Assembly: GCF_016025255.1 (NCBI RefSeq)
Contig: NZ_CP065592.1
Coordinates: 229,122-293,121, forward strand
DNA length: 64,000 nt
DNA from: Sphingosinicella flava
Lineage (GTDB): Bacteria; Pseudomonadota; Alphaproteobacteria; Sphingomonadales; Sphingomonadaceae
Direction: 5' to 3'
The translations under genes and the position numbers were made by a program. Position 1 is the stretch's first letter; the number at the start of each line of letters is the position of its first letter. The notes under the pieces are model-generated. The model did not search any database and was not told where the DNA came from. It saw nothing but the letters and a program-made list of their open reading frames with translations. Of this stretch, positions 1 through 64,000 are shown in pieces.

Positions 1-415
1 GGGCCGGGCCGATACAGCCTTGACCCAGGCGGGAGCCGCCCAAAGCGCTGCCGCTGCCGCTCAAAGCACCGCGAATACCGCGCAGTCGACGGCCGTCGCC
101 GCACAGACCGCGGCCAGCACGGCGCAGACAACAGCGACGGCGGCTCAAACAGCGGCCACGGCGGCGCAGGGCACGGCTGACACGGCTTTGGGCCGGGCCG
201 ATACAGCCTTGACCCAGGCGGGAGCCGCCCAAAGCGCTGCCGCTGCCGCTCAAAGCACCGCGAATACCGCGCAGTCGACGGCCGTCGCCGCACAGACCGC
301 GGCCAGCACGGCCCAGACAACAGCGACGGCGGCTCAAACAGCGGCCACGGCGGCGCAAGGCACGGCTGACACGGCTTTGGGCCGGGCGGATACAGCCTTG
401 ACCCAAGCGGGGGCG
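1..415 (+). repeat. 189-bp tandem repeat coding for coiled-coil stalk
   Basis: The sequence beginning GGGCCGGGC at 1 starts again at 190 and a third, partial copy starts at 379, giving a period of 189 bp (63 codons, nine heptads). Copies 1 and 2 differ at only a few bases (for example near 123 and 170). The unit keeps the reading frame and the heptad register, so gain or loss of units would lengthen or shorten the adhesin stalk. The array may extend left of the window. Confidence 0.9.
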
Positions 416-1783
416 GCGCGAACGATTGCCGACAATGCGCAAACGACCGCGAATGCGGCAATCGATGAGGCGCGTGTCGCGCGCACGGCCGCTGAGGGTG
501 TGCAGGGTATTGCCCAAACCGCCCTCGCGCGCGCCGATGCCGCCAATCAAACGGCAGGCACTGCCTTGGATGAGGCGCGCAGCGCGCGAGCAACGGCTGA
601 CGGTATTCAAGGCATTGCCCAAACCGCGGTGACGCGCGCCGACGCCGCCAATCAAGCGGCAAATGATGCATTACAGACCGCGAGCAGTGCCGAAACCGAA
701 GCCTTGGCCGCGCGCGCCGAGGCGACAACCGCGCAAGCGCGGGCTGATGCGGCACACGCATTAGCGGAGCAAATCGGCACCAATATATATGCGACGCGTG
801 AAACTGCGGAGGCCGCGCGCGTCAATGCGCAAAATGCCCAATTGACCGCCAATGAAGCCTCTGCCCGCGCCACCGCGGCAGAACAAAACGCCGCGCTTGC
901 CCGGACGGTCGCGGACAGCGCATCGGCCAATGCAGCTGCCGCCCAGCAAACGGCCGATCGCGCAATCGCCAGAACCGCTTACATGTCGGTCAATGGCACC
1001 GGTGAAGGCCCAATCGCCACGGGTAGGAATTCCATCGCCATGGGCGGGCAAAGCGTTGCCAGCAGCGCGAATTCTATCGCCATCGGCCAAGGCGCGGTCG
1101 CGGAAAATGGCGCGGCGGTTTCCATCGGCTTTGGCAATCGCGCGTCCGGCGCGGGCGCTGTCGCGATCGGCGATCCCAACATCGCGACAGGGCGCGGCGC
1201 GGTCGCACTTGGCGCGGACAACACCGCGACCGGGAATGGCGCGATCGCGATCGGCGCGGACAGCTTCGCCAACGGCAATTCGGCGATCGCCCTTGGCCTT
1301 GGCGCGCGCGCCAATGGAGTGGGCAGCATCGCCATCGGTGAAGGCGCGGCGGCGAGCAGGCCAGGCCAAATCGTGCTTGGCGGCATAAACGCGACCTACA
1401 CGCTGCCAGGCTTGGGCTCGGCGGCCAGCCGGGCCGCCCAGTCGGGTCCGATCGGCTATGTCACGGCGGATGCAAACGGCAATTTGTCGGTCAGTGCGCT
1501 CGGCCCGAACCTGGACGCGGTGTATGATCAGCTTTGGGTTGATCGCAGGGATGCGCGAGTCGGAATCGCGACCGCCATTGCCATCGGCACCGCGCCGATG
1601 CCGTCGGCGGAAGGGCGCACCTCCTATGTCCTGAACGGCGCGATGTTCCGGGGGGAGCAGGCGATCGGCGGCGCATTGGCCCACCGCCTGCCTTTCCGCG
1701 AGCCGATCGCGGTGACGGCCGGGTTCGCTTATGGCGGCCATCGCAACAACAGCGTGCGCGTGGGGATCGCCGGCGAATTCTGA
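2..1783 (+). CDS. Trimeric autotransporter adhesin (YadA-like), 5' end outside window
   Basis: The frame is open at the left edge, so only the C-terminal part (about 593 residues) is visible; the TTG at 20 is an internal codon. The visible part begins with an Ala/Gln/Thr-rich stalk in regular heptads of the form xxAxxAQ, with a 63-residue unit repeated almost exactly. It continues with less regular coiled coil, then YadA-head-type repeats (SIAIGQGAVAENG, AVAIGDPN, AIALG) and a C-terminal anchor of about 90 residues ending in Phe, as expected for a trimeric outer-membrane beta-barrel (type Vc secretion). Such proteins export and display themselves as surface adhesins; the ligand is unknown. 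The head repeats and anchor are almost the same as in the next gene, so the two are tandem paralogues. Confidence 0.9.
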   Translation, partial: GRADTALTQAGAAQSAAAAAQSTANTAQSTAVAAQTAASTAQTTATAAQTAATAAQGTADTALGRADTALTQAGAAQSAAAAAQSTANTAQSTAVAAQTAASTAQTTATAAQTAATAAQGTADTALGRADTALTQAGAARTIADNAQTTANAAIDEARVARTAAEGVQGIAQTALARADAANQTAGTALDEARSARATADGIQGIAQTAVTRADAANQAANDALQTASSAETEALAARAEATTAQARADAAHALAEQIGTNIYATRETAEAARVNAQNAQLTANEASARATAAEQNAALARTVADSASANAAAAQQTADRAIARTAYMSVNGTGEGPIATGRNSIAMGGQSVASSANSIAIGQGAVAENGAAVSIGFGNRASGAGAVAIGDPNIATGRGAVALGADNTATGNGAIAIGADSFANGNSAIALGLGARANGVGSIAIGEGAAASRPGQIVLGGINATYTLPGLGSAASRAAQSGPIGYVTADANGNLSVSALGPNLDAVYDQLWVDRRDARVGIATAIAIGTAPMPSAEGRTSYVLNGAMFRGEQAIGGALAHRLPFREPIAVTAGFAYGGHRNNSVRVGIAGEF

Positions 1784-1932
1784 CCTGATCCCAGCCCGGT
1801 AGTGCAGCCGCGGGGAGACGTTCGCGCGGGTTCAATCTTCCGATTGAGCCCGCTCCCCTGCCCTGATACGTGCCAGCGAAACCGCTTGAGGGCGGCTTCG
1901 GGGAAGCCGCGGCGGGGAAATCAGGGGGATTT

Positions 1933-4680
1933 ATGCCGGGTATTCATCGTCATTCTCGTCGCGCGTTCCTGCGCTCCGCCGCGCCCTTGGCTTTCGCCAG
2001 CGCCTTCGCGATTTGGCCTTCGGGCGCGCAGGCGCAGCTCGTTTGCGAAACGGGCTTGGGAACGGCGACGGGAACGGACGCCTTGGCTTGCGGCACGCGA
2101 AGCGTTGCGAACGGCGTCAACGCTGCTGCGGTCGGTTCGGGCACCATCGCTAGGGGCGAAAATGCGTCCTCCTTCGGTGCGGTTGCCGAGGCCAGAGGGC
2201 TGAATACGACAGCCTTGGGCGCATATAGCTATGCCGGCGCCGAAGCGGCGACAGCGTTCGGCGTGCTCAGCAACGCCTGGGGGCAATATAGCACGGCGGC
2301 CGGTTTCTTGAGCACCACCAACGGCAATTTTTCCGCGGCGTTCGGATCGGGGGCCAGCACCAACGACAATTACGGCCTTGCGCTTGGCTATACGGCCCAA
2401 AGCTCAGGATTATCCAGCATCGCCAGCGGTTCATACGCCCAAGCGTCCGGCGATTATACCACCAGCATCGGCGGCTGGATCGATTTGGACATCGACGGGA
2501 TGATCGACGGCAACGAACTGACCCTGGCTCAAGGGCTGGGGGCGACCGCGCTCGGCGCGAATGCGCGGTCCCTGTCGGGATCGACGGCCATCGGCTTTCA
2601 AAGCAGCGCAAGCTCTCTCGCCACCGCGCTGGGAAATGGCACCGTTGCCTTTGGAGGAAGCACGGCCATCGGCGATCGGACCCTGGCGACCGGTCAAGGA
2701 AGCACGGCGATCGGCTTTCGCAGCCAAGCGGAAGGGGCGGGCGGCATCGCCATCGGCGGCTGGGTCGACCTGAACCGCGATGGCGTTATTCAGGCGGCGG
2801 AAACCACGAGGGCCAGCGACGGAGACACCATCGCCATCGGGACCAGAGCCCAATCGACCGGATTGCAATCCCTGTCCCTTGGCTATGCCAGCCAGGCGTC
2901 TGGCACGGCGGCCGCAGCCTTCGGCAGTGCCAGCGCGGCGACAGGGTTTCAAAGCGCCGCCTTTGGCTACAGTGCGCAAGCCAGTGCCGCCGACGCGATC
3001 GCCATTGGCTCTTATTCGGTGGCGAGCCAGGCCAATACTGTGTCCTTCGGCAGGGTTGGCGCGGAACGGCGGGTTGTGAATATCGCCGCCGGCACCGTCG
3101 CGGCGGGCAGCACCGATGCGGTGAACGGCGATCAGCTCTACGTGACCGGCCAGGCCGCCGCCGCGGCGCAAGCGTCCGCCGCCGCCGCTCAGACGACGGC
3201 GGACACGGCGCGAACGGAAGCAGCAGGAGCCCAGCAGAGCGCAAATGCCGCGCAGGCGACGGCCGATACCGCCCGGCAGGAGGCCGCGGCGGCGGCGCAG
3301 GGCGCGAGCACGGCGCAGACGATGGCGAACACGGCGCGGCAGGAAGCCGCCGCCGCTCAGCAGGGCGCGAACACTGCCCAAGCCACGGCTGACACCGCTC
3401 GCCAGGAAGCGGCGGCAGCAGCCCAAGGTGCCAACGGGGCCCAGGCGACGGCGAATACGGCGCGTCAGGAAGCCGCCGCCGCCGTCCAAGGCGCCAGCGC
3501 GGCGCAGGCGACAGCGAACACCGCCATCGCCCGCGCCGATGCCGCCCAGACCACGGCGACGACCGCCCTCCAGACCGCCAACAACGCGGCGGCGGACGCG
3601 GCGACGGCACGGGCCGAAGCGAGCCAGGCGCAAGCCCGGGCCGATGCAGCCCATACCTTGGCGAGCCAAGTGGCGGCCAGCGGCACGGTGACACGCGAAG
3701 TCGCGGACATGGCCCTCGCGAACGCCGCGACGGCCCAAGCGGCGGCAGACGCGGCAGCTGCGGAGGCGGCCGCGGCCGAGCAGAATGCCACGATTGCCCG
3801 CTCCATCGCCGATAATGCGGCAAGCAATGCGACAGCGGCGCGGGCGACGGCGGACCGTGCGCTTGCGAAGACGGCCTATATGGAGGTCAAGGGCAACGGC
3901 GCGGGGCCGAATGCCAGCGGTGCCAACGCGATCGCAATGGGCGGGAACAGCGTGGCGAGCGGCGACAGCTCAGTGGCGATCGGCCAGGGCGCGGTCGCGG
4001 AGAATGGCGCGGCGGTGTCGATCGGCATGGGCAATCGCGCGTCAGGCGCGGGCGCGGTCGCGATCGGCGACCCCAATGTCGCGACCGGGCGCGGCGCGGT
4101 CGCGATCGGCGCGGACAACACCGCCACCGGCATTGGCGCCATCGCCCTTGGCGCGGACAGTGTCGCGAACGGCAATTCGGCGATTGCCCTCGGCAGCGGC
4201 GCGCGCGCGAACGGCGCGGGCAGCGTAGCCATCGGGGATGGCGCGCTGGCGAGCCGCCCTGGGCAGATCGTGCTGGGCGGCGGAAGCGCGACCTACACGC
4301 TGCCGGGCCTTGGATCGGCAGCAAGCCGGGCGGCACAGACGGGCGCGGTCGGCTACGTCACGGCAGATGCCAACGGCAATTTGGCGATCAGCGACATCGG
4401 GCCGGATCTTGGCCTCATCGACGACCGGATGGAACGTGACCGCCGCGATGCCCGCCAGGGTATCGCGACCGCGATCGCCATGGGCACGGCGCCGATGCCG
4501 TCGGCGGAAGGGCGCACCTCCTATGTGCTGAACGGCGCGGCGTTCAGGGGCGAGCAGGCCATAGGCGGCGCCCTGGCGCACCGTCTGCCGTTCCGCGAGC
4601 CGATCGCCGTAACCGCCGGTTTCGCTTATGGCGGCAATCGCAACAATTCGGTGCGCGTCGGAGTGGCCGGGGAATTTTGA
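1933..4680 (+). CDS. Trimeric autotransporter adhesin (YadA-like), complete
   Basis: About 915 residues from the ATG at 1933, which follows a GGGGGA ribosome site; an in-frame GTG at 1870 is possible but would bury the signal peptide. The N-terminus has an Arg-rich n-region, a hydrophobic stretch and AQA|Q cleavage; it contains SRRAFLR, close to the Tat consensus. Order: head of YadA-type repeats (residues about 35-390) interrupted by two EF-hand-like loops; a neck motif GSTDAVNGDQLY; an Ala-rich coiled-coil stalk with 21-residue repeats (about 407-645); a second short head; then a YadA membrane anchor ending in Phe. It probably forms a homotrimeric outer-membrane adhesin. Its last 270 residues nearly match the upstream paralogue. 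Ligand unknown. Confidence 0.92.
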   Translation: MPGIHRHSRRAFLRSAAPLAFASAFAIWPSGAQAQLVCETGLGTATGTDALACGTRSVANGVNAAAVGSGTIARGENASSFGAVAEARGLNTTALGAYSYAGAEAATAFGVLSNAWGQYSTAAGFLSTTNGNFSAAFGSGASTNDNYGLALGYTAQSSGLSSIASGSYAQASGDYTTSIGGWIDLDIDGMIDGNELTLAQGLGATALGANARSLSGSTAIGFQSSASSLATALGNGTVAFGGSTAIGDRTLATGQGSTAIGFRSQAEGAGGIAIGGWVDLNRDGVIQAAETTRASDGDTIAIGTRAQSTGLQSLSLGYASQASGTAAAAFGSASAATGFQSAAFGYSAQASAADAIAIGSYSVASQANTVSFGRVGAERRVVNIAAGTVAAGSTDAVNGDQLYVTGQAAAAAQASAAAAQTTADTARTEAAGAQQSANAAQATADTARQEAAAAAQGASTAQTMANTARQEAAAAQQGANTAQATADTARQEAAAAAQGANGAQATANTARQEAAAAVQGASAAQATANTAIARADAAQTTATTALQTANNAAADAATARAEASQAQARADAAHTLASQVAASGTVTREVADMALANAATAQAAADAAAAEAAAAEQNATIARSIADNAASNATAARATADRALAKTAYMEVKGNGAGPNASGANAIAMGGNSVASGDSSVAIGQGAVAENGAAVSIGMGNRASGAGAVAIGDPNVATGRGAVAIGADNTATGIGAIALGADSVANGNSAIALGSGARANGAGSVAIGDGALASRPGQIVLGGGSATYTLPGLGSAASRAAQTGAVGYVTADANGNLAISDIGPDLGLIDDRMERDRRDARQGIATAIAMGTAPMPSAEGRTSYVLNGAAFRGEQAIGGALAHRLPFREPIAVTAGFAYGGNRNNSVRVGVAGEF
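2482..2517 (+). other. EF-hand-like loop 1 in adhesin head
   Basis: Codes for DLDIDGMIDGNE, which fits the calcium-loop pattern DxDxDGxIxxxE at positions 1, 3, 5, 6, 8 and 12. It follows GGW and is inserted between YadA-head repeats at about residues 184-195. Calcium binding is inferred from the pattern only. Confidence 0.6.
2767..2802 (+). other. EF-hand-like loop 2 in adhesin head
   Basis: Codes for DLNRDGVIQAAE, fitting DxNxDGxIxxxE, again directly after a GGW tripeptide and between head repeats (about residues 279-290). The two insertions share layout (IGGW-[DV]DL...), which suggests duplication of a head repeat carrying a metal loop. Confidence 0.6.
3250..3501 (+). repeat. 63-bp repeats (four units) in adhesin stalk
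   Basis: Four consecutive 63-bp units start at 3250, 3313, 3376 and 3439, with a partial fifth from 3502. Each encodes 21 residues of the type AQATADTARQEAAAAAQG, that is three heptads, preserving coiled-coil register. The unit length is one third of the 63-residue unit in the upstream paralogue. Confidence 0.85.
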
Positions 4681-4690
4681 GAGGCGACCT

Positions 4691-5866
4691 TTAGTCCCCA
4701 AATCCCTTCGGCGCGGGCGATACGCTCGCTGTGCCGCTCGCGTTCACTTCCTGCACCGACAGCATGCGCTCCGCTGTGCCGTCGCGGGTGAAGCGGAATG
4801 CTCCGTCGACGCCGGTGAAGCCTTCGGTCGACAGGAGGTCGCGCGCGGGGAAGGGACGGCCGAGGCGCCAGTCGCTCGCGATGCGGACGGCGAGCAGCAC
4901 GGCGTCGTAGCCGAGGCTGCCGAGCCGGTAAGGCGTCTTGCCGTAACGGGCGCGGTAGCGGGTCGCGAATTGGGTGAAGAGCGTATCGGCAGGCGCCGCG
5001 AACCAGGCGCCGCGCAGGGCGGCCGTCTTGTAAAGGTCGCGGTCGGTGGACCAGAGTTCGGTGCCGAGGATACGGGCATTCTTCGAGGGCCCCGCCTTGA
5101 TCTGCGGCGCCGCGGCGACGGCGATGCGACCGCCGTCGGCGATCAGCACCGCGTCGTAATTGCCCTGGCCGTTGAGCGTTCGGATGGCGGCGCGAAGCGA
5201 GGCGGGGGTGCGGTTGAAATTCTGCATGGCGACAAGGCGGCCGCCCGATGCCTTTACGGCGTCGATCATCGCCTGGCCGGCACGCTGGCCGTAGACGCCG
5301 TCCGGCACGATGGCGGCGAAGCGCTGCACGCCCCGTTCGCGGGCGAAGGACACGACGCGGCGGACGGATTGGGTCGGCGTGAAGCCCATCACGTAGACGC
5401 CGTCTCCCGCGACGCCGGCATCATTGGAAAAGGAAATGACCGGAACGCCGACGGCTCGCGCGATCGGCGCCACGGCGCGCACATCTTCCGACAGTAAGGG
5501 ACCGAGGATCAGGCCATTGCCTTCCGCCAGCGCCTGATTGGCGGCAAGCGCCGCGCCCTTGCCGGTATCGTAGACAGTGATCCGGATGCGTTCCCCGCCC
5601 GTATCGAGCAAGGCGAGGTTGGCGGCGTTGGCAATCGAGGTGCCGACGCCCGCATTCTCGCCGGTCAGCGGCACCAGCACGGCGACGCGATTGCGGGTTT
5701 CTTCGGCCGGAAGGCGCGGGCCTTCCTCCGTTCTTGGCGGCGGCACCGGGCCGCGCGGTTCCTTCGGCACAACCTGGCAGGCGGCGAGCGCGAGGGTGAT
5801 CAAACCGGCGCCTGCGCCTTTCAGGAAAGAGCGGCGTGCTTGCGGATTGCGGGACTGGTCTGCCAT
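4691..5866 (-). CDS. LpoA/LppC-like penicillin-binding-protein activator lipoprotein
   Basis: 391 residues from the ATG at 5866; longer frames only add arginine-rich antisense residues. The N-terminus RRSFLKGAGAG...LALAAC has a twin-arginine motif followed by a lipobox, so it is probably a Tat-exported lipoprotein. The rest is a type I periplasmic-binding fold of the branched-chain amino acid receptor type (Peripla_BP_6), the C-terminal module of LpoA/YraM. In Escherichia coli LpoA activates PBP1a from the outer membrane. The divergent neighbour rsmI followed by yraN reproduces the E. coli yraL/yraM/yraN arrangement, which supports the call; the N-terminal TPR part of enterobacterial LpoA is absent, so the exact role is inferred. 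Confidence 0.85.
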   Translation of the reverse strand: MADQSRNPQARRSFLKGAGAGLITLALAACQVVPKEPRGPVPPPRTEEGPRLPAEETRNRVAVLVPLTGENAGVGTSIANAANLALLDTGGERIRITVYDTGKGAALAANQALAEGNGLILGPLLSEDVRAVAPIARAVGVPVISFSNDAGVAGDGVYVMGFTPTQSVRRVVSFARERGVQRFAAIVPDGVYGQRAGQAMIDAVKASGGRLVAMQNFNRTPASLRAAIRTLNGQGNYDAVLIADGGRIAVAAAPQIKAGPSKNARILGTELWSTDRDLYKTAALRGAWFAAPADTLFTQFATRYRARYGKTPYRLGSLGYDAVLLAVRIASDWRLGRPFPARDLLSTEGFTGVDGAFRFTRDGTAERMLSVQEVNASGTASVSPAPKGFGD

Positions 5867-5881
5867 GACGCACCTTATCTT

Positions 5882-6712
5882 ATGAACGCGAACCTTGCCC
5901 CAGGCCTTTATATCGTGGCGACTCCAATCGGCAATCTTTCCGATTTGAGCCCGCACGCCGCCGACGTGCTTTCGAAGGCCGACATGATCGCGGTCGAGGA
6001 CAGCCGGGTGACGGCGAAGCTGCTCGCCCATATCGGCGTGCGGAAATCGATGACGCCCTATCACGATCACAATGCCGACAAGGTGCGGCCGGACCTCATC
6101 GCCCGAATGGCGGGGGAGGCGGTGGCCCTAGTTTCGGATGCCGGAACGCCGCTCATCTCCGATCCCGGCTTCAAGCTGGTCCGCGACGCGCGGGCGGCGG
6201 GGCGGGCGGTGCATACGGTGGCGGGTCCGTGCGCGGCGATCGCGGCGCTGACGCTGGCGGGCCTTCCGACCGACCGGTTTCTGTTCATGGGCTTTCTTCC
6301 CGCCAAAGCGGGCGCCCGGGCCTCCGCCCTTGCCGAAATCGCGGCAGTTCGCGCGACGCTTGTCTTTTACGAAAGCGGGCCGCGCCTGCACGCCGCCCTT
6401 GCCGCGATGGCGGAGGGGCTGGGCGACCGCGAGGCCGCCGTGTCGCGAGAGATTTCGAAGAAGTTCGAGGAGACGGTGACCGGCACTTTGTCCGAGCTCG
6501 CCGCCCGCTACGCCGATGCGCCGCCGAAGGGGGAGATCGTGGTGGTGGTTGGTCCGCCTGGTGAACCGGAAGCAGCGAGCGAAGCCGATCTTGATGCGGC
6601 GCTAAAGGGTGCCTTGGAACGGCTATCCGTGTCGCGCGCAGCGGCGGAGGTGTCCAAGGCGCTCGGCCTCCCCAGACGGGACGTCTACGAACGGGCGCTC
6701 CAGCTCAAATGA
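5882..6712 (+). CDS. rsmI: 16S rRNA (cytidine-1402-2'-O)-methyltransferase RsmI
   Basis: 276 residues from the ATG at 5882, only 15 bp from the start of the divergent lipoprotein gene, so both are probably driven by overlapping promoters. The start LYIVATPIGNLSDLSPHAADVL is the family signature, followed by AVEDSR, SDAGTPLISDPG and the TPR methylase fold typical of YraL. With SAM it 2'-O-methylates C1402 in the decoding centre of 16S rRNA. The stop overlaps the next gene by ATGA. Confidence 0.95.
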   Translation: MNANLAPGLYIVATPIGNLSDLSPHAADVLSKADMIAVEDSRVTAKLLAHIGVRKSMTPYHDHNADKVRPDLIARMAGEAVALVSDAGTPLISDPGFKLVRDARAAGRAVHTVAGPCAAIAALTLAGLPTDRFLFMGFLPAKAGARASALAEIAAVRATLVFYESGPRLHAALAAMAEGLGDREAAVSREISKKFEETVTGTLSELAARYADAPPKGEIVVVVGPPGEPEAASEADLDAALKGALERLSVSRAAAEVSKALGLPRRDVYERALQLK

Positions 6713-7059
6713 ACCGGCGGGATGCGGAGAGGCAAGGGCGGCGGGCGGAAAGCCTCGCCGCGCTCTGGCTGCGTCTCAAGGGCTGGCGGGTGATCGCGCG
6801 GCGGGTGAAGACGCCGGTGGGGGAGATCGACCTTGTCGTCCGGCGCGGGCGGATGGTCGCTTTCGTCGAGGTGAAGGCGCGCAGAAGCGTGGATGGCGCC
6901 GGACTGGCCCTCGACCGGCACCGGCTGAAGCGGGTTGCGGCTGCAGCAGAAGCGGTGGCGCCCCGGTACGTGAAACCGGGCCAAGACATGCGGATCGACG
7001 CCCTGTTCGTCGTGCCAAGACGTCTGCCGCGCCACCTTCCGAACGTCTGGCATGGGTGA
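6709..7059 (+). CDS. YraN family endonuclease-fold protein (UPF0102)
   Basis: 116 residues; ATG overlaps the rsmI stop (ATGA), so it is translationally coupled. RRAESLAALWLRLKGWRVIARRVKTPVGEIDLV and FVEVKAR form the conserved Holliday-junction-resolvase-like/restriction-endonuclease-like core with E-x-D...E-x-K residues. Biological function of the family is not settled. The rsmI-yraN order is conserved in many proteobacteria. Confidence 0.9.
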   Translation: MNRRDAERQGRRAESLAALWLRLKGWRVIARRVKTPVGEIDLVVRRGRMVAFVEVKARRSVDGAGLALDRHRLKRVAAAAEAVAPRYVKPGQDMRIDALFVVPRRLPRHLPNVWHG

Positions 7060-7114
7060 CAAAGCGGCTCCCTATGCGTAGAGGCCGGCGACCGCTTGTT
7101 TAGGATTTGCCCGC

Positions 7115-8062
7115 ATGACCCTCCGCGTCGCCGTTCAGATGGACCCGCTGGAAAGCATCAATATCGCCGGGGATTCCACCTTCGCGATCATGCTGGATGC
7201 ACAGGCGCGGGGGCATAAGCTCTTCCACTATGAAGCGGGTGACCTCAGCTATCGGGACGGGCGGGTGACGGCGCCCGCGCGGCGGGTGACGGTGCAGAGG
7301 GTCGAGGGCGATCATTTCACGGCCGGAGAGGCGGAGACGCTTGATTTGGCCGAGGATGTCGATGTCGTCCTGATGCGGCAGGATCCGCCCTTCGACCTCG
7401 CCTATATCACGGCGACGCATCTGCTGGAGCGCATCCAGCATAAGACATTGGTGGTGAACGATCCCGCGTCCGTCCGGAACGCGCCGGAAAAGCTCTTCGT
7501 GCTCGATTATGCGCGCTTCATGCCGCCGACGCTCGTGACGCGGCGGCTGGAGGAGGCGCGCGCCTTTCATGCCGAGCATGGAGAGGTGGTCGTGAAGCCG
7601 CTTTACGGCAATGCGGGGTCGGCGGTCTTCCATGTCGGGCGGAACGACGCGAATCTCGCGGCGCTGACGGAGCTGTTCGGCCAGGTGTGGCGCGAGCCTT
7701 TCATGGTGCAGGCTTTCCTGCCCGACGTGTCGAGGGGCGACAAGCGCATCGTGCTGGTGGACGGCAAGCCGACCGGCGCGATCAACCGCCTGCCACGCGA
7801 GGGCGAAATCAGGTCGAACCTCGCGGCGGGGGGACGGGCGGAGGCGACCGACCTGACCCCACGTGAACAGGAAATTTGCGACGCGCTGGGCCCGGAACTC
7901 GCCCGGCGCGGGCTGCTCTTCGTCGGCATCGACGTGATCGCGGGCTATCTCACCGAGATCAACGTGACCTCGCCGACCGGCATCGTCGCCATCGACCGCT
8001 TCAACGGCACCGACACGCCCGCGCTCATCTGGGACGCGATCGAGGCAAGGGTAAAGGCATGA
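7115..8062 (+). CDS. gshB: Glutathione synthase
   Basis: 315 residues, the usual GshB length. ATP-grasp enzyme that joins gamma-glutamylcysteine and glycine. Visible family features are MDPLESINIAGDSTFA at the N-terminus, LMRQDPPFD, a glycine-rich ATP loop (KPLYGNAGSAVF), DKRIVLVDGKP and EINVTSPTG near the C-terminus. It is 55 bp after yraN and overlaps the following dedA by ATGA, so the four genes from rsmI are likely one transcript. Confidence 0.96.
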   Translation: MTLRVAVQMDPLESINIAGDSTFAIMLDAQARGHKLFHYEAGDLSYRDGRVTAPARRVTVQRVEGDHFTAGEAETLDLAEDVDVVLMRQDPPFDLAYITATHLLERIQHKTLVVNDPASVRNAPEKLFVLDYARFMPPTLVTRRLEEARAFHAEHGEVVVKPLYGNAGSAVFHVGRNDANLAALTELFGQVWREPFMVQAFLPDVSRGDKRIVLVDGKPTGAINRLPREGEIRSNLAAGGRAEATDLTPREQEICDALGPELARRGLLFVGIDVIAGYLTEINVTSPTGIVAIDRFNGTDTPALIWDAIEARVKA

Positions 8063-8682
8063 GCGAGTGGGTCATCCGCCTGATCGAGCAATCGGGCTAT
8101 CTCGGCGTCGGCTTCCTGATGTTCCTGGAAACCGTCTTTCCGCCCATTCCATCGGAGGTCATCATGCCGATCGCGGGGGTCGCGGCGGTGGACGGGCCGA
8201 TGACCTTAGGGGGCGTGATCGCGAGCGGGACGACCGGCGCGATGCTGGGCAATGTCTTCTGGTATCTCGTCGCCCGCGTGATCGGCGTGGAGCGATTTCG
8301 TCCCTTCATCGAGCGGCATGGCCGCTGGCTGACGCTCGACTGGTATGACGTGATCAAGGCCGAAAAATTGTTCGGCCGCTTCGGATCGATCATCGTCGGC
8401 ATCGGACGGTTGCTGCCCACTGTCCGCTCGGTCGTGTCGATCCCCGCCGGTCTCCTCCGCATGCGGCTGAAAACCTTCCTCTTCTGGTCAAGCGTCGGCA
8501 CTGCGGGCTGGAGTTCGGCATTAGCTATCGCGGGTTACGTGCTTGGCCGCCAATTCGGCGAGATCGAAACGATATTGGGCCCGCTATCGATAGCGGTCAT
8601 GGGCAGCATCGTCCTTGCTTATATCTGGCGCCAGCTGACCTGGCGGAAGCGTCATCCGGCCGATGAAGAGGCGCAAGACTGA
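8059..8682 (+). CDS. DedA family membrane protein
   Basis: 207 residues from the ATG that overlaps the gshB stop. It shows the DedA/SNARE-associated signature: FLETVFPPIPSEVIMPIAG, G...GNVFWYLVAR and GRLLPTVRSVVSIPAG, with several membrane spans. DedA proteins are undecaprenyl-phosphate or phospholipid flippases or proton-linked transporters; the substrate cannot be told from sequence. Confidence 0.92.
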   Translation: MSEWVIRLIEQSGYLGVGFLMFLETVFPPIPSEVIMPIAGVAAVDGPMTLGGVIASGTTGAMLGNVFWYLVARVIGVERFRPFIERHGRWLTLDWYDVIKAEKLFGRFGSIIVGIGRLLPTVRSVVSIPAGLLRMRLKTFLFWSSVGTAGWSSALAIAGYVLGRQFGEIETILGPLSIAVMGSIVLAYIWRQLTWRKRHPADEEAQD

Positions 8683-8823
8683 CTCCATTCCGGACCTTCC
8701 CGACATGAAGCGATGACGGAAGGCGTCCGATCGGCGATCTAAGCCATTCTATCCATAGTGGATATTTAAGAAGTTGTTCATGCCGCCCTGGCTTCCTCGC
8801 TTACACAAGCAGGAGGAGGATGC

Positions 8824-9291
8824 ATGGCTTCCAATCTTCATAAAAGCGCGGCGGCGTTGATCGCGGCAATTTCGATTGCCGCCCCGGCACAGGCTGAAAA
8901 CGTCACTTTTTCAGCCGCGCTCGTCAACAGCTGCGTGCTGTCCCTAAGCGTGCCCGGCACCCTGGCGGCGACGAGCGACGGCACGACGATGACGTCCGAA
9001 ACAGGCGGCGGCCTTCCCGCCACTATGACTTTGGTCGCGGTCGGCGCTGCGCCGACAGTGAATTTCGCGGCGCCGAGTCTGTCCGGACCCTCGGCTTCGA
9101 CGAGCGGCGCGACGACGCAGATCCGCTACACATCCTTGCAGGGCGCGAACCAAGCCTACACGTCCGGGACGTCGAGCCGGGCGGCCGGGGCGCTGCTCGA
9201 CACCTTCACCGTTCATAGCCGCGTGACGAACAATGCGGGCTTTACCACTGGCACCTATACGGTGACGACGGTGGTGACATGCCAGCAGTGA
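8824..9291 (+). CDS. Secreted spore-coat-U/pilin-like domain protein
   Basis: 155 residues behind a strong AGGAGGAGG ribosome site. A signal peptide ends APAQA|E. The mature part is Thr/Ser/Ala-rich and beta-strand-like, with a Cys near the N-terminus (VNSCVLSL) and one near the C-terminus (VTTVVTCQQ), the pattern of SCPU-domain and fimbrial subunit proteins stabilised by one disulfide. It is the first gene of a three-gene overlapping set with a chaperone-like protein. Assignment is by pattern and is tentative. Confidence 0.6.
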   Translation: MASNLHKSAAALIAAISIAAPAQAENVTFSAALVNSCVLSLSVPGTLAATSDGTTMTSETGGGLPATMTLVAVGAAPTVNFAAPSLSGPSASTSGATTQIRYTSLQGANQAYTSGTSSRAAGALLDTFTVHSRVTNNAGFTTGTYTVTTVVTCQQ

Positions 9292-9686
9292 AATGCGGGT
9301 GGATGCTCGCCGCTTTAATGGCGGCCGCCGCACCCGCTTTTGCAGTGGGAATGGGCCCGCTCGCTAAAAGCGGCCTTACTGACGGGCCGCGCAAGGCCTT
9401 TTACCTCACCGTCATAAATCCTTATCCGGCGGCGGCATCGTTCAAAGCCTATGCGGTCGGCGTCGACGATGAAGAGGTCCAATCGCGCGTGCGCATCCTA
9501 CCCGAAGCGACGATCCGCATCGGCGCGAAGCAGAATAGGCGCATCCTGGTCGTCGCCGACGATCTGGAGCCCGGTGAGACGTTCGCCTTCCGGGTCTGCG
9601 CGGCGAAGGCAGAAATGGTGGAAGGAATGGTTCATGCGCGCGTTTGTTCGAAACTGTCTGCGCGCCGCATCGCTCCTCGCGCTTAG
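9279..9686 (+). CDS. Periplasmic pilus-chaperone-like single-domain protein
   Basis: 135 residues; start overlaps the end of the preceding gene by 13 bp. A signal peptide (MLAALMAAAAPAFA) precedes a domain with FYLTVINPYPAAASFKAYAV, VRILPEATIRIGAKQNRRILV and GETFAFRVCA, which resembles the N-terminal Ig domain of PapD-type chaperones (strand, NP turn, P-x-x-F/I rule, then basic G1 region). The second chaperone domain is missing, so it may be a reduced chaperone or a related Ig-fold protein. No usher gene is nearby. Confidence 0.5.
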   Translation: MPAVKCGWMLAALMAAAAPAFAVGMGPLAKSGLTDGPRKAFYLTVINPYPAAASFKAYAVGVDDEEVQSRVRILPEATIRIGAKQNRRILVVADDLEPGETFAFRVCAAKAEMVEGMVHARVCSKLSARRIAPRA

Positions 9687-10032
9687 CGGCGGGGCGAGCG
9701 CTACGGCCGAGCAGATTTACATACCGCTCGCCCCCAACGGGCCGGGCGGCGAGGATTCGATCGAGACGTCGAGCGGGACGCGCTGCCGCCAGAGCATCAA
9801 CAGCAACGGCACCTATCTGGACGCCGGCGTCGCGGGTACGGCGGCCAAGCCAATGCCGGATGCGGGACGCAATTACTTCACCGATACGCGCGACCAGCAG
9901 GCCATGGCCTATGTCAGGGTGACGGTGCCGATCGGGAAACGGCCGAAGCGGATCGATTGCTCCAGCATTTACGAGCTGGAAATCCAGCGTCTGCAGCGCG
10001 AGGTCGAATTGCTGAAGATGGCGGCGGAATAG
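9634..10032 (+). CDS. Small exported protein of unknown function
   Basis: 132 residues from the ATG at 9634 (GGAAGG ribosome site), overlapping the chaperone-like gene by 53 bp. Signal peptide about residues 1-25 (LLALSGGASATA). The mature part has Cys at SGTRCRQSINSNG and RIDCSSI and a short C-terminal coiled coil (ELEIQRLQREVELLKM). I do not recognise the family. Overlap with the two preceding genes implies a shared function. Its stop directly abuts the convergent xerC stop (TAGCTA). Confidence 0.65.
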   Translation: MRAFVRNCLRAASLLALSGGASATAEQIYIPLAPNGPGGEDSIETSSGTRCRQSINSNGTYLDAGVAGTAAKPMPDAGRNYFTDTRDQQAMAYVRVTVPIGKRPKRIDCSSIYELEIQRLQREVELLKMAAE

Positions 10033-10956
10033 CTAAGCCCTGGGATGGGCGTTGCGGTAGACGTCCATGAGATGCGCGGCATCAACCGCCGTGTAGATTT
10101 GCGTCGACGACAAGCTCGCATGGCCGAGCAATTCCTGGAGCGAGCGCAGGTCCGCGCCCCGGCCTAGCAAATGCGTCGCGAAGCTGTGACGCAAGGCGTG
10201 CGGCGTCGTACGGTCCGACAGGCCGAGACGGGTTCGGGCGGCACGAACGGCGCGGCGGACGATCTCGCCGCGCAAGGGGCCGCCGCGCGCGCCGCGAAAC
10301 AAGGGCTGATCCTGCACGATCCGATAGGGGCAGAGGCGAAGATAATCCTCCATCGCCGCGCGGACGGGTGGGAGGAGGGGGACGATGCGGGTCTTGTTCC
10401 GCTTGCCGGTGACGGTCAACGTCTCGCCCAAGGGAAGGGCGCAGCCGGTCAGGCCAAGCGCTTCGGCGACGCGGAGGCCTGAGCCGTAGAGAAGGAGGAG
10501 GACGGCCAGATTGCGCGCGCCGATCCATTCCTCCGATCCTTCCTCCGCCGCTTCTTCCGCAAGGGCGACCGCTTCGTCGGGGGACACCGGGCGGGGAACG
10601 CTGCGCTGCTTCTTCGGCCCCTTGATCCGGGGAAGCGCGGCGGGGATGCCTTGTTGCTCCGCGACGAAGTTCAGGAAGCCGCGCACGGCGGAAAGCTCGC
10701 GTGCGGCCGATGCATTTCCGAGACCTGCCATGCGGCGATGGCCGAGAAAGGCGCGCAGATCGGATGCCTGAAGGCTGGCAAGCGCGGCGGTGTCCACTTC
10801 TTGCCCGAGATGAGCGCCGAGGAAGGCGATCAGCCGATGGGCGGTCGCGACATAGGCGCGAACCGTATGCTCGGAGCGGCGGCGATCCTGGGAGAGATGG
10901 TCGTGCCAGCGCATGGCGAGAGCGCTGGCGGGATGGTCCGTCAGGGCAGCAGCCAT
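10033..10956 (-). CDS. xerC: Tyrosine recombinase XerC
   Basis: 307 residues from the ATG at 10956. The N-terminal SAM-like core-binding domain (about 20-105) includes HTVRAYVATAHRLIAFL. The catalytic domain shows the tyrosine-recombinase residues: Arg in SGLRVAEALGL, Lys region in TGKRNKTRIVPL, HxxR in HALRHSFATHLL, His in LLGHASLSSTQIY with the nucleophile Tyr nearby. XerC/D resolve chromosome dimers at dif. It overlaps the upstream DUF484 gene by 16 bp, the usual alphaproteobacterial pairing. No dif site was identified in the window. Confidence 0.94.
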   Translation of the reverse strand: MAAALTDHPASALAMRWHDHLSQDRRRSEHTVRAYVATAHRLIAFLGAHLGQEVDTAALASLQASDLRAFLGHRRMAGLGNASAARELSAVRGFLNFVAEQQGIPAALPRIKGPKKQRSVPRPVSPDEAVALAEEAAEEGSEEWIGARNLAVLLLLYGSGLRVAEALGLTGCALPLGETLTVTGKRNKTRIVPLLPPVRAAMEDYLRLCPYRIVQDQPLFRGARGGPLRGEIVRRAVRAARTRLGLSDRTTPHALRHSFATHLLGRGADLRSLQELLGHASLSSTQIYTAVDAAHLMDVYRNAHPRA

Positions 10957-11501
10957 CGGCCCATCGCGCGGGTGAGGACTTGTCCGAGGAAGACAAGCAG
11001 TTCGGACCCGTGCCGGGTCTCGAACGCCTGGCTTGCGCGTTGGCCGAGCGCGAGCAGGCCGCGGGGCAATGGCGGTTCCCCCTGCAGGGGAATGAGGGCT
11101 TCGGCGCGGACGAGCTCGCAGGCCGGGCCGAACAGGGGATGGCCGCGCTCGACGCCGCGCAACAGCACGCCGTCGAAACCCGATATGCTGTGTTCGATGA
11201 CGCGCGGATCGACGAATTGCAGGCCGGACGCGTCGGCGCGCATGCCCTTGCCGCCCGCGAACAGGGCGAGCGCGACGGCGTCGAGGCCCAATATGTGCGG
11301 CCATTCCTGCGTCACGATATGGATGAGGTGATCGAAGCCCTCCGCCTCGATCGCGGCGAGGACGGCGGCGTGGATCGAGGAGACGGCGCCCGAATGGCCG
11401 CGCGCGAAGGCGATGAGATCCTGATTGGCCTCCTCCGCCGCCGCGACGCGCGCCTGAAGCGCCGCCACCGCCCGATCCTCGAAACTGATCACCGTTCCCA
11501 T
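10941..11501 (-). CDS. DUF484 family protein
   Basis: 186 residues. The sequence (MGTVISFEDRAVAALQARV... GDHLI...) is a short GAF-like DUF484 protein with an N-terminal helix. Function unknown; the family is nearly always located just before xerC, as here with a 16-bp overlap, suggesting a role connected with chromosome segregation or simple cotranscription. Confidence 0.88.
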   Translation of the reverse strand: MGTVISFEDRAVAALQARVAAAEEANQDLIAFARGHSGAVSSIHAAVLAAIEAEGFDHLIHIVTQEWPHILGLDAVALALFAGGKGMRADASGLQFVDPRVIEHSISGFDGVLLRGVERGHPLFGPACELVRAEALIPLQGEPPLPRGLLALGQRASQAFETRHGSELLVFLGQVLTRAMGRWLLP

Positions 11502-11555
11502 TTCGCCAATGTAACCCTTAGATGGTTAACAAGCGATGGGGAAAATGACAGCCTA

Positions 11556-11858
11556 TCAGTCGAACAATTCTTCGAGGAAGGACTTGCGCCGTTTCTTGTA
11601 ATGGCCGTGATGGCCCTGGTGGCCGTGCCCGTAACCGTAGGGCTGCTGGTAGCTCGGCGCGGGTTGCGGTTGATGCTGAGCGGGCGCAGCGGGGGCCGTA
11701 TTCTCCTGGCTGCGCTCGATGATCTTGTCGAGCTCGCCCCGGTCGAGCCAGACGCCCCGGCATTGCGGGCAATAATCGATTTCGACGCCCTGACGTTCGC
11801 TCATCACGAGCGGCACCTGGCAGACGGGGCAGGGCATTCCAACGGCGGGATTGGGCAT
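11556..11858 (-). CDS. Zinc-ribbon (TFIIB-type, zf-TFIIB) protein
   Basis: 100 residues from the ATG at 11858 (GGAGCCCC ribosome site). CPVCQVPLV ... YCPQCRGVWLDRGELDKII is the zf-TFIIB family signature with a four-Cys zinc ribbon at about residues 9-36. The tail is Pro/Gln-rich, then HGHGHQGHHGHYKKRR, a His-rich stretch that could bind metal, and a short acidic end. Molecular role unknown. Confidence 0.88.
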   Translation of the reverse strand: MPNPAVGMPCPVCQVPLVMSERQGVEIDYCPQCRGVWLDRGELDKIIERSQENTAPAAPAQHQPQPAPSYQQPYGYGHGHQGHHGHYKKRRKSFLEELFD

Positions 11859-11978
11859 GAAAGGGGCTCCTTGGTTCAAGACATCGAAAAGCGGTCCGAC
11901 ATCACAGCCGCGAGGCTGCCAGAGGGGCCCGGCCCGCATACCAGAAATGGCCGACGGCGGCGCGGCTTTCAAGCCTCT

Positions 11979-12302
11979 TTAAAAAGGCTTGGTCAGGGTG
12001 ATGAGTGCCCGCTTGCTGACCTGGCCGTTGGGGAATTCGGCCTGTTCGGCATGGACCTTCGCCGACACGCCGCCGCCGATACCGGCCTCTGCGCGGACCG
12101 GCTTGTCCCGGAACTCCGCTTCCATCGACAGGTAATGCGTGCGGTCGGGCGCGGCGCGTCGACCGCAGACCACGATTTCGCCAGCCGCCGCCGTCTTGCA
12201 ATCGCCGCGGCGTGCGGGAACGGATTTGAGGTCGAACCCGGCCGCGCCCGGCGGCCCGATGGCGGCCGACGCCTGCAGGATCATGAGGATGGTCAATGAC
12301 AT
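11979..12302 (-). CDS. Small exported protein, sphingomonad type (VVCGRR motif)
   Basis: 107 residues from ATG 12302. A short hydrophobic leader (MSLTILMILQASAAIG) suggests export. GDCKTAAAGEIVVCGRR contains two Cys 12 residues apart, and a similar EIVVCG-type motif recurs in many uncharacterised sphingomonad proteins. The rest is charged with no recognised domain. Function unknown. Confidence 0.65.
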   Translation of the reverse strand: MSLTILMILQASAAIGPPGAAGFDLKSVPARRGDCKTAAAGEIVVCGRRAAPDRTHYLSMEAEFRDKPVRAEAGIGGGVSAKVHAEQAEFPNGQVSKRALITLTKPF

Positions 12303-12359
12303 GCCGTTCTCCGCCGGGGCGAGCCTTGTCCTCCCCGATTGCGGCGATCGCAAGGCGGA

Positions 12360-12815
12360 TCAGAACGGCAGGATGCTTTCCAGCGCATCGATTGGCAGTG
12401 CACCCGCCACGGCGGCGCCCCGCCGGAGAAGGAAGACATGGCGGACGATTTCGGCCTGCTGCTCCAGCCCATAGCGTTGGAGCGGCCAGCCCGGGCGGTA
12501 GCGATACCGGTAGCGGCAAAAGGGGTGACGCATCAAGGGAAGGTAATAACGGCCGCGCCGCTGCGTCTGCCAGACATGGGTCATTTCGTGAATGAACAGG
12601 CCCTGGCCGGCAAGAGACGCAACGCTATAATCCTCCCGCCATAAGCTGCTGTCCGGGTGGAAATGGATGTGCCCGCATGGCGCCATCACCGTCTCGCGCG
12701 GCTGAAAGGGAAACCATTTGCGGCGCCGGATCGTGACCCGTCGATAATCGATCGCATCGCCAAAGATCGAACAGGCGAGGGCGATTTCCCCGGGGGTGAG
12801 CGGGCGGGTCGTCAA
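12360..12815 (-). CDS. HExxH protein ('vgr-related'), putative metallopeptidase fold
   Basis: 151 residues with a TTG start at 12815 that overlaps the stop of the preceding copper-chaperone gene (TTGA); no ATG lies before residue 44. LFIHEMTHVWQTQ contains the zinc motif HExxH, preceded by CGHIHFHPDSSLWREDYS. Proteins of this type are common in sphingomonads, often labelled vgr-related. Peptidase activity is inferred from the motif only. Confidence 0.75.
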   Translation of the reverse strand: MTTRPLTPGEIALACSIFGDAIDYRRVTIRRRKWFPFQPRETVMAPCGHIHFHPDSSLWREDYSVASLAGQGLFIHEMTHVWQTQRRGRYYLPLMRHPFCRYRYRYRPGWPLQRYGLEQQAEIVRHVFLLRRGAAVAGALPIDALESILPF

Positions 12816-13315
12816 TGGCCGCCAGCGCTGCCCGCCACAGTCTGCGCAATCGCCTCCATGCGCAGCGAATCGCCGTCGGCGAATTCGAGCGTCAGCGGGA
12901 CGCTGTCTCCCGCTTTCAGCGCGGGATCGAGATCGAAGAGCATGATATGGAGGCCGCCCGATGCCAGCGTGGTCGTCGCGCCGGCGGGGAGGGGCAAGTT
13001 CTCGAGCTTCGCCATCCGCATCATGCCGCCCTCCATCTTGCTTTCATGGATTTCGGCGCGCTTGGCCTTGCTGGAGGAAACCGAGGCGAGGATGCGCGCC
13101 TCGCCCTCGTTGCGCAGGGTGAAATAGGCGGCGCCGGGGCGGCCGGCGACAGCGGGCAGGCGAACGAAGGCATTGGAAATGCCGATGCCCCCGCTCTGCG
13201 CAATCACCGCCGCCTCGTTGCCGCCGGCGGCGGCATTGCCCTGCGCATTCGGCGCGTCGCACCCCGCAAGCATGAGCAAGAGGGCGGCGGACGTCGGTAC
13301 AAAAAGGCGGCGCAT
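12812..13315 (-). CDS. PCuAC-type periplasmic copper chaperone lipoprotein
   Basis: 167 residues from ATG 13315. The leader ends in LLLMLAGC, a lipobox. The domain has AYFTLRNEGEARILASVSS, then the copper-ligand set: His in IHESKM, Met in GGMMRM, and HIM in GGLHIMLFDL, matching HxnM...HxM of PCuAC. Such proteins deliver Cu(I) to the CuA or CuB site of cytochrome c oxidase. It follows a second, degenerate copy by 10 bp. Confidence 0.9.
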   Translation of the reverse strand: MRRLFVPTSAALLLMLAGCDAPNAQGNAAAGGNEAAVIAQSGGIGISNAFVRLPAVAGRPGAAYFTLRNEGEARILASVSSSKAKRAEIHESKMEGGMMRMAKLENLPLPAGATTTLASGGLHIMLFDLDPALKAGDSVPLTLEFADGDSLRMEAIAQTVAGSAGGH

Positions 13316-13325
13316 GATCGGATCC

Positions 13326-13751
13326 TCAATCGCGATAGGGTGGCGGCTCATTAGCGCCGACGAGGCGTGCGGAAAAGGTGGTGACGGCCCTCGGCCCCGT
13401 TCCGCTGTCCTCGACGAGGCGCAGCTCCAAAGCGGCGCCGGGCCGAAGCTCGGGCGAGAGGCCGTCGATCGCGAAATGCGGGCCACCCGGAAGGAAGCGG
13501 CCTTTCTCTCCGCTGCTGAGCGGCAAGACAGCAATCGCGCGGCCCTCTCCATCCAGCATCCTGGCGGCATCGAAGGGGCCTTCCAGGCCCAGCACCCTCG
13601 TGCCGCCGCTTTCCGCCGTGACGTCGAAATAAGCGGCGCCTGGCGCGCCGGGTGCGGGCGGGAGACGGATCCAGGCCTTTTGCACATCGGTGTTCCAGGA
13701 GCAGGCGCTGGCGAGAGAAGCGAGCGCGAGAATGAAGAACCGGCGTTTCAT
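13326..13751 (-). CDS. PCuAC-like lipoprotein with degenerate copper site
   Basis: 141 residues from ATG 13751; leader MKRRFFILALASLASAC is a lipoprotein signal. The fold matches PCuAC (AYFDVTAESGGTRVLGLEGPFDAARML... GGPHFAIDGLSPELRPGAALELRL), but the usual first His/Met ligands are replaced (ARMLDGEG) and the final HxM is HFA. It shares the fold with the next gene but probably does not bind copper in the same way. It may partner the intact copy. Confidence 0.78.
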   Translation of the reverse strand: MKRRFFILALASLASACSWNTDVQKAWIRLPPAPGAPGAAYFDVTAESGGTRVLGLEGPFDAARMLDGEGRAIAVLPLSSGEKGRFLPGGPHFAIDGLSPELRPGAALELRLVEDSGTGPRAVTTFSARLVGANEPPPYRD

Positions 13752-13801
13752 CTTTTCATTTCCTCCCATTTCCCCCGTGCATCTTTAGCGACGGCGGCAT
13801 C

Positions 13802-13829
13802 CTTGCAGCAAATAAAACCGCTCCTATAT
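13802..13829 (+). promoter_or_regulatory. RpoH (sigma-32) heat-shock promoter for dnaKJ
   Basis: CTTGCA at 13802-13807, a 16-bp spacer, then CTATAT at 13824-13829. This matches the alphaproteobacterial sigma-32 consensus (CTTGAC, N16-17, CTATAT) at 11 of 12 positions. It lies 75 bp before the dnaK start, the expected location for heat-shock control. Confidence 0.8.
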
Positions 13830-13903
13830 CGCTCCCGCAACAGGTTCGCATGCCTCGTTTCTTGGGTGCGGACGCGAACATTATTGAGGGGCTTTAGAAG
13901 GTT

Positions 13904-15829
13904 ATGGCAAAAGTAATCGGTATCGACCTCGGCACCACCAACAGCTGCGTTGCCGTGATGGAAGGCGGCAAGCCGAAAGTCATCGAAAACACGGAAGGGA
14001 CTCGCACCACGCCGTCCATCGTCGCGTTTACCAAGGACGGCGAACGGCTGATCGGTGAACCCGCTAAGCGCCAGGCGGTGACCAATCCCGATAATACTAT
14101 TTTCGCGGTGAAGCGCCTCATCGGCCGCCGCTTCGACGATCCGGTGACCAAGAAGGACACGGAGCTCGTCCCCTATCATATCGTGAAGGGTCCGAATGGA
14201 GACGCCTGGGTTCAGGCGGGCGGACAGGATTACAGCCCCAGCCAGATTTCGGCCTTCATCCTCCAGAAGATGAAGGAAACCGCCGAGGCCTATCTCGGCG
14301 AGACGGTGACGCAGGCCGTCATCACGGTTCCCGCTTACTTCAACGACGCGCAGCGCCAGGCGACGAAGGACGCCGGGCAGATCGCCGGCCTTGAGGTTCT
14401 GCGCATCATCAACGAGCCGACGGCCGCGGCGCTCGCCTACGGCCTCGACAAGGAACACAACAAGACGATCGCGGTCTACGATCTTGGTGGCGGCACGTTC
14501 GACGTGTCGATCCTCGAGATTGGCGACGGCGTATTCGAGGTGAAGTCGACCAACGGCGACACCTTCCTTGGCGGCGAGGATTTCGACAACAAAATCGTCG
14601 AATATCTCGCAAATCAATTTAAGAAAAAGGAAGGCGTTGACCTTCGCTCCAACCGCCTGACGCTGCAGCGTTTGAAAAAGGCCGCTGAGGAAGCCAAGAT
14701 TGAATTGTCTTCCGCGCAGACGACCGAGGTCAATCTTCCTTTTATCACTGCTCGTATGGATAATGGGGAATCGACCCCGCTTCACCTCGTTGAGACGATT
14801 ACTCGTGCCGATTTGGATCGTTTGGTTGACGATCTTGTTAAGCGCACGATCGAGCCGATGAAGAAGGCGCTCGCCGATGCGGGCCTCAAGGCCGATCAGG
14901 TGGACGAAGTCGTCCTCGTCGGCGGCATGACCCGCATGCCCAAGGTCCGCGAAGCCGTGAAGAATTTCTTTGGCAAGGAGCCACACACTGGCGTCAATCC
15001 GGACGAAGTCGTGGCTATTGGCGCCGCCATCCAGGCGGGCGTGCTGCAGGGCGACGTGAAGGACGTGTTGCTTCTCGACGTCACGCCGCTGTCGCTCGGC
15101 CTTGAAACCAAGGGCGGGATTATGACCAGGATGATTGACCGCAACACGACGATCCCGACTAAGAAGAGCCAGGTCTTTTCGACTGCGGATGATAACCAGA
15201 GTGCGGTGACGATCCGCGTCTTCCAGGGCGAGCGCGAAATGGCAACTGACAACAAGCTGCTCGGCCAGTTCGATTTGGTTGGCATTCCACCAGCCCCTAT
15301 GGGCGTGCCGCAAATCGAGGTTACTTTTGACATCGACGCTAACGGCATTGTCAGCGTCAGCGCCAAGGACAAGGGCACGGGCAAGGAACAGCAGATCCGC
15401 ATCCAGGCTTCGGGCGGCCTTAGCGACGACGACATCGAGAAGATGGTAAAGGATGCCGAGCAGTTCGCGGAAGACGACAAGAAGCGCCGTGAAGCGGCAG
15501 AAGCCAAGAACAATGCTGAAAGCCTCATCCACACGACCGAGAAGCAGCTCGAAGAGCATGGCGACAAGGTGGACGCGAGCCTGAAGTCCGAGATCGAGGC
15601 CGCGGTGGCGGAAGCCAAGAGCGCGGTCGAGAGCGGCGATGCCGACGCGATGACCGAAAAATCGCAGGCGCTGGCGCAGGTTGCGATGAAGCTTGGCCAG
15701 ACCATTTACGAGAAGGAGCAGGCCTCGGCCGCTTCGCCGGAAGCCGGTGCCGCCACGGGCAGCGAAGCGGGTGGCGAAGAGGTCGTCGACGCCGAATTCT
15801 CCGAAGTGGACGAAGACAACAAGGCCTAA
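13904..15829 (+). CDS. dnaK: Chaperone DnaK (Hsp70)
   Basis: 641 residues. [41 protein letters not shown] and [11 protein letters not shown] are the Hsp70 ATPase motifs; the substrate domain follows, and the Ala/Glu-rich tail ends [11 protein letters not shown]-driven chaperone working with DnaJ and GrpE. Start ATG follows AGAAGG. It leads a dnaK-dnaJ operon with an RpoH promoter. From about 14620 to 14860 synonymous codon choice is noticeably richer in T-ending codons than in the rest of the gene. Confidence 0.99.
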
Positions 15830-15839
15830 GCAAATGACG

Positions 15840-15884
15840 CGGCCCCTGTCCGATCTGATCCTGGTCAGACTTGGGCGGGGGCCG
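15840..15884 (+). other. Hairpin between dnaK and dnaJ
   Basis: CGGCCCC (15840-15846) can pair with GGGGCCG (15878-15884), and TCTGA/TCAGA pair inside the loop (about 15854-15869). There is no following T-run, so it is more likely an mRNA processing or attenuation structure than a terminator. Confidence 0.4.
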
Positions 15885-15906
15885 TATGCTTATGTGCGGG
15901 GGCTGT

Positions 15907-17025
15907 ATGCTTGATACCGATTATTACGAACTGCTCCAGGTCGAACGCAATGCGGACGAGAAGACGATCAAGTCCGCATACCGCCGCATCGCCATGGAAT
16001 GCCACCCGGACCGCAATCCGGGCTGCAAGGTGTCCGAGGAGAAGTTCAAGGCCGTCAGCCAGGCCTATGATTGCCTGAAGGATCCGCAGAAGCGCGCGGC
16101 TTACGACCGTTTCGGACATGCCGCCTTCCGGCAGGGCGGCGCGGGTGCGGCGCAGGATTTCGGCTCCTTCTCTGATATTTTCGAGAATATCTTCGGCGAA
16201 TTCATGGGCGGCGCGCGCGGACAGCAGCGCAGCAGCGCCTTGCGCGGGTCAGACCTGCGCTATGACCTCGAGATCACGCTTGAGGATGCTTATCACGGCA
16301 AGGATGTGAAGCTCGACATCGAGACGACGGCCTCGTGCGCGCCGTGCGGCGGATCGGGCGCGAAGCCCGGCACGGCGGCGCGGACCTGCACCTATTGCGA
16401 AGGACGCGGCCAGGTACGGGCGCAGCAGGGTTTCTTCGTGGTCGAGCGCGTCTGCCCGACCTGCCGGGGCTCCGGCCAGGTGATCGCCGATCCCTGCGCG
16501 AGTTGCCGTGGCGAAGGCCGTGCCGAAACCCGCAAGGCGTTGGAAGTGCGGATCCCCGCCGGGGTCGACGAAGGCACGCGCATCCGCCTGTCCGGCGAGG
16601 GGGAGGCGGGCTCACGCGGCGGCCCTCCCGGCGACCTCTATATCTTCATTCATATCGCCCGGCACGCGCTCTTCCAGCGCGAGGGCACGACTTTGTTCGC
16701 GCGTTGCCCGATCAGCTTCACCACTGCGGCGCTCGGAGGCTGCATCGAGGTGCCCGGCCTCGATCGCACCAGGCATGAGATCAAGATCCCGGCGGGCATC
16801 CAGTCGGGCAAGCAATTAAAGCAGCGCGGGGCGGGCATGCCCATTCTCAACGGACGCGGCACAGGCGACATGGTGATCGAGGTGCAGGTCGAAACGCCGA
16901 CCAAGCTGTCGCCCAAGCAAAAGGAATTGCTGGAGGAATTCCGCAAGACCGAAACGGGTGACGAATGCCCGGCTTCGTCCGGCTTCTTTTCCAAGATCAA
17001 GTCGATGTGGGGCGATTTGACTTAA
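15907..17025 (+). CDS. dnaJ: Co-chaperone DnaJ (Hsp40)
   Basis: 372 residues from ATG 15907; upstream in-frame starts (15871, 15889) would add residues not seen in DnaJ. The J domain (1-70) carries the HPD tripeptide (CHPDRNPG). A Gly/Phe region follows, then four CxxCxGxG zinc repeats (CAPCGGSG, CTYCEGRG, CPTCRGSG, CASCRGEG) and the C-terminal substrate domain. Stimulates DnaK ATPase. Second gene of the dnaKJ operon. Confidence 0.97.
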   Translation: MLDTDYYELLQVERNADEKTIKSAYRRIAMECHPDRNPGCKVSEEKFKAVSQAYDCLKDPQKRAAYDRFGHAAFRQGGAGAAQDFGSFSDIFENIFGEFMGGARGQQRSSALRGSDLRYDLEITLEDAYHGKDVKLDIETTASCAPCGGSGAKPGTAARTCTYCEGRGQVRAQQGFFVVERVCPTCRGSGQVIADPCASCRGEGRAETRKALEVRIPAGVDEGTRIRLSGEGEAGSRGGPPGDLYIFIHIARHALFQREGTTLFARCPISFTTAALGGCIEVPGLDRTRHEIKIPAGIQSGKQLKQRGAGMPILNGRGTGDMVIEVQVETPTKLSPKQKELLEEFRKTETGDECPASSGFFSKIKSMWGDLT

Positions 17026-17044
17026 GGAGAGAAGTTGCAGTGCG

Positions 17045-17119
17045 CTTCGGCCAAAGCCGGAATCTCATTACGGAAAAGCGCCTCTTCGGCCTGAGACCCC
17101 AGCTTCCGCTGGGGTGACG
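17045..17119. repeat. Degenerate copy of GTCATTCC-type inverted repeat
   Basis: CCAAAGCCGGAATCTCATT on the left and TGAGACCCCAGC...GCTGGGGTGACG on the right match the two ends of the family seen intact at 27328, 42402 and 45742, although the arms have diverged. It fills most of the space between the convergent dnaJ and bphP genes. Confidence 0.55.
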
Positions 17120-17163
17120 TTCAAGCGCAGGGGACATTCAAACGCCGGGATGATGCTCCGGCA

Positions 17164-19776
17164 CTACTTGGCCGCTTCCGTTTCGGTCTCCGCCGATGCC
17201 ATAGCGGCATTGCCGATCAGGATCGGCATCGCGCGGGCGACGTTCTTCAGCGTATAAGGCTTTTGCAGGACGACCCGCGCCTTGTGGTCTGGGGGAAGTT
17301 GGGCCTGTTCGCCGTAACCGGTGGCGAAAAGGAAAGGAATGCCTTTTTCCGACAGGCGGTTGGCGATCGGGAAGCTGGTCTGGTCGCCAAGATTGATGTC
17401 GAGCATGGCGACATCCGGGCGGGCTTCTTCGATCAGCGCAAGGGCAACGCCGACGGAGGCCGCGGTCACCACTTCTTTCGCGCCAAGGCGTTTCAGGATG
17501 TCTTCGGCATCCAGAGCGATGATGAGGCTGTCCTCCACCAGCAGGACGCATTGGCCGCGAAGAACATTGGATATGCTTTCCACAACCAGATCGCCGCCAT
17601 GGGTCTGCGGGAAATCGATGCGGCGGACGCTTTCCGTCGCCGCCTTCGAAACGTGGCGTGCCGGGATGCGGAACACCGCTTCGACGCCGCTCGGCTTGTA
17701 ATCCATGCGCGCCGTACCGCCCAAATCGTAAGGCACCGAACGGTCGATGATGGTTGATCCGAAACCCTTGCGCGTGGGCTCCTTGACGCGCGGACCGCCT
17801 TCTTCGCGCCAGCTGATCGCCAGATCGCCAGCGTCTTCCATCCACCATTCGACGACGACTCGGCCACTGTCGGACAGGCTGCCATATTTGGCGCTGTTGG
17901 TGACCAGTTCGTGCACGACGAGCGCCATGGTCGAATAAGCCTGGGGATTGAGAAGGACGACCGGCCCGGTCGCGGTGATGCGGTCTGCGTGGTCGGTGAG
18001 GAAGGCCGCGGCCTCCGCGTCGATGATGTTCTGGAAAGGCGCCGGTCCCCAATGATCCTCGGTGATCTGGTTGTGCGCACGGGCGAGCGCGTGGATGCGC
18101 CCGTCGACCAGCTTCACGAAGTCGGAGATGGAATCGCTGCTCGTCTGCGACTGGCGGATGAGGCCGCGAATGACGCCCAAAATGTTGCGGACGCGGTGGT
18201 TCAGTTCCGCGATCAGCAATTCCTGCCTTTCGCTCGCTTGCTGCCGTTCGCTACTCGCCTCGTCGGACAGGCGCAGCACGACCTCGATCAAGGTCGCGCG
18301 CAGCGTTTCGGCGACGCGCATTTCGGACGGCGTGAAAGGCCTGGACCGGCCCTGGACCAGTTCCTTCCATTCTTCGAAGCTCTCGCGCGGCGTGAGGCGC
18401 GGTCCGTTCGGGCCATATTCCACCGGCTTGTGCGGATCGCCCGCCCAGCGGACGGATCGCACGATTTCGCGGCGGAACAGCACGACATAATCGCGCGGCG
18501 TGCGGGAAATGGGAATGACCAGCATTCCCGCCGCCGCGTTGGCGAAACGCTCGGCGCCGGGCACGATGGAGGCGATGCAGTCGGTCGCGAAAATCTTGCC
18601 CGCCGCGGTGCCGTTCAACGCCTTGACGATGCGCGCGAATTCGTCCGTCCGGGGGGTGACGCCGGAGAAAGCGTAATTGCCGTTGATCCAGACCCCGACC
18701 CCATCCGCCGGAATGGCGTTGGTCAGGATGTCGCTCAACCAATCGGGATCGTTGAGCAGAGTCTCGTCTGACGCGACCGCGCCGAGGAGCTGGTCGGAAA
18801 TATCCCGCGCGCGGCGTTCGAATTCCACCGTCTGCTGCCGCTCCCGGCTTTCAAGCCGCATCGCGAACATTTGCGCGAACAGTTCGCAGACCGAACGCCG
18901 CTCGAACGTGATCTGGCGCGGCGAATAATGATGGCAGGCGAACAGGCCCCAGAGCTTCCCCTCGACCATGATGGAGATCGACATGGACGCCGCGACGCCC
19001 ATATTCTTCAGATATTCGATGTGAATGGGCGAGACCGAGCGCAGGGTCGACAAGGACAGGTCGAGCGGGCGGCCCGCTTCATCCCGCTCCGGCACGATGC
19101 GCACCGGCTGCGCATTCACGTCGGCGATCACGCGCAGCAGGTTGCGGCGATAAAGCTCGCGCGCCTGGGCCGGAATGTCGCTCGCCGGATAATGGAGGCC
19201 GAGGAACGAGCCGATGGCCGATTTCGCGGCTTCCGCGACCACCTCTCCCGAACCGTCGGGCGCGAAACGATAGACCATGACGCGATCATAGCCCGTCAAG
19301 GCGCGCACCTGCCGGGCGCCTTCGCTGAAAAAGGCGCTGATCGTATCGGCCTGATCCAGCCGGGCGATCATCGAACGCACGATGCCGGTTGCGTCGCCAT
19401 GCTCGTCCGACGCGGGCTCGGCTTCGATGACGATCTGGCCGCTGGACATGTGCAGCGCGACGTCGAACTTGTCTCCGCTCTTCGTCAGGGCACAATCGAA
19501 GATGCGCTCGACGCTGTCCCCGCTCCGCAGCATGGCGAGGCGGTTGCGCAAATTGTGCAGCGCGGCAGGCGTGAAGAAATCGGCAAGGGGACGGCCGATC
19601 AGTTCCGTGGCCCCGGCGCCCAGATAGTCGATGGCGTTTTCCGATGCGCGCAGGATCAACCAGTCGTTCGAAAGGGCAAGGAGGAAACCGATCGGCTGGA
19701 TCGCGCCCGGAATGTGTATCGGTTCGCGATCACAATTGGAAAGATTGACGGGATCGGGGGGACTCATCGCATTCAT
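17164..19776 (-). CDS. bphP: Bacteriophytochrome HWE-type histidine kinase with C-terminal receiver
   Basis: 870 residues. PAS domain with Cys15 (NCDREPIHIPGAIQPIG), the biliverdin attachment position in bacteriophytochromes; GAF with PASDIPAQARELY and FACHHYSPR; PHY domain to about 500; kinase with LNHRVRNILGVIRGL, the HWE/HisKA_2 phosphoacceptor box; ATPase domain; receiver domain (about 745-865) with VLLVEDS, the phospho-acceptor Asp in AMLDINLGD and KPY. It senses red/far-red light and phosphorylates its own receiver or another regulator. Its start overlaps the heme oxygenase stop by 4 bp. Confidence 0.95.
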   Translation of the reverse strand: MNAMSPPDPVNLSNCDREPIHIPGAIQPIGFLLALSNDWLILRASENAIDYLGAGATELIGRPLADFFTPAALHNLRNRLAMLRSGDSVERIFDCALTKSGDKFDVALHMSSGQIVIEAEPASDEHGDATGIVRSMIARLDQADTISAFFSEGARQVRALTGYDRVMVYRFAPDGSGEVVAEAAKSAIGSFLGLHYPASDIPAQARELYRRNLLRVIADVNAQPVRIVPERDEAGRPLDLSLSTLRSVSPIHIEYLKNMGVAASMSISIMVEGKLWGLFACHHYSPRQITFERRSVCELFAQMFAMRLESRERQQTVEFERRARDISDQLLGAVASDETLLNDPDWLSDILTNAIPADGVGVWINGNYAFSGVTPRTDEFARIVKALNGTAAGKIFATDCIASIVPGAERFANAAAGMLVIPISRTPRDYVVLFRREIVRSVRWAGDPHKPVEYGPNGPRLTPRESFEEWKELVQGRSRPFTPSEMRVAETLRATLIEVVLRLSDEASSERQQASERQELLIAELNHRVRNILGVIRGLIRQSQTSSDSISDFVKLVDGRIHALARAHNQITEDHWGPAPFQNIIDAEAAAFLTDHADRITATGPVVLLNPQAYSTMALVVHELVTNSAKYGSLSDSGRVVVEWWMEDAGDLAISWREEGGPRVKEPTRKGFGSTIIDRSVPYDLGGTARMDYKPSGVEAVFRIPARHVSKAATESVRRIDFPQTHGGDLVVESISNVLRGQCVLLVEDSLIIALDAEDILKRLGAKEVVTAASVGVALALIEEARPDVAMLDINLGDQTSFPIANRLSEKGIPFLFATGYGEQAQLPPDHKARVVLQKPYTLKNVARAMPILIGNAAMASAETETEAAK

Positions 19777-20333
19777 ACATTCTCCAACACGCGCTTACCT
19801 GCGCGTTCGAAGCTCTCAAAAACCTGCCGGGCAGCCCCCGCCGCCGCATCGACAAGAGCGGGTTCGTAAAGAAAAACATCCAGCATTTCCAGCAGCTTTC
19901 GCCAAGCGCCCGGCTGCTGCGGCGCGCCCAGGAAGCGGGTCGGCAGATGCGCGGGCACCTGTCGCTTCAGCACCGATCCCCCCAGCCGCGAGCCTTCGAG
20001 GACATAAAGGGCACCGAGAAGCGCGGCCTTCCCCTCTTTATCGTCGAGCCGGAGAGCGCCGGCATCGTCCCAATCCCACCCCTCGGGATGACGGCCGAGA
20101 TCGGATAAATCCGCGAGGATAAAGCTCCCCCGCTTCCGCTCCGCCCAATCCGGAACGATCCGTTCGATTCCCGCGTCATCTAGCGCGGCTTCGATTGGAA
20201 CATGCGCCTCGGCCTGCGCGGCCAGAAAGGCGCTATAGCCTTCCAGCGTCGAGAGGTCGAAAGCCGAGAACAAGGCGTCCACCCGCTCATGGCATGCGGC
20301 CGTAGCCGCTCGCAGCGCCTGACGGGCTCCCAT
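19773..20333 (-). CDS. bphO: Biliverdin-producing heme oxygenase BphO
   Basis: 186 residues. ACHERVDALFSAFDLST supplies the proximal His, and LEGSRLGG the distal-helix glycine motif of bacterial heme oxygenases. It oxidises heme to biliverdin, the chromophore of the adjacent phytochrome, and overlaps that gene (ATGA). Its ATG directly follows the purB stop codon, so the three genes are probably one transcript. Confidence 0.93.
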   Translation of the reverse strand: MGARQALRAATAACHERVDALFSAFDLSTLEGYSAFLAAQAEAHVPIEAALDDAGIERIVPDWAERKRGSFILADLSDLGRHPEGWDWDDAGALRLDDKEGKAALLGALYVLEGSRLGGSVLKRQVPAHLPTRFLGAPQQPGAWRKLLEMLDVFLYEPALVDAAAGAARQVFESFERAGKRVLENV

Positions 20334-21647
20334 TCAGTCTCCGAAAATGCGCGCGAAGATCGTATCCACATGCTTATAATGATAATCGAGGTCGAAACGT
20401 TCCTCGATGTCGTGAATCGACAGCAAAGCGGTCACTTCCGGGTCCGCTTTCAGCAAGTCCAGCAGAGACAATCGGCCGTCCGATTCCCACACCTTCATCG
20501 CGTTGCGTTGGACGAGGCGGTAGCTGTCCTCGCGGATCGCGCCGGCTTGCGTGAGGGCGAGGAGAACCCGCTGCGAATGGACAAGGCCGCCCATGCGATC
20601 GAGATTCTTCCGCATCCGCTCCGGATAGACGACGAGCTTGTCCATCACGCCGGTCAGGCGGGCGAGGGCGAAATCGAGCGTTATCGTCGCGTCCGGGCCG
20701 ATATAGCGCTCGACGGATGAGTGGCTGATGTCGCGTTCGTGCCAGAGGGCGACGTTTTCCAGCGCGGGCGTCACATAGCCGCGCACCATGCGGGCAAGGC
20801 CGGTCAAATTCTCGGTCAGCACCGGATTGCGCTTGTGCGGCATGGCCGACGAACCCTTCTGGCCGGGCGAGAAATATTCTTCCGCCTCCAGCACTTCGGT
20901 ACGTTGAAGGTGGCGGATTTCGGTGGCGAGGCGCTCGATCGACGAGGCGATAACGCCCAGGGTCGCGAAGAACATGGCGTGCCGGTCGCGCGGAATGACC
21001 TGGGTGGAGACCGGCTCGACGGACAAGCCCATCTTGTCGGCGACATGCGCCTCGACGCTGGGATCGATATTGGCGAAGGTGCCGACGGCCCCTGAAATGG
21101 CGCAGGTCGCGATGTCGGCGCGGGCGGCGATTAGGCGGGCGCGGTTGCGGCTGAATTCGGCATAGGCCTGCGCGAGCTTCAGGCCGAACGTGACCGGTTC
21201 GGCATGGATGCCGTGGCTGCGGCCGATGGTCGGCGTGAATTTGTGCTCGTAAGCCCGGCGCTTGAGAACCGCGAGCAGTTCGTCGAGGTCCGCGATCAAC
21301 AGGTCGGCGGCGCGCGTCAGCTGCACGGCAAGGCAGGTGTCGAGCATGTCGGAGCTGGTCATGCCCTGGTGCAGGAACCGCGCCTCCGGCCCGACCTGTT
21401 CGGCGACCCAGGTGAGGAAGGCGATGACGTCATGCTTCACCACCGCCTCGATCTCGTCGATGCGAGCGATGTCGATGGCCGGGTTCGTCGCCCACCAATC
21501 CCATACCGCCTTCGTCGCGCTCTCCGGCACCACGCCCAGTTCCGCCATCGCATCCAGGGCATGCGCCTCGATTTCGAACCAGATGCGGAAACGGCTTTCC
21601 GGTTCCCAGATGCCGGTCATCTGGGCACGCGCGTAACGAGGGATCAT
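20334..21647 (-). CDS. purB: Adenylosuccinate lyase
   Basis: 437 residues from ATG 21647; the extended frame to 21761 has no family support. MTSSDMLDTCLAVQL, GRSHGIHAEPVTFG and the signature GSSAMPHKRNPV identify a fumarase-superfamily adenylosuccinate lyase. It cleaves SAICAR and adenylosuccinate in purine synthesis. It is followed with no gap by bphO. Confidence 0.97.
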   Translation of the reverse strand: MIPRYARAQMTGIWEPESRFRIWFEIEAHALDAMAELGVVPESATKAVWDWWATNPAIDIARIDEIEAVVKHDVIAFLTWVAEQVGPEARFLHQGMTSSDMLDTCLAVQLTRAADLLIADLDELLAVLKRRAYEHKFTPTIGRSHGIHAEPVTFGLKLAQAYAEFSRNRARLIAARADIATCAISGAVGTFANIDPSVEAHVADKMGLSVEPVSTQVIPRDRHAMFFATLGVIASSIERLATEIRHLQRTEVLEAEEYFSPGQKGSSAMPHKRNPVLTENLTGLARMVRGYVTPALENVALWHERDISHSSVERYIGPDATITLDFALARLTGVMDKLVVYPERMRKNLDRMGGLVHSQRVLLALTQAGAIREDSYRLVQRNAMKVWESDGRLSLLDLLKADPEVTALLSIHDIEERFDLDYHYKHVDTIFARIFGD

Positions 21648-21797
21648 GGGCTCTTGTCCTGAAGTGGAGGCGTTGGCGGGCGGGTAGCAAAGTCGGGCCG
21701 CGCCTTCAATCCGACGAAGCGGGGATCGGGCGGCTTGCTGGAACGTTTGGGGGTTGAACATGGTGCCGCGCCGGAGCGGCTCCGACTGGAGAGACCG

Positions 21798-22280
21798 ATG
21801 CTCCGCCTTCTTCTGTCCGCCGGTGCGGTGCTGATCGCCCTTCCTCTCTCAGCCCAAGTCCCGGCGGACCCGCAGACTGACGAAACCCTGCCCGCCGCCG
21901 CGCAGGGTGAGCAGACGAACGTGGGCGAGCCGATATCGCCAGACAGTCCCGACATGCGGCGTCGGGCGCAAAGCATCGCGTCGCCCGCGCGGATCATGGC
22001 GGAGCGGCTCAGCATGGGCGGGCCGCTCAACATCGAGACGAATTGGGGCCGCTTCGACACGGACGGCGACGACAGCCTCAGCCCGCTCGAATTCGGCCTG
22101 TGGGTCATGGAAGCCAGCGGCAAGGATATGGGCGCAGCGGTCGAAAAAGAGTTGCGCGGACGCTCGCCGGGCAATGCCGCGGTCGGCCTGCTGAACGAAA
22201 CGTCCGCCGCGCTCGTCCAGGTCGATGCGAATGGCGACTGGCGGATATCGCGCGAAGAGCTCGCCTTGATCGCCGAGTAA
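21798..22280 (+). CDS. Exported EF-hand protein
   Basis: 160 residues from ATG 21798 (GGAGAGACC before it). A signal peptide ends LPLSAQ. Two EF-hand loops are visible: DTDGDDSLSPLEF (about residue 86) and DANGDWRISREEL near the C-terminus. Probably a periplasmic calcium-binding protein; partner unknown. Followed by a clear terminator. Divergent from purB. Confidence 0.85.
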   Translation: MLRLLLSAGAVLIALPLSAQVPADPQTDETLPAAAQGEQTNVGEPISPDSPDMRRRAQSIASPARIMAERLSMGGPLNIETNWGRFDTDGDDSLSPLEFGLWVMEASGKDMGAAVEKELRGRSPGNAAVGLLNETSAALVQVDANGDWRISREELALIAE

Positions 22281-22299
22281 TGGGTTCCTCGGCATCCTG

Positions 22300-22334
22300 A
22301 AGGCGGCCGCGCTGGAGCGGCCGCCTTCTTTTTG
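22300..22334 (+). terminator. Rho-independent terminator
   Basis: Perfect 11-bp stem AAGGCGGCCGC (22300-22310) / GCGGCCGCCTT (22317-22327), six-base loop, then CTTTTTG. It ends the EF-hand gene and, being at the 3' end of the convergent radC, may work both ways. Confidence 0.9.
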
Positions 22335-22335
22335 T

Positions 22336-23019
22336 CTACATCAGGCCCATGGCGCGCAGGCTGCTATGGCCGCGGGCGCCGATGATGACATGATCGTGGA
22401 CCGCAATGCCGAGAGGCTTGGCCGCATCGACGATCTGGCGGGTCAGCGCGATGTCCTGGCTGCTCGGACTCGGGTCGCCGCTCGGATGATTGTGGACGAT
22501 GATGAAAGCGGTGGCATGATAGTCGAGCGCGTGGCGGATCACCTCGCGGACATGGACGGCCGCTTCGTCCACGGACCCTTCCGAAAGAAGCTCGTCGCGG
22601 ATCAGCATATTCTTGCCGTTGAGATAGAGGATGCGGACGCGCTCGATCGGCTGATGCGCCATGTCGGCGTGAAGATAATCGAGCAGAGCCTGCCAGCTGC
22701 CCAGCACCGGCCGATCCCGCACGGCCGATTTGAGAAGGCGAAGCGCGGAAGCCTGCGCGATCTTGATCGCCGCGGCGGCGCCCTCCGAAACGTCGCCCAC
22801 GCGCATGATCGCCTCCGCATCGGCGGTCATCAGGCCGCCATAGCCGCCAAAGGCATGGATCAGCCTCTTCGCCAGAGGCTTGGTGTCGCGGCGGGGCAGG
22901 GCGAGGGCCAGCAGATATTCGACCAGCTCATGATCGAGCAATGCCTCCGGCCCGCCCGCGAACAAGCGCGCCCGAAGCCGCGCACGATGACCGGTGCCGT
23001 CGGTGGGGTCGTCCGCCAT
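22336..23019 (-). CDS. radC: RadC family JAB-domain protein
   Basis: 227 residues from ATG 23019. An N-terminal HhH-like region precedes a JAB/MPN domain with the metal motif HNHPSGDPSPSSQD. The family was named for DNA repair but the function is uncertain; metalloprotease-like activity is predicted. It has 500 bp of non-coding DNA upstream, including an unusual CTTATAAG cluster. Confidence 0.93.
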   Translation of the reverse strand: MADDPTDGTGHRARLRARLFAGGPEALLDHELVEYLLALALPRRDTKPLAKRLIHAFGGYGGLMTADAEAIMRVGDVSEGAAAAIKIAQASALRLLKSAVRDRPVLGSWQALLDYLHADMAHQPIERVRILYLNGKNMLIRDELLSEGSVDEAAVHVREVIRHALDYHATAFIIVHNHPSGDPSPSSQDIALTRQIVDAAKPLGIAVHDHVIIGARGHSSLRAMGLM

Positions 23020-23519
23020 GAGACGGATGTAAGGCGGGAAGGGGGGCCAAGTAAATCGCCTTGTGGAAAAGCGTTTGGAACCGGCCTCGACCATCGTCCG
23101 CTTCTTCCAGTGTCTGCCTTGTCATCACGAGGCAGTCGCCGTGTTCTAGCTTCCAATCTTTAGGCTTCTGCCTTCGCCTACTGTTCGACCTCTTGGGACA
23201 GCCCTTCTTTTGGCCAGGATGGGCATATCCTTATAAGGAATGTCTTATTAGGGGCCTTATAAGAGTGATCTTGCTTTGCTTCTTGGGGGATTGTCGTGGT
23301 TTCTCATTATGTTCGCTACCTTTTAATTCCTTAATTCCTTAATTCTCCTCCTTTCTCATTCCTGTGAGGAGGTATGAAAGGCCTGCGGCATTGCGGAGGG
23401 CTTTTCTGCGATGGGTGCCCACGCAAAGTGACGGTTGCGGAACGGAGCGCGATGGTGAAGGTTATGCCGGTGGTTCCAAGTGAACCGGGTGCAGCTTCAT
23501 TCAATCAGACAAGGCGCCA
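23020..23519. other. 500-bp intergenic region between radC and ydbH-like gene
   Basis: Divergent upstream region, with an AT-rich core (about 23195-23350) unlike its GC-rich surroundings. It holds the CTTATAAG cluster at 23230-23263, a triple 8-bp repeat TTAATTCC at 23323-23346, and a small frame starting at 23374. No protein longer than 60 residues is convincing here. Confidence 0.8.
23230..23263. repeat. CTTATAAG cluster A
   Basis: Palindromic octamer CTTATAAG at 23230-23237 and 23256-23263 with a one-base variant CTTATTAG at 23244-23251 between them (start-to-start 14 and 12 bp). The octamer is AT-rich in a GC-rich genome and recurs as three perfect copies at 30271-30304. Confidence 0.75.
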
Positions 23520-23541
23520 GTGGACGAGGATAGGGGAGTGA
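23374..23541 (+). CDS. Possible 55-residue leader ORF
   Basis: ATG at 23374 just after GAGGAGGT; 55 codons ending TGA at 23539-23541. The product contains HCGGLFCDGC, three Cys. The stop overlaps a GTG at 23538 (GTGA), which is in frame with the following YdbH-like gene, so translation could be coupled. The ribosome-site spacing is short and there is no homology evidence; it may be chance. Confidence 0.25.
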   Translation: MKGLRHCGGLFCDGCPRKVTVAERSAMVKVMPVVPSEPGAASFNQTRRQWTRIGE

Positions 23542-26500
23542 GACGGCGGCGCCTGCCGCGCAAGCGGGTGATCGCGGGCGTCGCCGCCCTGTTGATCCTT
23601 GTCATGCTCGCCATCGTCTGGAGCCAGCGCGTCGATATCGCGACCGGTTTCATCGACCGCGAACTGACCCGGCGGGGCGTGAAGGCAAGCTATACCATCC
23701 GCCGCATCGGCTTTCGCACCCAGCAGCTTGAAAATCTCGTCATCGGCGATCCGCGCAATCCGGACCTCACGGCTCGTTTCGTCGAAGTGAAGCTGCCGCT
23801 CGTCAGCCTGCTCGATCCGAGTGTCGAGAAGATCACCGCGCGCGGCGTGCGGCTGCGCGCAAGGGTCGAAGGCGGCAAGCTGCGGCTGGGCGAGCTCGAC
23901 AAATTGATGCCGCCGCCGAGCGGCAAGCCCTTCGCCTTGCCCGACCTCAACGTCGATCTCGCGGACACCAGCGTGTCCTTGAGCACGCCGGTGGGCGGCT
24001 TCGGCCTCGCGCTTGAGGGGCAAGGCAATCTGTCGAACGGTTTCCGAGGCCGGGTGGCGGCGCTCGCACGCCTTGTCGATCTCGGCAATTGTACGGTCGT
24101 GGCGCCCGCCGCCTATTTGAACGTCGCCATCGACAAGCGCCATCCGGTGGTCGACGGCCCCTTGAGCGCCGGGCGCTTCACCTGCGGGCAGGCGCTGGAG
24201 GTCACTGCGCCGACCCTGTTCCTCGACGCCAATTTCCCGGAGGACGTGCGCGAATGGAATGGCGGCGCGCGCATCGCGGCGGCATCGGTCCGCTCGGGCA
24301 TCAACCAGCTGAGCGCGGTCAGCGGCCGGATCTCATTCGACGGAAAGCCGGAGGAGACCAAAGGACGCCTCGACATTGCAAGCCAGCGCATCCGCATCGC
24401 GGACTTTGCGGGCCGGCGGCTCGGCCTTGGCGGGCGTTATGCTTTCTCGATGACCGAAGGGCGCCTTTCGCTGGTCGGCAACGGTAGCGCGCGCGACATC
24501 GCGGCGGCAGAGACATTGCTCGGTCCCATCGTCGACGCGTTGGGTTCGGCGGGGGGCACCCCTGTCGAGCCGATCGGCGACGCGCTGGCCGCCGCCTTTC
24601 GCCGCGCGGGCAGTGATTTCGATGCGCGGGCAACGGTGCGGCTGGTCAATGGGCCGCAGGGCGGCGCGGTGCGGTTCGACACGATGGATGCCGAAAGCCC
24701 GAGCGGCGCGCGTCTCGGCATCGCGGGCGGTGACGGCGTCACTTATTACTGGCCGCAGGGCGTTATGCGCCTCGACGGTGAGATCGCTTTGTTCGGCGGC
24801 GGATTCCCGGCGATGCGCCTTAGCCTCGATCAGCCGCGCGCCGGCGCGCCGATCCGGGGTCGCGCGCGGATCGCGCCGATGCGGACGGGCAAGGCGCGCC
24901 TCGCGCTCGGCGACATCGCCTTCACGGCCGGAGAGGGGGGCATGACCCGCTTCCGCACGGTGGCGGCGATGAGTGGACCGATCGATGACGGCTTCGTCAC
25001 CAATCTCGTCATGCCCGTCACCGGCCGCTTCGGCGGCGGCGGTTTCGCGATCAACGAAAATTGCGTCACGGCGGCGTTCGATTCGATCCGTTACTCCAGC
25101 CTGACGCTGGGCCGGGCGCGCCTGCCCGTCTGCCCGAATGGCCGCGCCTTGGTATCGAAGGCGCCGGGCGGATCGATCCAGGGCGGCGTCCAGATTCGCA
25201 GCCCGCGCCTCATCGGGCGCCTCGGCGGCTCGCCGCTCGATCTCGTGGCGGACGACCTGCGCTTCGGCCTCGCGAACAAGGATTTCTCCGGCACGGACGT
25301 GGTGATCCTGCTCGGCGAGGGCGGCTATGTGAACCGCCTCGCGCTTGAGCGGCTTGCCGGGCGCATCACCGATGCGGGCGTTACCGGCACGTTCGAAGGG
25401 GCGGACGGCAAGATCGCGCAAGTGCCGATCCTCGTCAGCAAGGGCGCGGGCCGGTGGAGCGTCGTGAACGGCCGCCTGACCGTCGACGGCGGCATTACCG
25501 TTGCCGACGACAATCCCGAGCCGCGCTTCTATCCGCTGATCGGCCGTGATTTCCATTTGACGCTCGAGGGAGACAGGATCGATGCGACCGCCTCGCTCTT
25601 CGACCCGGAAAGCAACGTCCACATCACGAACGCGACCATCGCCCACAATCTCGACAGCGGGCGCGGCACTGCGGCGCTGGACGTGCCCGGCATCCGCTTC
25701 CGGCTGGACGGCTACCAGCCCGAGGATTTGACGCGCCTGACCCTCGGCGTCGTTGCGCTTGTGGACGGCACGCTGAAAGGGCGCGGCGACATACGCTGGG
25801 GCCCGGAAGGCACGACCAGCGACGGCACCTTCTCGCTGGAGGACATGGATCTCGCGGCGAGCTTCGGCCCAGTTCAGGGCCTCAACACGACGATGCGCTT
25901 CACCGACCTGCTCGGCCTCGTCACCGCGCCGTCGCAGCTCGCGACCGTTGAGCGCATCCAGGCGGGCATCGACGTGTTCGACGGACGCATCCGCTACCAG
26001 GTGCTGCCCGATCTGCGCGTGAAGGTCGAAGAAGGCCGCTGGCCCTTCGCGGGCGGCGAGCTGATCCTGGAGGAAACGATCCTCGATTTCAGCCAACCGA
26101 GCGAGAAGCGCCTGACCTTCCGCATCGTCGGCATGGACGCCGCCGCCTTCGTCCAGCAGATGGAATTTTCGAACATCTCCGCCACCGGCACGCTCGATGG
26201 GGTGCTGCCGATGATCTTCGACGAGAGCGGCGGCCGGATCGTCGGCGGGCGGCTGGAGGCGCGACCGGGCGGCGGCACCTTGTCCTATGTCGGCGAACTG
26301 TCGGACAAGAATCTCGGCACCTGGGGCATCGTCGCCTTCAATGCGCTCAAATCGCTGCGCTATTCGAAACTCATCATCCAGCTGGATGGTTCTCTCGCGG
26401 GCGAATTCACCTCGCGGATCGAGCTGGACAGCATCAGCCGCGCGGTCGAAAATTCCAATGGCGGCATCGTGGGCGCCGTGCTGGCGCAATTCGCCAAGGT

Positions 26501-26669
26501 GCCGATCGATTTCAACATCAACATCAAGGGCCCGTTCCGGTCGATCATCGCGATGACGCGGTCCTTCGACGATCCATCCGACCTCATATTGCCGGTGCTG
26601 CCGGAAAATCTGGAGGTCGTCCCCACGACAACCGACGTTCAGCGAGAAGAAAGCGAGACTGTGCAATGA
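23520..26669 (+). CDS. YdbH-like intermembrane (AsmA-like/DUF) protein
   Basis: 1049 residues from GTG 23520; a GTG at 23538 is an alternative start. An Arg-rich N-terminus leads into one membrane anchor (VIAGVAALLILVMLAIVW), then a very long beta-rich periplasmic region ending with the YdbH C-tail (LGTWGIVAFNALKSLRYSKLIIQLDGSLAGEFTSRI). In Escherichia coli YdbH, with outer-membrane YnbE, forms a bridge for phospholipid transport between membranes, regulated by YdbL. All three genes follow each other here, which confirms the assignment. Confidence 0.9.
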   Translation: MDEDRGVRRRRLPRKRVIAGVAALLILVMLAIVWSQRVDIATGFIDRELTRRGVKASYTIRRIGFRTQQLENLVIGDPRNPDLTARFVEVKLPLVSLLDPSVEKITARGVRLRARVEGGKLRLGELDKLMPPPSGKPFALPDLNVDLADTSVSLSTPVGGFGLALEGQGNLSNGFRGRVAALARLVDLGNCTVVAPAAYLNVAIDKRHPVVDGPLSAGRFTCGQALEVTAPTLFLDANFPEDVREWNGGARIAAASVRSGINQLSAVSGRISFDGKPEETKGRLDIASQRIRIADFAGRRLGLGGRYAFSMTEGRLSLVGNGSARDIAAAETLLGPIVDALGSAGGTPVEPIGDALAAAFRRAGSDFDARATVRLVNGPQGGAVRFDTMDAESPSGARLGIAGGDGVTYYWPQGVMRLDGEIALFGGGFPAMRLSLDQPRAGAPIRGRARIAPMRTGKARLALGDIAFTAGEGGMTRFRTVAAMSGPIDDGFVTNLVMPVTGRFGGGGFAINENCVTAAFDSIRYSSLTLGRARLPVCPNGRALVSKAPGGSIQGGVQIRSPRLIGRLGGSPLDLVADDLRFGLANKDFSGTDVVILLGEGGYVNRLALERLAGRITDAGVTGTFEGADGKIAQVPILVSKGAGRWSVVNGRLTVDGGITVADDNPEPRFYPLIGRDFHLTLEGDRIDATASLFDPESNVHITNATIAHNLDSGRGTAALDVPGIRFRLDGYQPEDLTRLTLGVVALVDGTLKGRGDIRWGPEGTTSDGTFSLEDMDLAASFGPVQGLNTTMRFTDLLGLVTAPSQLATVERIQAGIDVFDGRIRYQVLPDLRVKVEEGRWPFAGGELILEETILDFSQPSEKRLTFRIVGMDAAAFVQQMEFSNISATGTLDGVLPMIFDESGGRIVGGRLEARPGGGTLSYVGELSDKNLGTWGIVAFNALKSLRYSKLIIQLDGSLAGEFTSRIELDSISRAVENSNGGIVGAVLAQFAKVPIDFNINIKGPFRSIIAMTRSFDDPSDLILPVLPENLEVVPTTTDVQREESETVQ

Positions 26670-26872
26670 AGACGGCGATAATGACGCGAGATCGTCTCGG
26701 GCGCGGGGTGGCCGCTCTGGCCTTGCCCGCGATGCTGACCGGATGCGTGCAGTTGAGCGCGCCGGAAAAGCCGATCGAGATCAATCTCAACATCAATATC
26801 CGGCAGGAGGTTGTCGTCCGCCTGCAAGAAGACGTAAATAAGCTGATAGAGGATAATCCGGGGGTATTCTGA
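26666..26872 (+). CDS. YnbE family lipoprotein
   Basis: 68 residues; ATG overlaps the YdbH-like stop (ATGA). Lipobox LPAMLTGC, then VQLSAPEKPIEINLNINIRQEVVVRLQEDVNKLIEDNPGVF, the conserved YnbE body. It is the outer-membrane partner of YdbH in E. coli. Some leading residues before the hydrophobic stretch suggest that the ATG at 26681 could also be used. Confidence 0.92.
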   Translation: MKTAIMTRDRLGRGVAALALPAMLTGCVQLSAPEKPIEINLNINIRQEVVVRLQEDVNKLIEDNPGVF

Positions 26873-26876
26873 TTCC

Positions 26877-27266
26877 ATGACGCGCCGCACGAAAACCATC
26901 CTCACCGCTCTGGCGCTCTCCGTGGCAACGGCGAACGCGGGCGCCGCTTATGCCTTCCAGGCCGATGCCTCGGCCGCCCTTCGGGCGAGCGGCCAGGCGG
27001 GCGAGCGGTATGACGGCTATCTCGGTGCCGTCGGCGACGCGCCGGCTTCCGTCCGGGCGGAAATCGACGCGGTGAACATCAAGCGGCGCGCTTTCTACAC
27101 CGATCTCGCGGCCAAGCGCGGCGCCAAGATCGAGGAAGTGGGCGCCACCACCGCCTGCACGATCTTCGCGACCAAGGTGCAGCCCGGCCAATATTACCAG
27201 CTTCAGGACGGCGTCTGGCGCCAGCGCGACGACGCTCCGATCCCGCGCCCGACTTATTGCGGGTAA
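26877..27266 (+). CDS. YdbL family (DUF1318) protein
   Basis: 129 residues. Signal peptide (ILTALALSVATANAGAAYA), then AALRASGQAGERYDGYLGAVGDAPASVRAEIDAVNIKRRAFYTDLAAKRG, the DUF1318 core. E. coli YdbL is a periplasmic regulator of YdbH-YnbE. Extends beyond DUF1318 with TTACTIFATKVQPGQYYQLQDGVWRQRD. Starts four bases after ynbE ends. Confidence 0.92.
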   Translation: MTRRTKTILTALALSVATANAGAAYAFQADASAALRASGQAGERYDGYLGAVGDAPASVRAEIDAVNIKRRAFYTDLAAKRGAKIEEVGATTACTIFATKVQPGQYYQLQDGVWRQRDDAPIPRPTYCG

Positions 27267-27602
27267 GCACCTGGGGCATTTTGGCGGGCGGTTTAAATCT
27301 GACGCGACAAGCAATCCCAACCTCCTGCGTCATTCCAGCGAAAGCTGGAATCTCCTTGTTCCATCAAATATCCCAGGCACCCAGCCGAGACTCCAGCTTT
27401 CGCTGGAGTGACGATGAAGGGATGGGGAGCGCGGTGCCCGTGGGTTCCCGACCAGAGCCCCGTGACCCTGCACTTCCACGCTGTTGACTTGGCTGCGTCC
27501 CCTTCCTAAAGGGCCGGTGCCTTGGCGGGTTCGTTCGCCGGCATGCTTCACGCCCTTGTCGCCCCGCTTCTAAAGGCGCGGCGCCGCACTTGGGAGAATG
27601 GC
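27267..27602. other. 336-bp intergenic region before atpI
   Basis: Holds a complete GTCATTCC-type inverted repeat at 27328-27413 and then the likely leader and promoter of the atp operon. No convincing gene; the in-frame upstream start for atpI at 27522 would add residues foreign to the family. Confidence 0.8.
27328..27413. repeat. GTCATTCC-type inverted-repeat element
   Basis: Ends are CGTCATTCCAGCGAAAGC and GCTTTCGCTGGAGTGACG, inverted copies; total 86 bp, with each end also a small palindrome (CCAGCGAAAGCTGG). Close relatives are at 42402 and 45742. MITE- or REP-like intergenic element. Confidence 0.85.
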
Positions 27603-27923
27603 ATGACGGAAGACGAATCCGGGCAGGACCAGCAGCTTCCGAAGGATGCGCGCCTGAACTCGCTCGACGAGCGGCTCCGGCAGGCGCAACTGGACGAAAA
27701 GGTGCGGACCGGCATGGCGCGGAAGCCCGGTGACAGCGATTACCAAAAGGGCAACCGCGTGCTTGCGGACCTCATCGGCGGTCTCGTCGGCGGCGCCGTG
27801 ATCGGCTGGGCCCTGGACCAGCTGTTCGATACGACGCCATTGCTCTTGCTCGTCTTCCTGTTCCTCGGGATCGGGGTGGCGTTCAGGAACATCATACGGA
27901 ATTCAAGTCGGCGTCCGGACTGA
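27603..27923 (+). CDS. atpI: ATP synthase protein I (AtpI)
   Basis: 106 residues from ATG 27603. A charged N-terminal half is followed by two membrane spans, VLADLIGGLVGGAVIGWALDQLF and LLLLVFLFLGIGVAFRNII, the AtpI layout. Helps assembly of the c-ring and is the usual first gene of the alphaproteobacterial F0 operon. Confidence 0.92.
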   Translation: MTEDESGQDQQLPKDARLNSLDERLRQAQLDEKVRTGMARKPGDSDYQKGNRVLADLIGGLVGGAVIGWALDQLFDTTPLLLLVFLFLGIGVAFRNIIRNSSRRPD

Positions 27924-27984
27924 TCTTCGGGCGCTTCGCTTTATCCGCCGGGTTCGTCCGGCTTTAGAATTGGGGAAGAGACGC

Positions 27985-28770
27985 GTGGCGGCCGAATCAG
28001 GCAGGATCGACCCGATGCATCAGTTCCAGGTGCAGAACCTCTGGAACGGGTTTGAAATCGGCGGGCAGCAGATCGCCTTCACCAACTCGGCGCTGTTCAT
28101 GGTGCTGACGGCGGTGGCGCTCTGGCTGTTCATGCTGGGCGGCATGAAGCGGGAGATCGTGCCCGGCCGCTGGCAGGCCGCGGTCGAAGGTTTCACCGGC
28201 TTCATCGCTTCGATGGTCGACGCGAATATTGGGCCGAAGGGCAAGACATTCGTCCCCTACGTCTTCTCCCTCTTCATGTTCATCCTGATCGCCAACCTGC
28301 TCGGCATGATGCCGTTCGGCGTGATCGGCGTGCATCCCTTCACGGTGACGAGCCATATCACCGTCACCGGCGTCCTCGCGATCATCTCCTTCGGAATCGT
28401 GCTGCTGGTCGGCTTCTTCAAGCACGGCTTCCACTTCTTCAGCCTGTTCGTGCCGTCGGGCACGCCGGTGCCGATGATCCCGATTCTGTTCCCGATCGAG
28501 CTGTTCAGCTTCATGATCCGCCCGTTCAGCCTCGCGCTGCGGCTTTTCGTCGCGATGACGGCGGGCCACATCCTGATGAAGGTTCTGGCCGGGTTCGTCA
28601 TCAACGGCCTCAACGCCGAAGCCCTCTGGGTCGCGCCGCTCGTCGCGCTGCCGAGCTTCATCCTGATGATCGGCATCACGCTCCTCGAGCTGCTGGTGTG
28701 CGCCATCCAGGCTTACGTCTTTGCCCTTCTCACGTCGCTGTACCTCAACGACGCGATCAACCTTCACTAA
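27985..28770 (+). CDS. atpB: F0F1 ATP synthase subunit a
   Basis: 261 residues from GTG 27985, preceded by GGGGAAGAG; relatives start VAAESGxxDPMHQF, which supports this over the ATG at 28015. Membrane protein with LRLFVAMTAGHILMKV containing the essential Arg of the proton channel, and C-terminal helices. Proton path partner of the c-ring. Confidence 0.96.
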   Translation: MAAESGRIDPMHQFQVQNLWNGFEIGGQQIAFTNSALFMVLTAVALWLFMLGGMKREIVPGRWQAAVEGFTGFIASMVDANIGPKGKTFVPYVFSLFMFILIANLLGMMPFGVIGVHPFTVTSHITVTGVLAIISFGIVLLVGFFKHGFHFFSLFVPSGTPVPMIPILFPIELFSFMIRPFSLALRLFVAMTAGHILMKVLAGFVINGLNAEALWVAPLVALPSFILMIGITLLELLVCAIQAYVFALLTSLYLNDAINLH

Positions 28771-28793
28771 GTTCAATCCAGGGAGTTTCTAAA

Positions 28794-29021
28794 ATGGACG
28801 CAGAAGCAGCAAAATTCATCGGCGCCGGTCTCGCCGCCGTCGGTCTCGGCCTCGCCGCATTGGGCGTGGGTAACGTCTTCGCCCAGTTCCTCGCGGGCGC
28901 GCTCCGCAATCCGGGCGCCGCCGACAGCCAGCAGGGCCGTCTCTTCATCGGCTTCGCGGCCGCCGAGCTTCTCGGCCTGCTCGCGTTCGTCGTCGCGATG
29001 ATCCTGCTCTTCGTCGCCTAA
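28794..29021 (+). CDS. atpE: F0F1 ATP synthase subunit c
   Basis: 75 residues, two helices: KFIGAGLAAVGLGLAALGVGNVFAQFLAGALRNP and the second with AAAELLGLLAFVVAMILLF, where the Glu in AAAEL is the proton-binding acid. Starts at ATG 28794 after CAGGGAG. Forms the rotor ring. Confidence 0.97.
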   Translation: MDAEAAKFIGAGLAAVGLGLAALGVGNVFAQFLAGALRNPGAADSQQGRLFIGFAAAELLGLLAFVVAMILLFVA

Positions 29022-29054
29022 CAACACTCCTCCTCTCAAGGGACGTTCGGAACC

Positions 29055-29549
29055 ATGCCTCAACTGGACCAGATCGCGAGCACATATGGCTCGCAGATTT
29101 TCTGGCTTCTTGTGACCTTCGGCCTGATCTTTTTCACGGTCGGCCTGGGCATGGTTCCGAAGATCGGTGCGACCGTCGAGGCGCGCGACAAGCGCATCGC
29201 CGACGATCTCGCCGCGGCCCAGGCGGCGCGCGAAAATGCGACCTCGACCGAGGAAGCCTATCGCGCCCGCACCGAGGAAAATCGCGCCGAGGCGTTGAAG
29301 GTTACGCAGGCGGCGAAGGACAAGTCCGCCCGCGAGACCGAGAAGAAGCTCGCCAAGGCCGATGCGGCCCTCGCCGAAAAGACGGCAGCCGCCGAAGCCC
29401 AGCTCCGCTCCGCCAAGGATGCGGCGCTGGCGGAAGTCGAAGCCGTCGCGGTCGACGCTGCGCAGGACATGGTCGCCAAGCTGTCCGGTGCGAAAGTCAC
29501 CAAGGCGAAGGCGCAAAAGGCAGTGAAGGCGGTTCTGGCCAATGGTTAA
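29055..29549 (+). CDS. F0F1 ATP synthase subunit b' (AtpF2)
   Basis: 164 residues. One N-terminal span (IFWLLVTFGLIFFTVGLGMVP) then a long charged helix (KIGATVEARDKRIADDLAAAQAARENAT...). This is the divergent b' stalk subunit that alphaproteobacteria carry beside b. Its end overlaps the next gene by 8 bp. Confidence 0.94.
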   Translation: MPQLDQIASTYGSQIFWLLVTFGLIFFTVGLGMVPKIGATVEARDKRIADDLAAAQAARENATSTEEAYRARTEENRAEALKVTQAAKDKSARETEKKLAKADAALAEKTAAAEAQLRSAKDAALAEVEAVAVDAAQDMVAKLSGAKVTKAKAQKAVKAVLANG

Positions 29550-30189
29550 TGCCACCCACCCGGGCGCGACCGAAGTCGCCACTGAACTCAACACCCATAT
29601 CGATGGCGCCGAAGGCGAGCACGGCCTGCCCGCCAGCGGCCCCGAGCATGCCGCCGGCACATTAGCCGACGAAGGTGCGCATGGCGCCGGTCATGCTGAG
29701 CCCAAGGCGCTCGGCATGGACGCGACCGTTTGGGTCTCGCTGGCGATGATCGCGGTGATCGCGATCATGATCTGGAAGAAAGTGCCAGCCGCGATCGGCA
29801 AGGCGCTGGACAGGAAGATCGCCCATATCCGCGAGCAATTGGACGAAGCCGCCGAGCTTCGCGCCGAAGCCGAGGCGCTGAAGGCCGAATATGAAGCGAG
29901 GTCGGCCCAGGCCGGTGTCGAAGCCGCGACCATGCTGGAACGCGCCCAGCATGAAGCCGACGCCATCGTCGCCCAGGCGAAGACGGATGCCGCCGCCCTC
30001 GTCGAGCGCCGCACCCGCATGGCGCAGGACAAGATCGCCGCCGCCGAACGTGCCGCCATCGCGGAAGTCCGCGCCAAGGCGGCCAATGCCGCCGCCGCCG
30101 CCGCCGCGGCGCTTATCGCCGAGGCGCATGACGTTGCTGCGGACAAGGGCTTGGTCGACAAGGCGATTTCAAGTCTGCGCCCGAACTGA
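29542..30189 (+). CDS. atpF: F0F1 ATP synthase subunit b
   Basis: 215 residues; longer than usual because about 55 residues precede the membrane span (VWVSLAMIAVIAIMIWKKVP). The rest is an Ala/Glu-rich stator helix (ALDRKIAHIREQLDEAAELRAEAEALKAEYEARSAQ). Last gene of atpI-B-E-F'-F; the F1 genes are not in the window, as normal in alphaproteobacteria. Confidence 0.95.
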   Translation: MVNATHPGATEVATELNTHIDGAEGEHGLPASGPEHAAGTLADEGAHGAGHAEPKALGMDATVWVSLAMIAVIAIMIWKKVPAAIGKALDRKIAHIREQLDEAAELRAEAEALKAEYEARSAQAGVEAATMLERAQHEADAIVAQAKTDAAALVERRTRMAQDKIAAAERAAIAEVRAKAANAAAAAAAALIAEAHDVAADKGLVDKAISSLRPN

Positions 30190-30270
30190 TCGAGATTGGA
30201 AAGTGGCGCTTGCCAGCGCCGGCCTCCGGGCAGCATGGCGTCCGTCTCGCAGCAGCCATCGCATAGTTAT

Positions 30271-30304
30271 CTTATAAGATCGTCTTATAAGGCATTCTTA
30301 TAAG
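30271..30304. repeat. CTTATAAG cluster B (13-bp period)
   Basis: Three perfect copies of CTTATAAG at 30271-30278, 30284-30291 and 30297-30304, exactly 13 bp apart, each followed by five unique bases. It lies between atpF and uvrC, 123 bp before the uvrC start. Regular spacing suggests protein binding on successive turns; the factor is unknown. Confidence 0.8.
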
Positions 30305-30426
30305 ACCTTGTCCTATCTGCTTAAGGCTTGGGACTTCCATGTTGCCGGCCGGTCCAGGGCAACCCAGCTGTCAACTAGCATCCAGAATGGGTGGCGGGAC
30401 CGACGGGAAATCCCTAAATCCCCCTT

Positions 30427-32343
30427 GTGACCACGCCATCCGACCGCTTCAACGAAGAGAAATCCGCCTACACCGTCCGTGGCAGCGACCAGCCGGATCT
30501 GGAGATCGGCGTCGCCGCCATTCGCGGCGTGGTGAAGACGCTGCCGGTTCGTCCCGGCGTCTACCGGATGCTCGATGCGCGGGGGGACGTCCTCTATGTC
30601 GGCAAGGCGCGAGCGCTGAAGAACCGCGTCACCAATTACACGCAGGTCGCGCGCCTCACCAAGCGGCTGCAGCGCATGGTCGCGCAGACGCGGTCGATGA
30701 CTATCGTCACGACCAATACGGAGGCCGAAGCGCTGCTGCTCGAGGCGCAGCTCATCAAGCGCTACCGGCCGCCCTACAACGTCCTCCTCCGCGACGATAA
30801 GAGCTTCCCGTTCATCCTGCTGCGCGAGGATCATGCCTTTCCCCGCATCCAGAAGCATCGCGGCGCGCGGCGGGCGAAGGGGCAATATTACGGGCCGTTC
30901 GCCAGCGCCGGATCGGTGACGCGGACCCTGAACGCGCTTCAGAAATTGTTCCTGCTGCGAAGCTGCTCCGACAGCTTCTTCGCCAATCGCTCGCGGCCGT
31001 GCCTGCTCTATCAAATCCGGCGCTGCTCCGCGCCCTGCGTCGGCCGCATCGATACGGCTGGCTATAACGAACTGGTTCAGGACGCGAAGGATTTCCTGGG
31101 CGGCAAATCGACCAAGGTGCAGGCGAAGCTCGGCAAGCTCATGACGGAAGCGGCCGAGAATATGGATTTCGAACTCGCCGCCGTCTACCGCGACCGCCTC
31201 CGCGCGCTGACCTTCATTCAGGGAACGCAGACGATCCACGCCGAGGGGCTGGGCGACGCCGACATCTTCGCGCTCGCCTGCAAGGGCGGCCATATGTGCA
31301 TCCAGGCCTTCTTCATCCGCGGCGGGCAGAATTGGGGGCATCGGAGCTTCTTCCCGACCCACACCAACGACGTGCCGGAAGAGGAAGTGCTGACCAGCTT
31401 CCTCACCCAATTCTACGAAGAGGTTCCGCCGCCGCGCACCATATTGCTCGATCGGGCGTTGGGCGAGGCGGCCTTGCTGGAAGAGGCTTTCGGCGATCGG
31501 GCCGGACGCAAGGTCACGCTCCGCAACCCCCAGCGCGGCGATCATGTGAAGATGGTCGGCCAGGCCAAGCGCAACGCCGAGGAAGCACTGGACCGCCGCC
31601 TCGCGGAATCCGCGACCCAGAACCAGAATCTGCGCGCGCTTGCCGATTTGTTCGAGTTGCCGGGGCAGCCCAATCGCATCGAAGTCTATGACAACAGCCA
31701 TGTTCAGGGCACCAATGCCGTGGGCGCGATGATCGTCGCGGGGCCGGAGGGCTTCCGCAAGAACGCCTATCGCAAGTTCAACATCAAGCGGGCCGAGACG
31801 GTGCCGGGCGACGATTTCGCGATGATGCGCGAAGTGCTTTCACGCCGTTTCGCGCGGCTGGAAAAAGAGGATCCGGAGCGCGTCAGCGGCGAATGGCCGG
31901 ACCTGCTGCTCATCGACGGCGGCAAGGGCCAGCTTTCCGCCGTCTGCGAGACGATGGAAGAAGCGGGCGTCCACGACATCCCGGTGGTTGCCATTTCCAA
32001 GGGCCCGGACCGCAATGCGGGACGAGAGGTGATGCATCTGCCTGGCGGGCGCGAGATCACCTTGCCGCCCAACGATCCCGTTCTTTTCTACCTCCAGCGC
32101 CTGCGCGACGAAGCGCACCGCTTCGCCATCGGCGCCCATCGCCAGAAACGCGCCAAGAATATGGTGACGAGCCCGCTGGACGATGTTCCCGGCATCGGGC
32201 CCGGCCGCAAACGCGCCTTGCTCATGCATTTCGGAACGGCACGGGCGGTGAAGGGCGCAGCGCTCGAGGATCTCGAACGCGCGCCCGGCATATCGAAGGC
32301 CATGGCGCGCGGCATCTACGATTATTTCCATCCGCGCGGGTGA
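30427..32343 (+). CDS. uvrC: Excinuclease ABC subunit C
   Basis: 638 residues from GTG 30427. GIY-YIG nuclease domain at the N-terminus (PGVYRMLDARGDVLYVGKARALKNRV), UvrB-interacting UVR motif around AAENMDFELAAVYRDRLRAL, RNase-H-like second nuclease domain (DNSHVQGTNAVGAM, LLIDGGKGQL), and HhH at the end (VPGIGPGRKRALLMHFG). Makes both incisions in nucleotide excision repair. Confidence 0.97.
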   Translation: MTTPSDRFNEEKSAYTVRGSDQPDLEIGVAAIRGVVKTLPVRPGVYRMLDARGDVLYVGKARALKNRVTNYTQVARLTKRLQRMVAQTRSMTIVTTNTEAEALLLEAQLIKRYRPPYNVLLRDDKSFPFILLREDHAFPRIQKHRGARRAKGQYYGPFASAGSVTRTLNALQKLFLLRSCSDSFFANRSRPCLLYQIRRCSAPCVGRIDTAGYNELVQDAKDFLGGKSTKVQAKLGKLMTEAAENMDFELAAVYRDRLRALTFIQGTQTIHAEGLGDADIFALACKGGHMCIQAFFIRGGQNWGHRSFFPTHTNDVPEEEVLTSFLTQFYEEVPPPRTILLDRALGEAALLEEAFGDRAGRKVTLRNPQRGDHVKMVGQAKRNAEEALDRRLAESATQNQNLRALADLFELPGQPNRIEVYDNSHVQGTNAVGAMIVAGPEGFRKNAYRKFNIKRAETVPGDDFAMMREVLSRRFARLEKEDPERVSGEWPDLLLIDGGKGQLSAVCETMEEAGVHDIPVVAISKGPDRNAGREVMHLPGGREITLPPNDPVLFYLQRLRDEAHRFAIGAHRQKRAKNMVTSPLDDVPGIGPGRKRALLMHFGTARAVKGAALEDLERAPGISKAMARGIYDYFHPRG

Positions 32344-32368
32344 GGGAGCTCGTGTCGCGGCGGCAACG

Positions 32369-32839
32369 TTAGACGGGTATTTCCGTCGTATATTTCACCT
32401 GCCTGAGCGCGAAATTGGACGCCGCGTTCGCCACCGAGGGATGGGCAAGCACGCCGCGCATCACGAAGCGGTCATAATCCGCCACGTCCTTGACCGCGAT
32501 GCGCAGCAGATAATCCCATTCGCCCGACATCGAATAGCATTCGACGATCTCTTCGCGGGACTGGATGAAGGATTCGAACTCCGAACGGTCCGCCATTGTC
32601 TGCCGGTTCATGCGCACCTGGCAAAGCACGTTGACCGCGCGGCCTAGCTGTTCGGCATCGGCGAGCCGCACCGTCTTGCCAAGTACGCCCGCATTTTCAA
32701 GGCTGCGCACCCGCCGCCAGACAGACGCTGGAGAGGCGCCGATCCGTTCGGCGAGCGCCGCGTGGCTGAGGCTCGCGTCACGCTGCAACTCGCGTACGAG
32801 TCGGCGGTCCACTTCGTCCAGGCGATGAATTTCTTTCAT
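32369..32839 (-). CDS. Lrp/AsnC family transcriptional regulator
   Basis: 156 residues. N-terminal winged HTH (LDEVDRRLVRELQRDASLSHAALAERIGASPASVWRRVRSLE) and a C-terminal ligand-binding RAM domain (EIVECYSMSGEWDYLLRIAVKDVADYDRF). Divergent from the aminotransferase gene with a 121-bp shared upstream region, so it very likely controls that operon in response to an amino acid. Confidence 0.93.
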   Translation of the reverse strand: MKEIHRLDEVDRRLVRELQRDASLSHAALAERIGASPASVWRRVRSLENAGVLGKTVRLADAEQLGRAVNVLCQVRMNRQTMADRSEFESFIQSREEIVECYSMSGEWDYLLRIAVKDVADYDRFVMRGVLAHPSVANAASNFALRQVKYTTEIPV

Positions 32840-32960
32840 GATCGGAATGATAGCGAAACGATTTTAGCCGATCTACTGTGAATCTCGCACATTTTGATAC
32901 GCGCCTTGCGCTTATCTGGCATAGGATTAAGCGTCGCTCTTTGCGCGAACAGGAGGATTT

Positions 32961-34160
32961 ATGGCGGACGCTGGCACTGGCACCGGATCGACGTTGCTTT
33001 TCGACCGGCTGAAGCCGCAGGCGCCGGACGCCTTGCTCGCCCTCATCGCGCTCGCCAACGCCGACAAGCGGCCGACCAAGATCGATGTCGGCGTGGGCGT
33101 CTATCGCGACGCGGCGGGCGGCACCCCCATCCTGCGCGCGGTGAAGAAAGCCGAGCTGATTCTCCTCGATACGCAGGAGACGAAGGCCTATCTCGGCGCC
33201 GAGGGTGACGTCCGCTTCGTGCAGTTGATGAAGGAATTGGCTTTCGGTCCGGGCGCGTCCGACAGCCGGATCGTCGGCGTTCAAACGCCGGGCGGCTGCG
33301 GCGCGCTCCGCCTCGGCGCGGAGCTGATCCGCCAGGCGGGCGGCGGCGCGCGCATCTTCATCGGCCAGCCGACCTGGCCCAATCACGCGCCTCTGATCGG
33401 CTGCGCGGGGCTGCCGATGGTCGATTATAAATATTACGACCGCGACAGCCACACGATCTGCTTTCCGCAGATGATGGAGGCGCTGGAGGAGGCGCGCCCT
33501 GGCGACCTCGTCCTGCTCCACGGCTGCTGCCACAATCCCACGGGCGCGGATTTGAGCCTCGAGCAATGGGACATTGTGTCCGCGTTCATGGCGCGACGCG
33601 GACTCGTGCCGTTCATCGACCTTGCCTATCAGGGTTTGGGCAACGGGTTGGAAGCCGACGCGGCGGGCATGCGGATGGCGGTGGAGCGGTGCGAGCAGGC
33701 CCTCGTCGCCCATAGCTGCGACAAGAATTTCGGCGTCTATCGCGACCGCACCGGCTCGCTCTTCGTCAAGGGCGCGAATGACGAAACGGCCCAGCTCATC
33801 TACCGCAACCTCCTTTCGCTCGCCCGCACCATGTGGTCGATGCCGCCCGACCATGGCGCCGCCGTCGCCCGCATCATCCTCGACACGCCCGAACTGCGCG
33901 CCGATTGGGAAGCGGAAGTGAAGGAAATGTGCATCCGCATCCGCAGCCTCCGCGCCCGCCTCGCCGCTTCCGACCCGCGCCTGGCCTATATCGACGAACA
34001 GAACGGCATGTTCTCCATGCTCCCGCTGTCTCCCGAACAGGTGAAGGCGCTTCAGGCGGAGGAAGGCATCTATATGGCCGGTTCCGGCCGGTTCAACGTC
34101 GCGGGGCTGTCCGACGACAATGTCGACCGCTTCGCCAAGGCGGTCGCGGCGCGGCTCTGA
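32961..34160 (+). CDS. Aromatic amino acid (aspartate-family) aminotransferase
   Basis: 399 residues; ATG follows AGGAGG. Class I fold subfamily Ialpha: VGVGVYRDAAGGTPIL, GCCHNPTGADLS, the PLP-lysine box SCDKNFGVYRDRTGSLF, and the Arg motif in GSGRFNVAGL. This is the TyrB/AspC type, which transaminates aromatic amino acids and aspartate. Position beside an Lrp regulator and ahead of a 2-oxoacid dehydrogenase suggests an aromatic or branched substrate. Its stop overlaps the next start (TGATG). Confidence 0.92.
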   Translation: MADAGTGTGSTLLFDRLKPQAPDALLALIALANADKRPTKIDVGVGVYRDAAGGTPILRAVKKAELILLDTQETKAYLGAEGDVRFVQLMKELAFGPGASDSRIVGVQTPGGCGALRLGAELIRQAGGGARIFIGQPTWPNHAPLIGCAGLPMVDYKYYDRDSHTICFPQMMEALEEARPGDLVLLHGCCHNPTGADLSLEQWDIVSAFMARRGLVPFIDLAYQGLGNGLEADAAGMRMAVERCEQALVAHSCDKNFGVYRDRTGSLFVKGANDETAQLIYRNLLSLARTMWSMPPDHGAAVARIILDTPELRADWEAEVKEMCIRIRSLRARLAASDPRLAYIDEQNGMFSMLPLSPEQVKALQAEEGIYMAGSGRFNVAGLSDDNVDRFAKAVAARL

Positions 34161-36229
34161 TGGCCACCGCACCCCTCCGCTCGAACGCGCCCGATCCCGC
34201 CTACGATTGGCGGAAGATCGCCTATCTCATGCAGGTGAGCCGTGCGCTCGACAAGCTGGAGGAGACGCGGCTCGTTCCCGAGAAGAAGGTGCTCTACCAA
34301 TTCTCCGCGCGCGGGCACGACATGGCGCAGATCATGTTGGGATCGCGCCTCGACCGGCCCAAGGACGCGGTTTGCGGCTATTACCGCTCGCGGCCCTTGC
34401 TTCTCTCCCTCGGCGTGCCGTTGGAGGATGCGCTTGGATCGGCGATGGGCCGGCAAGGGGGCTATTCGGACGGCCGCGACATTGGCGTGGTGTTCAACTA
34501 TCCCAATCCGAACGGCGCGCCCGCCCTTCCCATGTCTGGCGGCGTTGGCGCGCAATATACGCCGACGGCTGGCTGGGCGCAGGCGATCGACTATTACCGC
34601 ACGGTCCTTGGCAGCGAGCCGCACAAGGATGCGATGGCGGTCGTTCTCGGCGGCGATGCTTCGGTCGCGACGAACGGCTTCTGGGCCGCGCTTACGATCG
34701 CGACCACGCAGAAGCTGCCGATGCTCTTCTATATCGAGGACAATCAATACGGCATCTCGGTCCCGTCGACCTATCAGACGCCGGGCGGCAACATCGCGAA
34801 GAACCTGGAAAGCTTCACGGGCCTCGAAGTCTTTTCCGGCGACGGCACCGAGCCCGCCGAAGCGGCCCGCCTGCTCTCCGCCGCTGTCGATCATGTGCGC
34901 GGGCAGGGCGGCCCGGCCTTGCTCCGCCTCACCGTGCCGCGCCTCCAAGGCCACAGCTTCCAGGACACGCAGACCTACAAATCGGAAGATTTCGTCGCAT
35001 CCGAATGGGCGCGCGATCCGTTGCCGAAGCTGAAATCCTACCTCGTCGGTTCACTTCTTTCCGAAGAGGAATGGAACGGCATCGAACGCGAAGCCGCCGA
35101 CACGGTCGAAGCCGCCCGCGAAAAGGCGGAGGCGCGGGGCGTCTCCAGCCCGGAGAACGTCCTCCGCCACGTCTTCTACGAAGGCGAGATGCAGACGATC
35201 GGCGGGCAGTGGACGCATGGTTACACGCCCCCGCCCTCCACGGACGAACCGAAGCCCGAAGGCCAGCGCATCAACATGGTGACGGCGATCCGCCGCACGC
35301 TGGAGCATGAACTGGAGATCAATCCCCGCGTCCTGCTGTTCGGCGAAGACATCGGCCCGAAGGGCGGCGTCCACGCCGTGACCCTTGGCCTTCAGGAGAA
35401 GTTCGGGATCGAGCGGGTGTTCGATACCAGCCTGTCCGAAGAAGGCATTGTGGGCCGCGCGGTGGGGATGGCGATGGCGGGCCTGATGCCGGTGCCCGAA
35501 ATCCAGTTCCGCAAATATGCCGAACCCGCGCTCGAACAGATCAACGATTGCGGCACGATGCGCTGGCGCACCAACAACCGCTTCGCGGCGCCGATGGTGC
35601 TGCGCATCCCGGGCGGCTTCTTCAAGTGCGGCGATCCTTGGCACAGCCAGACCAACGAAGTGCAGTTCGTTCACAATCCCGGCTGGAAGGTCGCGGTGCC
35701 GTCCAATGCCGAGGACGCCGTGGGCCTCCTCCGCGAAGGCTTGCGCGGCAACGATCCCGTCGTCTTCTTCGAACATCGCGCCATGCTCGACGATAGCTGG
35801 GCCCGCCGTCCCTATCCGGGCGACGATTACGTCCTGCCCTTCGGCCGCGCGAAGAAAACCCGCTCCGGCGACGACATCACCATCGTCACGTGGGGCGCCA
35901 TGGTCCCGCGCTGCGAAGAAGCGGCCAAGGATATCTCCGCAGACGTCATCGACCTCCGCACCCTGATGCCCTGGGACCGCGAAATGGTGCTGGACAGCGT
36001 CCGCCGCACCCGCCGCTGCCTGATCGTCCACGAAGACCTGCTGACCGGAGGCTTCGGCGCGGAGATCGCGGCGGTGGTCGCGGACGAGGCCTTCCTCGAT
36101 CTCGACGCGCCGGTCTCGCGCCTCACCATGCCGGACATCCCCAGCCCGCATAATCCGGTGCTGCTCGACTGGGCGGTGCCGTCCGTGGAGCGTATCCGCG
36201 CCAAGATCGACGAATTGGTAGTGTTTTGA
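34160..36229 (+). CDS. Fused E1 (alpha-beta) of a 2-oxoacid dehydrogenase complex
   Basis: 689 residues from ATG 34160. First half is E1-alpha: ARGHDMAQIMLG, a ThDP site GGDASVATNGFW...EDNQYGIS (GDA and NQ in place of the common GDG and NN). Second half is E1-beta: LLFGEDIGPKGGVHAVTLGLQEKFG, FDTSLSEEGIVGRAVGMAMAG and HEDLLTGGFGAEI. Such fusions decarboxylate branched or aromatic 2-oxoacids and pass the acyl group to E2. Overlaps the aminotransferase; E2 follows. E3 is not in the window. Substrate not decided by sequence. Confidence 0.92.
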   Translation: MATAPLRSNAPDPAYDWRKIAYLMQVSRALDKLEETRLVPEKKVLYQFSARGHDMAQIMLGSRLDRPKDAVCGYYRSRPLLLSLGVPLEDALGSAMGRQGGYSDGRDIGVVFNYPNPNGAPALPMSGGVGAQYTPTAGWAQAIDYYRTVLGSEPHKDAMAVVLGGDASVATNGFWAALTIATTQKLPMLFYIEDNQYGISVPSTYQTPGGNIAKNLESFTGLEVFSGDGTEPAEAARLLSAAVDHVRGQGGPALLRLTVPRLQGHSFQDTQTYKSEDFVASEWARDPLPKLKSYLVGSLLSEEEWNGIEREAADTVEAAREKAEARGVSSPENVLRHVFYEGEMQTIGGQWTHGYTPPPSTDEPKPEGQRINMVTAIRRTLEHELEINPRVLLFGEDIGPKGGVHAVTLGLQEKFGIERVFDTSLSEEGIVGRAVGMAMAGLMPVPEIQFRKYAEPALEQINDCGTMRWRTNNRFAAPMVLRIPGGFFKCGDPWHSQTNEVQFVHNPGWKVAVPSNAEDAVGLLREGLRGNDPVVFFEHRAMLDDSWARRPYPGDDYVLPFGRAKKTRSGDDITIVTWGAMVPRCEEAAKDISADVIDLRTLMPWDREMVLDSVRRTRRCLIVHEDLLTGGFGAEIAAVVADEAFLDLDAPVSRLTMPDIPSPHNPVLLDWAVPSVERIRAKIDELVVF

Positions 36230-36261
36230 TGCACAGAGGCGGCACCCGCGCCGGCGGTAAA

Positions 36262-36367
36262 CCCTCCCCCTTGATGGGGGAGGGAAGGGTGGGGGTGATC
36301 TCTCCGCCCGCACCGAACCTGGCCCAACCCTCACCCCCACCCAGCCTCCCCCATCAAGGGGGAGGGG
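36262..36367. repeat. CCCTCCCCC palindromic element, copy 1
   Basis: Between E1 and E2. Left arm CCCTCCCCCTTGATGG with GTGGGGGTGA, right arm TCACCCCCAC with CCCCCATCAAGGGGGAGG; the arms are inverted copies separated by about 30 bp. Same family as 36634, 37712, 46927 and 48551. Confidence 0.9.
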
Positions 36368-36383
36368 CTATCAGGACCATCTC

Positions 36384-37697
36384 ATGATCGACGTCACCGC
36401 GCCCATCGAACAGGAAGGCACCAAGGCCGTCGTCCGCGCCTGGCTGAAGCAGGTCGGCGACAAGATCGAAGTGAACGACCCGCTGGTCGAACTGGAAACC
36501 GACAAGGTCGCGGTGGAGGTGCCCGCGCCCGCCTCCGGAATCTTGCGCGAGATCGTTCTTCACTCAAATGAGGAAGCCGCGCCCGGTGCAGTGCTGGGCC
36601 GCATCGCATTAATGGCGGAGATCACCCCTGAAGCCCCTCCCCTCGATGGATCAAAGCCGCTCTTGGGCTTGTCCGGGGGACAAGCCTGCGGCTCTGATGG
36701 GTTGGGGAGGGGTGATGCCGGGGAAGAGCGCAGCCCGACGACAACCCTCACCCCCACCCAATCCTCCCCCATCAAGGGGGAGGGCTTAAGAAGACCCAAT
36801 CCCGAACTTCGCCTCTCCCCTTCGGTAAAGCGCGCGCTCCTGCAGCACGACATCGATCCCAGCCGCATTCAAGGCACCGGGCGCGACGGCCGCATCACCC
36901 GTGCCGATGTCGACAAAGCGGTCGAACTGGTCACCACGGTCCAAACCGGCCCGCGCACCACCGCACAGCCGCAAATCGCCCCATCCGACGCCTCGATCGC
37001 CTCGCACAGCGTGCCGCACGATCGCATGCGCCTGCGCATCGCGGAAAACATGCTGAATTCGGTCACGCAGGCCCCGCACGTCACCGCGATGTTCGAATGC
37101 GACTTCAGCGCGATCATGGCCCACCGCGCGCGCCACAAGGATGCCTTCGCCAAAGCGGGCGCGAAGCTCACCTATACCGCCTATATCGTGGCGGCTGCGG
37201 CGGAAGCGATGAAGGTCGCGCCCGCGATCAACAGCCGCTGGCACGACGATCGCCTGGAAATCTACGACGACATCAACATCGGCGTCGGCACCGCTCTCGG
37301 CAACAAGGGGCTGATCGTCCCCGTCCTGCGCAAGGTGCAGAGCCTCTCGCTCCAGGGCATCGCCGAAGGGCTCGACACGCTCGTTGAAAAGGCGCGCGCC
37401 GAAAAGCTCTCGCAGAATGACGTGAAGGGCGGCACCTTCACCATTTCCAACCACGGCGTCTCCGGCTCGCTATTCGCCAGCCCGATCATCATCAACCAGC
37501 CGCAATCGGCGATCCTCGGCGTCGGCAAACTCGAAAAGCGCGTCGTCGTCCGCGAAGTGGGCGGCATCGATACGATTCAGATCCGCCCGATGGCTTATGT
37601 CAGCCTCACCATCGACCACCGCGTCGTCGATGGGCACCAGACCAACGGATGGCTCACCCGCTTCGTCGAGGTGCTGGAGACTTGGCCGCAGGATTAA
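36384..37697 (+). CDS. E2 dihydrolipoyl acyltransferase of 2-oxoacid dehydrogenase complex
   Basis: 437 residues. Lipoyl domain at the N-terminus with the attachment lysine K41 in ELETDKVAVEVP; peripheral subunit-binding domain (SVKRALLQHDIDPSRIQGTGRDGRITRADV); catalytic domain with SNHGVSGSLFASPIIINQPQSAILGVG and the active-site IDHRVVDGH. It transfers the acyl group to CoA. Residues about 84-134 in the first linker are encoded by an inserted palindromic element, in frame, giving a Gly/Ser/Pro-rich linker. Confidence 0.95.
   Translation: MIDVTAPIEQEGTKAVVRAWLKQVGDKIEVNDPLVELETDKVAVEVPAPASGILREIVLHSNEEAAPGAVLGRIALMAEITPEAPPLDGSKPLLGLSGGQACGSDGLGRGDAGEERSPTTTLTPTQSSPIKGEGLRRPNPELRLSPSVKRALLQHDIDPSRIQGTGRDGRITRADVDKAVELVTTVQTGPRTTAQPQIAPSDASIASHSVPHDRMRLRIAENMLNSVTQAPHVTAMFECDFSAIMAHRARHKDAFAKAGAKLTYTAYIVAAAAEAMKVAPAINSRWHDDRLEIYDDINIGVGTALGNKGLIVPVLRKVQSLSLQGIAEGLDTLVEKARAEKLSQNDVKGGTFTISNHGVSGSLFASPIIINQPQSAILGVGKLEKRVVVREVGGIDTIQIRPMAYVSLTIDHRVVDGHQTNGWLTRFVEVLETWPQD
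36634..36785. repeat. CCCTCCCCC palindromic element, copy 2, inside the E2 gene
   Basis: CCCCTCCCCTCGATGG at the left and CTCACCCCCACCC...CCCCCATCAAGGGGGAGGG at the right. It keeps the E2 frame and codes for the linker between the lipoyl and subunit-binding domains (including TLTPTQSSPIKGEG). A second palindrome is nested in its left arm. Confidence 0.88.
36650..36700. repeat. Nested palindrome inside element copy 2
   Basis: 51 bp (17 codons) forming a hairpin with GGCTTGTCC/GGACAAGCC inner arms and AAAGCCGC/GCGGCT outer arms. It interrupts the left arm of copy 2 and is flanked by GATGG on both sides (36645-36649 and 36696-36700), like a target-site duplication. Being a multiple of three it leaves the frame intact. 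Confidence 0.75.
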
Positions 37698-37711
37698 ACT
37701 CTTAAAAGACT

Positions 37712-37797
37712 ACCCCTTGATGGGGGAGGTTGGCGGGGGTCATGCGGGGCCCTCTGCGCTCTACGCCAAACATCACCCCACCCCCATCAAGGGGAGC
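37712..37797. repeat. CCCTCCCCC palindromic element, copy 3
   Basis: Shortened copy (CCCCTTGATGGGGGAGG ... CACCCCCATCAAGGGG) directly after the E2 stop and before the convergent CBS gene. It may act as a bidirectional terminator hairpin. Confidence 0.85.
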
Positions 37798-37812
37798 GGC
37801 TTTAAAGCCCGA

Positions 37813-38253
37813 TCACTCATCCGTCTGGCTGTGCATCCCGCCCGGATCGGTAACACCCTGCATGGCGACATGGGCTGCATCCTCCTCGCTGGACCGGCTG
37901 ATGTCGCCGAGCGAGATGATGCCGACCAGTCTCCTGTCCTCCTGGCTGACGACCGGAAAACGGCGCACCTGCGCGTCGCTCATCTTCAGCGCCACTTCGT
38001 CGACATCGTCATCGTCATAACAATAGAGCACTTCGTCGGTCATTGCTTCGCGCACCGGCGTGTCCGGCCCCCGGCCTTCCGCGACCGCGCGCACCGCGAT
38101 GTCGCGGTCGGTGATCATGCCGACCAGCCGGTCGCCGTCGCAGACCGGCATCGATCCGGCATCTTCGCGCAGCATGAACCGCGCCGCTTCCCGGATCGGC
38201 TGGTCGGGGCCGACGACTTCCACATCCATCGACATGCATTCCGAAACTTTCAT
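37813..38253 (-). CDS. CBS-domain pair protein
   Basis: 146 residues from ATG 38253; longer frames add antisense residues. Two CBS motifs: MKVSECMSMDVEVVGPDQPIREAARFMLREDAGSMPVCDGDRLVGMITDRDIAVRA and the second starting VREAMTDEVLYCYDDDDVDEVALKMSDAQVRRFPVV. Likely binds adenine nucleotides as a small sensor; target unknown. Confidence 0.92.
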   Translation of the reverse strand: MKVSECMSMDVEVVGPDQPIREAARFMLREDAGSMPVCDGDRLVGMITDRDIAVRAVAEGRGPDTPVREAMTDEVLYCYDDDDVDEVALKMSDAQVRRFPVVSQEDRRLVGIISLGDISRSSEEDAAHVAMQGVTDPGGMHSQTDE

Positions 38254-38410
38254 GGCATCCTCCATCAAGCTGTTGATCCCCCAACAGATTGACGGCGCGC
38301 GCGTTCCGGCTCGGACGGGCGGACAACCGCCACGCAGCCTCGGTTCGGCGCTCAACCGGCGGAACGGCTGCCGCGCCATGGCGTTCAGCCGGAAAGCAAG
38401 GAGTTTTCGC

Positions 38411-38545
38411 ATGGACGAACGCAATATTGTCGAGAAAAGAACGGTGGTTGTGGAACGGGGCGGCGCGGGCGGCACCATCGCCGCCATAGCGCTGCTGATC
38501 CTGGTCGTCGCGATCCTCGCTTATTTCGGGCTGCTGCCGATCTAA
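38411..38545 (+). CDS. Small single-span membrane protein
   Basis: 44 residues; ATG 38411 preceded by AAGGAG. A charged N-terminus (MDERNIVEKRTVVVERG) is followed by one membrane helix (TIAAIALLILVVAILAYFGLL). Function unknown. Its stop overlaps the convergent lysA stop. Divergent from the CBS gene. Confidence 0.75.
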   Translation: MDERNIVEKRTVVVERGGAGGTIAAIALLILVVAILAYFGLLPI

Positions 38546-39804
38546 GCTAGCCAGTCCGGTATTCGGTCCGCCCGGATCAGGCTTTCGACATCCTGCCGCT
38601 CACGGACCACGGCCCACCGGCCGCCGTCCACCATCACTTCGGGCGTCAAGGGACGGCTGTTATAGGTGCTCGCCATCGTCGCGGCATAGGCGCCCGCCGT
38701 GCGGAAGACGAGCAGGTCGCCCGCCCGCGCGCCGTCCATTTCGCGGGCAGTCGCGAAAGTATCGCCGGTCTCGCAAACCGGTCCTACGACATTGGCGGTC
38801 ATGTGCGTCCCCTTCGGCGTCACGGCGTCGATCGCGTGCCAGGCATCGTAAAGGCTCGGGCGCATCAAATCGTTCATCGCCGCGTCGACGATCACGAACG
38901 GGTCGGTCGCGCCCGGCTTCACCCGGATGACTTCGGTCAACAAAACGCCCGCATTGCCAACGATCAAACGGCCTGGTTCGAAGATCAGCCGCACGTTCCA
39001 ATCCGCCGTCACGTCCGCGACCATCCGGCCGTAAAGCTCCGGACTTGGCGGCAGCGGCGCTTCGGGATCGTAAGGAATGCCAAGACCGCCGCCCAAATCG
39101 GCCTTCACGATGTCATGTCCGGCCTTGCGCAAATCGGCGATCAGTTCGCCGACTTTGCGGAATGCGCTTTCGAGCGGGGCAAGGCTGGTGAGCTGGCTGC
39201 CGATATGAACGGCGACACCCTGTGGGTCGAGGCCGGGCAGGCTGCGCGCGCGCGCGTAAGCGGCAACGGCCTCGCCGATCGGAATGCCGAATTTATTATG
39301 CGCGGCGCCGGTCGAAATCTTGGCATGGCTTCCGGCCTCGACATCGGGATTGACGCGGAATGCGACCGGCGCCGTCCGGCCCATATTGGACGCCACGGCG
39401 GACAGCATCTCCGCTTCCTCCACCGATTCCAGGTTGAACTGGCACAGCCCGCCGTCGAGGACGAGGCGCATTTCCTCCGCTGTCTTACCGACGCCCGAAA
39501 AGACGATCTTTTCGGGCGCGATCCCCGCCGCCCGCGCGCGCCGATATTCGCCGCCCGAAACGACATCCGCGCCCAGCCCTTCGTCGCGGAGGACCGCCAG
39601 CACCGCCGCATTGGGGTTGGCCTTCACCGCATAAGCGACCAGCGGATCGTCGAGGCCCGCCAGAGCCTCGCGAAACACCCGCGCATGACGCCGCATCGTC
39701 GCGGCGGAATAGACGTAGACCGGCGTTCCGACGGCTTCGGCAATGGCGGGCAGCGGCACGTCCTCGCAATGAAGGACGCCGCCCTTGAGATGAAAATGAT
39801 CCAT
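38542..39804 (-). CDS. lysA: Diaminopimelate decarboxylase
   Basis: 420 residues. PLP lysine in AYAVKANPN, HIGSQ, DLGGGLGI, FEPGRLIVGNAG and VCETGDTFA are family signatures of the alanine-racemase-fold decarboxylase. Catalyses the last step of lysine synthesis. Convergent with the small membrane protein with overlapping stops. Confidence 0.97.
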   Translation of the reverse strand: MDHFHLKGGVLHCEDVPLPAIAEAVGTPVYVYSAATMRRHARVFREALAGLDDPLVAYAVKANPNAAVLAVLRDEGLGADVVSGGEYRRARAAGIAPEKIVFSGVGKTAEEMRLVLDGGLCQFNLESVEEAEMLSAVASNMGRTAPVAFRVNPDVEAGSHAKISTGAAHNKFGIPIGEAVAAYARARSLPGLDPQGVAVHIGSQLTSLAPLESAFRKVGELIADLRKAGHDIVKADLGGGLGIPYDPEAPLPPSPELYGRMVADVTADWNVRLIFEPGRLIVGNAGVLLTEVIRVKPGATDPFVIVDAAMNDLMRPSLYDAWHAIDAVTPKGTHMTANVVGPVCETGDTFATAREMDGARAGDLLVFRTAGAYAATMASTYNSRPLTPEVMVDGGRWAVVRERQDVESLIRADRIPDWLA

Positions 39805-39817
39805 GGCCGCGCCCTAA

Positions 39818-40183
39818 TCAGGTTTCGCGGCCAGTGCCAGAGACGCGCTGCCAGGGCCAGCGCCCTTCAATCTCCACTTCGAGCGAGAAGCTGAGGAACG
39901 TCCGGATGAGGACGATCCCCGCCAGCACCGCCAGGCTTTGGAGCGTGGGTTCGATCGCCACGGTGTTGACGATGTCCGCCGCGACGAGAAACTCGAGGCC
40001 GAGGAGAATGGAGCGGCCAAGGTCGGACCGGAAATCGCCAATCCTTTCCTCCTTACCCGGCTGCCCAGTCCTGCGAACGAAGGCGATCAACGCCCCAAGC
40101 GCCCCAACGACAATAATCGCGATCCCGATCATCTCGATCCCGCGCGTGACCCAATGAATGCCCTGCAGCAGCCTGTCGTCCAC
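39818..40183 (-). CDS. DUF1622 family membrane protein
   Basis: 121 residues from GTG 40183, chosen because AGGAGG lies seven bases before it; the longer TTG start at 40210 has no such site. Three predicted spans: MIGIAIIVVGALGALIAFV, ILLGLEFLVAADIVNTV and SLAVLAGIVLIRTFLSF. DUF1622 membrane proteins are uncharacterised. Lies 13 bp upstream of lysA on the same strand. Confidence 0.88.
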   Translation of the reverse strand: MDDRLLQGIHWVTRGIEMIGIAIIVVGALGALIAFVRRTGQPGKEERIGDFRSDLGRSILLGLEFLVAADIVNTVAIEPTLQSLAVLAGIVLIRTFLSFSLEVEIEGRWPWQRVSGTGRET

Positions 40184-40325
40184 GCCGTTTCCCTCCTGTC
40201 GAGGCGGCAAACGGATGCCGGGATCGATTGGTTTCCCCGTCCCTAGATTCCCGGCCTAACCGTCAGCCCGAACTTGATCGGGGGTCTATCAACACGGGTG
40301 TATCCGGAAAGGACGGCGTTCATGG

Positions 40326-40346
40326 ATGCTGGATCAAGTCCAGCAT
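40326..40346. repeat. Short perfect palindrome
   Basis: ATGCTGGA-TCAAG-TCCAGCAT, 8-bp arms with a five-base loop, then GACGG. The TCAAG/TCAGG loop type recurs at 52846. It lies just past the paaZ stop and may end transcription or be a REP-type unit. Confidence 0.7.
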
Positions 40347-40370
40347 GACGGGAGGATGAAGGGGGGAACG

Positions 40371-42389
40371 CTAAGGCCGGTTCATCGTCAGCAGATCGTA
40401 GGTCGCGACCACCTCGTCCTTCTGGTTGAAGATGTAGACGGCCCAGCGGACCTCGCCTTTTTCTTCGTCCCGGACGCTCTTCGACTTGACCGTCAATTCC
40501 ACGCGCATGCTGTCGCCCGGATAAAGCGGCGTCATGAAGCGGAGGTTTTCAAGGCCGGTATTGGCGAGCACCGGGCCGGGCGCGGGCTCCACGAACAATC
40601 CGGCGGCGAAGGACAGGATCAGATAGCCGTGCGCCACGCGGCCCTCGAAGATCGGGCTCGCCTTGGCGGCTTCCTCATCCATATGAGCGTAGAAGGTGTC
40701 GCCGGTGAAATGGGCGAAATGCTCCACATCCTCCAGCGTAACGGTGCGGCTCGCGGTCTTGAGCGTATAACCCACCTCCAGTTCCGAAATCCGCTTGCGG
40801 AAGGGGTGCACATCGCCCTCCGGCTTCGGCGCGCCGGGCAGCCATTGCTTGACGATGCCCGACAGCAAGGCGGGAGAGCCCTGAAGCGCGGTGCGCTGCA
40901 TATAATGCGTGACGCCGCGCACGCCGCCCATTTCTTCGCCGCCGCCCGCGCGGCCCGGGCCGCCATGGACCAGGACGGGGAGGGGGGAGCCGTGGCCGGT
41001 CGATTCCTTCGCCGATGTGCGGTCGAGGATCATCATGCGGCCGTGGAACGCGCCCGCGCCCAGCACGAACTCTTCCGCGACCTTCGGATCGAAGGTGAAG
41101 AGCGATAGCGCCAGGCTGCCCATGCCCCGGTTCGCCAGCGCGACCGCGTCGGCCAGATCGCGATAGGGCATGATCGTCGACACTGGGCCGAACGCCTCCA
41201 CGTCATGCACGGCGTCGGATCCCCACGGATCGTCCGACCGCAGCAGGATCGGCTCGATGAAGGCGCCGTTGCCCTGAACCGGCGAGGCGGCGGGGTCGCC
41301 CGACACGATGCGCGCCGATTTGCTCAATTCCTCGACCGCCGACCGCACCGCCTCGAGCTGGGACCGGCTGGCGAGCGCGCCCATCGTCACGCCTTCCTCA
41401 CGGGGGTCACCGATCTTCACCTTGGCGAGACGGGCGGAGAGCGCCTCCTGCACCGCATCGATATGTTCGGCAGGCGCCATGGCGCGGCGAATGGCAGTGC
41501 ATTTTTGCCCCGCTTTCACCGTCATCTCGCGCGCCACTTCCTTGACGAACAGGTCGAATTCCGGCGTTCCGGGCCCAGCGTCGGGGCCGAGGATCGAGGC
41601 GTTCAAACTGTCCCGCTCGGCGATGAAGCGCACGCTTTCCCGCGCGATCACCGGATGGGATTGCAACTTCATCGCGGTCGCGGCGGAGCCGGTGAAGGAT
41701 ACCACGTCCTGGCAGGTCAGATGATCCATCAGGTCGCCGACCCCGCCCATGACGAGCTGCAGCGCGCCCTTCGGCAGCACATCTGCCTCCAGCATGATGC
41801 GCACGCACTGTTCGGCGAGATAGCCGGTCGACGATGCCGGCTTCACGATCGCCGGCACACCCGCGAGGAAGGTGGGCGCCAGCTTCTCCAGCATCCCCCA
41901 TACCGGGAAGTTGAAGGCGTTGATGTGGACCGCGACGCCTTGGAGCGAGGTCCACACATGCTGCCCGACGAACGTACCGCCCTTCGACAGCGGCTCCATA
42001 TTGCCGTCGATCAGCACCCGCTGATTGGGAAGCTCCCGCCGCCCTTTGGACGAGAAAGAATAAAGCGTGCCCGCGCCGCCTTCGATATCGATCCACCCGT
42101 CGGTGCGCGTCGCGCCGGTCTGGTAATTGAGGGCGTAGAGCTCCTCCTTGCGCGCCATGATCGCGTTGGCGAGATCCTTCAGCATCCAGGCACGTTCGTG
42201 GAAGGTCATCGCGCGCAAGGCAGGGCCGCCGACGGTCCGGGCATGATCCAGCATCGCCTTGAAATCGAGGCCCTGGCTGCCGGTCGTCGCGATCACCTCG
42301 CCGGTGACGGCGCTCTGCACCTCGGCGAGCCCGCCCGGCGCCTGGTACCAGCCGTCCTGCGCATAATTCAGAAGGTTCAGGGTTTTCAT
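40371..42389 (-). CDS. paaZ: Bifunctional oxepin-CoA hydrolase / semialdehyde dehydrogenase PaaZ
   Basis: 672 residues from ATG 42389. The N-terminal aldehyde dehydrogenase has the catalytic Glu in FIAERDSLN and Cys in GQKCTAIRRAM; the C-terminal MaoC-like hydratase has FTGDTFYAHMDEEAAKASPIFEGRVAHGYL with Asp/His. It opens the oxepin ring and oxidises the aldehyde in phenylacetate breakdown. On the same strand as paaG, with a repeat element between them. Confidence 0.96.
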   Translation of the reverse strand: MKTLNLLNYAQDGWYQAPGGLAEVQSAVTGEVIATTGSQGLDFKAMLDHARTVGGPALRAMTFHERAWMLKDLANAIMARKEELYALNYQTGATRTDGWIDIEGGAGTLYSFSSKGRRELPNQRVLIDGNMEPLSKGGTFVGQHVWTSLQGVAVHINAFNFPVWGMLEKLAPTFLAGVPAIVKPASSTGYLAEQCVRIMLEADVLPKGALQLVMGGVGDLMDHLTCQDVVSFTGSAATAMKLQSHPVIARESVRFIAERDSLNASILGPDAGPGTPEFDLFVKEVAREMTVKAGQKCTAIRRAMAPAEHIDAVQEALSARLAKVKIGDPREEGVTMGALASRSQLEAVRSAVEELSKSARIVSGDPAASPVQGNGAFIEPILLRSDDPWGSDAVHDVEAFGPVSTIMPYRDLADAVALANRGMGSLALSLFTFDPKVAEEFVLGAGAFHGRMMILDRTSAKESTGHGSPLPVLVHGGPGRAGGGEEMGGVRGVTHYMQRTALQGSPALLSGIVKQWLPGAPKPEGDVHPFRKRISELEVGYTLKTASRTVTLEDVEHFAHFTGDTFYAHMDEEAAKASPIFEGRVAHGYLILSFAAGLFVEPAPGPVLANTGLENLRFMTPLYPGDSMRVELTVKSKSVRDEEKGEVRWAVYIFNQKDEVVATYDLLTMNRP

Positions 42390-42401
42390 ATCATTCCATC
42401 C

Positions 42402-42478
42402 CGTCATTCCAGCGAAAGCTGGAATCTCATTTGATATGTCCCGGAAGAAAGGAGATTCCAGCTTTCGCTGGAATGACG
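42402..42478. repeat. GTCATTCC-type inverted-repeat element between paaZ and paaG
   Basis: CGTCATTCCAGCGAAAGC at the left and GCTTTCGCTGGAATGACG at the right, inverted copies of each other; 77 bp. It lies inside the paaG-paaZ transcription unit and could fold strongly in the mRNA. Confidence 0.9.
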
Positions 42479-42479
42479 C

Positions 42480-43259
42480 TCATCTTCCGGTAAAATTCGG
42501 CGTCCGTTTCTCCATGAAGGCGGCAACGCCTTCCTTGTAATCTTGGCTGAATCCCAGCTCCCGCATCATGTCGCGCTGAAGGTCCAGTTCCTCGTCCAGC
42601 CGATGATCCCAGCTTTCGCGGATCATCTTCTTGATCGCCGCCAAGCCCCGCGTCGGGCCAGAAGCAAAGCGGGCGGCAAGCGCATCCACTTCCGCGTCCA
42701 GCGCTTCATCCTCCACCGCCTTCCAGATCAGCCCCCATTCGGCCGCTTTCTCCGCCGCCAAAGGCTCGCCGGTCAAAGCCAGCCCCAGCGCCCGCGCCTG
42801 GCCCACCAAGCGGGGCAACACCCACGTCCCGCCGCTGTCCGGAATAAGCCCGATGGCGGCGAAGGACTGGATGAACTTGGCCGATTTCGCGGCGATCACG
42901 ATGTCGCAGGCGAGTGCGATATTCGCTCCCGCTCCCGCCGCCACGCCGTTCACCCGCGCGATCACCGGCACCGGCAGGGACGTCAGCCGCCGGATCAGCG
43001 GATTGTAGCGTCTCTCCACCGATTCCCCGAGGTCGACCGCCTCGCCCGGCGCCACCGCGCGGTCATTGAGATCCTGCCCCGCGCAAAAGCCGCGCCCCGC
43101 GCCGGTCAGCACCAGGGTCCGCGCGCCGCCCAGATTGTCCAGCGCGTCGGCCACTTCTTCATGCATCTGCACGGTGAAGCTGTTCAGTCGATCGGGGCGG
43201 TTGAGGGTGAGGCGCGCAACGCCGCCTTCCACCTTGAAGTCGATGGTTTCGTAAGCCAT
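42480..43259 (-). CDS. paaG: Ring-epoxide isomerase PaaG (enoyl-CoA hydratase family)
   Basis: 259 residues, crotonase fold. GRGFCAGQDLNDRAV and the oxyanion GAGANIALACD are seen, with IPDSGGTWVLPRLVG as in PaaG. It isomerises 1,2-epoxyphenylacetyl-CoA to the oxepin. Divergent from paaJ, with a palindrome in the 47-bp gap. Confidence 0.93.
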   Translation of the reverse strand: MAYETIDFKVEGGVARLTLNRPDRLNSFTVQMHEEVADALDNLGGARTLVLTGAGRGFCAGQDLNDRAVAPGEAVDLGESVERRYNPLIRRLTSLPVPVIARVNGVAAGAGANIALACDIVIAAKSAKFIQSFAAIGLIPDSGGTWVLPRLVGQARALGLALTGEPLAAEKAAEWGLIWKAVEDEALDAEVDALAARFASGPTRGLAAIKKMIRESWDHRLDEELDLQRDMMRELGFSQDYKEGVAAFMEKRTPNFTGR

Positions 43260-43270
43260 GGCCTTTGATA

Positions 43271-43282
43271 GACCGCCCGGTC
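43271..43282. promoter_or_regulatory. GACCG-CC-CGGTC palindrome (candidate TetR/PaaR operator)
   Basis: GACCGCCCGGTC sits in the middle of the 47-bp space between divergent paaG and paaJ. The same GACCG-NN-CGGTC layout overlaps the paaA promoter at 44696. Placement at both paa promoters and the TetR gene at 48660 make it a likely shared operator. Confidence 0.65.
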
Positions 43283-43306
43283 GGGAAACCCAAGGAGAAG
43301 GTGCGC

Positions 43307-44509
43307 ATGTCCCAAGCCTATATTTGCGATGCGATCCGCACGCCCATCGGCCGCTATGCGGGCGCGCTGTCTTCTGTCCGCGCCGACGATCTCGCCGCCA
43401 TTCCGATCAAGGCTTTGATGGACCGCAATCCCGGCGTCGATTGGGACAGGGTCGATGACGTGATCCTCGGCTGCGCCAATCAGGCGGGCGAGGACAATCG
43501 CAACCTCGCGCGCATGGCGGGTCTCCTTGCAGGCCTTCCGCAATCCTCGGGCGGCGTCACCCTCAACCGCCTCTGCGGCTCCGGCATGGACGCCGTCGCC
43601 ATGGCGGCGCGCGTCATTCGGGGCGGCGAGGCGGAGATGGTGATCGCGGGCGGTTCGGAAAGCATGAGCCGCGCGCCCTTCGTCATGGCCAAGGCAACCA
43701 GCGCCTTCGACCGCAATGCCGAAATCTACGACACGACGATCGGTTGGCGCTTCGTCAATCCGAAGATGAAATCGGTCTATGGCGACGACACCATGCCGTC
43801 GACCGGCGAGAATGTCGCCGACGCCTGGAAGGTCAGCCGCACTGATCAGGACGCTTTCGCGGTCCGCAGCCAGGACAAGGCTGCCCGCGCCCAGCAAAAT
43901 GGCCGCCTCGCCGCCGAGATCGTGCCCGTCTCCATCCCGCAGCGAAAGGGCGACCCCCTCATCGTCGAACGCGACGAGCATCCCCGCCAGGCCAGTGTCG
44001 AAGCCCTCGCCAAATTGAAGCCCATCGTCCGCACCGACGGCACGGTGACGGCGGGCAACGCCTCGGGCGTCAATGACGGCGCGGCGGCGATGATCGTCGC
44101 GTCGGAAGCTGTCGCGCAGGCGAACGGCCTCACGCCCCGCGCCCGCATCCTTGGTGGCGCGGTGGTCGGCGTCGAGCCGCGCATCATGGGCATCGGCCCC
44201 GCGCCCGCCTCGCAGAAACTGCTCGCCCGTTTGGGCCTCACCATCGCCGACATGGACGTGATCGAGATCAACGAGGCGTTCGCCGCCCAGGCGCTCCCCG
44301 TCCTGCGCGAACTCGGCCTCCCCGACGATGCGCCGCACGTCAATCCGAACGGCGGCGCCATCGCGCTCGGCCATCCCCTTGGCATGTCCGGCGCGCGCCT
44401 GCTCCTCACCGCGACGGAGGAACTCCAACGCACCGGCGGCCGCTACGCCCTCTGCGCCATGTGCATCGGCGTTGGACAGGGAATTGCGACCGTCATCGAA
44501 CGGGTCTAA
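43307..44509 (+). CDS. paaJ: 3-oxoadipyl-CoA/3-oxo-5,6-dehydrosuberyl-CoA thiolase PaaJ
   Basis: 400 residues from ATG 43307 (AAGGAGAAG). Acylating Cys in NRLCGSGMDAV, His in GGAIALGHPLGMSGARL, second Cys in CAMCIGVGQG. The sequence (YICDAIRTPIGRYAGALSSVRADDLAAIPIKAL) is of the PcaF/PaaJ type. It cleaves the chain to acetyl-CoA and succinyl-CoA in the phenylacetate route. Confidence 0.92.
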   Translation: MSQAYICDAIRTPIGRYAGALSSVRADDLAAIPIKALMDRNPGVDWDRVDDVILGCANQAGEDNRNLARMAGLLAGLPQSSGGVTLNRLCGSGMDAVAMAARVIRGGEAEMVIAGGSESMSRAPFVMAKATSAFDRNAEIYDTTIGWRFVNPKMKSVYGDDTMPSTGENVADAWKVSRTDQDAFAVRSQDKAARAQQNGRLAAEIVPVSIPQRKGDPLIVERDEHPRQASVEALAKLKPIVRTDGTVTAGNASGVNDGAAAMIVASEAVAQANGLTPRARILGGAVVGVEPRIMGIGPAPASQKLLARLGLTIADMDVIEINEAFAAQALPVLRELGLPDDAPHVNPNGGAIALGHPLGMSGARLLLTATEELQRTGGRYALCAMCIGVGQGIATVIERV

Positions 44510-44693
44510 CCGCCTTCTCGCTCATCGCGCATGTGGAATTTTCCTACATGCACGCTTCTGGTTAGGCTCGCGCATGACCTATTTTATCTCCTTGTGCGAC
44601 TGCTTCTTTCATTGGACAGGAAAGGCGTGTTGAAAACTTTCGCAGAGCATCAATTTCATCAACTTTGCCTCGTAGACATTCACAGAGAATTAT

Positions 44694-44722
44694 TTGACCG
44701 ATCGGTCGGCGAATGGTAATGT
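44694..44722 (+). promoter_or_regulatory. paaABCDE promoter with overlapping operator
   Basis: TTGACC (44694-44699), 17-bp spacer and TAATGT (44717-44722) form a sigma-70-type promoter 21 bp before the paaA start. The perfect palindrome GACCGATCGGTC (44696-44707) covers the -35 box, so a bound repressor would block RNA polymerase. The same palindrome lies between paaG and paaJ. Confidence 0.75.
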
Positions 44723-44743
44723 CACGGCATAGGAGAAGAAGCC

Positions 44744-45727
44744 ATGTATACGACCGAATTGCAAAAATCGGCGTCCGTCGCTTCGACAGAGGATGCGGAC
44801 AAACTCGCGGCCTTCGAGGCGCGCGTCGCCGCCGACGAATTTATCGAGCCCAAGGATTGGATGCCGGAGGCCTATCGCCGCACGCTCGTCCGCCAAATCT
44901 CGCAGCACGCGCATAGCGAAATCGTCGGCATGCTGCCCGAGGGCAACTGGATCACCCGCGCGCCTTCATTGCGCCGCAAGGCGATCCTGCTCGCCAAGGT
45001 GCAGGACGAGGCGGGGCACGGCCTCTATCTCTATTCGGCTGCCGAGACATTGGGCACCAGCCGCGAGGAAATGATCGAGGCGCTGCATTCGGGCAAGGCC
45101 AAGTACAGCACCATCTTCAATTACCCGACGCTCACCTGGGCGGACATCGGCGCGATCGGCTGGCTGGTCGACGGCGCCGCGATCATGAACCAGGTGCCGT
45201 TGCAGCGGACGTCCTACGGCCCTTATGCCCGCGCCATGGTGCGGGTGTGCAAGGAAGAGAGCTTCCATCAGCGGCAGGGCTATGAGATCATGATGCATCT
45301 CGCGGCCGGCACGGATGCGCAGAAGCGCATGGCGCAGGACGCACTCAATCGCTGGTGGTGGCCGTCGCTGATGATGTTCGGCCCGCCAGACGAGAACAGT
45401 CCCAACACCGCCCAGTCGATGCGCTGGCGGATCAAGCGCGAGACCAATGACGAGCTGCGCCAGAAGTTCGTCGACATCACCGTGCCGCAAGCGGACGCCA
45501 TCGGCCTCACCGTTCCCGATCCAGCTGTGAAATGGAACGAGGCGAAGGGCGGCTACGATTTCGGCGAGGTCGACTGGTCGGAATTCTATGCCGTGGTGAA
45601 GGGCGAAGGCCCGGTCGCCAAGGAGCGCATGGCCGTCCGCCGCAAGGCCTGGGAAGACGGGGCCTGGATCCGCGAGGCGGCGGATGCTTATGCAGCCAAG
45701 CAGGCAGGGAAGAGGAAGGCGGCGTGA
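44744..45727 (+). CDS. paaA: Phenylacetyl-CoA 1,2-epoxidase catalytic subunit PaaA
   Basis: 327 residues; ATG follows AGGAGAAG. Diiron carboxylate protein: [10 protein letters not shown] and [13 protein letters not shown] supply the ExxH ligands. With PaaC, PaaB, PaaD and PaaE it epoxidises the ring of phenylacetyl-CoA. First gene of paaABCDE behind a regulated promoter. Confidence 0.98.
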
Positions 45728-45741
45728 GTTTCGTCCTGAAC

Positions 45742-45822
45742 CGTCATCCCGGTGAAAGCCGGGATCTCAGTTCTCCTTGTGCGCGTGGCCGACGCAAGAT
45801 TCCGGCTTTCGCCGGAATGACG
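45742..45822. repeat. GTCATCCC-type inverted-repeat element between paaA and paaB
   Basis: CGTCATCCCGGTGAAAGC at the left and GCTTTCGCCGGAATGACG at the right; 81 bp. It separates paaA from paaB, genes whose products form one complex and which are usually adjacent. Confidence 0.88.
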
Positions 45823-45847
45823 ATTTTGGCCGATTGGGGATTTGAGC

Positions 45848-46132
45848 ATGAGTAAGGATTGGCCCCTCTGGGAAGTATTCGTCCGGTCGAAAGGCGGTCT
45901 CTCCCACCGCCATGTCGGCAGCGTCCACGCACCCGATGCGGAGATCGCGCTGCGCCACGCCCGCGACACCTATACGCGGCGGATGGAAGGGGTGAGCCTG
46001 TGGGTCGTTCCCTCCGCCGCGATCGTCGCCTCCGATCCCGCCGATGACGGCGCGATGTTCGAACCGGCGGAAGACAAGATCTATCGCCACCCGACCTTCT
46101 ACAATATTCCCGACGACGTGAAGCACATCTGA
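45848..46132 (+). CDS. paaB: Phenylacetyl-CoA epoxidase subunit PaaB
   Basis: 94 residues from ATG 45848. WPLWEVFVRSKGGLSHRHVGSVHAPDAEIALRHARDTYTRR is the PaaB signature. Bridges the PaaAC core. Its stop overlaps the paaC start (TGATG). Confidence 0.96.
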   Translation: MSKDWPLWEVFVRSKGGLSHRHVGSVHAPDAEIALRHARDTYTRRMEGVSLWVVPSAAIVASDPADDGAMFEPAEDKIYRHPTFYNIPDDVKHI

Positions 46133-46899
46133 TGGCGACCATCGCGCAGGACCAGGCTCTGTTCGACTATCTCCTGCGCCTCGGCGACGATGCCTTGGTG
46201 CTCGGCCAGCGTCTGTCCGAATGGACGGGGGCTTGTCCCACGGTCGAGGTGGATCTCAGCCTCGCCAACATGGCGCTCGACCTCATTGGGCAGGCGACCC
46301 ATTTCCTTGACGCGGCCGGCAAGGTCGAAGGGCAGGGCAGGGACGGTGACAAACTCGCCTTCCACCGCGACGTGCTCGATTACCGCAATTGCCTGCTCGT
46401 CGAGCAACCGAATGGCGACTTCGCCCGCACCATGGCGCGGCAGTTCCTTTTCTCGACTTGGCAGAAGATGCTGTTCGACGCGCTCACCGCATCGAAGGAC
46501 GAGCTGATTGCCGCCGTCGCCGCCAAAGCGGTCAAGGAAGTCACCTATCACCAGGAGCTCGCCCAGGAATGGGTGATCCGCCTTGGTGACGGCACGGACG
46601 ACAGCCACGTCCGCATGCAGGACGGCTTCGAGTGGCTTTGGCGCTTTGTGCCGGAATTGTTCGAAATGGATGGGGTCGCCGTGGAAATGGCGGAGCGCGG
46701 AATTGGGGCGGACGTGATGGCCTTTCGCGAGGATTATGACCGGCAAGTCCGGGCCGTGATCGAGGAAGCGACCCTCACTGTGCCGCACGACCAGCGCCCG
46801 ATCCTCGGCGGTCGTCAGGGCCACCACAGCGAACATCTCGGCCATCTCCTCGCCCAGATGCAGTTTTTGCCCCGCGCTTATCCCGACGCGACATGGTGA
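46132..46899 (+). CDS. paaC: Phenylacetyl-CoA epoxidase structural subunit PaaC
   Basis: 255 residues. Ferritin-like fold with DALVLGQRLSEWTGACPTVEVDLSLANMALDLIGQA and EVTYHQELAQEWVIRLGDGT, the PaaC pattern. It supports PaaA and binds substrate. paaD begins inside its last codons. Confidence 0.96.
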   Translation: MATIAQDQALFDYLLRLGDDALVLGQRLSEWTGACPTVEVDLSLANMALDLIGQATHFLDAAGKVEGQGRDGDKLAFHRDVLDYRNCLLVEQPNGDFARTMARQFLFSTWQKMLFDALTASKDELIAAVAAKAVKEVTYHQELAQEWVIRLGDGTDDSHVRMQDGFEWLWRFVPELFEMDGVAVEMAERGIGADVMAFREDYDRQVRAVIEEATLTVPHDQRPILGGRQGHHSEHLGHLLAQMQFLPRAYPDATW

Positions 46900-47465
46900 T
46901 TGTAGACGATCATGACCGCTCAAAAGCCCTCCCCGTCGATGGGGGAGGGTTGGGTGGGGGTGATGCTTCCGGAAGCACTCCGCCCTATGTCGAAGATCAC
47001 CCCCACCCAGCCTCCCCCATCGAGGGGGAGGGGCAGATTTGGGAAGTGTTGGCGAGCGTTCCTGACCCTGAGGTGCCCGCCGTCTCCATCGTCGACCTCG
47101 GCATCGTCCGCGACGTGAGGCCGGATCGCGTGGCCCTCACCCCGACCTATACCGGCTGCCCCGCCACCCAGGTCATCGAAACGATGGTCCGCATCGCCCT
47201 CGACAAAGCCGGGTTCGAAAACGTCCAAATCGAAACAACCCTCTCCCCGCCCTGGACGACCGACTGGATCACCCCGGAAGGCCGCGAAAAGCTTCGTGCC
47301 TACGGCATCTCCCCCCCGGTCCCCGCCGGAAGCCGCGCCGTGGAATGCCCGCAATGCGGATCGTCCCATACCCAGGAGGTGAGCCGCTTCGGTTCGACCC
47401 CTTGCAAAGCCTTGTGGCGCTGCCGCGACTGCCTCGAGCCCTTCGACCATTTCAAATGCCATTGA
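46893..47465 (+). CDS. paaD: PaaD (MIP18-type) with repeat-derived N-terminus
   Basis: 190 residues from ATG 46893, overlapping the end of paaC. Residues about 12-47 come from a 107-bp palindromic element; the true domain starts at QIWEVLASVPDPEVPAVSIVDLGIVRDV (DUF59/MIP18), followed by TPTYTGCPATQVIE and a C-terminal zinc finger CPQCGSSH...CRDC. PaaD helps to mature the metal sites of the epoxidase. The likely original start, ATG 46912, is now out of frame. Confidence 0.88.
   Translation: MVIVDDHDRSKALPVDGGGLGGGDASGSTPPYVEDHPHPASPIEGEGQIWEVLASVPDPEVPAVSIVDLGIVRDVRPDRVALTPTYTGCPATQVIETMVRIALDKAGFENVQIETTLSPPWTTDWITPEGREKLRAYGISPPVPAGSRAVECPQCGSSHTQEVSRFGSTPCKALWRCRDCLEPFDHFKCH
46927..47033. 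repeat. CCCTCCCCC palindromic element, copy 4, inside paaD
   Basis: 107 bp: CCCTCCCCGTCGATGG...GTGGGGGTGA at the left, TCACCCCCACCC...CCCCCATCGAGGGGGAGG at the right. Length is not a multiple of three. Removing it would join ATGACCGCTCAAAAG (46912-46926) in frame to CAGATTTGG (47034), giving a normal PaaD N-terminus. Confidence 0.88.
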
Positions 47466-47473
47466 GACCCTGA

Positions 47474-48550
47474 ATGAGCGTCAGTTTCCACACCCTCAAG
47501 ATCGCGGAGATCGTCCCGGAAACGCCCGAAGCGCGCTCGATCCGTTTCGCGGTGCCCGACGCGCTGCGCGAAACCTTCCGTTTCAAGCCTGGTCAACATC
47601 TCACCCTCATCGCCGACATTGGCGGCGAGGAAGTGCGGCGTAACTATTCGCTCTGCACAGCGCCGAATGAAGACATGCTCGCGGTCACGGTAAAGCGGAT
47701 TCCGGGCGGTCTTTTTTCGAATTGGGCTGCCGACAACCTGAAGCCTGGCGACAGCATCGCCGTCATGGCGCCGCACGGCAGCTTCACCTACGCCTTCGAA
47801 CCTGGCCAGGCGCGCACTTACGCCGCCTTCGCCGCGGGCTCCGGCATCACGCCGATCCTCTCATTGCTCAAAACGGCGCTCGCCGTCGAGCCGGAGAGTC
47901 GCTTCACGCTCTTCTACGGCAACAGCCACAGCGGCTCGGTCATCTTCCTGGAGGAGCTGGCGCGCCTCAAGAACCGTTATATGGGCCGCCTCCAGGTCCA
48001 TCATTTCCTCTCCCAGGAGGCGGAGGATGTCGACCTCTTCAACGGCCGCCTCGACCGCGCCAAATGCGACGAGATTCTGGAAACCCTGATCGATCCGGCG
48101 GAGGTCGACGCTTTCTTCATCTGCGGCCCCGGCCCGATGATGGACGCGGCGGAACAGGCGCTACAAGCTAGGAATGTGCCGCACGACCATATCCACATCG
48201 AACGTTTTACCGCCGGGCGCCCCTCCGCCGCGCTCCAGGCCGAAATCCACGCGCTTCAGGAAAAAGCGCAAGGCCTGCAAATGCGCGTTACTCTCGACGG
48301 CCGCACTCGTCAGGTGCCTTTCGACGCGGCGGCCGGCAACATCCTCGACAGCGCGCGCGAGGCTGGCCTCCCCGCGCCCTTCGCCTGCAAGGCGGGCGTT
48401 TGCGCGACCTGCCGGGCAAAAGTCATATCCGGTGAAGTCGAAATGGCCGCCCGCTACGGCCTGACCGACGAGGAAATCGTGGCTGGCTATGTCCTTACCT
48501 GCCAGTCCGTGCCGAAGGGCGAAGGGGTCGAGGTCGACTACGACGCTTAA
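47474..48550 (+). CDS. paaE: Phenylacetyl-CoA epoxidase reductase PaaE
   Basis: 358 residues. FAD-binding RRNYSLC, NAD-binding AAGSGITPILSL and FFICGPGPMMDA, then a C-terminal 2Fe-2S ferredoxin with CKAGVCATCRAKV and a distal Cys in VLTCQ. Passes electrons from NADPH to the PaaA diiron site. Confidence 0.97.
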   Translation: MSVSFHTLKIAEIVPETPEARSIRFAVPDALRETFRFKPGQHLTLIADIGGEEVRRNYSLCTAPNEDMLAVTVKRIPGGLFSNWAADNLKPGDSIAVMAPHGSFTYAFEPGQARTYAAFAAGSGITPILSLLKTALAVEPESRFTLFYGNSHSGSVIFLEELARLKNRYMGRLQVHHFLSQEAEDVDLFNGRLDRAKCDEILETLIDPAEVDAFFICGPGPMMDAAEQALQARNVPHDHIHIERFTAGRPSAALQAEIHALQEKAQGLQMRVTLDGRTRQVPFDAAAGNILDSAREAGLPAPFACKAGVCATCRAKVISGEVEMAARYGLTDEEIVAGYVLTCQSVPKGEGVEVDYDA

Positions 48551-48660
48551 CTCCCTCTCCCTCGGTGGGGGAGGGCTGGGGTGGGGGTGATGCTGGGGAA
48601 GCATGCCGCTCTACGTCGAACATCACCCCCACCCAACCCTCCCCCATCAAGGGGGAGGGC
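48551..48660. repeat. CCCTCCCCC palindromic element, copy 5
   Basis: CTCCCTCGGTGGGGGAGGG at the left, CCCCCATCAAGGGGGAGGG at the right, 110 bp, filling the gap between convergent paaE and the TetR gene. It reaches the last base of the TetR stop codon and may act as a two-way terminator. Confidence 0.9.
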
Positions 48661-49262
48661 TAAGTTGCGCTCATCCCCTCCAATCCGTGCAGCATGATCT
48701 CCATGGCTAGATCGGCCAGCCTTTCCGCCGACACCGGTCCTTCCGCCCTGAACCAAGTGTGGCTCCAGTTGATCATGCCGAAAAAGAGCATGGTGAGCGG
48801 CAGGGTCAGCGTCCCCGCGGCGCTGACGTCCGGCCGGATTTCCGCAATCTGCTCCTCGACGATGGCGATGATCCGCCGTTGCTTGGAGACGATCTCATTG
48901 CGCCGGTCGGGCGGCAAATTGTCGAGTTCGTTCAGAAGCACCTTGTGCTCGGCCTGGGCCGTCACGTAGAGCCGCATGAAGGCAAGCGCGATGTCGTGCA
49001 GCTTGTCGCGCGGCTTCGGCGCGCCGAGCATCGCGTCGTCTGCCGCGGTGACGAGCTGCTCGAGATGACTCGACATCACCTCGAAAAGGATGTCTTCCTT
49101 TGAGGGGAAGTAATGATAGACGAGCGACTTGGACGTGCTGCACGCCTCCGCCAAGTCAGCGACCGAAGCGCCCTGAAAGCCACGCCGCGCGAACAGCTTC
49201 GCCGCCGTCGCGACGATCGCCTCGCGCCTCTTGTCATAATCGGGGGATTGCGGCCGGGCCAT
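48660..49262 (-). CDS. TetR family regulator, candidate PaaR
   Basis: 200 residues. N-terminal HTH: AAKLFARRGFQGASVADLAEACSTSKSLVYHYFPSKEDIL. C-terminal domain of the TetR_C type seen in PaaR-like regulators. It ends the paa cluster on the opposite strand. Phenylacetyl-CoA is the usual inducer in PaaR-type systems; here this is inferred from context and from palindromes at the paa promoters. Confidence 0.85.
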   Translation of the reverse strand: MARPQSPDYDKRREAIVATAAKLFARRGFQGASVADLAEACSTSKSLVYHYFPSKEDILFEVMSSHLEQLVTAADDAMLGAPKPRDKLHDIALAFMRLYVTAQAEHKVLLNELDNLPPDRRNEIVSKQRRIIAIVEEQIAEIRPDVSAAGTLTLPLTMLFFGMINWSHTWFRAEGPVSAERLADLAMEIMLHGLEGMSAT

Positions 49263-49299
49263 GGCCGCATCTTAAGTGAGGGCGGCTGGGCGGGCCAGC

Positions 49300-50520
49300 T
49301 TATTCGCCTTCTTCCTCCAGGCCATTCACCGCCGCTGCAATGGCCTGTTGGCGGCTCAAGGGCGCTTTTGCCTTCGATGCTGGCGGTTGCTGCTGAACGG
49401 CGAACTGGGCCACGCCGTGATCGCCCTTCGAATAATCGATGACCGCGCGGACGACATTTTGCATCGTCTCCATCCGGTGGCCGAGCGGCGCGGACGTGCG
49501 GCGGATGAAAACGGCGACCGCATAGGAACGGCCGTCCGGCCCGGTGACGATGCCGATATCGTTATAGCCCGCCTGCTCGCCGCCGAGCACCTGGCCCGTG
49601 CCGGTCTTGTGCGCGAGCTTCCAGCCCGGCGCGAGCCCGCCTTTCAATCGCTGTGCGCCGGTCTTGGTGTTCGACATGATGCCGAGCAGTTTCTGGGTAT
49701 AATAAGGCGAAAGCAGCTCGCCTTTCTTGAGCCTGGTCAGCGCATCCACTGTGCCGAGCGGCGTCGCGCCGTCCATTGGGTCGCGAATGTAGTTTTCAAA
49801 GGCGGCGCGGCGAACGGCCATCGGCAGGGCATTGCGCGCGGCGTAGAAGTTCTGGCCAACATAGGATGGTTTCCATTCCATGCCCGCAATCCGGCTTTGC
49901 AGCATGCGCTCGCCCGGGCCAAAGCGGATGCCGCTGATCCCGCTCTTCTTCAGAAACGCGCGCACCGCGTCGGGCCCGCCCGCTTTCCACAGCACGAAAT
50001 CGTTGCATGTATTGTCGCTCTGCGTGATCGCGCGATGGATCAGGCTGTCGAGCGTGGTCGTGTAACCGGCGGGGCCAACCTGCGCGGCGATGGGCTGGTG
50101 GAAAAGCGTCAGGTCTTCCCGCCGCACGGTGACTGGCGATTCAAGGCTCAGAAGGCCCTGGTCGGCCTTGTCCATGGCGGTCAGTGCGACCCAGAATTTG
50201 CTGACGCTCTGTTGCGGAAAGAAGGTGCTGCCGTCGAACGATGCGGTGTAGCCGCTTTGAATATCCTTCACCGCAATGCCGACATCGCCGTTGAATGAAG
50301 CACCAAGTGCGTTGATCCGCTGCGCCAACGCCCGTTCGGCTGGAGATAGGGCCTGGGTCTGGACGAGCGGCTTCGCCGCCACCGGCCCGCGGCCTTGCGC
50401 TGTATCCGCGCTTCTGGCGGCGCTTTGCGAAACTGAAATGCCGATCAAGGAGGCGCAAGACAAAGCGATGACGCCGATCGTCCGTCCGATGCTCGCCGAA
50501 TTACGCCGGTGTTCCGTCAT
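49300..50520 (-). CDS. Class A beta-lactamase (serine hydrolase)
   Basis: 406 residues from ATG 50520. Signal peptide, then SVSK (Ser70-x-x-Lys73), SDN (130-132), E166 in GERMLQ and KTG (234-236). Counting from SDN puts Glu at 166 and Gln at 170, where class A enzymes usually have Asn. A 45-residue Gln/Ala-rich tail follows the catalytic domain. Periplasmic penicillin-type hydrolase is likely; spectrum unknown. It lies 37 bp upstream of the TetR gene on the same strand. Confidence 0.88.
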   Translation of the reverse strand: MTEHRRNSASIGRTIGVIALSCASLIGISVSQSAARSADTAQGRGPVAAKPLVQTQALSPAERALAQRINALGASFNGDVGIAVKDIQSGYTASFDGSTFFPQQSVSKFWVALTAMDKADQGLLSLESPVTVRREDLTLFHQPIAAQVGPAGYTTTLDSLIHRAITQSDNTCNDFVLWKAGGPDAVRAFLKKSGISGIRFGPGERMLQSRIAGMEWKPSYVGQNFYAARNALPMAVRRAAFENYIRDPMDGATPLGTVDALTRLKKGELLSPYYTQKLLGIMSNTKTGAQRLKGGLAPGWKLAHKTGTGQVLGGEQAGYNDIGIVTGPDGRSYAVAVFIRRTSAPLGHRMETMQNVVRAVIDYSKGDHGVAQFAVQQQPPASKAKAPLSRQQAIAAAVNGLEEEGE

Positions 50521-50660
50521 ATCAGGAAGGCCCTTCCAAATCGCATGGTGTTCAGAGCCTTGGCACCATAACCAATACGGTGTGACTGTCAGCTTAATCG
50601 AAATGCTGTCGGATGGACCGTTTTCCAGAAGCGATGAAACGAGTCCCATCGCAGCAATAA

Positions 50661-50680
50661 ATGTTGTGACAGTGTAACAT
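50661..50680. promoter_or_regulatory. Inverted repeat ATGTT-N10-AACAT upstream of TonB receptor
   Basis: ATGTTGTGACAGTGTAACAT lies 36 bp before the receptor start in the 195-bp divergent region with the beta-lactamase. It resembles a metalloregulator (Zur/Fur-type) operator but the spacer is three bases longer than the Zur form. Tentative. Confidence 0.35.
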
Positions 50681-50715
50681 CTCTCGTACCAGCGGCGCCA
50701 TATAAGGAGTCACCT

Positions 50716-52836
50716 GTGTCCCAAACTGCCCTGCTGCTTGCCACCACGATCTTTGCCGCTGCTCCGGCTGCCGCCCAGGACGCGGCTGTTCCCGAAGCCC
50801 AGAATGACGATTTTCACGAACAGGAGCCGCAGGACATCATCGTGACGGCCGATTACGTTCGCGACCTCAGCATTCTCGCCGGCACGCAGACGTTGAGCGG
50901 GGACGAATTGGTCCGCGACCTGCGTCCACAGATCGGCGATACGCTGACCCGCCTGCCCGGAGTTTCGGCGACCTCTTTCACCGCGGGCGCTTCCCGGCCG
51001 GTGCTTCGCGGTTTTCAGGGCGAACGCGTGCGCGTGCTGACCGACGGTATCGGCTCCATCGACGTGTCGAATACTTCGGCCGACCATGCCGTCACCATCG
51101 ATCCGCTGACCGCCGAGCGGATCGAGGTGCTGCACGGTCCCGCCGTCCTGCTGTTCGGCAGCCAGGCGATCGGCGGCGCGGTCAACGTTCTCGACAAGCG
51201 CATTCCGCGCCGCGTTCCCGACGAGATCCTCCATACCGATATCATCGCCACTTATGGCTCGGCCGCGAACGAACGCAGCGTCGGCGGGGCGGTAGACACG
51301 CCGCTTGGCGGCGGCTTCGTCCTTCATTTCGACGGCAGCCACCGCAAGACGGGTGACGTGGAAGTTGGCGGCTATGTCTTGTCGCAAGCCCTGCGTGCCG
51401 AACAGCTGGACATCGCGGCCGAGGAAGAGGCCGAGGGTCATGTTGGGGAAGCGGAGGAAGCACGGGAATTGGCAAGCCTCAAAGGCCGCGTGCCGAACAG
51501 CGCGACCGAAACGACCACTTATGCGGGCGGCCTCTCCTTCATTCGCGACGGCGGCAATATCGGCTTTTCGGTCAGTCGCTACGAAAGCGATTATGGCGTG
51601 CCCGCCCGTCCCGGCGCCGAACATGCCCATGGCGAGGAGGAGCCGGAGGAAGAGCATGGCCATGGCGAAGAGGATGTGACCATCGGCCTTCGCCAGACCC
51701 GTGCCGACTTGCGCGCCGAAGTGGAGACCGGCGGCTTTATCGAAAAATTGCGCAGCCGCATCGGCTTCGCCGATTATTCCCATACGGAGTTCGAAGGCGG
51801 AGAAGTCGGCACCGTTTTTCGCACTCAGGGATTGGAGGGGCGGCTGGAGGCCGTTCAGGCCGATCGCGGCGGATGGCGGGGCGTTACCGGCGTCCAATTC
51901 TTCAACCGGGATTTTGCGGCCATCGGCGCGGAAGCCTTCGTGCCTGAAAACCTCACCAGCCATATCGGCTTGTTCACCTTGCAGGAAATAACGCTTGGGC
52001 GATGGGGCCTGGAGGGGGCCTTGCGATACGAACATAGCGACATCGTATCCCGGCCGGCCGGTTTCGATCGCGACTTCACGTCCTTCTCCGCTGCCGCGGG
52101 CCTGTCCTACGATATCGCGCCGCAGATGGTTGCGGGGATGAGCCTGTCACGCGCAGAGCGCTCCCCCTCGGCGGAGGAGCTGCTGTCCAACGGCCCGCAC
52201 ATCGCGACCCAGGCCTTCGAGGTCGGCAATCCGGACTTGAAAACCGAAAAGAGCTGGGGCGGCGAGCTTTATCTGCGCGGCCAATCGCGCGGCTACCGTT
52301 TCGGCGTCTCGGTCTTCGGCAACCGCTTTGACGATTACATCTTCGAAGCCGCGACGGGGGATGAAGAAGACGGCCTGCCGGTCTTCGCTTATGACCAGAA
52401 AGACGCGACTTATTATGGCGTGGAGGGCGAGCTTTCCGCGCCCGTCGCCGAAATGGGCGGCTTCCGTTTCGTCGCGGATGTCGTCGGCGATTATGTCCGC
52501 GCGACGATCAAGGATGGCGGCAACGTGCCCCGCATCCCGCCCCTCCGCCTGCTCGGCGGGATCGAGGCGCAATCGGAAAAGATCGACGGACGCGTCGAGG
52601 TTGAATGGACCGCCGATCAAGCCAAGGTCGCCGCCTACGAGACAATGACCGAGGGCTTCACCATGGTGAACGCCTCGCTCGCCTGGCGCCCCTGGGGCCG
52701 CGACCGCAATGTCAGCCTCGTCCTGTCGGCCAGCAATATCTTCGACGTCGAGGCACGCCGCCACGCCTCCTTCACGAAGGATTATGTGCCGCTGGCGGGG
52801 CGGGATTTGCGGGCGAGCGTCCGGCTGAGCTTCTAA
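50716..52836 (+). CDS. TonB-dependent receptor, probable zinc/metal (ZnuD-like)
   Basis: 706 residues from GTG 50716 (AAGGAGT). Signal peptide ending AAAAQ, a TonB box-like DIIVTA, plug domain (GDTLTRLPGVSATSFTAGASRPVLRGFQGERVRVLTDGI), then a 22-strand barrel ending SVRLSF. Two loops are rich in His and Glu, e.g. EHAHGEEEPEEEHGHGEED at about 300, typical of ZnuD-type zinc receptors. Likely takes up zinc or a metal complex. Confidence 0.88.
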   Translation: MSQTALLLATTIFAAAPAAAQDAAVPEAQNDDFHEQEPQDIIVTADYVRDLSILAGTQTLSGDELVRDLRPQIGDTLTRLPGVSATSFTAGASRPVLRGFQGERVRVLTDGIGSIDVSNTSADHAVTIDPLTAERIEVLHGPAVLLFGSQAIGGAVNVLDKRIPRRVPDEILHTDIIATYGSAANERSVGGAVDTPLGGGFVLHFDGSHRKTGDVEVGGYVLSQALRAEQLDIAAEEEAEGHVGEAEEARELASLKGRVPNSATETTTYAGGLSFIRDGGNIGFSVSRYESDYGVPARPGAEHAHGEEEPEEEHGHGEEDVTIGLRQTRADLRAEVETGGFIEKLRSRIGFADYSHTEFEGGEVGTVFRTQGLEGRLEAVQADRGGWRGVTGVQFFNRDFAAIGAEAFVPENLTSHIGLFTLQEITLGRWGLEGALRYEHSDIVSRPAGFDRDFTSFSAAAGLSYDIAPQMVAGMSLSRAERSPSAEELLSNGPHIATQAFEVGNPDLKTEKSWGGELYLRGQSRGYRFGVSVFGNRFDDYIFEAATGDEEDGLPVFAYDQKDATYYGVEGELSAPVAEMGGFRFVADVVGDYVRATIKDGGNVPRIPPLRLLGGIEAQSEKIDGRVEVEWTADQAKVAAYETMTEGFTMVNASLAWRPWGRDRNVSLVLSASNIFDVEARRHASFTKDYVPLAGRDLRASVRLSF

Positions 52837-52845
52837 ATCCAGTCG

Positions 52846-52870
52846 TCACCCCGGATCAGGTCCGGGGTGA
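52846..52870. terminator. Perfect hairpin between convergent TonB receptor genes
   Basis: TCACCCCGGA-TCAGG-TCCGGGGTGA, 10-bp arms with a five-base loop, in the 41-bp gap between two convergent genes. No T-run follows; it could end both messages or be a REP-like unit related to 40326. Confidence 0.55.
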
Positions 52871-52877
52871 GGTTCTG

Positions 52878-55559
52878 CTAGAACTTGACGCCGAGGCCCA
52901 GCGAGACGGTAGTGCCGACATCGTAGCCATTGTTGACGATGCGGACTTCGTCCTGCTGATATTCGAGATAGTCGGTGCCGGTGATATTCCGCGCCTCGAA
53001 CTTCAGCTCGATCTCCTTATCCCCGATCATGAATCCCTCGCGCGCCACGAAATCGAGGCGCAGACCGGGCCGTTCGACGATATCCGCCTGGCGGACGTCG
53101 CCCAGGACCGGACCGCGATTGGTGACGCGCTCGCTCGCATAGGTGAGCAAAAGGGTCTGCTGCGACAGGCGCTCGCTATTTTCGAGGCCGAGCTGCAGGT
53201 TCGCGAGATGCTTCGACTGGCCGGTCAGCGGGTCGCCGTCCCCGAACACTTCCGACGCGGGGCGGAGGCCGCGATTGTCGTTGATGATCGTCTCGTCATC
53301 CTCATCGACCTTCAGGCTCGATTGGCTGAAGGTGTAATTGGCGATCGCGACCGCGCGGCGATTGGCGAAAAAGCCGCCGAGGCCTTCGAGCGGAAAGTAT
53401 TTCTGCACTTCCAGCTCGAAGCCATAGAGGTCCGCCGCCGGCGCGTTGGCGAAGGTCGTCTGCAGCGTGCCGCCGCCCGCGAACGAGGCGACCGCTTCGA
53501 TCGGATTGTCGATCCGCTTGAAGAAGCCCGCGACGCTCAGGCGCTGTTCGCGGCCGAAATAATATTCGTAGCGCGCTTCGGCATTGTAGAGTTGGCTGTC
53601 GACCAGGAACGGGTTGCCGACGAACTGGCGATCCGAATCGATGTCGAGATAGATTTGCGGCGCCAGCTCGCGAAATTGCGGGCGGGCCAGTGTCTTGGAC
53701 GCGTTGACGCGCAGCTGCATGTCGGGATTGATGTTCCAAGTCACCGTCGCGGCGGGGAGCAGATAGCTTTTCTCGATCGCGTCGGGCTGGACGATGCCGC
53801 CCTGGTTGAACAGGTCGATCTGCTCCACCGACTGCTTGCCATCCTCATAACGGACACCCGCGTTGAAGCTGAGCGTCGAGCCAAGGTCCGCCGCGGCCTG
53901 GGCATAGAGGCCGAAAACTTCGAGACCGGCCTTATAGGCGGCGGCACCGGCCAGCGCGGAGGTTTCGACGAGCAGGATGTCGTAAGTATAGATATTGTAA
54001 TCCGAGACCAGATAATCGGGCCGCTCCTGCGACACGGCGAGACCGAGGCCGTCGGCCGGGCGATAGGCGAAGTCGCGGCGGACGGAGTCGCGCTGCGTGT
54101 TGAGATAGGACAGGCCCCCCGACAGGGTGAGACGGGTGTCCGGCAGGCGATGGCTGAAATCGAGCCCGGCATTGTAGACGTCTTCGTTCAAGTCGCTGAA
54201 CGACACCGTCGCGCTCTGTCCGGTCGCGGTCAGGTTGTTGACATAGTCGCCCGCTTCTTCGCTGTAGAGATAGCTGAACCCGCGCTCATAGGGCGCCTCG
54301 CGCTGCGAATTGGCATAGCCGATGCGGACGTCCATGTTGACGTCCGCGATCTTGAATTCGCCGACCAGCTGCGAATTGATCAACTGCCGCTCGAACCAGC
54401 CGGTGTTCTGGCGGATGAGCTGCGGCGGCAGATCGGGGTCGGGGTCGCCCACCGACAGGCTGTAACCGGACGCCAGCCGCGCTTGCTTCAACGTGTCGCG
54501 GATATAAAGATTGGTCCAGCGCAGCTTATTGGCGCCGAATTCGGCGCCAAGGCCGATAAGGCCGTTCACGACGATGCGGTTGTCGGTGCGGACCGACCGG
54601 AAATCGCTGGCGATGGTATCGAGCCCTCCGGACTGCTGGACGGCGTCGCGCGTCTTCCAGCTGTTGGAGAAACCGGCGGTCGCAATGAGGCCGAGGCGGA
54701 TGTCGCCATTGTCCCAGGCGGTCCCGCCATTGACGTCGAAGGCGAAATTGGCCGGGATATTGCGGTTGCGCTGGACGAGCGTCGTCGGCGCGTTGAGCAG
54801 GCTTGCGGCAATGGCCTGAATGTCCTCGCGGCTGAACACATTGCCCTCGTTGACGAGCGCACCGGCATCGAGCGCCGCCCGCAGCGGGGAGGGAATGTCG
54901 CGCGCGCCATCGTCGAAGCCGGTCCAGTCGGTGTCGCTGCCATAATAAGTATAGCCGAGTTGATTCGTGGTTTCGGTGTCGCCGCTGACGCTGCCCCCGA
55001 TCGAAAAGAACGGTTCGCGCGGAATGGCGGAGGTGGTGAGGTTGATGACGCCGCCGCCGAATTCGCCGGGATAATTCACCGAATAGCTTTTCTGCACGAC
55101 CGAGCTGGCGAGTATGCTGGTCGGAAAGATGTCGAGCGGCACGACGCGGCGCAGCGGCTCGGGCGAGGGGAGGGCGAGGCCGTTCAGAAGCGCGAGCGAA
55201 TAGCGGTCGCCAAGCCCGCGCACATAGACATAGCCGTTGCCGACGACGCTGAGGCCAGTCACGCGCTGCAGCGCTCCGGCAATGTCGCCGTCGCCGGTCC
55301 GCGCGATGTCCGCCGCCGACAGGACGGAGACGACTTCGGGCGCGACGCGAATGACGTTCGGCACATTGCCGACGACTACAATCTCCTGCCCTTCATCCGC
55401 GTCCGCGCCGGGACCGGAAATGTCCAGCTGCTCTTCCTGCACCACGCCGGCTTCAGCGTCGGGCGGGCTGGTCCCGGCCGTTTCGTCTTGCGCCAAAGCG
55501 GGCGCGCTGAGCGCGGTGGTGAGGAGAAGGAGGCTCCCGAGCTTGAGCGCCTTCGTCAT
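52878..55559 (-). CDS. TonB-dependent receptor of the phosphate-linked cluster
   Basis: 893 residues from ATG 55559 (GGGGGA). Signal peptide ends APALAQ. TonB box region EIVVVGN, plug domain with RVTGLSVVGNGYVYVRGLGDRYSLALLNG, then a large barrel ending LGLGVKF. The plug is of the RGLGDRYS type found in large alphaproteobacterial receptors. Ligand unknown. It follows the beta-helix lipoprotein by 79 bp on the same strand and they are probably cotranscribed. Confidence 0.92.
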   Translation of the reverse strand: MTKALKLGSLLLLTTALSAPALAQDETAGTSPPDAEAGVVQEEQLDISGPGADADEGQEIVVVGNVPNVIRVAPEVVSVLSAADIARTGDGDIAGALQRVTGLSVVGNGYVYVRGLGDRYSLALLNGLALPSPEPLRRVVPLDIFPTSILASSVVQKSYSVNYPGEFGGGVINLTTSAIPREPFFSIGGSVSGDTETTNQLGYTYYGSDTDWTGFDDGARDIPSPLRAALDAGALVNEGNVFSREDIQAIAASLLNAPTTLVQRNRNIPANFAFDVNGGTAWDNGDIRLGLIATAGFSNSWKTRDAVQQSGGLDTIASDFRSVRTDNRIVVNGLIGLGAEFGANKLRWTNLYIRDTLKQARLASGYSLSVGDPDPDLPPQLIRQNTGWFERQLINSQLVGEFKIADVNMDVRIGYANSQREAPYERGFSYLYSEEAGDYVNNLTATGQSATVSFSDLNEDVYNAGLDFSHRLPDTRLTLSGGLSYLNTQRDSVRRDFAYRPADGLGLAVSQERPDYLVSDYNIYTYDILLVETSALAGAAAYKAGLEVFGLYAQAAADLGSTLSFNAGVRYEDGKQSVEQIDLFNQGGIVQPDAIEKSYLLPAATVTWNINPDMQLRVNASKTLARPQFRELAPQIYLDIDSDRQFVGNPFLVDSQLYNAEARYEYYFGREQRLSVAGFFKRIDNPIEAVASFAGGGTLQTTFANAPAADLYGFELEVQKYFPLEGLGGFFANRRAVAIANYTFSQSSLKVDEDDETIINDNRGLRPASEVFGDGDPLTGQSKHLANLQLGLENSERLSQQTLLLTYASERVTNRGPVLGDVRQADIVERPGLRLDFVAREGFMIGDKEIELKFEARNITGTDYLEYQQDEVRIVNNGYDVGTTVSLGLGVKF

Positions 55560-55638
55560 AACAATCCCCCGAAATTCTTGAATGAAGGAAAGGGGGCGGC
55601 GATCGCTGCCGCCGCCCCCGGTAGGTGCGTCGACTGGG

Positions 55639-57153
55639 TCAGCTGACCGGAATGGCCGTGCAGGCCGCGCCGCTGCCGAAGGGCGCATAAGCGGAATCGC
55701 AGGTCCAGCCGCGATACCAGGTGTCCTGCGCATCCCGCACCGCACCGATATAATTGGTGTTAGTGAAGAAGGCGCTGATCGTGGACAGGGTCGTGAAGGC
55801 GGGCACCGCCGTCTCGTTCGCGCCATTCACGAAAAGGTTCGTGAGGGTCGAGACGAGCGCCGAATTGTTGTTCGTGCCCGCGCTGAACGTCGGCGCCTCG
55901 AAATTGTCCGCGTCCGCGTCGAAAGCGGTGGGGCAGGAGAAGGCGACCGAGCGGAAGACGGGGATGCCCGCTTCGTCCGGGCCGGCGGTCTGCACCGTCT
56001 GCGCGGTGTCGATGTCGAGGCAGCCGGTCGGGCCGACCACGACGCCGTTGTAGAGCGCGTAATCGGTGCCGCCGCGCAGCAGGATGGCGTTGCGGCCCGT
56101 CCGGCGCTGGATGAAGGTGAAGTTGGCGAGGCGGGTATTCTGGCGCGGCGTCGCGTCAAACAGGCCGTCGTCGGTGGAGTCCGCCTCGATCATCGTGTCG
56201 CCGGTGGCGCCCGCCGCCTGGTCGCGCTGGATCGCGAGGACGAACTGGATAAAGCCCTTGTAGCCGACATCGGTATCGAGGCCGTCATCGTCGGCGCCGG
56301 TGATGACGATGTTCTTCATGTTCTGGCGGCCGCCGAAAATCTCGATGCCGTCGTCGCCGCTATTGTGGACCTGGATGAATTGCAGGTTCGTGCCCGAACC
56401 GACGCCGCCGGTGGTCAGGCCCTGAAGCTCGTTGCCCTCGATGAGGGAGAAGCCGGTGTAGCGGATCTGGACATAGCGCATCGAACCGCTGCTGTCGGCC
56501 GCGACATTGCCGCCATAAAAAGCGTTGGCGCCCGGGCCCTCGACCAGCTTCTGACAGCCCGCCGTGCCGCCTTCGGCACCGCCGTCGCAATTGCTGATCG
56601 GGGCGCGGCCAAGGAGAATGATGCCGCCCCACTGGTTCGAGCTGTTGTCGGTTGCAGTCCCGAGCAAATTCTGGCGCGAGGTGAAGATGATCGGGTTGGT
56701 CTGGGTGCCGTCCGCGAAAATCTGCGAGCCGCGATTGACGACCAGGAAGTCAGCGCCCGACGCGCCGAAGAGGACGGCGCCCGGCTCGATCGTCAGGCTG
56801 GCCGATTGGCCGCCGGCGGCAGCGCCGTCGCCGCCGACATCGACACCGACATTGACGCGGCCGGAGAGCGCATAGGCCACGCCTTGGACATTGCGGACGA
56901 CCGTCTGGCCGCTGATCTGGTTCGGCAAGCGGCAGACCCGGCGATTGGCGAGAATCTCACCGCCATCGGTCGTGCCGGCTGGACAGGAAGAGGCGGGAGT
57001 GCCGGGTGGGGGCGGGGGCGGAGGCTGCGGCGTGCCGCCATTGCCGCCAGGGACAATCACGCCCTCTCCCGGTGAAGCGACATCGTCGGCGCCGCACGCC
57101 GCCAATGGAAGCGCGGCGAAGCCAAGAAGCAGGATGTGGCGAAGAGAAGACAT
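55639..57153 (-). CDS. Beta-helix lipoprotein, receptor partner candidate
   Basis: 504 residues from ATG 57153. Lipobox LPLAAC at about residue 20, then a Pro-rich linker (QPPPPPPPGTP). The body has regular strand turns with polar ladders (WGGIILLGRAPISN, YVQIRYTGFSLIEGNELQGLTT, IQVHNSGDDGIEIFGG, VITGADDDGLDTDVGYKG), as in right-handed parallel beta-helix proteins. A lipoprotein likely on the cell surface. It pairs with the downstream TonB receptor; enzymatic function unproven. Confidence 0.85.
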   Translation of the reverse strand: MSSLRHILLLGFAALPLAACGADDVASPGEGVIVPGGNGGTPQPPPPPPPGTPASSCPAGTTDGGEILANRRVCRLPNQISGQTVVRNVQGVAYALSGRVNVGVDVGGDGAAAGGQSASLTIEPGAVLFGASGADFLVVNRGSQIFADGTQTNPIIFTSRQNLLGTATDNSSNQWGGIILLGRAPISNCDGGAEGGTAGCQKLVEGPGANAFYGGNVAADSSGSMRYVQIRYTGFSLIEGNELQGLTTGGVGSGTNLQFIQVHNSGDDGIEIFGGRQNMKNIVITGADDDGLDTDVGYKGFIQFVLAIQRDQAAGATGDTMIEADSTDDGLFDATPRQNTRLANFTFIQRRTGRNAILLRGGTDYALYNGVVVGPTGCLDIDTAQTVQTAGPDEAGIPVFRSVAFSCPTAFDADADNFEAPTFSAGTNNNSALVSTLTNLFVNGANETAVPAFTTLSTISAFFTNTNYIGAVRDAQDTWYRGWTCDSAYAPFGSGAACTAIPVS

Positions 57154-57258
57154 AAAACCCCCTTGTTGAAACAAGTTGCAGTCCCGGCGTCGCGTCCTTG
57201 GCGATTCCGTTGCTGCGGGGATTAGGCGTCCTCTATGGCGGTAATATTACAGGACAGG

Positions 57259-57322
57259 AACAATATTGCTGTTAACTCAAATAGTTATGACACATAACTT
57301 TCAAAAGAGCTTAACAATATTG
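57259..57322. promoter_or_regulatory. AT-rich regulatory region upstream of lipoprotein/TonB-receptor genes
   Basis: Two copies of AACAATATTG (57259-57268, 57313-57322), each with the palindrome CAATATTG, flank a perfect inverted repeat AGTTATG-ACA-CATAACT (57283-57299). The region is far more AT-rich than its surroundings and lies 106-170 bp before the lipoprotein start. A dimeric regulator probably binds; no full Pho box is visible. Confidence 0.5.
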
Positions 57323-57327
57323 TCATA

Positions 57328-58131
57328 TTAGCGAATGCGGATGTCCCGGCTGGCCCTTTGGCCGTCGCGCTCGAAAACGAGCCGCGCCATTGGCGCGCTC
57401 GTCAGTTGCTCTGCCAAGGCATGGAGCCTTTCCTCACTGTCCAACATCTCGCCGTTGACGGACAGCAGGATATCGCCCTGCTGCAGTCCGGCGGTGCCGA
57501 GCATCGGCAAGGCCGCCGCCGATTTGACGCGATAGCCGACGATGTTGGGTCCAACCTTTCGGGGTTCCAGGCCGAGACGATAGCGGGTCGTCGCCTCCTG
57601 CCGAGCGACGGGCATGACAGTCACGGGTGCGGAGGTTGAAGCCGTCCCCGCAGGCGCGGCTTGCGATTGCGTCACGGGTTGCGCGGGCTTGTTGAAGTCG
57701 AGGCGCATGTCGCCGGTGGGAGTGGCGAGAATCGCATGATCGGCACCCACCGCCTTCACCGTGATTCCGGGCGCCAATGTCCGTCCCGCGGTGAGGAGGC
57801 GCTGCCCGCCGCCCGGCAGACCGATGACCGCCGCGCGCCCTTTCGCGCCGCCGCCGCCGACACCGAACAGAATATATTGCGAGAGATCTGCCGGGGGGAC
57901 GGCGGTGGGGACCGGCGGGGCAACCGCCAGTTGCGGAGGCGCGGGGGGTGTGATGGGAGCCTGGGCCGTGATCTCCACTGCCGGAACGGCCGCCTCCTCG
58001 GCATCGGGCCAGAACAGATAGGCGAGCAATCCAGCGATGACCGCGCCGCCCCCGGCGAGCACGGCGGCTTGGCGGCGTTTCTCGGCGGGTGTCGAAGCGG
58101 CGGCGAGTCTAACGTTCGTGATCGAGAGCAT
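57328..58131 (-). CDS. GspC-like type II secretion protein with PDZ domain
   Basis: 267 residues. Short cytoplasmic N-terminus, one span (VLAGGGAVIAGLLAYLFW), a Pro-rich linker, an HR-type domain (LSQYILFGVGGGGAKGRAAVIGLPGGGQRLLTAGRTLAPGITV), and a C-terminal PDZ domain (VGYRVKSAAALPMLGTAGLQQGDILLSVNG). This is the layout of GspC, the periplasmic link to the secretin. It overlaps phoB by 23 bp. Other gsp genes are not in the window apart from a prepilin peptidase. Confidence 0.82.
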   Translation of the reverse strand: MLSITNVRLAAASTPAEKRRQAAVLAGGGAVIAGLLAYLFWPDAEEAAVPAVEITAQAPITPPAPPQLAVAPPVPTAVPPADLSQYILFGVGGGGAKGRAAVIGLPGGGQRLLTAGRTLAPGITVKAVGADHAILATPTGDMRLDFNKPAQPVTQSQAAPAGTASTSAPVTVMPVARQEATTRYRLGLEPRKVGPNIVGYRVKSAAALPMLGTAGLQQGDILLSVNGEMLDSEERLHALAEQLTSAPMARLVFERDGQRASRDIRIR

Positions 58132-58801
58132 AGCCCGCCGACCTTACGGTGCGAACGAGATCCTTGCCACCGCCTTCGTTGAGGGCGAGGCGAAGGCGCC
58201 GGATGTGGACGTCCACGGTCCGCGCCTCGATATCGGCATCGCGGCCCCAGACGCTGTCGAGCAGCCGCTCGCGCGAGAAGACGCGGCCGGGATGCTCCAT
58301 GAAATGCTTGAGCAACCGGAATTCGGTGGGGCCGAGCGGCACGACGCGTCCGTCGCGTCGCACCTTGTGCGTCGCGATGTCCATTTCGACATCGGCATAA
58401 TTGAGCGTCGCGCCCGCCAAGGCGGGGCGGACGCGGCGCAGCACCGCCTTCACCCGTGCGACAAGCTCGCGCGGGCTGAACGGCTTCGTCACATAATCGT
58501 CGGCGCCGGTTTCGAGGCCTCGGACCCGGTCCGCTTCCTCCCCGCGCGCCGTCAGCATGACGATCGGGATGTTCGCCGTTTCCGGCATGCGGCGCAGGCG
58601 GCGGCACACTTCGATGCCCGACAATTCCTCCAGCATCCAGTCGAGCAGAATGACGTCGGGATTGAATTCCTGCGCGATGACCAGGCCTTCCTCGCCGCTT
58701 GGGCTGTGCTGGACGTCGAAATCCTCCCGCTCGAAATTATAGGTGAGGAGCTGCGCGAGCGGGGCGTCGTCCTCCAAAATCAGCATGCGGCTCTGGGGCA
58801 T
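58109..58801 (-). CDS. phoB: Phosphate regulon response regulator PhoB
   Basis: 230 residues. Receiver with LEDDAP, phospho-acceptor Asp in ILLDWML, KPFSP; winged-helix output LGPTEFRLLKHFMEHPGRVFSRERLLDSVWG...RTVDVHIRRLR, very close to PhoB. It activates phosphate-starvation genes. Start overlaps the phoU stop (TAATG). The kinase PhoR and pst genes are not in the window. Confidence 0.94.
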   Translation of the reverse strand: MPQSRMLILEDDAPLAQLLTYNFEREDFDVQHSPSGEEGLVIAQEFNPDVILLDWMLEELSGIEVCRRLRRMPETANIPIVMLTARGEEADRVRGLETGADDYVTKPFSPRELVARVKAVLRRVRPALAGATLNYADVEMDIATHKVRRDGRVVPLGPTEFRLLKHFMEHPGRVFSRERLLDSVWGRDADIEARTVDVHIRRLRLALNEGGGKDLVRTVRSAGYALDHER

Positions 58802-59565
58802 TATCGTTCGGTCCTGCGAGGGGCGAGATCGGGATCCTGGCTGGCGGCGCGCAGCCGCTCTCCGGTGACGGAAAAATGAACGACCTCCGCCACGATCGCG
58901 GCATGGTCGCCGATCCGCTCCAGGCTCTGCGCGATGAAGAGGAGGTGGGCGCAGGGCGTGATCGTCTGCGCATCTTCCATCATGTGGGTGAGGAGGGCGC
59001 GGAAGAGGCTGTCGTAGAAATCGTTCACGACGCGCCGCTGCTGGGTCATGGCGAGGGCTGGCAGCGGATCGCGCGCGGCGAAGGCGTCAAGCGCTGCCGT
59101 CACCACCCCCTTAACCGTCGCCAACATGGCGGGCAGGACGGAGATCGGTTCGATCCAGCGATGATCCTGCATGATCGCCACGCGGGTCGCGATATGCTTG
59201 GCGAAATCGCCCAAGCGCTCGATCAAGACCGCGATCTTCAGCGCTGAGACGATTTCGCGCAGATCGTCGGCCATGGGCGCGCGCAGGGCAATGATGCAGA
59301 CGCCTTCGCGCTCGATCACCGCCGCCAGCGCATCGATGCGGCCATCCTCGGCGATCACGCGGGCCGCGAGCGCCGAGTCGCGACGCATCAGCGCCTGGGT
59401 CGCATGGTCGATCGCGGCTTCGGCGAGCCCGCCCATTTCGGCGACGAGGGCGCGCAACCGCTCCAGATCGTCGTCGAACGCCTTGACCGTATGTGCGGCC
59501 GGTGCAGTCACATCGCCTCCCTGTCGCGCCGCTTCGGGTATGGGCGGCGCATCATTCTCCGGCAT
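58801..59565 (-). CDS. phoU: Phosphate signalling protein PhoU
   Basis: 254 residues, two three-helix repeats of the PhoU fold (LRALVAEMGGLAEAAIDHATQALMRRDSALAARVIAEDGRID and the second at LIERLGDFAKHIATRVAI; SLERIGDHAAIVAEVV near the end). Represses PhoB signalling when phosphate is plentiful. Cotranscribed with phoB. Confidence 0.95.
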   Translation of the reverse strand: MPENDAPPIPEAARQGGDVTAPAAHTVKAFDDDLERLRALVAEMGGLAEAAIDHATQALMRRDSALAARVIAEDGRIDALAAVIEREGVCIIALRAPMADDLREIVSALKIAVLIERLGDFAKHIATRVAIMQDHRWIEPISVLPAMLATVKGVVTAALDAFAARDPLPALAMTQQRRVVNDFYDSLFRALLTHMMEDAQTITPCAHLLFIAQSLERIGDHAAIVAEVVHFSVTGERLRAASQDPDLAPRRTER

Positions 59566-59624
59566 GGCCTAGGAAATTTGCGCGTGACTTCGGTGACAGT
59601 CGTGTGAAGTTTTGATGAAAGGCG

Positions 59625-60374
59625 TCAGGCCCGGACGAGCCAGAGCAACCATCCCGACAAAGCGAGATATGTCCCGAAAGGAAGGCGCGTTTGCCGGTCC
59701 ACGATTGTCCCGCGCAAGGGGGCAAGCGCGACGGCGATGAGGCCAAGCAGGGCGGCGATCAGGATGAGAAACGGGAGAGCCTGCCAGCCCAGCCACGCGC
59801 CAAGCGCGCCAAGCAGCTTGGGGTCGCCGCCGCCCAGGCCCTGCCGTCCCCGGAAGATCTGATAGGCCGCACCCAACAGAAACAGTCCGCCAAAGCCGAT
59901 CGCCGATCCGGTCAGGCGGTCGCCGATCGGCGGGCCGATACCGGCCAAAGCGACGAGCAAGCCCGCCATCCATAAGGGAAGGGTAAGCCGGTCCGGCAAC
60001 CATTGATGCTCGGCATCGAGCGCCGCGAGGATAAGCAGCCACCAGCCGAAAAAAGCGGTCGCGATGGCGAGGGGGAGGGGGTGGGCGATGGCGGCGGCGA
60101 TGCCGATCAGCGCCGCCGCCGCTTCGATGCCGGGATGACGCGGATCGATCCGGCTGCCGCATGTCCGGCACTGTCCCCGTGCGCGCAGGTAGGACCAAAG
60201 GGGAATTAGGTCTCGCGCATCAAGCGTCCGGCCGCATCCGTCGCATTGCGATCGCCCTCCCGATACGCTGCGGCCGGCCGGCCATCGAATGAGGATGGTC
60301 GCGAGAAAACTTCCAGCGATGGCGCCTGCGACCGCAAGGCCGATCGCGGGCAGAAACGGAACTGGCGCGGCTAT
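59625..60374 (-). CDS. Prepilin peptidase (GspO/PilD, A24), non-standard start
   Basis: An open frame of 249 residues shows the complete family: AGSFLATILIRWP, paired Cys motifs CDGCG and CRTCG, the catalytic Asp in ALDAEHQWLPDRLTLP, and GGGDPKLLGALGAWLG with the second Asp. No ATG, GTG or TTG occurs in frame before TTG inside the Asp region. A perfect AGGAGG ends five bases before ATA at 60372-60374, the most likely start. It cleaves and methylates pseudopilins. Upstream of phoU on the same strand. Confidence 0.82.
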   Translation of the reverse strand: MAAPVPFLPAIGLAVAGAIAGSFLATILIRWPAGRSVSGGRSQCDGCGRTLDARDLIPLWSYLRARGQCRTCGSRIDPRHPGIEAAAALIGIAAAIAHPLPLAIATAFFGWWLLILAALDAEHQWLPDRLTLPLWMAGLLVALAGIGPPIGDRLTGSAIGFGGLFLLGAAYQIFRGRQGLGGGDPKLLGALGAWLGWQALPFLILIAALLGLIAVALAPLRGTIVDRQTRLPFGTYLALSGWLLWLVRA

Positions 60375-60577
60375 TCTTGCCTCCTGATATGTCGGTTACG
60401 TCTGGTCGACTAGCTTGAACTTCAACTCATCTAGAAACGGATATGGAGCGTTGTCGAGGAGCGTTTCGCCTTTCCGTCCATAGCTTCCTTACCGTCGAGT
60501 CGAGGCGGATTTGCGGTTAGCGTGCGGATCGAAACGACGATCCCCCTCGTTCCCCTTTTCCGAGAAGGGAGACGAAC

Positions 60578-61228
60578 ATGCCACTCAACGATTTCACCCG
60601 CGACCTGACGGGCAAGCAGAAGGCGGCCGCCGCGATCGGCGCCGGCGCCTTTCTGATCGGCGCGGCCGCCGCTGTCGTCGCCGCCAGCCGCGCCAATGAG
60701 GGCGAACGTTCCGACACCGCTCCCGGCAGCGCGGCGCGCAAGAACCGCTTCGGCAAATATGCGGTCGTGGCGCGGGCCATTACCATCGATCGCCCTCGCG
60801 CGGAGCTTTACGCCTTTTGGCGCGACTTTCAGAACCTGCCGCAATTCATGGAGGATGTCGAAAGTATCGAGCCGACGGGGCAGGACCGCGACATATGGAC
60901 GATCCGCGGCCCGGCCGGAAAATCGTTCAGGGTCGAGACCGAGGTTTCCGAGGAACGCGAAGGCGAATTCATCGCCTGGCGGTCCGTCGAAGGTTCCGAA
61001 ATCGACACGCAAGGCAAGGTGACCTTCACCGATGCCCCTTCCGGGCGCGGCACCGTCGTGGAGGCGATCATCGCCTACGATCCCCCGGGCGGCAATGCCG
61101 GGCGGGCCATCGCCAAGCTGTTCCAGCATGAGCCGGGCATCCAGGCGCGCCGCGAGCTGCGGCGGTTCAAGATGCTGATGGAAACCGGAGAGATCGCCAC
61201 CGCTGCCAATCGCCGCGAAGACGCCTGA
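60578..61228 (+). CDS. SRPBCC (START-like) membrane-anchored protein
   Basis: 216 residues; AGGGAGACGA before ATG. One N-terminal span (AAAAIGAGAFLIGAAAAVVAA), then a SRPBCC/polyketide-cyclase domain (VVARAITIDRPRAELYAFWRDFQNLPQFMEDVESIEPTGQDRDIWTIRGPAGKSFRVETEV). Binds an unknown hydrophobic ligand. Ten bases ahead of the alcohol dehydrogenase, so in one operon with it. Confidence 0.88.
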   Translation: MPLNDFTRDLTGKQKAAAAIGAGAFLIGAAAAVVAASRANEGERSDTAPGSAARKNRFGKYAVVARAITIDRPRAELYAFWRDFQNLPQFMEDVESIEPTGQDRDIWTIRGPAGKSFRVETEVSEEREGEFIAWRSVEGSEIDTQGKVTFTDAPSGRGTVVEAIIAYDPPGGNAGRAIAKLFQHEPGIQARRELRRFKMLMETGEIATAANRREDA

Positions 61229-61238
61229 GGAGAATGAT

Positions 61239-62414
61239 ATGCGCGCCCTGACTTTTCATGGAAAGAATGACGTCCGCGTGGACACCGTGCCCGATCCGGA
61301 GATCGTCAATCCGCGCGATGCGATCATCAAGATCACATCGACGGCGATTTGCGGGTCCGACCTCCATCTCTACGACGGCGTCATCCCCGCCGTGATGCCT
61401 GGCGACATATTGGGTCACGAATTCATGGGCGAAGTCGTCGAAACGGGGCCGAAAAGCGCGCTTAGCAAGGGGCAGCGGGTCGTGGTTCCCTTTCCCATCG
61501 CCTGCGGCAATTGCTTCTTTTGCCAGCGGCAACAGCATGCCTGCTGCGACAACAGCAATCCTGCCGACAAGCAGGACATGTCGGAAAAGCTCTACGGCCA
61601 TGCGATGAGCGGCATCTTCGGCTATTCGCACCTCACCGGCGGCTATCCGGGCGGCCAGGCGGAATATGTGCGCGTGCCCTTTTCCGATATCGGGCCCATC
61701 GTGGTGCCCGACCATCTGGAGGATGAGCAGGTGCTCTTCCTGTCCGACATTCTCCCCACCGGCTGGATGGCCGCGGAAAATGCGGAGATCGAAGAGGGCG
61801 ACACGGTTGCGGTCTGGGGCTGCGGCCCGGTGGGCCTGTTCGCGGTTCAGAGCGCGCTCCTAATGGGGGCGGCGCAGGTCATCGCCATCGATCACTATCC
61901 GAACAGGCTTGAGCTCGCGCGCGGATTGGGTGCCGAAACGATCGACTTCCGCATCACCGACGTGCGCGAAGCCCTGATGGAAATGACAGGCGGCATTGGC
62001 CCGGATGCGGTGATCGACGCCGTCGGCATGGAAGCGCATGGTTTCGCGATCGACAATATGATGGACGTGGTGAAGCAAAAGGTCGGCATCGGCGCGGACC
62101 GGGCATCGGCGCTCAAACAGGCGATCCTCGCGGTGCGCAAGGGCGGGCGCGTCTCGATCCCCGGCGTCTATGGCGGCATGACCGACAAATTCCCGCTGGG
62201 GGCGCTGATGGAAAAGGGGCTGCAGGTCAAAACCGGGCAAACCCACGTCCATCGCTACAAGGATGAATTGTTAAGACGGATCGAGGCGGGCGAAATCGAC
62301 ACCACCTTCCTCATCAGCCACCGCCTGCCCTTGGAAGACGGGCCGACGGGATACAAGAATTTCAAGGAAAATCAGAATGAATGGACGAAGGTGGTGCTGA
62401 AACCAGGCGGCTGA
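61239..62414 (+). CDS. Zinc-dependent alcohol/formaldehyde-type dehydrogenase
   Basis: 391 residues, medium-chain family. Catalytic zinc ligands in ICGSDLHLYDG and GHEFMGEV; structural zinc CGNCFFCQRQQHACC; nucleotide site VWGCGPVGLFAVQ. Of the glutathione-independent formaldehyde dehydrogenase-like group; true substrate unknown. Linked to the SRPBCC gene. Confidence 0.92.
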   Translation: MRALTFHGKNDVRVDTVPDPEIVNPRDAIIKITSTAICGSDLHLYDGVIPAVMPGDILGHEFMGEVVETGPKSALSKGQRVVVPFPIACGNCFFCQRQQHACCDNSNPADKQDMSEKLYGHAMSGIFGYSHLTGGYPGGQAEYVRVPFSDIGPIVVPDHLEDEQVLFLSDILPTGWMAAENAEIEEGDTVAVWGCGPVGLFAVQSALLMGAAQVIAIDHYPNRLELARGLGAETIDFRITDVREALMEMTGGIGPDAVIDAVGMEAHGFAIDNMMDVVKQKVGIGADRASALKQAILAVRKGGRVSIPGVYGGMTDKFPLGALMEKGLQVKTGQTHVHRYKDELLRRIEAGEIDTTFLISHRLPLEDGPTGYKNFKENQNEWTKVVLKPGG

Positions 62415-62429
62415 TCGCAAAGATGCCGC

Positions 62430-62505
62430 TGGTGACCCCTACGGGACTCGAACCCGTGTTTTCGCCGTGAGAGGGCGACGTCCTAGACCGCTAGACGAAG
62501 GGGCC
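62430..62505 (-). tRNA. tRNA-Glu (CTC)
   Basis: 76 bases with encoded CCA. Reading the minus strand, acceptor GGCCCCT pairs with AGGGGTC; D-arm GTCTAGCGGTCTAGGAC; anticodon loop CTCTCAC with anticodon CTC; T-arm ACGGGTTCGAGTCCCGT. All stems are intact. Confidence 0.97.
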
Positions 62506-62586
62506 ATGCGGCTTGAGTGAGGGCGCATATGGGCCGGGGCGGGGCGCTGTCAAGGCGGAGGCCGTCATGCGATCGGTGACGGAAGG

Positions 62587-63954
62587 TTAGGCGGCCGCGT
62601 CGACGGTTCGGTCGCGGACCGCGCCGTTCAGGATTTCGGACAGCAGGAAGGCAAGCTCGATCGCCTGCCCGGCGTTGAGGCGCGGGTCGCAATGGGTGTG
62701 ATAGCGGTCGCCGAGATTCTGTTCGCTCGCGCCCCACGCGCCGCCCGTGCATTCGGTGACGTTCTGCCCGGTCATCTCGATATGGATGCCGCCTCCGATC
62801 GTGCCCTCGGCGGCATGGACGGCGAAGAAGCGCCGGACCTCGTCCAGGATACGGTCGAAGGGGCGCGTCTTGTAGCCGTTGGTTTTGATCGTATTGCCGT
62901 GCATCGGATCGCACGACCATAGCACCGGATGTCCTGCTGTCTCGACCGCCCGGATCAAGGGCGGCAGCAGTGTCTCCACCCGGTCATGACCCATCCGGCT
63001 GATCAGCGTGATCCGGCCCGCTTCGCGGTGCGGATTGAGCGTATCGAGAAGGGGAAGAAGAGTGTCCGGCGCCAGCGTCGGCCCGCATTTGATGCCGATC
63101 GGATTGGCTAGGCCGCGCAGGAATTCGACGTGAGCCGATCCCGAAAAACGCGTCCGGTCGCCCACCCATAGGAAGTGCGCGGAGCTGCCATAATAGCCTC
63201 CTGCCCGAGCCGGCCGTGCCAGCGCCTCTTCATAGGGAAGCAGCAAAGCCTCGTGGCTGGTATAGAATTGCGTGGTTTGCAATTGGGGCGCGCTGGCCGG
63301 ATCGAGCCCGCACGCGGCCAGGAAGTCCAATGCCTCGTCGACACGCGCGGCGAGGGCGCGGAAGCGGCTGGCCGATGGGCTGGCATCGATTATCCCGGTG
63401 CTGCTCGCCGCCTGATGCACGCGGCCCTGCGCCCCGCTCGCGCAGCCGCGCAGCAGGTTGAGGGTCGCCGCCGATTGCGCATAAGCCCGCAGCATCCTTT
63501 TTGGGTCCGCAATCCGCGCATCTGCATCGTAGGAGATGTCGTTGATGATATCGCCGCGATAAGCGGGGAGGGCGTCGTCCCCGCTGCGCTCGATCTCCGT
63601 GGAGCGGGGTTTGGCGAACTGGCCCGCCATCCGGCCGACCTTGATGACCCGCAGCTTGGAGGCGAAGGCCAGCACCATCGCCATTTGCATGATGAGCTGA
63701 AACGTTCCGCGGATCGTGTCCGGGGAAAATTCCGCGAAGCTCTCCGCGCAGTCGCCGCCCTGAAGCAGGAAGGCCCGGCCGGCGGCTGCATCGGCCAGAT
63801 CGGCCTTCAGCGCATCGGCTTCGTCGGGGAAGACGAGCGGCGGATAACCGGCAAGCTCCCGCAATGTCGCATTGAGCAGCGCCGGATCGGGATAATCCGG
63901 CTGCTGCCGCGCCTCACACTGCTTCCAGCTGCCGGGAGACCATGGCGTCGTCAT
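62587..63954 (-). CDS. Class II 3-deoxy-7-phosphoheptulonate (DAHP) synthase
   Basis: 455 residues from ATG 63954 (relatives begin MTTPWSPGSW); an ATG at 63966 is also possible. LLQGGDCAESF with the metal-binding Cys, KVGRMAGQFAKPRS, GIKCGPTLAPDTLL, LWSCDPMHGNT and GGIHIEMTGQNVTECTGG identify the plant-type class II enzyme. It condenses PEP and erythrose-4-phosphate, the first step of aromatic amino acid synthesis. Its C-terminal end faces tRNA-Glu. Confidence 0.96.
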   Translation of the reverse strand: MTTPWSPGSWKQCEARQQPDYPDPALLNATLRELAGYPPLVFPDEADALKADLADAAAGRAFLLQGGDCAESFAEFSPDTIRGTFQLIMQMAMVLAFASKLRVIKVGRMAGQFAKPRSTEIERSGDDALPAYRGDIINDISYDADARIADPKRMLRAYAQSAATLNLLRGCASGAQGRVHQAASSTGIIDASPSASRFRALAARVDEALDFLAACGLDPASAPQLQTTQFYTSHEALLLPYEEALARPARAGGYYGSSAHFLWVGDRTRFSGSAHVEFLRGLANPIGIKCGPTLAPDTLLPLLDTLNPHREAGRITLISRMGHDRVETLLPPLIRAVETAGHPVLWSCDPMHGNTIKTNGYKTRPFDRILDEVRRFFAVHAAEGTIGGGIHIEMTGQNVTECTGGAWGASEQNLGDRYHTHCDPRLNAGQAIELAFLLSEILNGAVRDRTVDAAA

Positions 63955-64000
63955 GATCCAGGTCATTCGCGGATATGGGCTGCGCTGGCAAGGGCAGGGC

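Follow-up and report, generated by a model that had tools for sequence, protein, structure and literature searches.

In Caulobacter crescentus, the lipoprotein gene elpS (cc0170), a TonB receptor gene (cc0171) and the type II secretion system (T2SS) genes gspC-N form a published cluster, and according to the passages of that paper devoted to it (PMC2996285), ElpS is made under phosphate starvation. In the same account, deleting gspC-N leaves ElpS exposed at the surface; the T2SS is required for its release, probably via a secreted protease, and the receptor gene is reported as constitutive (data not shown there). Another study, in its treatment of the T2SS, places this system within the Caulobacter PhoB regulon (PMC11208175). 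The 2010 paper called T2SS production constitutive, with gspE/gspL up 1.7-fold in poor medium, and this counts against strong PhoB control (PMC2996285).

The locus analyzed here lies in a 64 kb window (the whole stretch of DNA under study, 64,000 nucleotides). As an earlier reading made from the sequence alone (the sequence-only reading) had described, six genes stand in one row on the minus strand: gspO, phoU2, phoB2, a GspC-like gene (gspC2), elpS and a TonB receptor gene. The features of the locus are as follows:

about 59625..60374, minus strand: gspO-like prepilin peptidase (Peptidase_A24; relative in genome G053, 61%)
59591..59623, minus strand: weak set of three Pho half-sites, spaced by 11 bp, before phoU2 (consensus 19/24, shuffle P 0.027)
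58801..59565, minus strand: phoU2, PhoU paralog (TIGR02135; 53% identical to the pst-locus PhoU)
58109..58801, minus strand: phoB2, PhoB paralog (TIGR02154; 74-75% identical to the pst-locus PhoB)
57328..58131, minus strand: gspC2, second GspC-like protein with a PDZ-like C-terminus (sub-threshold T2SSC and PDZ_6; 23-nt overlap with phoB2)
57233..57254, minus strand: Pho box upstream of elpS (17.6 bits, the top matrix match of the 64 kb window; conserved in G053)
55639..57153, minus strand: elpS, beta-helix surface lipoprotein (from lipobox, homologs and AlphaFold model)
55592..55619, minus strand: GC-rich stem-loop between elpS and the receptor gene (11-bp stem)
52878..55559, minus strand: TonB-dependent receptor paired with elpS (Pfam TonB_dep_Rec and Plug above cut-off)

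The overlap of phoB2 with the GspC-like gene, also part of that reading, is present. The six genes may not share a single uniform transcript, because the stem-loop separates elpS from the receptor gene; its arms were found by eye at the same place in all 14 other genus loci, so that it follows elpS in 15/15. The prepilin peptidase carries the Peptidase_A24 domain of a T2SS GspO (62.5 bits against a cut-off of 26.5, scored in Pfam on the 124-residue piece 59625-59999). No ordinary start codon was found for gspO; an ATA stands at 60374 behind AGGAGG, and the frame is open from 60395.

The usual pst and phoR genes had been described as missing locally, and indeed none were seen in the portion read (48-64 kb of the window). 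The canonical pst-phoU-phoB locus occupies C1:~181-188 kb, which is ~41 kb outside the window, whose first base is C1:229122. Since a pst locus with phoU and phoB sits elsewhere, we rejected phoU2 and phoB2 as the main Pho regulators; that these genes are paralogs was missed in the sequence-only reading. PhoU2 scores 182.3 bits with TIGR02135 (cut-off 130.25) and has two PF01895 stretches, and PhoB2 scores 333.4 bits with TIGR02154 (cut-off 296.2) and has receiver and DNA-binding domains in Pfam. In the alignment, PhoB2 matches PhoB1 (the pst-locus PhoB) throughout what we take to be the DNA-reading stretch of PhoB.

ElpS homologs were found in 85 of 119 family genomes and 15 of 26 genus genomes. 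Among the 15 genus members with ElpS, seven have a phoB paralog that overlaps gspC2 (by 14-26 nt in 7/7) directly before elpS; phoU2 joins it in only two. By-eye comparison of coordinates placed phoU2 within 5 kb of elpS in 2/119 family and 2/26 genus genomes; a family-wide association was therefore rejected, and phoU2 is dispensable. In a PhoB tree the seven elpS-linked PhoBs fall into two groups, with a single clade of them rejected (p-AU 0.006) and one clade of all second copies not rejected (p 0.25). Either one capture of phoB or two would be compatible with this tree; the shared overlap does not decide between them, because in most of the seven the C-terminal codons of PhoB themselves supply an ATG out of frame. 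The PhoU tree, with its very long branches and 5 rows lost, was not used for any conclusion.

Pho boxes were scored with a matrix whose training sequences came from relatives, for the most part from the regions upstream of elpS, with genomes G000 and G053 left out and pstS not in the training set. Besides the elpS box, which by plain consensus reaches 18/24 (shuffle P 0.16, not significant), the matrix gave 20.5 bits upstream of pstS and 16.8 bits upstream of gspC, the top match of the 19.5 kb gsp locus; zero matches of at least 16.8 bits occurred in 1.2 Mb of simulated sequence. An elpS box of at least 16 bits is present in 13/15 genus loci (5/6 among loci outside the training set), with none at the elpS of G122 and G124 (2.6 and 1.0 bits). 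The gsp operon has a box of 9.7-18.3 bits in 8/9 genus loci, the ninth (G120) being also without ElpS. The site upstream of phoU2 scores 7.9 and 6.9 bits, with ~5 matches like 7.9 bits expected per 100 kb, and a better one (13.8 bits) occupies the same place in G053. Before phoB2, boxes match 19-24 of 24 consensus positions in 5/5 relatives without phoU2. Where phoB2 is absent, the region upstream of gspC2 reaches 20-22 of 24 by consensus, yet only 1.4, 6.0, 7.5 and 13.0 bits by the matrix. No Pho box was found upstream of gspO (5/5) or the receptor gene (2/2). A match at 9407 in the window (12.8 bits) falls inside a reading frame and was taken as chance; a further match, of 14.1 bits, was seen in locus L014. 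A sigma-70 promoter scan yielded nothing useful. The matches at elpS, gspC and pstS, together with what the Caulobacter papers say of this regulon (PMC11208175, PMC2996285), support the earlier proposal that PhoB controls the T2SS and the lipoprotein.

The ElpS lipoprotein has the lipobox LAAC and an adjoining TonB receptor gene, which stands beside elpS in 39/40 of the family loci fetched. It has no Pfam or NCBIfam match. Its AlphaFold model (pLDDT 78.6, pTM 0.82) consists mainly of strands in a beta-helix; the best matches in a PDB fold search were generic beta-helix proteins (best E 0.0087, none under 0.001), and a PDB sequence search gave no match. A single-query search across the class returned 6/190, which is not a fair census. 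The link to Caulobacter ElpS rests on the naming of Sphingomonas alaskensis in PMC2996285, where a similar tandem is mentioned, and on an ElpS match in a Sphingopyxis record (L114). An acidic pair stands at +4/+5 after the lipidated cysteine in 43/49 ElpS, mostly with A at +3, and is missing from 6/49; a count of 20/20 among aligned ElpS is biased, because those loci were found with a pattern (AACGADDV) that holds the signature, and the wider count shows exceptions. The receptor has no STN signalling domain among Pfam matches at E <= 0.001 and so does not class as a TonB-dependent transducer.

Of the type II secretion genes, only gspO and gspC2 adjoin elpS; the main operon (gspC-N) is ~0.93 Mb away, so the gsp-operon adjacency of an ElpS system is absent here. 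GspC2 scores 22.0 bits with T2SSC and 22.4 with PDZ_6 (both cut-offs 27) and 40.3 with TIGR01713 (cut-off 101.6); it falls below the GspC cut-offs and is therefore called no more than GspC-like. The main GspC1 scores 78.3 bits with T2SSC, yet just 25.1 with TIGR01713. In 11/15 genus genomes with ElpS, gspC2 is the next detected gene before elpS. A trade-off between loss of the GspC1 PDZ and presence of GspC2 failed, as G124 has lost the PDZ without any GspC2 turning up beside its elpS (C-termini judged by eye).

With a probability of roughly two in three, we read this locus as part of a surface-scavenging module in the Pho regulon, of the kind known for ElpS in Caulobacter and equipped with an additional Pho switch of its own. 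The analysis establishes the genes, their paralogy, their conservation and the Pho-box sequences; how PhoB2, PhoU2 and GspC2 act, what is secreted and how ligand is passed on we infer. Under phosphate starvation, PhoR-PhoB of the pst locus would turn on four Pho-box promoters: those of pst, the distant gspC-N operon, elpS with the TonB receptor, and phoU2-phoB2-gspC2. PhoB2 should bind the same boxes, because the DNA-reading stretch of PhoB is kept, and would boost the module in a positive feed-forward loop that PhoU2 may damp. The T2SS would secrete phosphatases, other hydrolases and, as in Caulobacter, an ElpS-releasing protease, with GspC2 as a second PDZ-bearing adaptor made only in starvation. 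ElpS would get to the surface by a route other than the T2SS and, with the receptor, capture or pass on a phosphorus-containing ligand.

The sequence-only reading had the PhoB-controlled T2SS itself place the lipoprotein on the surface, where it would supply the receptor with a phosphorus compound. Many genomes do link the T2SS with ElpS and the receptor, and the three share Pho boxes, but the surface exposure of Caulobacter ElpS despite the gspC-N deletion, where the T2SS is needed for release (PMC2996285, in the experiments on that deletion), and the distance of the gsp operon from elpS here speak against such placement, and we consider it quite improbable. The pair phoU2-phoB2 could also be a redundant duplicate, here by chance and contributing nothing to the phosphate response, in keeping with its absence from this place in most genomes and with the phoB2 loci where phoU2 was not found (5/7). 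However, PhoB2 of G000 and G053, the two closest species, is 94% identical, the same as PhoB1, while the neighbouring GspC2 has only 56-58% identity, so PhoB2 is under selection. Seven genomes also keep the gspC2 overlap, and at least five keep the upstream Pho boxes; we regard a redundant duplicate as unlikely.

PhoB2/PhoU2 might instead form a brake or an insulated branch, in which PhoR phosphorylates PhoB2 poorly so that it competes with PhoB1, or in which another kinase is served. No kinase gene was seen beside phoU2-phoB2, and the receiver domains of PhoB1 and PhoB2 differ at some positions; these domains are, however, mostly identical, including the LLDWM stretch. Furthermore, the 9 kb retrieved from the pst locus of G119, G123 and G125 showed no phoB, and the phoB seen elsewhere in them groups with PhoB2, as if the PhoB2 type could be the main PhoB there. 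A brake or insulated branch thus seems very doubtful to us.

Beyond this we entertain, as a long shot, a wider reading: PhoU2/PhoB2 would be a Pho branch, and GspC2 a T2SS adaptor, reserved for the surface-scavenging module, allowing the cell to adjust secretion and surface uptake independently of pst, and ElpS would reach the surface through an acidic signal after its cysteine that acts as the Bacteroidota export signal does. If true, a T2SS-independent route for surface lipoproteins would be common to Alphaproteobacteria and Bacteroidota. Display of ElpS does not need the T2SS in Caulobacter as described (PMC2996285), and the conserved residues after the ElpS cysteine offer a direct handle on its route by mutation. 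Because several species place a phoB copy ahead of gspC2-elpS, the genus offers a natural case of one starvation signal split into transporter and secretion branches.

Accessory phosphate regulators are described in Agrobacterium tumefaciens 5A, where PhoB1/PhoB2 likewise include a second regulator on an accessory gene cluster; those clusters are arsenic islands concerned with arsenite oxidation and transporters, not with secretion or a surface lipoprotein (PMC3834237). A surface lipoprotein adjoining a TonB transporter is also found in BtuG-BtuB of Bacteroidota, as that pair is presented in PMC10404256. Most ElpS have an acidic pair near the lipidated cysteine that is somewhat like the Bacteroidota lipoprotein export signal; as given in the description of that signal, it reads C-X-K-(D/E)2 or Q-A-(D/E)2, whereas ElpS mostly has G-A before the pair, with K or Q absent (PMC5080379). 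The account of the C. crescentus PhoB regulon resembles our case in having T2SS genes and TonB receptors as PhoB targets, with phoU and phoB at pst; it differs in that its relevant sections mention no second PhoB (PMC11208175). The Caulobacter elpS cluster similarly ties a lipoprotein-receptor pair to the T2SS and phosphate starvation, but no phoU or phoB appears in its description, on which this comparison is based (PMC2996285), whereas in our locus gspO and elpS flank phoU2-phoB2-gspC2, with gspC-N located elsewhere. The central idea is thus already in print for Caulobacter, in the portions of these papers that concern the cluster and the regulon (PMC2996285, PMC11208175), a point that the sequence-only reading had also missed; what looks new is the additional switch and the way it is wired.

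The cluster consists of six genes, all on one strand (minus), as the sequence-only reading had described for a single strand, with phoB2 overlapping the GspC-like gene by 23 nt in the window:

about 59625-60374, minus, gspO, prepilin peptidase (profile search)
58801-59565, minus, phoU2 (profile search)
58109-58801, minus, phoB2 (profile search)
57328-58131, minus, gspC2, GspC-like
55639-57153, minus, elpS, lipoprotein
52878-55559, minus, TonB receptor (profile search)

No in-frame ATG, GTG or TTG start was found for gspO ahead of 59999. An ATA at window position 60374 lies 5 nt behind AGGAGG, and the relative in the closely related genome G053 starts with ATG; the oddity is either a rare start or a sequence error. 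Next to the cluster, a second TonB receptor (50716-52836, plus strand) converges with the first and carries His/Glu-rich stretches (EHAHGEEEPEEEHGHGEED), which we take to resemble those of ZnuD-type zinc receptors, and 49300-50649 (minus) encodes a class A beta-lactamase-like protein with an SxxK motif, as judged by eye.

The genome carrying the window (G000) is a single contig, C1, of 2.42 Mb. As had been noted, pst genes and phoR are missing beside the cluster; they reside outside the window, in a phoR-pstS-pstC-pstA-pstB-phoU-phoB locus at C1:~181-188 kb, about 41 kb ahead of it (PhoU and PhoB tested by profile, the other names read off translations). PhoB2 is 74-75% and PhoU2 53% identical to the pst-locus proteins (PhoB1 and PhoU1), and on sequence grounds phoU2 and phoB2 are paralogs of this pair. 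A type II secretion (T2SS) operon at C1:~1.215-1.226 Mb contains gspC, D, F, G, H, J, K, L, M and N by Pfam and gspE by PF00437, in a search that left gspI out. Its GspC has a T2SSC domain and no PDZ match (Pfam). The C-terminal PDZ is present in the main GspC of many relatives, and by eye it is apparently missing from L013, L185, L164, L177, L190, L191 and L192 (Pfam was used for the window's genome).

ElpS is present in 85 of 119 family genomes. In 40 family loci fetched from these 85 (a non-random choice), the receptor adjoins elpS in 39, and gspC is the next detected same-strand gene after the receptor in nine. Within the genus, 15 of 26 genomes searched carry ElpS, and in 11 of these 15 the first gene detected ahead of elpS is gspC2; it also precedes elpS in seven genomes of five other genera, sometimes at only 29-31% identity (one case, G005, was seen in one of two comparisons only). 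The search for the gene order in other genomes recovered part of it: seven of the 15 ElpS-carrying genomes of the genus have the order phoB-gspC2-elpS (G000, G053, G126, G129, G135, G139 and G142), with a phoB2-gspC2 overlap of 14-26 nt in all seven; phoU2 was found in G000 and G053 only; and no phoB copy was seen ahead of elpS in 46 loci from other genera, where the best PhoB-type matches reach 32-40% and two loci (L061, L183) stop within about 0.7 kb of elpS. Between G000 and G053, identity is 94% for both PhoB2 and PhoB1, 89% for PhoU1, 78-79% for PhoU2 and 56-58% for GspC2. Two ElpS-type matches each were seen in G067, G088, G008 and G052, and a 33% identical relative in a Flavobacteriales MAG (L124) extends the family to Bacteroidota.

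Predicted PhoB sites (Pho boxes) were scored by plain consensus (maximum 24) and by matrix. By consensus, 36 of 63 elpS upstream regions (including four duplicate loci and G053) scored at least 20, versus 0.9% of shuffles, with coding-strand sites in 31 of the 36; the window's own elpS scored 18 (P 0.16). Upstream of phoU2 the score was 19 in both G000 (shuffle P 0.027) and G053 (P 0.043), and the best scores before phoB2 in five loci without phoU2 were 24, 21, 19, 24 and 22. No site of at least 18 was found ahead of gspO (5/5) or the receptor (2/2). Before gspC2, four examined loci without phoB2 gave 20, 20, 22 and 21 by consensus, and only 1.4, 6.0, 7.5 and 13.0 bits by matrix.

Of the 68 upstream regions used to train the matrix, 63 belong to elpS and 5 to phoB2; G000, G053, pst and gspC1 (the gspC of the distant T2SS operon) were left out. 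In G000 it gave 20.5 bits for pstS, 17.6 for elpS, 16.8 for the gsp operon and 7.9 for phoU2; 1.2 Mb of simulated sequence yielded no match of at least 16.8 bits, and the rate per 100 kb was 0.67 at 12 bits and 5.4 at 7.9 bits, so that the phoU2 site of G000 is weak on its own. The phoU2 site in the held-out G053 scored 13.8. Across the genus, elpS reached at least 16 bits in 13 of 15 loci (5/6 among loci outside training), with no box by matrix in G122 and G124. The gsp operon scored 9.7-18.3 bits in eight of nine genus loci, counting G000 and omitting the truncated locus L193; the ninth, G120, has no box and also no ElpS. A wider scan covered 270 upstream regions from the window and 13 genus loci; at least 12 bits were reached by 20 rows, 17 of them elpS or gsp genes (two being nested duplicates, and many elpS rows having served in training) and three others. 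Sites of at least 12 bits before genes outside the cluster, or unplaced (L171:11137, L164:14796, L167:14969, L014:1890), mark candidate further members of the Pho regulon.

In a tree of 33 PhoB sequences, PhoB2 of G000 and G053 clusters with second PhoBs of G119, G123 and G125 that are located elsewhere (support 98/89), and the remaining five elpS-linked PhoBs form a separate group (92/95). A single clade of all seven elpS-linked PhoBs was rejected (p-AU 0.006), and phoB may have been captured twice; a single clade of all 12 second copies was not rejected (p 0.25), and the simplest reading of the tree is one old phoB duplication followed by moves. The 9 kb retrieved around the pst locus of G125, G119 and G123 showed no phoB next to phoU. 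These genomes have a second-type phoB and a phoU-like gene elsewhere (L208, L209, L210; L133, L134, L136), and G123 and G132 both have a T2SS/pilus-type ATPase gene close to their second phoU-phoB (L136, L135).

A GC-rich stem-loop separates elpS from the receptor gene in the window. The argument for it is position and conservation, since its fold is ordinary for its composition (z -1.1): comparable arms appear at the same position in 14/14 other genus loci (by eye), with folding of a longer stretch favouring other pairs in L053 and L164. The stem-loop may cut the elpS message or shield it, which would fit the report that the Caulobacter receptor gene is regulated separately.

The ElpS N-terminus was compared among 93 predicted lipoproteins, 43 of which carry an acidic pair at +4/+5. 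These 43 were taken as ElpS by that motif (SPG follows in 41), and together with six ElpS-like proteins lacking the pair (L060, L073, L077, L165, L179, L180) they give 43/49 ElpS versus 0/44 other predicted lipoproteins; the signature in 20/20 aligned ElpS is biased, because those loci were retrieved by the motif. A DNA pattern for A-C-G-A-D-D matched once in the window's genome, in elpS, and 21 times in 26 genus genomes, 12 in elpS and nine elsewhere, one of the latter (G125, L243) resembling a small lipoprotein. The N-terminus bears some resemblance to the Bacteroidota lipoprotein export signal, given as C-X-K-(D/E)2 or Q-A-(D/E)2 (PMC5080379), a likeness that we treat as a lead and not as membership.

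In Caulobacter crescentus, according to PMC2996285, elpS (cc0170), the TonB receptor gene (cc0171) and gspC-N form one cluster, Sphingomonas alaskensis is named as having a similar gene order, ElpS is made under phosphate starvation, its release requires the T2SS, and T2SS production is termed constitutive; a later study (PMC11208175) assigns the T2SS to the PhoB regulon. The core idea of a PhoB-controlled T2SS and surface lipoprotein is therefore already in print. The proposal that the T2SS places the lipoprotein on the surface is contradicted, as Caulobacter ElpS is surface-located even without gspC-N (PMC2996285). Among the matches listed in the open-licence PMC literature, no title or abstract describes a phoB copy within an elpS cluster. 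What is observed here is the set of genes, their paralogy and conservation, and the sequences of the Pho boxes; the Caulobacter analogy would add induction in phosphate starvation, control of the T2SS by PhoB and display independent of the T2SS. In such a module PhoB2 would act as amplifier and PhoU2 as damper, GspC2 would serve the T2SS during starvation, and the receptor would take over a ligand from ElpS. Arsenite oxidation offers a precedent for an accessory PhoB that acts on a different gene cluster (PMC3834237).
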